Positions 1-32,486 of a stretch of 32,486 nucleotides of DNA are shown here, piece after piece (the stretch's first letter is position 1; the number at the start of each line of letters is the position of its first letter). The DNA comes from Candidatus Staskawiczbacteria bacterium. Lineage in GTDB: Bacteria > Patescibacteriota > Minisyncoccia > Minisyncoccales > Staskawiczbacteraceae. The notes below the pieces were generated by a model that saw only the letters and a program-made list of their open reading frames with translations, searched no databases and was not told the origin of the DNA. The stretch lies in assembly GCA_903839895.1 (NCBI GenBank), contig CAIMDW010000028.1, positions 1 to 32,486 of the forward strand, given 5' to 3'. Both the position numbers and the translations under genes were made by a program.

Positions 1-25
1 CCGCCCCGCCAGCTGGCGGGGCGGG
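1..25. repeat. GC-rich perfect palindrome CCGCCCCGCCAG/CTGGCGGGGCGG, probably truncated by the window edge
   Basis: Bases 1-24 equal their own reverse complement; composition differs sharply from the AT-rich surroundings. Confidence 0.8.
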
Positions 26-82
26 CAATTTTAGGAGTTTTCTACAAAAAAGGTTCTAACTTCGTCGTAAAGATACGCATTC

Positions 83-115
83 AAAAAATCCGCCTTTTAA
101 TCGAGGCGGTTTTTT
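83..115 (+). terminator. Intrinsic terminator (possibly bidirectional)
   Basis: AAAAAAT CCGCCT-tttaatcg-AGGCGG TTTTTT. Confidence 0.75.
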
Positions 116-141
116 GGTATATTTATGGATAACATAAAATT

Positions 142-1170
142 ATGGCAAAAGTATATTTTTATAAGATTGAAAAGCAGTCCCCGGAAGTCTTAGCAGAAGC
201 CGGAAAAAAGGTTTCTGGGATTATCTCTGATTTTTTCAGCGCTGAAGACAAGGTGGCAGGCAAAGTGCATTTTGGAGAGCGAGGGAATGGCACTTATTTG
301 GGTCCGGATTTTACAAAAGCAGTCTGCGAAGTTTTGAAAAGCAAAGTGGAAAATTTAGCTTTGGTGGAATGCACGGTAATGTATAAAGGCGGAAGGTCTT
401 TCGGTTCTGGGCATAAGCAAATTGCTTTGGAACATGGGTTTGATTTTGCGCCGGTTGAAATTCTGGACGGAGAGAATGGAAACGAAGAAGTGAAAATAAA
501 AATAGACGGAAAGCATTTTAAGGAAGCTAAAATAGGCAAAGGCATAGAAAAGTATAATGCGGTTTTGGCAATTTCGCATTTCAAAGGACATATGGCAGCC
601 AGCTTCGGGGGAGCTTTAAAGAATATTGGAATGGGATTGGGAAGCAAAGGAGGGAAAATGGCAATGCATCAAAGTTTCAAAATTGCTTCAAATCCTGAAA
701 TTTGCGTAGGTTGCGGAATGTGCGCTTCGAAATGTCCGGCAGGCGCGATTTCCATAGAAAACGCAAAAGCAAAAATAGATTATGAAAAATGCTTGGGATG
801 CGGATTATGCATATCAGTCTGTCCGTTTGGAGCCATAGAAATTCCATGGAGATCACAGACTGCGAAAGATTTGCAGGAAAAGATTGCAGAATATGCAGCA
901 GCCGTTTTGCAGGGGAGGAAATGTTTTTTTGTGAATGCCCTTGTAAATATCACAAAATTTTGCGATTGCCACGACTCAGCAACGGAACTAATAATGAAAG
1001 ATATCGGAATTTTGATGTCCGACGATATTGTAGCTTTAGAGGAAGCGAGCCTTGATATGGCAGGCCGTGAAAATTTCACTAGGCCGGGAGCCGATCCTGA
1101 AGACCAGGTGAACCATGCTGTTGCAATGGGCCTGGGTAAAAAAGAATACGAGCTGGTAAGCTTGAACTAG
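142..1170 (+). CDS. DUF362 domain protein with two 4Fe-4S ferredoxin motifs
   Basis: CVGCGMCASKCPAGAI and CLGCGLCISVCPFGAI motifs; DUF362-like N-terminal region. Confidence 0.85.
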   Translation: MAKVYFYKIEKQSPEVLAEAGKKVSGIISDFFSAEDKVAGKVHFGERGNGTYLGPDFTKAVCEVLKSKVENLALVECTVMYKGGRSFGSGHKQIALEHGFDFAPVEILDGENGNEEVKIKIDGKHFKEAKIGKGIEKYNAVLAISHFKGHMAASFGGALKNIGMGLGSKGGKMAMHQSFKIASNPEICVGCGMCASKCPAGAISIENAKAKIDYEKCLGCGLCISVCPFGAIEIPWRSQTAKDLQEKIAEYAAAVLQGRKCFFVNALVNITKFCDCHDSATELIMKDIGILMSDDIVALEEASLDMAGRENFTRPGADPEDQVNHAVAMGLGKKEYELVSLN

Positions 1171-1235
1171 CGAGCTTAAAAAAAGCAGGCGCTTTTGTGG
1201 AGAATTTCAAGGATGACGAGGAATAATTTTTCTGA

Positions 1236-1241
1236 TAGAAT
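1236..1241 (+). promoter_or_regulatory. Extended -10 (TGA-TAGAAT), 6 nt before the ATG at 1248
   Basis: CTGATAGAATGGATGAATG. Confidence 0.5.
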
Positions 1242-1247
1242 GGATGA

Positions 1248-2294
1248 ATGCCGAAGTCTGCGAAGATAATTCTGGTCATTTTAATCCTGCTGATTCTTGG
1301 GGGAGTTTTGGCATATTTGTGGAAACCTAAAATAAAAGGGCTTTCTTTGAAAGGAAATATGCCAAATGAAGAAGGCATCGTTTGGGGAATTGATTTTTCC
1401 CAGTCGCAGGCGGAATATCTAAAGTTGGATTGGAAAAAAACTTATTTGGCAATTTTGGATGATTTGCAGGTAAAAAATATAAAGCTTCATACAAACTGGG
1501 ATTGGATTGAGGGCAAGAAGGGATTTTTTTATTTTAAAGATACGGATTGGCAGGTGAAACAGGCCGGACAGCATAATGCCAGCATGATTTATGTTTTGGG
1601 CATGAAAACCGGAAGATGGCCTGAATGTCATATACCTTCATGGGCTGAAAAAATGCCAGAAGATCAAGTGAAGGCTGAATTGATGGGTTATATAAAAGAA
1701 GTTGTTGAAAGATATAAGAATTCTGGCACAATAACATATTGGCAGGTAGAAAACGAGCCTTTGTTTGGGTTCGGCGCCTGCCCGGATTGGTATTATAAAG
1801 ACAGTAATTTTTTAGAAGAAGAGGTCGCCTTGGTAAAAAGCCTGGACCCGTCGCGCAAGGTAATAATTTCCGATTCAGGAGAGCTTTCCAGCTGGTATAA
1901 GGCTGCTCAAATTTCTGATATTTTGGGAGTAACGATGTATCGGAATTCCTGGGCGGTGGGAACTGAAATTTTCGGCAAAAACCCGTATTCATTCTTAAAT
2001 CCATATTTTTATTCTAAAAAAGCAGCTATAATAAAACAGCTTTTTGGGAAAGAAACAATTTGCATAGAACTTCAGGCCGAACCGTGGGCTTCAGAACCGT
2101 TAACGCAAGCTTCAATGGTTGAGCAGCTTTTGTCCATGTCGCCTGAAATGTTCAACGAAAATATCGCATTCGCAAAACAAACCGGATTTAAGACATTCTA
2201 TTTATGGGGGGCCGAATGGTGGTATTGGATGAAAACTGCAAAATTCCAGCCGGCAATTTGGGAGGAAGCGAAAGAAGTATTTAAATCGTATTAA
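1248..2294 (+). CDS. Membrane-anchored clan GH-A-like glycoside hydrolase
   Basis: N-terminal TM helix; WQVENEP acid/base motif; candidate nucleophile in CIELQAEPW. Confidence 0.65.
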   Translation: MPKSAKIILVILILLILGGVLAYLWKPKIKGLSLKGNMPNEEGIVWGIDFSQSQAEYLKLDWKKTYLAILDDLQVKNIKLHTNWDWIEGKKGFFYFKDTDWQVKQAGQHNASMIYVLGMKTGRWPECHIPSWAEKMPEDQVKAELMGYIKEVVERYKNSGTITYWQVENEPLFGFGACPDWYYKDSNFLEEEVALVKSLDPSRKVIISDSGELSSWYKAAQISDILGVTMYRNSWAVGTEIFGKNPYSFLNPYFYSKKAAIIKQLFGKETICIELQAEPWASEPLTQASMVEQLLSMSPEMFNENIAFAKQTGFKTFYLWGAEWWYWMKTAKFQPAIWEEAKEVFKSY

Positions 2295-2299
2295 CTAAT

Positions 2300-3436
2300 A
2301 TGAAATATAAAAACGCATTAGACTATCATAAGAAATTAAATGGCAAAATCGGCGTCTTCTCCAAGGCGCCTTTAAAAACAGCGGAAGATTTGAAGCTGGC
2401 ATATACGCCGGGAGTCGGCGAAGTGAGTTCTTACCTGGCGGTTCATAAAGACCAGGTAAGGAAATACACAATCAAAAAAAATGCTGTGGCAGTTGTTTCA
2501 GATGGTTCTGCTGTTTTAGGTTTGGGGAATATTGGGGTGGAAGGAGCTTTGCCGGTCATGGAAGGAAAAGCAATGATTTTTAAGGAGTTCGCCAACATAG
2601 ATGCTTTTCCGATTGTCTTAGACACCCAGGATGTTGAAGAAATTATTGCGACAATTAAGCATATAGCGCCGGTTTTTGGGGCGATAAATTTAGAAGATAT
2701 TTCAGCGCCCAGATGTTTTGAAATAGAAACACGGCTCCAAGAAATGTTGGATATTTTTGTTCTGCATGACGACCAGCACGCAACCGCAATTGTTGTTTTG
2801 GCAGGATTGCTGAATGCGTTTAAAGTTGCTAAAAAGGATTTAAAAAATAGCGCAGTCGTTGTCATTGGGGCTGGAGCTGCCGGGACTGCCGTGGCGAAAC
2901 TTTTGTATGCTTATGGCGTGAAAAATTTACTGGTGGTGGATAAAGACGGAATATTATCCAAATGCAGAGGGAATTTATTGCCTCACCAAAAAGAGCTTTC
3001 AGAAATAACAAATCAAAATTGCAAAGAGGGGAGTATGGAAGATGCTTTTGAGGGAGCAGATGCTGTTGTGGGGCTTTCTGCCCCGAATATTATAAAGGCA
3101 GAATTCATTAAAAAAATGGCGGAAAGGCCGATTGTTTTTGCACTGGCAAATCCTGTCCCTGAAATAATGCCAGACATTGCAAAAAAAGCCGGGGCATTTA
3201 TTATTGCCACAGGCAGGTCTGACTTTAAAAACCAGGTCAATAATGCTTTGGTTTTTCCGGGAATGTTTCGCGGAGCTTTAGACTACAACATTAAAAAATT
3301 AACCGACGAAATGCAGATTAATGCCGCAAAGAAACTGGCGGGCATTGTAAAAAATCCAAAACCCGACAAAATCATTCCTTCTATTTTCGACAAGAAAGTC
3401 GTAAAAGCAATTGCTTCAGGTTTGACAAAAAAGTAA
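2300..3436 (+). CDS. NAD(P)-dependent malic enzyme (oxaloacetate-decarboxylating)
   Basis: LAYTPGVGEVS, VVSDGSAVLGLGNIG, HDDQHATAIV, GAGAAGTAVAKLL motifs. Confidence 0.92.
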   Translation: MKYKNALDYHKKLNGKIGVFSKAPLKTAEDLKLAYTPGVGEVSSYLAVHKDQVRKYTIKKNAVAVVSDGSAVLGLGNIGVEGALPVMEGKAMIFKEFANIDAFPIVLDTQDVEEIIATIKHIAPVFGAINLEDISAPRCFEIETRLQEMLDIFVLHDDQHATAIVVLAGLLNAFKVAKKDLKNSAVVVIGAGAAGTAVAKLLYAYGVKNLLVVDKDGILSKCRGNLLPHQKELSEITNQNCKEGSMEDAFEGADAVVGLSAPNIIKAEFIKKMAERPIVFALANPVPEIMPDIAKKAGAFIIATGRSDFKNQVNNALVFPGMFRGALDYNIKKLTDEMQINAAKKLAGIVKNPKPDKIIPSIFDKKVVKAIASGLTKK

Positions 3437-3489
3437 TTTGGATTAGTGTTAAGCGGAAGCCCTTTGAAAAAAAGAAAGCGAGGAATAAT

Positions 3490-4617
3490 ATGAATGAGGA
3501 GCTTAGGTTTGTCGGCGTTTTGTCTGATACGCATGAAGACAAAATGAAGGCGTTGCCGCATGTTATAAATCAATTCAAGAAGCGCGGGGTTCAATTGATC
3601 ATCCATTGCGGTGATCTTTATCCCAAGCACTTGAATGCAGATTTGTTTGGCGGATTGCCTGTTGTTTGTGCCCTAATTGATGAGCAGATAGAAAAAGATG
3701 GGCGAGAGAAAGAAGAGTTCCGGATTCCTCCAATCGACTGGACATTCACAAAACCAGGGGAAAGGATTTACAAGCTTACCGAATATGAAAGCATATATGT
3801 CGGCCACAAGCTTTCATTCAATTTCTTGGCGGGATCTGGAGCTGAATTAAATAGAAAGCTTCAGGAAATTAGGAAAAATAGTGATGGAGTCAGGTGGATT
3901 TTTGGCGGTCATACGCATAATCAGATTTATAAACAAGATCACTTGATAAGTTTTGTAAATCCCGGCGCAGTGCAAGATTCTTGCGATGGATATGAGTTTG
4001 CTTTTATTGATTTAGAAAACAGCGAAATAGTTTTCAGTCGCATTCCAAAAACAAGTCCAATAAAGGAAACCTTTTCTATCGGCGTCATTTCTGACAGCTG
4101 GCTTATCAGTGAGATGGATCCTGGTTTTTGGAAAAAACTTGCCGAAGAATTCAAAAGGCGGGGTGTGACCCATATAATCCACTGCGGAGGTATTGCGACT
4201 GCTGACATAGGCAGGCCGGAATTTGAAGGTTTCAAGGTTCGTTACAATCTTAACAAAAATCAAAAAAATGAGCGGACTTTTGAAAACTGGGAATTAATTC
4301 CCAGTGAAGAACCTATTGTTGAAATCAATGACTATAGGTTTTATGTCCAGTATGATCTAGGCATGGACCTGCTTGAAAAATCTGAGATTGATATGCATAT
4401 GCTGTGCCTGAATTTAAGGCGAAAATTTCCAGGAATCAGCTTTGTGCTCTGCGGATTCACCAACGACGCTTTCCTTGAGGAAGGGCAGGAAGTTAGGATA
4501 ATAAATCCTGGTGACATTTTGACAGACAGAAATTTTGCTGTAATTTGCCTACCAAGGACCGAAATAACCTTCGGGCATGTTCCACTTGATCCGCTTCCCG
4601 ATATCGAATTAGAATAA
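3490..4617 (+). CDS. Tandem YfcE/MJ0936-like metallophosphoesterase; second copy degenerate
   Basis: Copy 1: SDTHED, HCGDLY, GGHTHNQ. Copy 2: SDSWLI, HCGGIA, CGFTND. SD GAGGAA upstream. Confidence 0.8.
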   Translation: MNEELRFVGVLSDTHEDKMKALPHVINQFKKRGVQLIIHCGDLYPKHLNADLFGGLPVVCALIDEQIEKDGREKEEFRIPPIDWTFTKPGERIYKLTEYESIYVGHKLSFNFLAGSGAELNRKLQEIRKNSDGVRWIFGGHTHNQIYKQDHLISFVNPGAVQDSCDGYEFAFIDLENSEIVFSRIPKTSPIKETFSIGVISDSWLISEMDPGFWKKLAEEFKRRGVTHIIHCGGIATADIGRPEFEGFKVRYNLNKNQKNERTFENWELIPSEEPIVEINDYRFYVQYDLGMDLLEKSEIDMHMLCLNLRRKFPGISFVLCGFTNDAFLEEGQEVRIINPGDILTDRNFAVICLPRTEITFGHVPLDPLPDIELE

Positions 4618-4626
4618 ATAATACAT

Positions 4627-4654
4627 AAGAGCATAAATTTGCTCTTCTTTTTTT
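4627..4654 (+). terminator. Intrinsic terminator
   Basis: AAGAGCA-taaatt-TGCTCTT followed by cTTTTTTT. Confidence 0.8.
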
Positions 4655-4667
4655 GCGGAATTTTTAG

Positions 4668-4673
4668 TATTAT
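4668..4673 (+). promoter_or_regulatory. -10 TATTAT, 8 nt before the ATG at 4682
   Basis: TAGTATTATGAATTAATATG; no convincing -35. Confidence 0.4.
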
Positions 4674-4681
4674 GAATTAAT

Positions 4682-5593
4682 ATGATTTCCTGGCTTTTAG
4701 TAATAATTATAGCTTATTTCTTTTTTGGCTTGTCGTCTTTGGGAGACAAGTTGGTTTTGTCTGGCAAGCCCAAGCCCAGGTCATATACTTTTTATGTTGG
4801 GGCGCTAAGCATTTTTTTGGTTCTTTTCATTCCTTTTATGAAATTCGGCTGGCCTACTGCCGCCTCATTGCCTTGGATGATTTTAGACGCCGGAGCCCAT
4901 ATTTTAGGGGTTTATATAATGTTCAAAGCGCTGGAAAAATTTGAGGTTTCAAAAGTCATTGCCACAATCGGCGCCACCCAGCCAATTTTTATTTTCGGGC
5001 TGACTTGGATTTTTTGGGGTCCGCAGGTTATGCCCGCTACCGACCTGATAGCCTTTCTCCTGCTGTTTATCGGAAGCGTAATTATTTCTGCTGAAAGAAC
5101 TTGGAAGGTTACCAGCGATTACTTGAAACCCACGCTTTTTTCCTCCTTGCTTTTTTCTTTGGATTATATTTTTTCAAAAGAAGTTTTTTTGAACCAACCT
5201 TTCTTGCAGGGAATAATCTGGATAAGGATTTTCGTTTTCATGTTTGTGATGCTTTTTCTGATTTCAGAAAAGGCGAGGAAAGAAATATTTTCAAAGCGGG
5301 TTATCACTGACAGGAAAACCCAGATAGTTTTTTTCTGCACCCAAGCATGCGGGGGAATTGCCGGCTTTTTGCAGAGCTTTGCAATTTCGCTGGCGCCGGT
5401 GGCATTCTTGGCAACCGTAAATTCTTTGAAAGGAATCCAATATGCATTCCTCTTCATCCTGACATTGTTATTCTCCGCTTTCTTGCCGCATATTTTAAAA
5501 GAGAAGTTGTCCAGGAAAATAATTTTACAGAAAGCTTTTTCTATTATGCTTATCACGATAGGGCTTTTAATCCTTACTTCGCTTCCGTATTAA
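4682..5593 (+). CDS. EamA/DMT-superfamily transporter
   Basis: About 10 hydrophobic helices, EamA-like layout. Confidence 0.8.
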   Translation: MISWLLVIIIAYFFFGLSSLGDKLVLSGKPKPRSYTFYVGALSIFLVLFIPFMKFGWPTAASLPWMILDAGAHILGVYIMFKALEKFEVSKVIATIGATQPIFIFGLTWIFWGPQVMPATDLIAFLLLFIGSVIISAERTWKVTSDYLKPTLFSSLLFSLDYIFSKEVFLNQPFLQGIIWIRIFVFMFVMLFLISEKARKEIFSKRVITDRKTQIVFFCTQACGGIAGFLQSFAISLAPVAFLATVNSLKGIQYAFLFILTLLFSAFLPHILKEKLSRKIILQKAFSIMLITIGLLILTSLPY

Positions 5594-5600
5594 CTTAAAA

Positions 5601-5627
5601 CAAAAACGCCCTTGCGGGCGTTTTTTT
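5601..5627. terminator. Bidirectional terminator between convergent genes
   Basis: AAAAACGCCC-ttgc-GGGCGTTTTTTT. Confidence 0.85.
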
Positions 5628-5637
5628 GATTATAGAA

Positions 5638-5895
5638 TTATGATAAGTGTTTTGAAACGAGCTTTGTCATCTCAAACATGTTTACCACCGCTTTGCCTCC
5701 AAAAACTTTTTTAAGATTTTCATCGGCGTTGATGTTTCTCTTGTTTGTTTGGTCTTGCAAGTTATTCTTCTTGATGTAAGCCCAAAGTTTTTTGACAACT
5801 TCAGATCTTGGCAACGGACCCTTTCCTACAACTGCTTCTAAATCAGCAGAGAGGGCTAATGGCTTCATGAAAGCCGAATTTGCTTTTCCTGGCAT
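5638..5895 (-). CDS. SWIB/MDM2-domain protein
   Basis: FMKPLALSADLEAVVGKGPLPRSEVVKKLWAYIKKNNLQDQTNKRNINADENLKKVFGG is a classic SWIB pattern. Confidence 0.9.
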   Translation of the reverse strand: MPGKANSAFMKPLALSADLEAVVGKGPLPRSEVVKKLWAYIKKNNLQDQTNKRNINADENLKKVFGGKAVVNMFEMTKLVSKHLS

Positions 5896-6043
5896 GTTTA
5901 TATGCTTCAGCTTAACTTCGATTTTTTGAAAAATCTTCGCTAGCTGAAAAATTAATTTTTAATATTAAGTGCTTATTAAGGTAATTATGGCATATCTCCC
6001 TAGGGAAAGCAACTGCCGTGTCAACCTTTGGCAGAAAATAAGC

Positions 6044-6070
6044 AAAAAAAGAGCCCGAATTTTCGAGCTA
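6044..6070 (-). terminator. Terminator downstream of the 6073-6567 gene
   Basis: On the minus strand AGCTCG-aaaatt-CGGGCT followed by a U-tract; one mismatch in the stem. Confidence 0.6.
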
Positions 6071-6072
6071 TG

Positions 6073-6567
6073 TCAAGCGGCGATAAGCGTTTTGTGGTGC
6101 GCTGTCACCATGGTGTGGCTTTTGGTTTCCAATTCGTAGAGGCCGGCCGGTTCGCTTTGGAAGCCGAAGGAGCGCATGAGTTCGCCATCGGCAATCAGTA
6201 AACTCCCGTTTTCCAGATGGCCGAAGTATTCCCACGGCCAGAATCCTTTCGTGGTGCCGTTGATGCCCATGAAATTGGAAATAATGATATTCAGTCTCGC
6301 CGCGACAGTGACTGTGCCGTCTTTTTCAAAAATGGCGCCAGTGCCGCAAATGGGGCAAGAGATTATGGGGATATTAGCCAGCAGCGGCAAAAGCACATTG
6401 TAAGTTTGGCGAAAGCGATTTCCCAAGCCAATCACTATCATGGGCGGTTGGGGAGTCTTGCGGGAAATTAATTCCCTTAGCCTCACGATTTGGATTTTGC
6501 CGTCGGGGCTCAAATCTGGATCAAACCCGTTGTGGCATTGGCCCGGGGTAATAACGAACAGTTTCAT
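6073..6567 (-). CDS. Degenerate histidine-phosphatase-like protein
   Basis: MKLFVITPGQCHNG resembles MKLFLVRHGQ with RH replaced by TP; LSPDGKIQI and GNRFRQT resemble LTxxGxxQA and SPLxRAxQT; SD GGAGG upstream. Confidence 0.6.
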   Translation of the reverse strand: MKLFVITPGQCHNGFDPDLSPDGKIQIVRLRELISRKTPQPPMIVIGLGNRFRQTYNVLLPLLANIPIISCPICGTGAIFEKDGTVTVAARLNIIISNFMGINGTTKGFWPWEYFGHLENGSLLIADGELMRSFGFQSEPAGLYELETKSHTMVTAHHKTLIAA

Positions 6568-6606
6568 TGGTTTATCCTCCGTGCAAGTTTTAAAGGGTCC
6601 TTTACA

Positions 6607-6634
6607 AATATAGCACTTCTGTAGCTATTGTCAA
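6607..6634 (-). promoter_or_regulatory. Minus-strand promoter TTGACA-N16-TATATT (TGC-extended -10)
   Basis: -35 at 6634-6629, -10 at 6612-6607. Confidence 0.7.
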
Positions 6635-6656
6635 TATTAAGATTTCTTGCTATAAT
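6628..6656 (+). promoter_or_regulatory. Plus-strand promoter TTGTCA-N17-TATAAT (TGC-extended -10)
   Basis: -35 at 6628-6633, -10 at 6651-6656; -35 overlaps the opposing -35. Confidence 0.75.
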
Positions 6657-6709
6657 GCGAACGTGTTCTTTAAAAATTAGAACCAAAATTTTGATTGGAA
6701 GGCAAACTA

Positions 6710-7333
6710 ATGAAAACCAGGAGAATTGTTGTGCTTAGGAGCGGGGCGCACCGAAATTTTAAAACCGGTGAACTTGAAATGGAACCGGACTGGAATGTAG
6801 AATCTCTTTTGAGCCGAGAGGGATGCGACCAGGCCAAAAAAGCGGTCCATGTGTGGTATGAAGTTTTTAAGCAATGCGTGATTTTCTTTACCAGTCCACT
6901 GATGAGAGCGCAACAGACTCTATTCACGATTATGCGGGAACTGGGATATAAAGACCGTTTGGAGAGATGTTTTTTTATTGACACCGATCTTTGGACTCAC
7001 GAACCGGAGAAATATCTTTTCTTTGATCCCGATGAGCCGATAATCAATTGGATAAACAGGGACATGGGCGTTGCTATTGATATCGGTGAAGACATATATA
7101 ATTATGCAATCAGGGAAGTTATTCTGCCAAAAATCGATGAAGGAGAAACCCTCTTGTGCATTTCTCACAGAGGTCCGATAGATTTATTGCTGGCCTATTG
7201 TAGAAAAAAGCTTTGCGATGCGGAAGCATATTCGAATATTCGCGATTTGTATAATTGCGAAGGGTTTGTTTTGGAATTCAAAGACGGTCAGTTATCCGGC
7301 ATTAAAGAGCTTCGGTTCGAAAATCAGGCATAG
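6710..7333 (+). CDS. Divergent histidine-phosphatase/phosphoglycerate-mutase-like protein
   Basis: VVLRSGAHRN in place of LVRHGETxxN; TSPLMRAQQT intact; CISHRGPIDLLL second-His motif. Start moved to the ATG at 6710 (SD GGAAGG) from TTG 6695. Confidence 0.7.
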   Translation: MKTRRIVVLRSGAHRNFKTGELEMEPDWNVESLLSREGCDQAKKAVHVWYEVFKQCVIFFTSPLMRAQQTLFTIMRELGYKDRLERCFFIDTDLWTHEPEKYLFFDPDEPIINWINRDMGVAIDIGEDIYNYAIREVILPKIDEGETLLCISHRGPIDLLLAYCRKKLCDAEAYSNIRDLYNCEGFVLEFKDGQLSGIKELRFENQA

Positions 7334-7360
7334 GGTGCAAGCGATTGCGCCTCTTTTTTT
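7334..7360 (+). terminator. Intrinsic terminator with GCGA tetraloop
   Basis: GGTGCAA-GCGA-TTGCGCC followed by TcTTTTTTT. Confidence 0.8.
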
Positions 7361-7362
7361 GC

Positions 7363-7392
7363 AAAAAAAAATAAGCGATCGATCAGATCGCT
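7363..7392 (-). terminator. Terminator for the minus-strand 7383-7688 gene (overlaps its 3' end)
   Basis: AGCGATC-gatca-GATCGCT flanked by A-run and T-run. Confidence 0.65.
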
Positions 7393-7688
7393 TTTTGCTT
7401 CGGGATTTTTTTGAACTTTTTGCGCCATAACTTTATGGTGTTTGTCATTTTGCGGATTTGTCCCTTTGAACCCTGCCGGCAGAAAATGGAAAATTTGATT
7501 TCCAGGCTTCTTTGGCTGCCGCAGATAAAACCGATCAAGTTGGCCGGAAATCGGTAAAGATTACGCTTTTTGCCGTCTTGGCACAAGGTATCCCGAATAA
7601 GGTCTTCTTCGGGAAATTCTCGGGCGAAAACTTCGTTGGTGTGACTGTTGAGCGGCTGTATAAGCCACTCGCAGACTTGTTTTCCCAT
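7383..7688 (-). CDS. Hypothetical 101-aa protein
   Basis: SD AAGGAG 8 nt before ATG; upstream promoter; downstream hairpin; no family recognised. Confidence 0.6.
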   Translation of the reverse strand: MGKQVCEWLIQPLNSHTNEVFAREFPEEDLIRDTLCQDGKKRNLYRFPANLIGFICGSQRSLEIKFSIFCRQGSKGQIRKMTNTIKLWRKKFKKIPKQKAI

Positions 7689-7727
7689 GTGCAGGCTCCT
7701 TATCTTGTTGGAAATGTGCGATTCATA

Positions 7728-7755
7728 ATAATACCGCTTTTTGCCCGAAAATCAA
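7728..7755 (-). promoter_or_regulatory. Promoter TTGATT-N16-TATTAT
   Basis: -35 at 7755-7750, -10 at 7733-7728. Confidence 0.55.
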
Positions 7756-7767
7756 GCCTTTTAGGTG

Positions 7768-7795
7768 TTGCTTTTGCCTCGCAAAAGGGTATAAT
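7768..7795 (+). promoter_or_regulatory. Promoter TTGCTT-N16-TATAAT upstream of PheRS
   Basis: -10 ends 8 nt before the ATG at 7804. Confidence 0.65.
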
Positions 7796-7803
7796 TAGGT
7801 AAC

Positions 7804-8943
7804 ATGAACATAGAAATAAACGACCCTAATGAGGGTATTTTGATTAAAAAGCTTGAGGAGAGAACTGATATTAAGGCCGAAAGGATTAAGCATCTTTTGG
7901 CGTTGCCAGATTTGACTAAGAAGGAGAATTCTCCTGTGAAGATAGTGAATGACAAAGTAATGAGCCTGCCGAGATTCTCCAGTTTTGACGTGGTGGAAAT
8001 TCCCAAGGTTGTTACTGTTGAAGATGATTTTGATTTGCTGAATACTCCAAAAGACCATCCGAGCAGAAGGGAATCGGACACTTATTATTTCGATGACGTC
8101 CATATTTTGCGCACGCAGATGACTGTGATGTGGCCATATTACTTCAGGGATAAGGGAGTTTTGGAAAGGCTGGAAAAATATGGCGAAGTGGGATCGCTTG
8201 CGCCAGGAATAGTTTTCAGGAAAGACGAAATTGACAGGAAACATTTCCCAGCTTTTCATCAGACAGATTTTTTGTATGTATGCCGAAGGGATAAGAAAAT
8301 TATTACCCTTGAAGAATTGCAAGACGTCCAGGCAGATGCTGTAAAAGCAATTTTTGGCGACGATATAGAATTTAGGTTTTTGGTTGATACTTTTCCTTTC
8401 ACGGATCCTTCCACTCAAGTGGAAATTAACTGGGGTGGAAATTGGATTGAAATTACTGGCGCAGGACTCGTGCATCCAAATTGCTTGAAAAATTTTGGGT
8501 TAGACCCTGAAGTTTATAATGGCTGGGCGGGAACATTTGGATTGGACAGGGTAGCTATGATAAAATTTGGCATTCCGGATATTAGGATTTTGTGGTCTGA
8601 AGATCCAAGAATTACCAGCCAATTTAAAGACATTAACAGCAAATTTACAGAAGTCAGCAAATATCCTGAAACTTCCCGCGATATTTCTTTTGTGATTGAC
8701 AAGAATATAAACTTGAATAATTATTATGAAATTGTCCGCGATTTTGCAGAGAACTTGATTGAAGAAGTGAAACTGGTGGACGAATTTGAAAATGACGAAA
8801 AATTCGGCAAAGACAAAAAGTCTTACACATTTCGCATTGTTTATCGCAGTCCGGAAAGAACGCTTACAAATGACGAGGTAAATAAAATCCAAGAAGAAAT
8901 TCGCGAAAAAACAAAAACAGATTTAAACGCGGTCTTAAGATAA
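7804..8943 (+). CDS. pheS: Phenylalanyl-tRNA synthetase, PheS catalytic core fused to C-terminal FDX-ACB domain
   Basis: FHQTDFL; GTFGLDRVAMIKFGIPDIRILWSEDPR; C-terminal SKYPETSRDISFVID...YRSPERTLTNDEV is FDX-ACB-like. Confidence 0.88.
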   Translation: MNIEINDPNEGILIKKLEERTDIKAERIKHLLALPDLTKKENSPVKIVNDKVMSLPRFSSFDVVEIPKVVTVEDDFDLLNTPKDHPSRRESDTYYFDDVHILRTQMTVMWPYYFRDKGVLERLEKYGEVGSLAPGIVFRKDEIDRKHFPAFHQTDFLYVCRRDKKIITLEELQDVQADAVKAIFGDDIEFRFLVDTFPFTDPSTQVEINWGGNWIEITGAGLVHPNCLKNFGLDPEVYNGWAGTFGLDRVAMIKFGIPDIRILWSEDPRITSQFKDINSKFTEVSKYPETSRDISFVIDKNINLNNYYEIVRDFAENLIEEVKLVDEFENDEKFGKDKKSYTFRIVYRSPERTLTNDEVNKIQEEIREKTKTDLNAVLR

Positions 8944-8961
8944 ATAAATTTTAAAAATTCC

Positions 8962-11106
8962 ATGAAATTAGGAATCAAAGAAGTTGGCGATGAAAAGCCA
9001 GAAAAAAAAGAAAAAATAATTACGCCGAAAAAAGCTGAAAAAGCAAAAGCAGAAAAGCCTGCTAAGGTTTTGGCTGCAAAAAAATCTGAACCGAAGGCTG
9101 AACCAAAAAAGAAAGAGATCGAAGAAGAGCCAAAAGAAGAAAAAAAAGGAGAGAAAAGCACAGCTGAAAAAATAGAAGATAAAAAAGGCAAAGCCAGGAA
9201 AGAAGGGGAATACACTGCCAAAGACATTTATGTTTTGAAAGGTTTGGAGCCTGTGCGAATGAGGCCTGGAATGTATATCGGATCTACTGGAATAGACGGG
9301 CTTCATCATTTGATTTGGGAAGTCGTGGATAACTGCTTAGATGAAGCAATGGCAGGATTCGCCCATAATATTGAAATTATCCTTTTGCCAGATACTCGCG
9401 TAAGAGTATCCGACGACGGCAGAGGAATTCCGGTGGAGAAGCATCCTGACACGGGCAAATCAACCCTGGAAACAGTTTTGACTACTTTGCATGCAGGAGG
9501 AAAATTCGGAGGAGAAGCCTACAAAGTTTCCGGAGGTTTGCACGGAGTGGGTATTTCTGTGGTTTGCGCGCTTTCAACTTGGATGGAGGCAGAGGTCCAC
9601 AAAGATGGAGGAATTTACAAGCAAGAATATGTGAGAGGCGTGCCGAAGTCGCCAGTAAAAAAAGTTGGCGATGCAAAGGACACAGGAACAACCCAAACTT
9701 TTGAATACGACCCTACAATTTTCACTGGCGAACTGAAATACGATCCAAAAAGGATTTTGAACCATTTGCGCCAGCAGGCTTATTTGACCAAAGGTGTAAG
9801 GATTACTTTCCGCGATGAAAGGAAAAAAGGAGAAGAATCCAGCTATACATTTTATTTTGAAGGAGGCGTGGGTTCTTATGTAAAATATTTGGTGCAGGGA
9901 AATACTCCAAGGCATCCGAATATTTTTTCCATTTCTACGGAAAAAGACGGCATTGCTGTGGAAGCTGCTTTCCAATACACGCAAGAAATGGAATGCACCG
10001 AAGAATCTTTTGCAAACAATATTTACACAGTGGAAGGCGGAATGCACATTTCGGGATTCCGCACAGCTTTAACAAGATGCCTGAATGATTACGCAAGGCG
10101 CGAAGGATATTTGAAAGAAAAAGATGAAAACTTTTCCGGAGACGACGTGAGGGAAGGCATGACTGCAGTTGTTTCCGTAAAAATAAGGACACCGCAGTTT
10201 GAAGGCCAAACAAAAGCAAAATTGGGAAATCCGGAAGCAAAACCTGCAGTGGAAGCGGCAACTTCGGAGGGTTTGACAGATTATTTGGAAAGGAATCCAA
10301 GCGACGCCAGAGCTATAATAGAAAACTGCTTGTTGGCAACAAAAGCCAGATTGGCCGCCAAAGCCGCCAGACAGACTGTTTTAAGGAAAGGAGCTTTGGA
10401 AGGATTGGCATTGCCGGGAAAATTGGCAGACTGCTTGTCCCGCAAGCCCGAAGAGTGTGAAATTTACATTGTTGAGGGAGATTCTGCCGGAGGCTCTTCC
10501 AAAATGGCTCGCGACAGGAGATTCCAGGCAATTTTGCCTTTGCGCGGAAAGATTTTGAATGTGGAGCGCGCCAGACTGGATAAAATGTTAATAAACAAGG
10601 AAATAAAATCTTTGGTCATTGCCATGGGAACGGGAATTGGCGAAGACTTTGACATTGAAAAATTGAGATACCACAGGATTATAATTATGACCGATGCCGA
10701 CGTTGACGGAGCGCACATTCGGTGTTTGCTGTTAACATTCTTCTACAGATATTTTAAGCCAGTTGTGGAAGCAGGCCATATTTACAGCGCCCAACCGCCT
10801 TTGTATAAAATTCAGGCAGGGAAAAATGTGCAATATGCGTATTCAGACGACCAACGCGACAAAATTGTAAAAGAAATGGGCAAGGCGTCCACCACAATCC
10901 AGCGATACAAGGGTTTGGGAGAAATGAATCCAGAACAACTTTGGGAAACAACAATGAATCCCGAAAACAGGACTCTGCTTCAGGTTGCAGTGGAAGATGC
11001 TCATCAAGCCGATAAAACCTTAGACATTTTAATGGGCGAAGAAGTGGAGCCTCGCAAGAAATTCATCCAAACCCACGCCAAAGTAGCTAAAAACATTGAT
11101 ACATAA
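8962..11106 (+). CDS. gyrB: DNA gyrase subunit B with Lys/Glu-rich N-terminal extension
   Basis: MRPGMYIGSTG, GGLHGVGISVV, EGDSAGG, PLRGKILNVE, IMTDADVDGAHIR, QRYKGLGEM. Confidence 0.96.
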   Translation: MKLGIKEVGDEKPEKKEKIITPKKAEKAKAEKPAKVLAAKKSEPKAEPKKKEIEEEPKEEKKGEKSTAEKIEDKKGKARKEGEYTAKDIYVLKGLEPVRMRPGMYIGSTGIDGLHHLIWEVVDNCLDEAMAGFAHNIEIILLPDTRVRVSDDGRGIPVEKHPDTGKSTLETVLTTLHAGGKFGGEAYKVSGGLHGVGISVVCALSTWMEAEVHKDGGIYKQEYVRGVPKSPVKKVGDAKDTGTTQTFEYDPTIFTGELKYDPKRILNHLRQQAYLTKGVRITFRDERKKGEESSYTFYFEGGVGSYVKYLVQGNTPRHPNIFSISTEKDGIAVEAAFQYTQEMECTEESFANNIYTVEGGMHISGFRTALTRCLNDYARREGYLKEKDENFSGDDVREGMTAVVSVKIRTPQFEGQTKAKLGNPEAKPAVEAATSEGLTDYLERNPSDARAIIENCLLATKARLAAKAARQTVLRKGALEGLALPGKLADCLSRKPEECEIYIVEGDSAGGSSKMARDRRFQAILPLRGKILNVERARLDKMLINKEIKSLVIAMGTGIGEDFDIEKLRYHRIIIMTDADVDGAHIRCLLLTFFYRYFKPVVEAGHIYSAQPPLYKIQAGKNVQYAYSDDQRDKIVKEMGKASTTIQRYKGLGEMNPEQLWETTMNPENRTLLQVAVEDAHQADKTLDILMGEEVEPRKKFIQTHAKVAKNIDT

Positions 11107-11111
11107 AATAT

Positions 11112-11369
11112 ATGGTATTTGACCAATTAAAGAAAATACAGGAATTAAAGAAGTTGCAGGACAGCTTTAAGAAAGAAAAGGAAATTGTTGAGAAAGAGGG
11201 GATTTTGGTTGAAATGAACGGCAACTTTGAAGTTGAAAATATAAGATTGAATCCGGAATTGGACGCGGACAGGCAAGCAGAAGTTTTGAAAAGATGCCTT
11301 AACGAAGCGCGCGAAAATGTTCAAAAAAAGATGGCGAAAATCATGATGAGCTCGGGAATCGGCTTTTAA
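11112..11369 (+). CDS. YbaB/EbfC-family nucleoid-associated protein
   Basis: Small coiled-coil protein with YbaB-like C-terminal pattern; downstream of gyrB. Confidence 0.7.
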   Translation: MVFDQLKKIQELKKLQDSFKKEKEIVEKEGILVEMNGNFEVENIRLNPELDADRQAEVLKRCLNEARENVQKKMAKIMMSSGIGF

Positions 11370-11379
11370 AACAAAGGTA

Positions 11380-11408
11380 TTGACTAATCAAAAGTAATCG
11401 GCTATTAT
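11380..11408 (+). promoter_or_regulatory. Promoter TTGACT-N17-TATTAT for the secE operon
   Basis: Consensus-like boxes with 17-nt spacing. Confidence 0.75.
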
Positions 11409-11429
11409 ATGAATATAGAACATAAATAG

Positions 11430-11447
11430 CCGCCGCGAGGCGGTTTT
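11430..11447 (+). promoter_or_regulatory. Leader hairpin with GCGA tetraloop and short U-tract
   Basis: CCGCC-GCGA-GGCGG-TTTT between promoter and secE start. Confidence 0.6.
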
Positions 11448-11455
11448 AAAATACA

Positions 11456-11650
11456 ATGGCAATTACACAAAAAGTAAACGTATTTTTCAAGGAAGTCTGG
11501 GTGGAAATGAAAAGAGTCACCTGGCTTACTCAAAAAGAAGTCTGGAAATATACTTTGATCGTATTGGGTATTACGATAGCAACAGCCGCTTTTTTGGGCG
11601 GTTTGGATTACATTTTCACAACAATCATAAAAAGCCTTATTTTAAGGTAA
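11456..11650 (+). CDS. secE: Preprotein translocase subunit SecE
   Basis: FFKEVWVEMKRVTWLTQKEVWKYT plus one TM helix; next to nusG. Confidence 0.93.
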   Translation: MAITQKVNVFFKEVWVEMKRVTWLTQKEVWKYTLIVLGITIATAAFLGGLDYIFTTIIKSLILR

Positions 11651-11654
11651 AATC

Positions 11655-12203
11655 ATGCCAAAGCAAGTCATAGAACAAGAAAAAAATTGGTACGTTATCC
11701 ATACTTATTCCGGGTATGAAGACGCGGTAGCTAAGAACCTCAAACAGAGGATCGAGTCTTTGGGCATGGAAGACAAAATTTACAACGTGATTGTTCCGAA
11801 AGAAAAAAAGATAAAAATTAAGAATGGAAAAAGAAAAACAGTAGAAGAAAAAATTTATCCGGGATATGTGCTTGTGCAAATGATGGTTACCGATGAATCG
11901 TGGTACGTAGTCAGGAATACTCCAAGGGTCACAGGATTTTTGGGAGCAGGAACAACTCCGATCCCGGTTTCAGCTGCTGATATTGAAGACTTAATGAAGC
12001 GAATGGAAGTGGGCGAGCCTGAATTTACAATTGACTTTGAAATTGGATCTCCTGTAAAAGTTGTGGATGGCCCATTCAAAGGATTTGAAGGAAAGGTTTC
12101 TGAAATTGACAAAGAGAAAGGAAAAATAAAAGTATTGGTGAATATGTTTGGCAGGGATACTCCTGTAGAACTGGATTCATTGCAAATAAAAAAAGTAGAA
12201 TAA
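11655..12203 (+). CDS. nusG: Transcription termination/antitermination factor NusG
   Basis: NWYVIHTYSGYEDAVAKNLKQRI; VVDGPFKGFEGKVSEID KOW motif. Confidence 0.95.
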   Translation: MPKQVIEQEKNWYVIHTYSGYEDAVAKNLKQRIESLGMEDKIYNVIVPKEKKIKIKNGKRKTVEEKIYPGYVLVQMMVTDESWYVVRNTPRVTGFLGAGTTPIPVSAADIEDLMKRMEVGEPEFTIDFEIGSPVKVVDGPFKGFEGKVSEIDKEKGKIKVLVNMFGRDTPVELDSLQIKKVE

Positions 12204-12207
12204 TTAA

Positions 12208-12262
12208 TTATCAGATGTTGCCTTGGCTTAAGCTTGCTTCTGCCACTACATAATATCTGATC
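12208..12262 (+). promoter_or_regulatory. Structured intergenic element between nusG and rplK
   Basis: Outer stem ATCAGATGTTG/TAATATCTGAT (with G-U pairs); inner GGC-tt-AAG-CTTG-CTT-ct-GCC. Confidence 0.5.
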
Positions 12263-12269
12263 AAAAAAT

Positions 12270-12695
12270 ATGGCAAAAGAATTAAAGGCTATCGTAAAAA
12301 TACAAATTCCAGCTGGAAAAGCAACTCCAGCGCCTCCAATTGGACCGGCATTGGCCCAGCATGGGCTTAACATTGCAGAGTTCTGCCAAAAATTTAATGC
12401 GGCAACTCAGGCAATGGCGGGATTTAAAATTCCAGCCGAGGTCACAATTTACAAAGACAGGTCTTACACTTTTAAATTGAAAACCCCGATTGCAGCCGAA
12501 CTTATCAAAAAAGCAATTGGAATAGAAAAAGGCTCTGGAACTCCAAACAAGATTAAAGTAGGCAAAATTACTAAAGCTCAATTGAAAGAAATTGCCGAAA
12601 AGAAAATGCCAGACTTGAACACGACAGACATTGAGCAGGCAATAAAAATTATTGCAGGAACAGCCAAAAACATGGGAGTGGAAGTAATAAGTTAA
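12270..12695 (+). CDS. rplK: 50S ribosomal protein L11
   Basis: [32 protein letters not shown]11 C-terminal [27 protein letters not shown]. Confidence 0.97.
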
Positions 12696-12702
12696 TCATA
12701 TG

Positions 12703-12732
12703 AAAAACCAAGTGTAAAAAGCTTGGTTTTTT
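12703..12732 (+). terminator. Intrinsic terminator after rplK
   Basis: AAAAACCAAG-tgtaaaaag-CTTGGTTTTTT. Confidence 0.8.
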
Positions 12733-12734
12733 GT

Positions 12735-12740
12735 TATAAT
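12735..12740 (+). promoter_or_regulatory. -10 TATAAT directly after the terminator T-tract
   Basis: TTTTTTGTTATAAT. Confidence 0.45.
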
Positions 12741-12759
12741 GAGCCATAAATAAAAACTT

Positions 12760-13404
12760 ATGAAATCAAAAACACTTTTCGCTTTAATTATAGTTTTAAT
12801 CGTGGTGGCTTGCGGAGTTTATTTTACCCACGAATATCTTAAAAGGATTTCCCATCAGGCAACAATTAAAACCGAAAGCATCGCAAGGCCGGATTTTTCT
12901 TTTGATATTTTAAACAGAAAAATTGAAATTAAGGACAAAGCATCGGGAAAATTGATTCAGGAAATTGCTTTGAATCAGTGGATAGACGCGACAATCACGG
13001 TAAAAGACGCTGTTATATTTTCTGACGATATTAATTTCGACGGCTATAAGGATTTAGCCATAATAAGCGACACGCCAGCTGATAACGGATACGGATACAG
13101 TTATTATTTTTATAGCCCTTTGACCAATAAATTTTTGCCAGAGAAGAATTTGGCCGGCCTTTCTTCGCCGACATTCGATGCAAAATCTAAAACAATAAGT
13201 ACTTATAACAGCGGAGGATGCGCGGGAGCTGATTTTGAAGAGAATATTTATTCTTTTGCCGATGGGAAATATGTTCTAACGACAATTAAGGAAGGAGCTT
13301 GTTGCGGGCTGGATGATAGAGACGCCAAATTAGAGGTGAAGGTCAGCGAGTTAAAGAATGGTAAAATGGAAGCTGCAAGGATAGATCCCTGTCCAACGCA
13401 ATAG
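12760..13404 (+). CDS. Membrane-anchored/secreted hypothetical protein
   Basis: N-terminal hydrophobic helix; DDINFDGYKDLAIISDT is FG-GAP/XAC2610-like; Cys-rich C-terminus. Confidence 0.6.
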   Translation: MKSKTLFALIIVLIVVACGVYFTHEYLKRISHQATIKTESIARPDFSFDILNRKIEIKDKASGKLIQEIALNQWIDATITVKDAVIFSDDINFDGYKDLAIISDTPADNGYGYSYYFYSPLTNKFLPEKNLAGLSSPTFDAKSKTISTYNSGGCAGADFEENIYSFADGKYVLTTIKEGACCGLDDRDAKLEVKVSELKNGKMEAARIDPCPTQ

Positions 13405-13407
13405 ATA

Positions 13408-13437
13408 TTGCATTTTATTTTTGCAAAATGGTAGAAT
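13408..13437 (+). promoter_or_regulatory. Promoter TTGCAT-N18-TAGAAT (TGG-extended -10)
   Basis: Upstream of dcd at 13470. Confidence 0.5.
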
Positions 13438-13469
13438 AATTGAAGTCATTATAATTTAAAATAAAAAAT

Positions 13470-14042
13470 ATGATTCTATCTGACGAGGATATCAAAAAAA
13501 ATATCAGAGACGGCATAATAAAAATAACCCCGGCTCCGAATTTTGAAGAACAGTTGGGGCCCTGTTCTTTGGATTTGCATTTGGGAAACAGCTTTAAAGT
13601 TTTCAAAATGAGCAGGTACACTTTCATTGACCTGAAAAATGGAACCAATGTGGATGATATGATGGAAGAAATTATTGTAAAGGACGGCGCCAGCTTTATA
13701 ATCCAGCCGCATGATTTTGTGATTACAGTTACAAAGGAAGAAATAACTTTACCTTCGACCATAATGGGCAGGCTGGACGGCCGAAGCTCATTGGCAAGGC
13801 TTGGCCTGGTAATCCATGTGACGGCCGCCCGGTTTGACCCAGGCTGGAGAGGAAAAGCAGTTATGGAATTGGGGAACTTAGGAACTGTACCGATTGTTTT
13901 ATACGCTGGAATGAGAATTTGCGCCATGACTTTCGAGAGTTTGTCTTCTTTATCGCAAGTACCGTATTTACAGCAGGCAGATCATAAGTACGCCGACCAA
14001 AGCTCAGCGACGGCAAGCAGAATTAATGAAGAGCCAAAATAA
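13470..14042 (+). CDS. dcd: dCTP deaminase
   Basis: GRSSLARLGLVIHVTAARFDPGWRGKAVMEL catalytic region intact. Confidence 0.92.
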   Translation: MILSDEDIKKNIRDGIIKITPAPNFEEQLGPCSLDLHLGNSFKVFKMSRYTFIDLKNGTNVDDMMEEIIVKDGASFIIQPHDFVITVTKEEITLPSTIMGRLDGRSSLARLGLVIHVTAARFDPGWRGKAVMELGNLGTVPIVLYAGMRICAMTFESLSSLSQVPYLQQADHKYADQSSATASRINEEPK

Positions 14043-14043
14043 T

Positions 14044-15036
14044 ATGGAAAAACAGCATCCGGAGTACCAATATTTGCACTTAATGGAAGAGTTGCTTGAA
14101 AAGGGTTGCGAACAGACTGATGCGGGAACGGGCGTAAAAACCTACAGCCTTTTTGGCAAGCAGATGAGGTTTGATTTGTCCGAAGGATTTCCTTTGCTGA
14201 CCACTAAAAAAGTTTATTGGAAAGGAGTCATAGAAGAGCTTTATTGGTTTATGTCTGGGCAGAAAAACATAAAATATCTGGTAGACAAGAATGTGCATAT
14301 TTGGGACGATTATCCATACAGGATTTACAATGAAAAAGTAGACAAAGGTGCAGAGCCTGTAATGACAAAAGACGAATTCATTGAAAAAATTGCAAAGGAT
14401 GAGGAATTTGCAAAAAAGCATGGGAATTTGCCGTTTGTTTATGGTGATTTGTGGCGCCACTGGCCCACAAAAACGCCGGGCAGGACAGTTGACCAACTGC
14501 AATGGATTGTAGACAATGTGCGAAAAGACAAAAGCACTCATTCAGCAATTGTAAATGTTTGGAACCCGGAATATTTGTATGAAATGGCTTTGCCTGGTGA
14601 AGGTTGCCGTTTTCCAATCTGCCATAATATGTTTCAGATAAATACAAATGGAGGAAAATTATCGCTTCAGCTTTACCAGCGTTCAGCCGACATATTTTTG
14701 GGAGTGCCATTCAATATTGCAAGCTATGCTTTGCTGACAATGATTCTGGCACAAATAACAGGAAACCAGCCGGGAGAATTCATCCATACTTTTGGAGATG
14801 TCCATTTTTACGAAGATCACGTGGAAGCTATAAAAGAGCAATTACAAAGGGACCCAAAGCCTTTGCCAACAATAAAAATTGACTCAAGCATCAAAGAAAT
14901 TGACGACTTTAAGCCGGAATTGGTTGAACTGATAGGCTATGATTCGCACCCGACAATAAAAGCTTCGCTGACTCCGGTGGGAGGATTGGTAACGCAAAGT
15001 TGGCGCGACAATTGGAAAAAATTAACAAAATCATAA
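14044..15036 (+). CDS. thyA: Thymidylate synthase
   Basis: FPLLTTKKVYWKGVIEELYWF; FPICHNMFQ; LYQRSADIFLGVPFNIASYALL; start reassigned to the ATG at 14044. Confidence 0.96.
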   Translation: MEKQHPEYQYLHLMEELLEKGCEQTDAGTGVKTYSLFGKQMRFDLSEGFPLLTTKKVYWKGVIEELYWFMSGQKNIKYLVDKNVHIWDDYPYRIYNEKVDKGAEPVMTKDEFIEKIAKDEEFAKKHGNLPFVYGDLWRHWPTKTPGRTVDQLQWIVDNVRKDKSTHSAIVNVWNPEYLYEMALPGEGCRFPICHNMFQINTNGGKLSLQLYQRSADIFLGVPFNIASYALLTMILAQITGNQPGEFIHTFGDVHFYEDHVEAIKEQLQRDPKPLPTIKIDSSIKEIDDFKPELVELIGYDSHPTIKASLTPVGGLVTQSWRDNWKKLTKS

Positions 15037-15038
15037 AT

Positions 15039-15578
15039 ATGTTCATTGGAGCAAAACAATTATTGGAATTGGTGAAAGAAAAAAAGCTAATGGAAGGGCT
15101 TTGCGAAAGGGAATTGACCACACCCGAAGGCGCGGGCTTTGACATAAGAATTGGCGAGCTTTATAAAATTTCTGGCAAAGGATTTATGGGCGTGACTGAA
15201 AGGGAAACGCCAGACATGGAATTGGTGGCAAAATTCGAGGAAGGAAAAACCACCCGTATAACTTTAGATCCAAAAGTTTATTACTTAATGAAGACAATTG
15301 AAAAGGTAAATATGCCAAATGACCTTCTGGCAATTTCCACCCCAAGGTCAACTTTGTTCAGGTCAGGAGTTTATATTTTTGGCGGGCAGGTGCCTCCCGG
15401 ATACTGCGGAGAATTGTCCATGGGAATTTATAACTTCCGCGACAGCCCGTTTGATTTAGAAATGGGAGCCCGCGTTTTGCACATAATGTTTTCAGAAGTG
15501 GCAGGCGAATCAAATAATTACAAAGGCCAATGGCAAGGAGGCCGAGTAACCACAGAACAAAAAGAAACCCAAATATAA
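15039..15578 (+). CDS. Divergent dCTP deaminase/dUTPase-fold protein
   Basis: STPRSTLFRSGVYIFGGQVPPGYCGELSMGIYN aligns with Dcd/Dut motifs; start reassigned to the ATG at 15039. Confidence 0.7.
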   Translation: MFIGAKQLLELVKEKKLMEGLCERELTTPEGAGFDIRIGELYKISGKGFMGVTERETPDMELVAKFEEGKTTRITLDPKVYYLMKTIEKVNMPNDLLAISTPRSTLFRSGVYIFGGQVPPGYCGELSMGIYNFRDSPFDLEMGARVLHIMFSEVAGESNNYKGQWQGGRVTTEQKETQI

Positions 15579-15582
15579 TTTT

Positions 15583-15939
15583 ATGGAAAAGTTTTTAAAA
15601 GATTATCAGGAGTTCGTTAAATCAATTGCTAAGAAATTTGACGACCCGGAAAAAGAATTGATGACCTGGGGTCTAGGAATTTCCGGTGAAGCTGGAGATG
15701 TGGCTGGTTGCATCAAAAAGACAATTTCGCATAAAGATGGCCAGCTTCCAGGAATTAAAGAAAATTTGGGAGACACTTTGTGGTACATTGTTGCCATTTG
15801 CAATTTTTACAACTGGAATTTGGAAGACGTGATAAAAGAAAATACTGATAAATTAAATAAAAGATATTCTGAGGGAGTGTTTACAGAAAAAGCTGCATGC
15901 AAAAGAGAAAGGATTGATTGGAACGAAAATAAAAAATAA
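15583..15939 (+). CDS. MazG-like nucleotide pyrophosphohydrolase
   Basis: GISGEAGDVAGCIKK...IKENLGDTLWYIVAICN matches the MazG EExxD pattern. Confidence 0.85.
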   Translation: MEKFLKDYQEFVKSIAKKFDDPEKELMTWGLGISGEAGDVAGCIKKTISHKDGQLPGIKENLGDTLWYIVAICNFYNWNLEDVIKENTDKLNKRYSEGVFTEKAACKRERIDWNENKK

Positions 15940-15950
15940 AATATTTTATA

Positions 15951-16445
15951 ATGATTTTATCGATGATATCGGCTGTGGCCGAAAATAGGGTGATTGGGAA
16001 TAAGAATGCTTTGCCTTGGCATATGCCCGCTGACTTTAAATATTTCAAGGAGGCGACCTTGAACAAGACAATTGTGATGGGGCTGAACACTTTTAAGTCT
16101 ATTGGCGATAAGCCTTTGCCTGACAGGAAAAATATTATTTTAAATAACGACGTAAATTATGTTCCGCCCGAAACTTGTTTTGTGGTGCATTCTATTGATG
16201 AATTGATGGAAATGGTAAAAGATGAACCAGAAGTCATGATTTGCGGAGGAGCTTCAGTTTATAAGCAGTTTCTGCCATTGGCTCAAAGATTATGCATAAC
16301 CGAAGTGCACGCCAGTCCGGAAGGCGACACATATTTCCCGGAAGTAAATTTGGCTGAATGGAAAGAAATGAAAAGGGAAGACCACAAAGCCGACGAAAAA
16401 AATATGTACGATTATTCATTTGTAATTTTAGAAAGGATAGCTTAA
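15951..16445 (+). CDS. folA: Dihydrofolate reductase
   Basis: MISAVAENRVIGNKNALPWHMPADFKYFKEAT; VMGLNTFKSIG; MICGGASVYKQFLP. Confidence 0.95.
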   Translation: MILSMISAVAENRVIGNKNALPWHMPADFKYFKEATLNKTIVMGLNTFKSIGDKPLPDRKNIILNNDVNYVPPETCFVVHSIDELMEMVKDEPEVMICGGASVYKQFLPLAQRLCITEVHASPEGDTYFPEVNLAEWKEMKREDHKADEKNMYDYSFVILERIA

Positions 16446-16456
16446 TATATTTTAAT

Positions 16457-17926
16457 ATGGCATACAAACCTACAATTGGATTGGAAATTCACGCGGAGTT
16501 AAAGACAAGCTCAAAGATGTTTTGCGGGTGCAAAAATGATCCTGATGAAAAACGGCCGAATATTAATATTTGTCCGGTTTGTTCGGCTCAGCCCGGAGCG
16601 TTGCCGGTAGCAAACGAAGATGCAATTAAAAAGGTTATAAAAACTGGGCTGGCTTTGAATTGCAAAATTGCTGAAAACTCAAAATTCGACAGGAAAAATT
16701 ATTTTTATCCAGATTTGCCGAAAGGTTACCAGATTTCCCAATATGACCAGCCGTTGTGCGAAGGCGGATATTTGGAAATTGAAGGGCATAAAATTAGGAT
16801 TACTAGAATACATTTAGAAGAAGACACAGGAAGCTTAATGCATCCAGAAGGAGCAGATTATTCTTTGGTAAACTTAAACAGGGCTGGAGTGCCTTTGATG
16901 GAATTGGTTACAGAGCCTGATATAACATCTGGCAAAGAGGCCCGTGAATTTGCAGAAGAACTGCAGAGGATTTTTAAATATTTGGGAGTTTCTGATGCTG
17001 ACATGGAAAAAGGACAGATGAGAGTGGAGGTGAATATTTCCATAAGCAAAGATAAGAAGCTTGGCACAAAAGTTGAAATTAAGAATTTAAATTCTTTTAA
17101 AGTTGTTGAAAGGGCAGTTGATTTTGAAATTGCGCGCCAGGAAGAAGTTTTGAATTCCGGGGAAAAAGTTGTGCAGGAAACTAGAGGATGGCACGACAAA
17201 AAGGAAATTACATTTTCGCAGAGGGAAAAGGAAGAAGCGCATGACTACAGATATTTTCCCGAACCCGATTTGCCGGCTCTTCATTTTGAAAAAGAATATG
17301 TCCAAGAAATAAAAGGCACTGTTCCAGAATTGCCGGAACAAAAAAGAGAAAGGTTTAAAGAGCAATTTGGTTTGGATGAAAATTCAATTGAAATTTTTGT
17401 GGAAAATAAAGACCTGAGTGAATATTACGAAAAGGTAATTTCAGAATTTGAAGAGTGGCTTGAAACAGAAAGCGGAAAAAATAAAATTTCAAAAACCGAA
17501 GAGCAAAAAATATTCAAATTGGTTGCGAATTATTTAATTTCAGATGTTAAGGGTTTGCTGGCTGGAAAAGAATTTTCTGAAATTGAATTTAAAATAACTC
17601 CTGAAAATTTTGCAGAGTTTGCAAAGATGATTTACAAAAATGAAATTTCTTCCAAGACAGCAAAAATGGTTTTGGCAGAAATGTTTGGCACCGGAGTTGA
17701 CCCTTCGCAGGTTGTGGATGAAAATAATTGGAGGCAGGTTTCTGATAGCGGGGAACTGGAAAAAATTATAAAGGAAATTATTTTAAAAAATCCAAAAGCA
17801 TCCGAGGATTATAAAAACGGCAAATTGGCCTCTCTGCAATTTTTAGCCGGACAAGTCATGGCAGCCACTCGCGGAACTGCTAGCCCGAAAGTGGTGCACA
17901 AGATTCTGAAAGACCAATTAAGCTAG
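16457..17926 (+). CDS. gatB: Asp-tRNA(Asn)/Glu-tRNA(Gln) amidotransferase subunit B
   Basis: TIGLEIHAELKTSSKMFC; FYPDLPKGYQISQYDQPLCEGG; start reassigned to the ATG at 16457. Confidence 0.96.
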   Translation: MAYKPTIGLEIHAELKTSSKMFCGCKNDPDEKRPNINICPVCSAQPGALPVANEDAIKKVIKTGLALNCKIAENSKFDRKNYFYPDLPKGYQISQYDQPLCEGGYLEIEGHKIRITRIHLEEDTGSLMHPEGADYSLVNLNRAGVPLMELVTEPDITSGKEAREFAEELQRIFKYLGVSDADMEKGQMRVEVNISISKDKKLGTKVEIKNLNSFKVVERAVDFEIARQEEVLNSGEKVVQETRGWHDKKEITFSQREKEEAHDYRYFPEPDLPALHFEKEYVQEIKGTVPELPEQKRERFKEQFGLDENSIEIFVENKDLSEYYEKVISEFEEWLETESGKNKISKTEEQKIFKLVANYLISDVKGLLAGKEFSEIEFKITPENFAEFAKMIYKNEISSKTAKMVLAEMFGTGVDPSQVVDENNWRQVSDSGELEKIIKEIILKNPKASEDYKNGKLASLQFLAGQVMAATRGTASPKVVHKILKDQLS

Positions 17927-17932
17927 CTTTTA

Positions 17933-17961
17933 TTGACATATTTTAAAACTTATGCTAAGTT
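17933..17961 (+). promoter_or_regulatory. Promoter TTGACA-N17-TAAGTT
   Basis: Perfect -35, 17-nt spacer. Confidence 0.6.
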
Positions 17962-18046
17962 TTGGGTAAGCTTTTAATATAGATTTTTCAGCAACTTAAC
18001 AATAAAATCATTGGATTGTATGATAATGGGGTAAAGAGGTGAAAAG

Positions 18047-18274
18047 ATGAATGAAGATGTGGAAATACAAGGTGACGATACTGTTCAGATAAGGATCAGT
18101 GAAGATCCGAAGTTCCGCGGGAAAATTGCCCACGTTATGGAAGTAAAAAAAGGACAATTTGTCCCGCAGGCGCGACTGAATATTTTTTTGGGTGACGGTC
18201 AAACGGAAGAGAGGACTTTTGCCTTGAATAAATTGGTGCTTATTAACAGGCAGGAAAAAGTTGGAACTGGATAA
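18047..18274 (+). CDS. Hypothetical 75-aa protein
   Basis: SD GAGGTG 7 nt before ATG; own promoter and terminator; KOW-like FRGKIAHVMEVKKG. Confidence 0.7.
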   Translation: MNEDVEIQGDDTVQIRISEDPKFRGKIAHVMEVKKGQFVPQARLNIFLGDGQTEERTFALNKLVLINRQEKVGTG

Positions 18275-18299
18275 AAACCAGAAATGGTTCGAGTAATAT

Positions 18300-18325
18300 A
18301 GGAGATTTAATCTCCTTATTTTTTT
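18300..18325 (+). terminator. Intrinsic terminator
   Basis: AGGAGA-tttaa-TCTCCT-TATTTTTTT. Confidence 0.75.
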
Positions 18326-19212
18326 AGAAAATTTTTAAGGAGGTTTTCGGCTTGCTTTTGGGTTTTAATCCAATGTATTCTTTGGTCGCGCTTGAACCAG
18401 GTCATTTGGCGCTTAGCGTAATGCTCGGATTCTTTTTTAATTATTTTTATCATTTCTTCTTTGGTTATTTTATTCTGTAAGTATTGTGCGACATATCGAT
18501 ATTCTAAGCCGAATTCTTCAAGGCGTTTCCAGGATAGGATCTTGCGGAGATTTTTGACTTCCTTTATCATGGCATCATTTTTTAGCCTGATTTTTAGCCT
18601 TTTGGCAATCAAGATTTTAAGCTCTTTCGGACTCTTTTTTATGCCTAAAATCAGGTTTTTAAAGCCCATATCTCTCTGCTGGAGGGCTGGCACAGGGCTG
18701 CCAAGCTTAAGGGCAAGTTCCAGGGCCCTTACAACGCGCCGGGGGTTGTTTTGGTCAATAATACCAGCTCTAGCAGGGTCGAGCATCTGGAGCTGTTTTA
18801 CGAGCTCTGGAAGGGGTATTTTGGCCAATTTCTGCCTTAGTTTCCAGTCTGGTTTTACTTCTGGGATGACTACGCCGTCTGCAATCGATTGTATATAAAA
18901 CCCGGTTCCGCCAACTAAGATTGGCAACCCGCCCTTTTGATGTATATGCCGAACAGCTTTTAGTGCAATTTTTTGGTATTGGGCAACTGTAAACCTTTGT
19001 CTGGGGCTGGCGACATCCAAAAGATAATGGGGGATTTTGCCCATTTCTTTTTTGGTGACTTTGCCAGACCCAATGTCCATGCCTTTGTAGATTTGGCGAG
19101 AATCAGCAGAAATTATTTCACCGTGAAATTTTTTTGCGAGTTTCAAAGACAGGCCGGTTTTTCCCGAAGCCGTCGGCCCCAAAATGACGATTAGTTTGCT
19201 GTCAGTCTCCAT
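18316..19212 (-). CDS. miaA: tRNA dimethylallyltransferase
   Basis: VILGPTASGKTGLSLKLAK; ISADSRQIYKGMDIGSGKV; LVGGTGFYI; QMTWFKRD. Confidence 0.95.
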   Translation of the reverse strand: METDSKLIVILGPTASGKTGLSLKLAKKFHGEIISADSRQIYKGMDIGSGKVTKKEMGKIPHYLLDVASPRQRFTVAQYQKIALKAVRHIHQKGGLPILVGGTGFYIQSIADGVVIPEVKPDWKLRQKLAKIPLPELVKQLQMLDPARAGIIDQNNPRRVVRALELALKLGSPVPALQQRDMGFKNLILGIKKSPKELKILIAKRLKIRLKNDAMIKEVKNLRKILSWKRLEEFGLEYRYVAQYLQNKITKEEMIKIIKKESEHYAKRQMTWFKRDQRIHWIKTQKQAENLLKNFLKK

Positions 19213-20396
19213 GGCTTTGCTCCAGTTACTTTTACTTTTATAAATTCGCCGGGTTTTAAATTTTTAACTAAAATGTTTTTATATTCTTTTGTCCTATCGT
19301 TTAAAATCTCCACTTCTTTTCCGATGTATTTTTTATTTTTTTCCAGCGCTGTTATTTTTAAAATTTCGTTTAGAATTTTCTCGCGCTTCTTTTTTTCGAT
19401 TATTGAAACATTGTCTTTTAGCTTTGCTGCGGCAGTTCCGTGGCGCGGGGAATATTTGTTTATGTAGGCCATGTCATACTTCACATCTCTGAAAAGCTTG
19501 GCAGTATTTTCAAATTGTTTTTTAGTTTCGCCCGGAAATCCCACAATAATGTCGGTAGACAAGCAAACGCCTGGGATTTTTTTGCGAAGTTTTGCAATCT
19601 TATTTTTATATTCTTTTATGGTGTAATGGCGGTTCATCAATTTTAAAATTTGATCATCGCCAGATTGCACAGGCAAGTTCAAATATGGAGTCACTTTTTT
19701 GCATTCTGCCATGGCGGAAATCACCTCGTCGGAAAAATCTTTCGGATGGGAAGAGGTGAATCTTATCCAAAAGCTTCCTTGGATTTTATTTATCTGCCTT
19801 AATAATTTTGGGAAATTTGTTTTCTTGTCTTTGTAGCTGTTTACGTTTTGACCGAGCAGCCAAATTTCTTTGCAGCCTCTTTTTACTGAATTTTTTATTT
19901 CTGAAATTATGTTTTTTGCGGGTCTTGAAATTTCGCGACCCCTTGCATAAGGCACAACGCAGTAGCTGCAGAAATTATTACAGCCTGTCATAATTGGAAT
20001 GTTAGCTGAAAATTTTGAAGAGTATCTCGGCGCGATGTCTAAATAGTCTTTTTTTGATTTTATATTTTTGCCGAGTAATTTTGACAGGTTGGAAATTTCT
20101 TTTATATCAATTACATGATTAAACAGATTTGAAAATTTCTTTTTGTCTTTTTTCAAAATGCAGCCGGTTAAAACTGTTACAGGCTTTTTTTTGAATTTTT
20201 CAATTTTTTCTAAGATTCCATAAACCCTGTTTACAGCCGACTGTCGGACTGAACACATTGTAATTACAACCAAATCTGCCTCAGTTATATTGGAGGTTTG
20301 CTTGTATCTTATGCCTTCTAAAACAGCGGCGACCCTTTCAGAGTCGCTTATGTTCATTTGGCATCCGTAAACTATGATGTGATATTTTTTTTGCAT
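19191..20396 (-). CDS. miaB: tRNA-2-methylthio-N6-dimethylallyladenosine synthase (radical SAM)
   Basis: YGCQMN, TMCSVR, TGCNNFCSYCVVPYARG; overlaps miaA by 22 nt. Confidence 0.93.
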   Translation of the reverse strand: MQKKYHIIVYGCQMNISDSERVAAVLEGIRYKQTSNITEADLVVITMCSVRQSAVNRVYGILEKIEKFKKKPVTVLTGCILKKDKKKFSNLFNHVIDIKEISNLSKLLGKNIKSKKDYLDIAPRYSSKFSANIPIMTGCNNFCSYCVVPYARGREISRPAKNIISEIKNSVKRGCKEIWLLGQNVNSYKDKKTNFPKLLRQINKIQGSFWIRFTSSHPKDFSDEVISAMAECKKVTPYLNLPVQSGDDQILKLMNRHYTIKEYKNKIAKLRKKIPGVCLSTDIIVGFPGETKKQFENTAKLFRDVKYDMAYINKYSPRHGTAAAKLKDNVSIIEKKKREKILNEILKITALEKNKKYIGKEVEILNDRTKEYKNILVKNLKPGEFIKVKVTGAKPWRLTAN

Positions 20397-20397
20397 T

Positions 20398-22014
20398 TTA
20401 CCTTATTTCTTCTTTGCGGTCTTTGATGAAGTATCGCCATTTTTCTATGAATTCAACGAAAACTGAAAATGGCATATCAACTAAAGCGTTGAATAATGCG
20501 GTCAGGGCGTTATATCTTTTCCATTTGTTGGAAATCCATCGGCCCAATCCTTGCAATGGCAGGAAGAAAACGTCGCTTAAAAAGCTTAAGAACCCTTCTT
20601 TTTCCTCTTCCATGGTTAATTCTTGCGCGCGCTTTGCCACAGCTGTTCCTGCAAATAAAATTATTGCGATGAATATCATATCTATGACAATGGAAGAAGC
20701 GGGGAAGTCAAAACGGTTGAGGACATAATAAATTGCTCCAAAAGTTATGAAGGTTGAAATAACGTAAATGAGCGACAGGAAAATCTTCATCCCAAAACCT
20801 CTTTTTTTGCTTATTTTAATTTCATAAGAATCCAAAGATTCCCTTTTGTAAACGATTTTCATCGTCTCTAAAGTGACTAGATTTAAGTTTTTTTTGGAAG
20901 GTTTTTTTACGTTTGCAACCAACAAGAACATTAAGAATGTCGGGATTAGAATATCGACTGCCAGAAGCGCAAAATTGATTCGGTTGCCCAATATTTTTTC
21001 TATTATTATTTCTAAAAGCAGAAGCGACAGGACTTTTGTTATGAAAATGGAAATGGTTGAATAAATTGCAGCTCGGGAAATCCGCGCCTTCAAAGTGGAT
21101 AATCTTTTAGAGTAAACATTTTTTATCAGGTTTTCTAAAATGGCAGGCTCGGAAATTTCGTTGTTGATTTCTGCGGGATTTTTGCTTGACAAAATATCTC
21201 CAATCATCAGGTATGGAGTGTCGTATTTTTCGCAAATGTAATAAAACTTGTTTGCCAGGGGATTTGCCAGATCTTTTTCTATTTCCCTCCAAATTTTGAA
21301 AATGTCCTGGGCAGCTTTTGGAATAGACTGGTCTTTCGTCCATTCAGGATATCTGTATTTTATCAAGTGGTAGCTGATTATGGGCTTGTCAAACTTAAAA
21401 AGCGCCAGGCAAATTGCAATATAAATTTGTATGTCTTTTTCTTCGAGAGTCAAAAGATTCGAATCAAAAATTTTTTCAGAAACTTTTATCTGTTGTTTCA
21501 TGTTTCCGAACATGAAATTAATCAATGCCATTTCACGAACGGAAGGGGCGAGGCTCTCTTCAATTTCGCAAGCTGCAACATCTATGAGCCAGTTATAAAA
21601 ATTCAGCCCGGCTTTGCCTTGCTTGTTTTCCGGGTTGTTTTTCAAGATAAAAACATACTTGTCGACTATTTTCTGGACTTCTCCATTTTTTGTTTCCTCA
21701 ATTTTGTCGTTGGCAAAATGTCCTCCGCGTATCAGGTCTAAAATAAGGCCCTCCGCAGAGCCTTCCGTATTGGAAAAGTTGTTCATTTCAAAATCGAAAA
21801 ACCTTCTTTTTAGTTTCCTGATGATTGCGGCCCTTCGCATCAGATGCTCTTCTTTCCAGTCTACAATTGTCCTGATTTGCTCGTAAAAAGCGGCAACTTT
21901 TTGCGCAACCTCATCTACATGGATTGTGGCTGCTTCCGGTTTTTGAGTTTCCAGCCTATGCGCCAGGTTATACTGGGTTATGAGTTTTTTTGTTGCTTCA
22001 GAGAGATCTTGCAT
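20398..22014 (-). CDS. Uncharacterised 538-aa membrane protein
   Basis: Soluble N-terminal region of about 300 aa plus about four TM helices; overlaps the thrS 3' end by 17 nt. Confidence 0.75.
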   Translation of the reverse strand: MQDLSEATKKLITQYNLAHRLETQKPEAATIHVDEVAQKVAAFYEQIRTIVDWKEEHLMRRAAIIRKLKRRFFDFEMNNFSNTEGSAEGLILDLIRGGHFANDKIEETKNGEVQKIVDKYVFILKNNPENKQGKAGLNFYNWLIDVAACEIEESLAPSVREMALINFMFGNMKQQIKVSEKIFDSNLLTLEEKDIQIYIAICLALFKFDKPIISYHLIKYRYPEWTKDQSIPKAAQDIFKIWREIEKDLANPLANKFYYICEKYDTPYLMIGDILSSKNPAEINNEISEPAILENLIKNVYSKRLSTLKARISRAAIYSTISIFITKVLSLLLLEIIIEKILGNRINFALLAVDILIPTFLMFLLVANVKKPSKKNLNLVTLETMKIVYKRESLDSYEIKISKKRGFGMKIFLSLIYVISTFITFGAIYYVLNRFDFPASSIVIDMIFIAIILFAGTAVAKRAQELTMEEEKEGFLSFLSDVFFLPLQGLGRWISNKWKRYNALTALFNALVDMPFSVFVEFIEKWRYFIKDRKEEIR

Positions 22015-23728
22015 TTATTTCTTGCTTAATTTTTTCAACAAATTTTTCAGTTGGCATTTGGCCTAAGTCTCCTTTGCCTCGAGCCCGTACAGCAACCGCA
22101 TCGGCCGCAATTTCTTTATCTCCGGCAATCAGTAGATAGGGGATTTTCTGCATTTCTGCATCGCGGATTTTTTTGCCCAAAGTTTCGTTTTCATTTTTCA
22201 CTTCAAATCTTATATTGTTTTCCTGCAACTGCTTTTTGATTTGTTCTGCATATTCCGCATGCTTTTCGGAAATAGGAATTACGGCAACTTGCACTGGAGC
22301 CAGCCAAACTGGAAACGCCCCGGCAAAATGCTCAATCATAACAGCCATAAATCTTTCCAAAGATCCTGAAATGGCTCGGTGAATTACGACAGGCCTTTCT
22401 GCTTCGCCCTTTTCATTTATAAAAGAAAGGTTGAATCTTTCTGGCAAATTAAAATCGCATTGGATTGTGGCCAATTGCCATTCTCGGCCGATCGCATCTT
22501 TGAACATAAAGTCTAGTTTTGGACCGTAAAATGCGGCTTCTCCTTCTATCCTTTTATAGTTTAAATTATTTTCTTTTGCCGCTTGTTCTAGAGCTCCTTC
22601 GGCTTTTTTCCAAACATCGTTTCCGCCCAGATACAAGCTCTTATCTTTTCCGCGGACTGAAAGCCTCACCCAGTAGCCGTCCATCATGTTCATCGTTGTG
22701 TAAAAAGTTTTGATAATCTCAACTATTGTGCTGACTTCTTCTGAAATCTGCGAAACTCTGCAGAACAAATGGCCGTCATCTTGAGTTATTGCGCGCACTC
22801 TTATTAGGCCTGACAATTCGCCAGCTTTTTCGTATCTGTAAACGGTTGCAGGTTCAAAATATCGCACTGGCATGTCGCGGTAAGAAAATTGGTTATCGCA
22901 GAAAATCTGCATGTGGTGTGGGCAATTCATCGGCTTCATGAAAAATTCTTCATTTCCGCCCTTCACCCTGAAAAGCTCATCGCCGAATTTTGCAGCGTGG
23001 CCTGAAGTTTCATATAATCCTTTTTTGGTGATGTGCGGAGTCCAAACTCTTTGGTAGCCTTTGTTTTTGTGCAAATCCCACAAATAATTTTCAATTTGAG
23101 CCCTTAAAATCATTCCTTTTGGCTGTAAAAGGGGAAGTCCTGCTCCAACAAGTTCGGAAATAGTAAACAGTTTCAGTTCTTTGCCAAGCTTCCTGTGGTC
23201 TCTTTTTTCGGCTTCGGCCAGCATATTCAAATAATCTGCCAATTCTTTTTCGGTTTCAAAAGCCAAACCATAAATGCGAGTGAGCATTTTGTTTTTTTCA
23301 TTTCCTTTCCAATAGGCTCCGGCAGTTTTAGACAATTTAAAAGCATTCGGGTTTATTTCTTTCGTATTTTTCACGTGAGGTCCTTTGCACAAATCCATAA
23401 ATTCACCAGTTGTGAATATGGAAACATTATCGCCCGGCAAATCTTTCATCAATTCCAATTTGTACGGCTGTACTGCAAACAATTTTTTTGCAGTCCTTTT
23501 GTTGATATCTTTCTTTTCGAATTTCAGCTTCTGCGAAATCAAAGCCTTCATTTTCTTTTCAATTTCCGCCAAATCTTTTTCTTCCAAAGGTTTTTGCAGC
23601 TGAAAATCGTAATAAAACCCATTATCAATTGCCGGCCCCATGCCCAGCTTGGTTTTAGGATATAATTCCAAAACAGCCCCCGCCAAAATATGCGCCAAAG
23701 AATGTCTTATTTTTTCTATGTTTTCCAT
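21998..23728 (-). CDS. thrS: Threonyl-tRNA synthetase lacking the N-terminal TGS domain
   Basis: HSLAHILAGAVLEL editing motif at the N-terminus; FMKPMNCPHHMQIF; GAFPVWLAPVQVAVIPIS. Confidence 0.95.
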   Translation of the reverse strand: MENIEKIRHSLAHILAGAVLELYPKTKLGMGPAIDNGFYYDFQLQKPLEEKDLAEIEKKMKALISQKLKFEKKDINKRTAKKLFAVQPYKLELMKDLPGDNVSIFTTGEFMDLCKGPHVKNTKEINPNAFKLSKTAGAYWKGNEKNKMLTRIYGLAFETEKELADYLNMLAEAEKRDHRKLGKELKLFTISELVGAGLPLLQPKGMILRAQIENYLWDLHKNKGYQRVWTPHITKKGLYETSGHAAKFGDELFRVKGGNEEFFMKPMNCPHHMQIFCDNQFSYRDMPVRYFEPATVYRYEKAGELSGLIRVRAITQDDGHLFCRVSQISEEVSTIVEIIKTFYTTMNMMDGYWVRLSVRGKDKSLYLGGNDVWKKAEGALEQAAKENNLNYKRIEGEAAFYGPKLDFMFKDAIGREWQLATIQCDFNLPERFNLSFINEKGEAERPVVIHRAISGSLERFMAVMIEHFAGAFPVWLAPVQVAVIPISEKHAEYAEQIKKQLQENNIRFEVKNENETLGKKIRDAEMQKIPYLLIAGDKEIAADAVAVRARGKGDLGQMPTEKFVEKIKQEINARSL

Positions 23729-23784
23729 GTTTTTGTCAACATTTAATATTTGATTATATTAGCATATTTGGGCGAACTGCTCAA

Positions 23785-26700
23785 TTATGCTTCTCGCGGA
23801 ATAAGGATTTCTTGGACGTCGTCGGCTACTATTTTAATTTCGCCGTTGCGGTCGTCAACTCGGCCGGCGACGAATACGATTTTATTTTCCTGCAATGCTC
23901 GGGGATTCCTTTCCAATAAATTCGGGAAAATCACAACTTCAACTTTGCCGGATAAATCCTCCACTTTCATGAAGAGCATCGGTTGGCCTTTTTTGGTGAT
24001 TATTTTTTTGATGCTGGCAATCATTCCGCCTACGATTATTTTTTTGTCTACATAAGTTGCGTCAACTTTGGAAATTTGGACCGTCCTTTTCTCAAAAAGT
24101 TTTTTAAAGCTGTTTAGCGGGTGGCTGCTTACATAAAGCCCAAGCAAATCTTTTTCCCAGCCAAGTTTTTCAAATTCGGTGGCAGGAGTGGCTGGTTCCA
24201 ATTTTATATCGTGGCTGCTTATTTTTACTGAAGCGAAAAGCCCCATTTGGTTCGAATTTCCATTTTTAGTTTTTTCTCTGGCAATTTCAAGCATTTTTTC
24301 CAAGTTTCCCAATAACTGATTCCTTTCTGCAAATTCGTCAAAAGCTCCCGATTTTATAAGAGCTTCCATGGATTTTTTATTGAGGTCTTTTGATTTTACG
24401 CGATGAATGAAGTCGCCGATGGATTCAAATTTTCCTGCAACTTTTCTTTCTTCCACAATGGCTTCAGCAATATTTGCGCCCACATTTTTGATTGCCAAAA
24501 ATCCGAACCTTATCTGGTTTTTTCCTTCTACAACTGCAAAATTTTTCAAGGATTCATTTATGTTCGGAGCCAAAACTTCCACGTTCATTTTTTTGCATTC
24601 GTCAATTAAAAATGAAATTCGTTCCACGTCGTTTCTTTCCGAAGTCAAAACAGACGCCATAAATTCAACAGGGTAGTGGGCTTTCAAGTAAGCTGTCTGA
24701 TAGGCGATTGTGGCGTAAGCTGCCGAATGGGATTTGTTGAAACCGTAAGCTGCAAACGGCAAAATCCACGTCCACAATTCTTGGGCGACTTTTTTGGTTG
24801 CGCCGTTGTCTACAGCTCCATTTATAAATTTTGATTTCTGAGCATCCAGCAACTCTTTGATTTTTTTTCCAACAGCTTTCCTTAGCACATCAGCTTCTCC
24901 CAAAGTGAATCCACAGACTTCCTGGGCGATTTTCATCAGCTGTTCCTGATAAATGCAAATGCCGAATGTGTCTTTTAGAATTGGCTCGAGCTTTGGATGG
25001 ATATATGTGATGGTTTGGTTGCCGTGCTTGCGTTCAATATAATCTGGAATGAATTGCATAGGGCCCGGGCGGTACAAAGCCACCATGGCAGTAATGTCTT
25101 CAAAGCTTGATGGAACTAATTCTTTCAAATATCTTTTCATTCCGTCTGATTCCAGTTGGAAAACAGAAGTGGTCAGGGCCTCCTGCAAAAGTTTATAGGT
25201 TTTAGGGTCGTTTTCCGGGATTTTATCCAAGTCAATTGACAGTTTGTCGTGTAAAACATAAATGCGCGCTAGTGTATCTTCTATTATAGTAAGGTTTTTT
25301 AAGCCTAAAAAGTCCATTTTCAAAAGTCCCAAATCCTCAATGCTGTGGCCTTCAAATTGAGTTAGAATTCCCACTTCGGATTCTTTTGGGTGCTGGACGG
25401 GAACTAATTCGTCCAAAGGGTCAGCCGAAATCACCACTCCGCAAGCATGCGTGGAAGCATGGCGGGCGACTCCTTCCAATTTCTTTCCAAGGTCAATCAG
25501 CCTTGTCGCCATTGGGTCCGTCTCGTACATATTTTTGAATTCATCCACTTTTTCCAGGGTTTCATCCAAATCCATTCCCATGGGAATTAGTTTTGCCATG
25601 GTGTCGCAGTAAGAATAAGTGTATTGCAAAGCTCTGCCGACATCTCGGATTACGGCGCGGGCGGCCATTGTTCCAAAAGTGATTATTTGTGCCACGTGGT
25701 CTGTGCCATATTTTTCAGCAACATATTTTATAACTTCGTCGCGCCTGCGGTCGGCAAAGTCCATGTCGATATCTGGCATGGAAATCCTTTCAGGATTCAA
25801 AAATCTCTCAAAAAGCAAATTATGCTTTATTGGGTCTACATTTGTAATTCCAGTCAGATAGGCAACAATAGACCCTCCCGCAGATCCGCGGCCTGGGCCT
25901 ACAATTATCCTTTTTTCTTTTGCCCAGTTTACAAAATCCTGCACAATTAAAAAGTATCCTGCAAATCCTGTTTTTTCAATCACAGACAATTCATATTTCA
26001 GTCTTTCCATAATTTTCGGGTCATTGTCTCCTCCGTATCTTTTTTCCAAACCAGCGTAAGCCAATTCTTCCAAATATTCTTCAGCAGTTTTCCCTTCTGG
26101 AAGCGGGAAGCGCGGTAACTTTGTTTTGCCAAGCTCCATTTTAAAATCGCACATGTCTGCAATTTTTTGCGTGTTTTCTATGGCTTCGGGATTTTCTTTG
26201 AAAAAGTCTGCCATTTCTTCGGGGCTGTACATTGAAAAATTATCTTGCGTCATTGAAAGCCTTTCCGGATCATTAATATCCGAGCCCGTATTTATCAGCA
26301 TCAAAACGTCCTGGGCCTCTGAATCTTCTTTTCGCAAATAATGCAAATCGTTTGTGGCAACCAAAGGAATGCCGGTTTTTTTTGAAAGCTCAATTAATTT
26401 TTTATTGGCAACAGCTTGCTGTGGAATGTTTGCATGGTGCTGGAGTTCCAAATAAAAATTTCCTTTGCCGAAAAACTTTTCGTATTTTTTTGCAGTCTCT
26501 TCAGCTTCTTCTATTTTATTTCCAATTAAAAGCATCGGAATTTTCCCCTGTATGCAGGCCGTAAGCCCGATAAGTCCATCGGCATATTTTTCCAAAATTT
26601 CTTCATCAATTCGGGGCTTATAATAGAAGCCGTCCAAATGGGCGATAGAAACCAGTTTTACTAAGTTTTTGTATCCCTGCTCGTTTTTTGCCAGCAAAAT

Positions 26701-26964
26701 CAAATGATTTCTTTTTGAGTCAATATTTGGTCTCTTGTCTGTCAGTTTTTCAAAAGCCACATAAACTTCGCATCCGATTATCGGCTTTATTCCTTTGGCC
26801 TTTGCTTTCTTATAAAACTCAACTGCGCCATACATTACTCCGTGATCGGTCAAAGCAATGGAATCCATTCCTAGCTCTTTGGCATAATCCAAAAGCTCGT
26901 CGATTTTCGGCAAACCGTCCAGTAACGAATAATGCGAGTGTACGTGAAGATGTGTGAATTTCAT
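23785..26964 (-). CDS. dnaE: DNA polymerase III subunit alpha
   Basis: FTHLHVHSHYSLLDG PHP; GPGRGSAGGSIVAYLTGI; PDIDMDFADRRRDEVI; start reassigned to the ATG at 26964. Confidence 0.96.
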   Translation of the reverse strand: MKFTHLHVHSHYSLLDGLPKIDELLDYAKELGMDSIALTDHGVMYGAVEFYKKAKAKGIKPIIGCEVYVAFEKLTDKRPNIDSKRNHLILLAKNEQGYKNLVKLVSIAHLDGFYYKPRIDEEILEKYADGLIGLTACIQGKIPMLLIGNKIEEAEETAKKYEKFFGKGNFYLELQHHANIPQQAVANKKLIELSKKTGIPLVATNDLHYLRKEDSEAQDVLMLINTGSDINDPERLSMTQDNFSMYSPEEMADFFKENPEAIENTQKIADMCDFKMELGKTKLPRFPLPEGKTAEEYLEELAYAGLEKRYGGDNDPKIMERLKYELSVIEKTGFAGYFLIVQDFVNWAKEKRIIVGPGRGSAGGSIVAYLTGITNVDPIKHNLLFERFLNPERISMPDIDMDFADRRRDEVIKYVAEKYGTDHVAQIITFGTMAARAVIRDVGRALQYTYSYCDTMAKLIPMGMDLDETLEKVDEFKNMYETDPMATRLIDLGKKLEGVARHASTHACGVVISADPLDELVPVQHPKESEVGILTQFEGHSIEDLGLLKMDFLGLKNLTIIEDTLARIYVLHDKLSIDLDKIPENDPKTYKLLQEALTTSVFQLESDGMKRYLKELVPSSFEDITAMVALYRPGPMQFIPDYIERKHGNQTITYIHPKLEPILKDTFGICIYQEQLMKIAQEVCGFTLGEADVLRKAVGKKIKELLDAQKSKFINGAVDNGATKKVAQELWTWILPFAAYGFNKSHSAAYATIAYQTAYLKAHYPVEFMASVLTSERNDVERISFLIDECKKMNVEVLAPNINESLKNFAVVEGKNQIRFGFLAIKNVGANIAEAIVEERKVAGKFESIGDFIHRVKSKDLNKKSMEALIKSGAFDEFAERNQLLGNLEKMLEIAREKTKNGNSNQMGLFASVKISSHDIKLEPATPATEFEKLGWEKDLLGLYVSSHPLNSFKKLFEKRTVQISKVDATYVDKKIIVGGMIASIKKIITKKGQPMLFMKVEDLSGKVEVVIFPNLLERNPRALQENKIVFVAGRVDDRNGEIKIVADDVQEILIPREA

Positions 26965-26996
26965 AATTGTGTGATATTTTATTTTACTCTTTACGG

Positions 26997-27005
26997 TGTT
27001 AAAAT
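26997..27005 (+). promoter_or_regulatory. Extended -10 TGT-TAAAAT, 6 nt before the ATG at 27012
   Basis: GGTGTTAAAATCAAGCAATG. Confidence 0.45.
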
Positions 27006-27011
27006 CAAGCA

Positions 27012-27608
27012 ATGAAACAGCCGAATTTTTCTGAAGAAAAAAAAATGTGGAAAAAAGGATTTGAACGAGTTGCTGGCTTGGATGAAGCGGGCAGGGGTCC
27101 TTTGGCGGGACCGGTTGTGGCAGCCGCCGTTGTGGTTTTAGATTATAAAAAATTTAAACTTAAAAATATAAACGACTCAAAAAAGCTTTCCGGAAAACAA
27201 AGGGAATTTATTTACGAAAAAATTATTTCAGATAAAAATATAAAATGGGCGATTGCCGTTGTTTCAGAAAAAGTGATTGATAAAATAAATATTTTGCAGG
27301 CGACAAAACTGGCAATGCAAAAAGCAACTAAAAATTTGGATTGCGATTTTTTGCTGATAGATGGAAATTTCAAAATAAAATCTGATGTTTTGCAGATGTC
27401 AATAATAAAAGGCGACAGCAAAGTTATTTCCATTGCAACGGCCAGCATTATTGCAAAAGTTACCCGCGACAGGCTTATGAAAAAAATGCATAAAAAATAT
27501 CCGCAGTATGGATTTGAAAAGCATAAAGGATACGGCACAAAATTGCATATGGAAATGCTGGAAAAATTCGGCGCTTGCCAGATTCATAGGCTGTCATTTT
27601 ACCATTGA
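27012..27608 (+). CDS. rnhB: Ribonuclease HII
   Basis: VAGLDEAGRGPLAGPVVAAAVV; NDSKKLSGKQRE; KHKGYGTKLHMEML. Confidence 0.95.
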   Translation: MKQPNFSEEKKMWKKGFERVAGLDEAGRGPLAGPVVAAAVVVLDYKKFKLKNINDSKKLSGKQREFIYEKIISDKNIKWAIAVVSEKVIDKINILQATKLAMQKATKNLDCDFLLIDGNFKIKSDVLQMSIIKGDSKVISIATASIIAKVTRDRLMKKMHKKYPQYGFEKHKGYGTKLHMEMLEKFGACQIHRLSFYH

Positions 27609-27642
27609 AAAAAGATATCCACAGTATTGACTCGGCAAAATA

Positions 27643-27651
27643 TGGTAGAAT
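27643..27651 (+). promoter_or_regulatory. Extended -10 TGG-TAGAAT, 8 nt before the ATG at 27660
   Basis: TATGGTAGAATAACCTAATATG. Confidence 0.5.
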
Positions 27652-27659
27652 AACCTAAT

Positions 27660-28247
27660 ATGCAGCCAAAAACTACTTTTTGGATTTTAACTATAGTGGC
27701 GGCCATTATTGCGCTCTTGGCCGGTTTTTTGTTTTTAAATTTTGCCATAAAGCCTTATGTGGGCTCGTCAATTTCTTCATGCCAAAATTCTTCGTGCGTC
27801 CAAAAAATGGCCAGCTTGTGGGGATTCAATCCGGCCCGTTGCAGTCAGTTGACATCTTTGGATTCAAAAAATAATTGTTATTTTGATTATCAGGCTTATA
27901 ATTGGCAGTCTGAAGGAAAAAAATACACAACAAATTGCGACAATATAAAAGATGTGGACCTGGTAATAGAATGCTATTCCATAAAATATAGGAAAAAAAT
28001 TCCGTTTTTGAAAGGAAGCTATGTAGACTCAATTAATTGGGCCATAAATACTCAGGATATGGGCTTGTGCGATAAAATATCAGATCAGAAGCTGAAGCAA
28101 GAATGCATAAATGGGGTTGTTGTTGTAAAGAATGCAATTTCGCAAAAAAAACCGGCAGAATGCTACGATGTAAATTTTGATATTTCCAATTTTGCAAGAA
28201 AAATTTGTTCGGCAACTGCGGCGGCGGCTTTAAAAAACAAAAAGTAA
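27660..28247 (+). CDS. Secreted/membrane-anchored hypothetical protein, Cys-rich
   Basis: N-terminal TM helix; spaced Cys residues; adjacent to the large surface protein gene. Confidence 0.65.
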   Translation: MQPKTTFWILTIVAAIIALLAGFLFLNFAIKPYVGSSISSCQNSSCVQKMASLWGFNPARCSQLTSLDSKNNCYFDYQAYNWQSEGKKYTTNCDNIKDVDLVIECYSIKYRKKIPFLKGSYVDSINWAINTQDMGLCDKISDQKLKQECINGVVVVKNAISQKKPAECYDVNFDISNFARKICSATAAAALKNKK

Positions 28248-28250
28248 TTC

Positions 28251-30671
28251 ATGGCTTTTAAAAAAAAATCCAAATATATTTATTCTGCATTGGTGGTATC
28301 ACTTGCATTTTTGTCGATATCCGCAGTTTTTTATTTTGGTTTATTAAAAGCTCCAATGGTTATTGCCGGTCCGCACTGCAATTCAAGCGATTTTTCATGC
28401 GGAGATATTTGCTGTCCGAAATGCATGGATATATGGTGCATACAAACAGTGGGATGCAGCGATGCAACAGATACGCTTCCAATGTGTGGGCCGAATGATG
28501 ATCCCGCATGTTGTGATTTGGCGGCTACCGGTCAAGCTTCAAGTGGTCCCGCAGGTTCTGGTGGGTATACTTGCGTTTACAACAAAGTTGGCACCTGCAT
28601 TACTGGCGGAGGCACGGGAGGAGGTGGTGGCGGAGGCGGCAGCGGTAGTAACGACTATAGTTCTGATTCATCTTCGGACAGCAGTTCGGATTCAAGTTCA
28701 GATTCATCTTCAGACAGCAGTTCGGATTCAAGTTCCGATTCATCTTCAGATAGCAGTTCTAGCTCTTCTAGTTCAAGTTCTTCAAGTTCTAGTTCTTCTA
28801 GTTCTAGCTCTTCTAGCTCAAGTTCGAGTTCTAGTTCTTCGAGTTCGAGCTCTAGTTCAAGCTCATCAAGCTCTAGTTCTTCCAGTTCTAGCTCTAGTTC
28901 AAGCTCATCAAGCTCGAGCGAGCCTCCAAGCAGTTCATCGATAAGTTGTTCTGGATCAAATGATTGCATGAATTATCCTCCATACGCTTCAAATCTAGCG
29001 GAGATTTCAAATTTTTCGTGCCCTCTTCCTGATAGAACAGATCGCGCAGGGACAGTGTCTTTCCAATGGACTTACTATGACGGCGGATCTGGCGAAGGGG
29101 AAACGCAATATCAGCTTCAGGTTTATAGTTCTGATCCGGATTCAGCAGAAATCAATATAAGCCGTACTGTCAGCCCTTCATTACCAAACGGCACTGTCAA
29201 TACTGAAGATAATGATGGAAATTATTTTTTAGTAAATCCATTTAATGCAGTTTCTGGCGGAGGTTATCTGACTTACGGGAAAACTTATAATATTCGCATA
29301 AAAGTTTGGAATATTTACGGCGAGTCAGATTGGGAAAATTTAGGCACTTATACAACGCCAGCAAATTCTTTGCCTAATCCGAGTTTTAATGTCAATCCTT
29401 CCAACGCAGCTCCAGGCAGGCAAATTTTATTTGCAGATTCATCCATTTGCAGAAAATCAGACAATAGCGCTTACAATTGCAAAACTCAAGTTAATGGATA
29501 TGTAAATTATATTTGGGATTTTGGCGATAGCTATTGCAATAAACATCCTTTAGATGCGATGTGTAAAAAAATAGGCGATAACATTTATTCATATTCTAGC
29601 GGAAATATATATAACACACAATTGCAAGTTTGTGATTCTATGGGGTGCTGTGACGCGCCGCACGAATCTGTAACGATCACTTCCGGTTCGCATTGCGACA
29701 GTTCAAGCCCGTCAAAGTGCACTGCAAACGGGCATGGCAAAGAATGCAGTTCCGATCCTGATTGCTCTGGCCAACAGCCGGTTTGCAATGCAAGCAATAA
29801 ATGCGTGATTGGGGGGACAGGATGCATATGCGACACAGTTGGAAGCTTGGGCGACTCCCAGTGCGGAGCTTATTCGGTTAATCCGACATGCAATAGCGCC
29901 GGCCAATGCATTGCTTGCGGAGGCGGAGCTGTATGCAGCTTAGCAAATAATTTGGGTGACGGCCGAAACAGCGGTTGCGTGCCTTCGGCGATAAATTTGT
30001 CTCACACTCCGCCAGATTGTTCAAACGAAGTATTTTTTAATTGGCAAAACTATAATTTTACCGCTAGTACCGATTCGAGAATTTATTTACAAGTAACAGA
30101 CACTTCCGATTCAAGCGTTGCGATTAGCAGAGTTATATGCGGTACAGATACAACTTCCCAATATTCAGATACTAAGATGTCAAACCCCATAATATCAGCT
30201 ACTATGGGGTGCGATGGTATTATTTATGCTTATCCAGATGTGCTTTTATATGGAAAAACTTATAGATGGAAAGTTAAAATTTGCAACAATGCAAGCAATT
30301 GCAGTGCATGGATAATTGAGCCATCAGTAGTTACAACTTCGGCCCACTCTTTCCCTGATGTTAAATTTACAAATATTGCGTCGGCTGTTGTCGGCAGTTC
30401 GGTAAAATTCACCGATAATTCAAAATGTTACAATTCTCCGACTGGCAATTGCAAAGACGCTTCAGGAGTAACATATACTTGGAGTAATGTAAATAATAAT
30501 CCTGCTATCCATACAGTTGGTGATATAACTTCGAATGCGTATTCTAGCGCAGGAGAATTTTCTCCAAGCCTGATGATTACAGATGATGTGGGTACTTGCT
30601 CTGCTAATGGTTCTTTAGAAATCACCAAAAAAGGAACTTTGCCAGGTTGGAAGGAAATCAATCCTTTTTAG
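28251..30671 (+). CDS. Large secreted surface protein: signal/TM, Gly linker, Asp-Ser/poly-Ser stalk, duplicated FN3-like/PKD-like modules
   Basis: N-terminal TM; SSSD repeats; PSFNVNPSNAAPGRQILFADSS...YIWDFGDS PKD-like; second copy VKFTNIASAVVGSSVKFTDNS. Confidence 0.85.
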   Translation: MAFKKKSKYIYSALVVSLAFLSISAVFYFGLLKAPMVIAGPHCNSSDFSCGDICCPKCMDIWCIQTVGCSDATDTLPMCGPNDDPACCDLAATGQASSGPAGSGGYTCVYNKVGTCITGGGTGGGGGGGGSGSNDYSSDSSSDSSSDSSSDSSSDSSSDSSSDSSSDSSSSSSSSSSSSSSSSSSSSSSSSSSSSSSSSSSSSSSSSSSSSSSSSSSSSSSSSEPPSSSSISCSGSNDCMNYPPYASNLAEISNFSCPLPDRTDRAGTVSFQWTYYDGGSGEGETQYQLQVYSSDPDSAEINISRTVSPSLPNGTVNTEDNDGNYFLVNPFNAVSGGGYLTYGKTYNIRIKVWNIYGESDWENLGTYTTPANSLPNPSFNVNPSNAAPGRQILFADSSICRKSDNSAYNCKTQVNGYVNYIWDFGDSYCNKHPLDAMCKKIGDNIYSYSSGNIYNTQLQVCDSMGCCDAPHESVTITSGSHCDSSSPSKCTANGHGKECSSDPDCSGQQPVCNASNKCVIGGTGCICDTVGSLGDSQCGAYSVNPTCNSAGQCIACGGGAVCSLANNLGDGRNSGCVPSAINLSHTPPDCSNEVFFNWQNYNFTASTDSRIYLQVTDTSDSSVAISRVICGTDTTSQYSDTKMSNPIISATMGCDGIIYAYPDVLLYGKTYRWKVKICNNASNCSAWIIEPSVVTTSAHSFPDVKFTNIASAVVGSSVKFTDNSKCYNSPTGNCKDASGVTYTWSNVNNNPAIHTVGDITSNAYSSAGEFSPSLMITDDVGTCSANGSLEITKKGTLPGWKEINPF
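28665..28758 (+). repeat. 36-nt tandem repeat encoding DSSSDSSSDSSS, about 2.5 copies
   Basis: GATTCATCTTCrGACAGCAGTTCGGATTCAAGTTCm at 28665 and 28701, partial at 28737. Confidence 0.85.
28756..28920 (+). repeat. Low-complexity poly-serine tract (AGY/TCN codons), with a 26-nt exact repeat at 42-nt spacing (28848, 28890)
   Basis: AGCTCTAGTTCAAGCTCATCAAGCTC occurs twice. Confidence 0.85.
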
Positions 30672-30692
30672 CCGTTTTTTATCAAAACAAAT

Positions 30693-30724
30693 AAACAGCC
30701 CGCAGGTCTTGACGGGCTGTTTTG
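30693..30724 (+). terminator. Intrinsic terminator
   Basis: AAACAGCCCG-caggtcttga-CGGGCTGTTTT. Confidence 0.85.
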
Positions 30725-30852
30725 GTAATTGTATGCTTAATATAGCACTGGGAAAATGCTGTACTGTCAAGATAAAACAGCCTATTCCCACATTTGAAAA
30801 CTAATACATTCTTTATTTGAATTTGGAGTAAATGCTATGAAAGGGGACTGCC

Positions 30853-31818
30853 ATGAAGATCACTAGGGCGATGTTATTTTTTATTGTGTTTTTTGTGGTG
30901 TGTCCCACAGTTTTGGGCCAAACATACACCACAACAAACTGGACAGACATTGATCCTCCAGGCGCAGTTGGCGCATATGCAGGCGGCATTTATAAAAACA
31001 CCGTCATAATCAACTGGAGTGATTCAACTGGTAAATCGCGGGCTTCAGTGTGGAAAAATGGTAATTTTACGGAGATTGTCGTGGCTGACGCATTTTACGA
31101 CCTTTGGCTTCAGTCAATCTGGGAGTCGACGATTGTAGGTTGTTATATAGATGTTAATTACCTTGCTCATTGGTTCACAGTCAATGACAATGGGTCAGGC
31201 TTTTCACTCTGTAATATCCAGGGAAATGTAGGCGCAATCCACGGACAGAAAATGGTGGGAGCATACTTTTCAGACAATTTCTCCCATTTATATGTGAGTA
31301 ATATGGATGGAAGCGGCAAAACCGTTTTTAACGGTTATCAAACCACCTTTACTACTCCGCTTTGCATGGGAGGATTTGCGATTGGCGGAGAATGCATACG
31401 GTATTACTCTGGAACAGCTTGGCAGGATGGGTTCATCTGCGGTTGGGATGGGTTAGGTTGGAAAACCATCAATCCAGTTCGAGTAACAGCTGATCCTACT
31501 GTGCCCCATAATACGACAGTGTCGTCAGTGGGCGATGACGGATTGCTTTTTGGGTCATACGATATTTGCGGCGATTTCGGAACAAGGGGATTTGTTTGTG
31601 ATTCCAATGGGAATAATTGGTTCACAATTGAGTACCCAAATCATCCTGCTGGAACAGTTGTAGGCATTACAGTTTATGGCCGATACCAGGACAAGTTCGT
31701 AGGCTACCACGGCACTCCACCAAGTGGAGATGGCAGCAATCATGCATATATTGCCACAATTCCTCAACTCTCGCCAAAGAGGAATGCGGCAAATCCAAAT
31801 TGGAGAATGTACGAGTAG
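30853..31818 (+). CDS. Secreted hypothetical protein with repeated extracellular motifs
   Basis: Signal peptide MKITRAMLFFIVFFVVCPTVLGQ; repeated NWTDIDPPGAVGAYAGGI / GWKTINP / NWFTIEYPNHPAGTVVG elements. Confidence 0.7.
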   Translation: MKITRAMLFFIVFFVVCPTVLGQTYTTTNWTDIDPPGAVGAYAGGIYKNTVIINWSDSTGKSRASVWKNGNFTEIVVADAFYDLWLQSIWESTIVGCYIDVNYLAHWFTVNDNGSGFSLCNIQGNVGAIHGQKMVGAYFSDNFSHLYVSNMDGSGKTVFNGYQTTFTTPLCMGGFAIGGECIRYYSGTAWQDGFICGWDGLGWKTINPVRVTADPTVPHNTTVSSVGDDGLLFGSYDICGDFGTRGFVCDSNGNNWFTIEYPNHPAGTVVGITVYGRYQDKFVGYHGTPPSGDGSNHAYIATIPQLSPKRNAANPNWRMYE

Positions 31819-31821
31819 AAA

Positions 31822-31850
31822 GCGCCATTGCTTATATGGCGCCCTTTTTT
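31822..31850 (+). terminator. Intrinsic terminator
   Basis: GCGCCAT-tgcttat-ATGGCGC-ccTTTTTT, abutting TATAAT. Confidence 0.85.
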
Positions 31851-31874
31851 TATAATAGATTCCATTTTTTACTA

Positions 31875-31904
31875 TTGACAATATATATTAATTGGTGATA
31901 GGTT
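31875..31904 (+). promoter_or_regulatory. Possible promoter: TTGACA followed by weak -10
   Basis: TTGACA at 31875-31880; TAGGTT 18 nt downstream. Confidence 0.4.
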
Positions 31905-31982
31905 AAAGGTGAGGGTTAAAGAATCTTGCATGTCGCACTGTTCTGTTTAATCTTTAATGTTATTTTACAAGGAGGTAGGTTT

Positions 31983-32411
31983 ATGTTAAGTTTCGTGTCG
32001 AGGCTGGTGGTTTTTCTGGTGGTTCTGGGAGTCCAACAGGATGTCTGGGCGGGTAGCTTATTCAACTCCATCGCACGGGGACAACAAATCTCTGCGACTA
32101 TGAATTCTGGCGACACGTGGACCATCTATTACACCGCAGATGGCACACAGCCAACCCTAACGGCTCTCGAGCCATACGGTTGGTGGGCGGCATTGCTTTC
32201 CAACAGGCCGTACACAACACCAGTAACAGCCATGACTATTTATGTTTTGGGAAATTTGCCAGGTAACAGGTGCGGCTGGATACGTTTGGGGAATTACTGG
32301 ATTACTCCCTGGACGTCTGGGGTGCGGCTTACTGCAGGAAGGTGGTCGCAGTACATGATAGTGATTTCAAACTATCAACAGCCAACCCCCGTTTACTTCC
32401 AAATCCGCTGA
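31983..32411 (+). CDS. Small secreted protein
   Basis: Near-perfect SD AAGGAGGT before the ATG at 31983; signal peptide MLSFVSRLVVFLVVLGVQQDVWA. Confidence 0.75.
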   Translation: MLSFVSRLVVFLVVLGVQQDVWAGSLFNSIARGQQISATMNSGDTWTIYYTADGTQPTLTALEPYGWWAALLSNRPYTTPVTAMTIYVLGNLPGNRCGWIRLGNYWITPWTSGVRLTAGRWSQYMIVISNYQQPTPVYFQIR

Positions 32412-32432
32412 ATTGCGGCATGAACGATGATG

Positions 32433-32475
32433 GGCGGATGCAATGCCGATGATTGTATCCGCCTTATTTTTTTTT
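32433..32475 (+). terminator. Intrinsic terminator
   Basis: GGCGGAT-g-CAAT-gccgatg-ATTG-t-ATCCGCC followed by TTATTTTTTTTTT. Confidence 0.85.
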
Positions 32476-32486
32476 GTTATAAATTA

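Follow-up and report, generated by a model that had tools for sequence, protein, structure and literature searches.

A single-chain phenylalanyl-tRNA synthetase as the probable sole PheRS of a Staskawiczbacteria genome and its relatives

In other bacteria, the FDX-ACB domain is the C-terminal domain of PheT, the subunit that pairs with PheS in bacterial phenylalanyl-tRNA synthetase (PheRS). The gene studied here encodes a PheS-type core and an FDX-ACB domain in one protein, and lies in the window, by which we mean the whole analysed stretch of 32,486 nucleotides (contig CAIMDW010000028.1, assembly GCA_903839895.1, Candidatus Staskawiczbacteria bacterium). It raises the question of whether a bacterium can rely on such a chain as its only PheRS, without the editing domain of PheT, and how the chain relates to the mitochondrial enzymes, the only ones for which reviews list a monomeric PheRS (PMC3275996; PMC11580382, AARS Online).

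Domain layout, catalytic motifs and fold

The features of the gene are collected in Table 1. The core model tRNA-synt_2d scores 176 bits against the ORF (Pfam cut-off 19.8) and FDX-ACB 93 bits (cut-off 31.1), the latter over profile positions 1-94 of 94. The reading given in the initial annotation, a PheS core followed directly by an FDX-ACB domain made up of the C-terminal 95 aa, is thus confirmed, and so is its observation that gyrB comes next with no pheT following, since gyrB starts at 8962 and the window holds no pheT. Homologous single chains were found in 51 bacterial loci at 56-83% identity. Compared with the homologue L009, substitutions are distributed over the three codon positions as 54/36/207, mostly in third positions, with a dN of about 0.12 and a saturated dS (NG86), and therefore the gene is under purifying selection. 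The putative -10 box suggests that the PheRS mRNA would have little or no leader, and several relatives likewise have -10-like boxes, placed 8-14 nt ahead of their start codons.

Table 1. Features of the single-chain PheRS gene in the window
Feature	Coordinates	Strand	Basis
Single-chain PheRS gene, 379 aa	7804..8943	+	ATG at 7804, stop ends at 8943; ORF, Pfam, 51 homologous loci, AF2 model
Class II catalytic core, PheS type, residues 37-274	7912..8625	+	Pfam tRNA-synt_2d, 1.3e-51
Motif 2 region GIVFRKDEIDRKHFPAFHQ, residues 135-153	8206..8262	+	Alignment with bacterial PheS and human mitochondrial PheRS
Phe-pocket motif FPFTDPS, residues 197-203	8392..8412	+	Aligns with FPFTEPS (PheS) and FPFTHPS (human mitochondrial PheRS)
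Motif 3 region GTFGLDRVAM, residues 243-252	8530..8559	+	Aligns with GLGLERLAM (human mitochondrial PheRS) and GMGMERLTM (E. coli PheS)
FDX-ACB anticodon-binding domain, residues 285-379	8656..8940	+	Pfam FDX-ACB, 1.6e-26; PheT-model positions 692-798
TATAAT, possible -10 box (putative)	7790..7795	+	Sequence; 8 nt ahead of the ATG

When aligned with human mitochondrial PheRS (mtPheRS) and bacterial PheS, the window protein keeps motifs 2 and 3, the FPF pocket and the pocket alanine of GWA, and within motif 2 the residues R139, D141, D144, H147, F151, H152 and Q153 are invariant among 16 relatives. The retention of motif 2, FPFTDPS and motif 3 as in active PheRS supports the reading as an active enzyme. 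Two positions vary. The residue after Q-x, which we take to be equivalent to E220 of Thermus PheS, is Glu in PheS and Asp in the window protein, while a large part of a second Patescibacterial clade has Gly there. At the second Phe of FPF, many relatives carry Tyr, namely the second clade and some near relatives. With this Asp and the Tyr of the relatives, a substrate other than Phe is unlikely but conceivable.

By sequence, the closest solved structures are the human mtPheRS entries (1e-52, or 2e-70 with a family profile). An AlphaFold2 (AF2) model built from 16 relatives (mean pLDDT 85.4, pTM 0.77) has human mtPheRS entries as its PDB fold matches 1-7, with a TMq of 0.73-0.75 to the closed forms and of 0.56 to the open, tRNA-bound 3tup, and the model is therefore closed-like.

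PheRS inventory and the editing domain

A search of the whole window genome (593 kb, a 45-contig draft, 86% complete) with the bacterial PheT model matched only the FDX-ACB piece of the window gene, and the PheS-core model returned no second pheS, its hits being the window gene and a weak partial match (3.3e-6) in another ORF. The absence of PheT proposed for this protein thus stood up to the genome-wide search, which found no intact pheT elsewhere. A tRNA-Phe(GAA) gene is present on contig C17. Given that the genome is only 86% complete, the absence of pheT rests on the relatives, several of which are assembled in 1-6 contigs and are 98-100% complete: the single chain occurs without pheT in G017 (1 contig, 98%), G280 (2 contigs, 100%), G361 (3 contigs, 100%) and G175 (6 contigs, 100%).

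Within the window family, 34 of 36 genomes have the single chain only; both enzymes were found in one (G003, rated 4% contamination) and neither in one (G024). In the order sample of 119 genomes, 15 have the single chain only and 103 have PheT (both counts, like the 25 below, read by hand from the result tables), neither enzyme was found in one poor genome, and the two never occur together. Across the phylum sample of Patescibacteria, a full-length or edge-truncated single chain was found in 25 of 287 genomes, none of which showed PheT beyond FDX-ACB, their best PheT-model match being no stronger than about 1e-33, the level to be expected from FDX-ACB by itself. The carriers include Staskawicz-, Nealson-, Moran-, Wildermuth-, Ryan- and Portnoybacteria. 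The single-chain PheRS is thus a lineage trait, and both its architecture and the exclusive use of its gene are well supported. Two genomes depart from the common patterns. In G350 (family f154), a single-contig Patescibacterium of about 700 kb and 94% completeness, no PheT, single chain or convincing PheS core was found, so that this is possibly a genome without a recognisable PheRS of its own. G083 has two single-chain genes (L134 and L137) that are 69% identical to each other and may stem from duplication, transfer or its 3% contamination.

The initial annotation also proposed that the PheT editing domain is missing, and this was corroborated: a search for the B3/B4 domain (PF03483) found none in the window genome and none in 32 of the 33 single-chain-only genomes covered, many of them 97-100% complete, but detected it in 7 of 7 genomes having pheT. 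The threonyl-tRNA synthetase of the window retains its tRNA_SAD editing domain, so the loss of proofreading is not general in this genome. The accessible parts of a study of CPR synthetases describe many PheRS beta subunits without the B2 domain (PMC5370408), with which the PheT matches of our order sample, starting at position 158, agree; we found no report of a single-chain PheRS in those parts. Nor did the open-licence literature searched yield a report of a monomeric or single-chain PheRS in Patescibacteria, an earlier description elsewhere being possible.

The tRNA-Phe of the window genome (C17:14666-14739, L128) has A18 and the T-loop TGCAAGT, where G18 and TTCRAAT are usual. As this variant is also seen elsewhere in the order, in single-chain and PheST genomes alike, and the PheST genomes G114 and G054 share the unusual D/T-loop pair, co-evolution of the tRNA with the single chain was rejected.

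Relation to the mitochondrial enzyme and replacement among Patescibacteria

With mitochondrial PheRS (FARS2, yeast MSF1; TIGR00469; 'PheRS-M' in AARS Online) the window protein shares the union of a PheS core and FDX-ACB in a single chain about 380-420 aa long, without PheT or the editing domain, and human mtPheRS, its best structural match, is 36-39% identical to it. The mitochondrial enzyme, however, is organelle-targeted, whereas the window enzyme is bacterial, chromosomal and apparently the only PheRS of its genome, and has about 10-12 extra residues before motif 2 in comparison with the human one. Bacterial PheST (PheRS-B alpha and beta) has a homologous core in PheS, about 28-40% identical to that of the window protein, and a homologous FDX-ACB in PheT (B8), but it consists of two subunits, encoded by separate pheS and pheT genes that the window genome does not have, with the domains B1-B7, including the B3/B4 editing site, that the window chain lacks.

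Among the NCBIfam models, the best for the window protein is SrmL ('PheS-related mystery ligase', NF051887) with 247 bits (cut-off 300; relatives score 223-234), followed by mitochondrial PheRS (TIGR00469) with 237.9 bits, just below its cut-off of 258.35 (three relatives score 224-238), bacterial PheS with 170 bits (cut-off 237) and PheT with 84 bits (cut-off 403), the last over the FDX-ACB part only. As all of these scores are below cut-off, the protein is claimed by no curated family.

The main tree was computed from the joined core and FDX-ACB of 38 Patescibacterial chains, human mtPheRS, and bacterial and Patescibacterial PheST; SrmL was removed because its placement in the full tree was weak (22/64). 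A branch with a support of 100/100 divides all single chains, human mtPheRS among them, from all PheST, and one with 99/97 divides the 38 Patescibacterial chains from human mtPheRS plus PheST. All PheST likewise fall on one side in the trees of the core alone (100/99) and of FDX-ACB alone (97/90), human mtPheRS lying inside the second Patescibacterial clade in the latter. The window protein therefore groups with mitochondrial PheRS apart from PheST, as judged from one mitochondrial sequence. The label 'mitochondrial-like' given to it at the outset holds for its architecture and its nearest solved structure; it does not hold for the TIGR00469 score, nor for the full-length tree, where human mtPheRS lies outside the bacterial single chains. 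The trees are unrooted, and the sole mitochondrial sequence has a long branch, of a kind for which the program warns of long-branch joins. The sequence comparison would fit one origin of the fused PheRS common to mitochondria and Patescibacteria, and given the unrooted trees and the long, single mitochondrial branch we do not claim a capture of the gene by mitochondria from Patescibacteria.

In many relatives the PheRS gene precedes gyrB, nusG and rplK being close by, and the PheRS identities among these gyrB-linked loci are similar to the gyrB identities, which indicates vertical descent at this locus. Only gyrB, nusG and rplK recur among the neighbours of the relatives' PheRS, and no other conserved operon partner or candidate for an editing partner was seen. 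A stand-alone 85-aa SWIB/MDM2-domain protein (5638-5895, minus strand, 6.9e-31) lies upstream of the PheRS gene here and in many Staskawiczbacteria (identity 83-89%). Elsewhere in the window, two putative dCTP-deaminase-like ORFs (13470-14042 and 15000-15578) flank a putative thyA in the region 13470-15578 and are followed by putative MazG-like and folA ORFs, and 28251-30671 encodes a protein of 806 aa that looks secreted and has a PKD domain as well as a very long DSSS/poly-Ser repeat.

Both PheRS states occur within the families f8, f9, f11, f24, f29, f33, f43, f48, f53, f78, f103 and f117, and in different species of the genera g19 (G045 and G114) and g60 (G088 versus G130 and G146). The presence of both states inside these two genera implies repeated replacement of one PheRS by the other. 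Numerous such events are required, whether in one direction or in both, and lateral transfer is their likely route, with no single event proved. We do not claim a recent transfer in genus g37, where G102 has a single chain 81% identical to that of the window and G063 has PheST, because the G102 gene is on an 8-kb contig and its valS is 33% identical to the best match in G063, so that misbinning is possible.

Proposed function and its alternatives

Taken together, we are highly confident that the window gene encodes the sole, editing-less PheRS of this Patescibacterium of the Staskawiczbacteria lineage. The PheS-like core would make Phe-adenylate and charge tRNA-Phe(GAA), and the fused FDX-ACB would read the anticodon, one chain standing in for the (alpha-beta)2 heterotetramer. 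If human mtPheRS is taken as the analogue, the chain is probably an active monomer in which FDX-ACB would swing from the closed to the open state upon tRNA binding. Without B1-B7 and their B3/B4 site, the rejection of Tyr would fall to the synthetic site alone, and Tyr-tRNA-Phe would probably not be cleared in cis, which by the same analogy would amount to a loss of PheRS proofreading.

The alternatives concern what the chain does, whether the inventory is complete and where editing takes place. The protein could be an SrmL-like paralogue of PheS with no part in charging tRNA-Phe for translation, the real PheRS having been missed in the assembly; SrmL is, after all, bacterial, has the same two-domain architecture in one chain and provides the best NCBIfam model. 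True SrmL members, however, score 423-524 bits against NF051887, whereas the Patescibacterial single chains reach 223-247, and SrmL proteins lack the FPF motif that the window protein has, so that SrmL membership was ruled out. SrmL also differs in its low identity to the window protein (26-29%; about 26-30% with human mtPheRS included), and the examples found are plasmid- or phage-borne: the plasmid proteins L059 (Glutamicibacter) and L060 (Azotobacter), and L061 from a 635-kb uncultured phage (LR745206.1), a single-chain PheS/FDX-ACB protein with 423 bits. Moreover, the single chain is the sole PheRS candidate in many genomes, including several of those in 1-6 contigs, and is almost never found together with PheST. 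We thus consider a paralogue of this kind very unlikely, and SrmL as a separate branch that has its architecture in common with the Patescibacterial single chains. Two scans of viral_contigs for relatives of the window PheRS gave none, and virus-borne carriers were therefore dropped as a candidate.

Even less credible is an artefact, in which pheT was lost in an assembly or binning gap or a eukaryotic contaminant gene entered the contig. The draft state of the window genome would allow for it, but many metagenomes assembled independently of each other show the gene next to gyrB, nusG and rplK, its close homologues are found in all 51 bacterial loci mentioned above, the single chain recurs without pheT in the single-contig G017, and its GC content of 0.387 is ordinary for a window of 0.401. 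A third alternative accepts the protein as a PheRS and places proofreading in trans, in a free-standing B3/B4-type deacylase or in D-Tyr/AlaX-like enzymes. Within the window family, G007 and G017 have free-standing proteins of 252 and 233 aa with B3/B4 matches of 4.6e-19 and 9.4e-9, respectively, but with B3/B4 missing from the window genome and nearly all other single-chain genomes searched, such editing is improbable here, if less so than the two preceding alternatives.

A sole PheRS without an editing domain remains our preferred reading, and a wider proposal, to which we give slightly less than even weight, may be added to it. The single-chain PheRS would have a single bacterial origin, one that predates mitochondria or lies outside them, and the mitochondrial enzyme would belong to a bacterial single-chain lineage still present in Patescibacteria, where it moves by lateral transfer, instead of being a fusion made by eukaryotes; a large set of bacteria would then translate without PheRS proofreading. 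A bacterial single-chain PheRS that repeatedly replaces PheST breaks the rule that the monomer design is confined to mitochondria, and the Patescibacterial chains provide a source lineage for testing where mitochondrial PheRS came from. As a small bacterial PheRS encoded by one gene, the enzyme would be usable in orthogonal-translation work, and sister species that differ in having PheRS editing form a natural set for measuring Phe-to-Tyr mistranslation.
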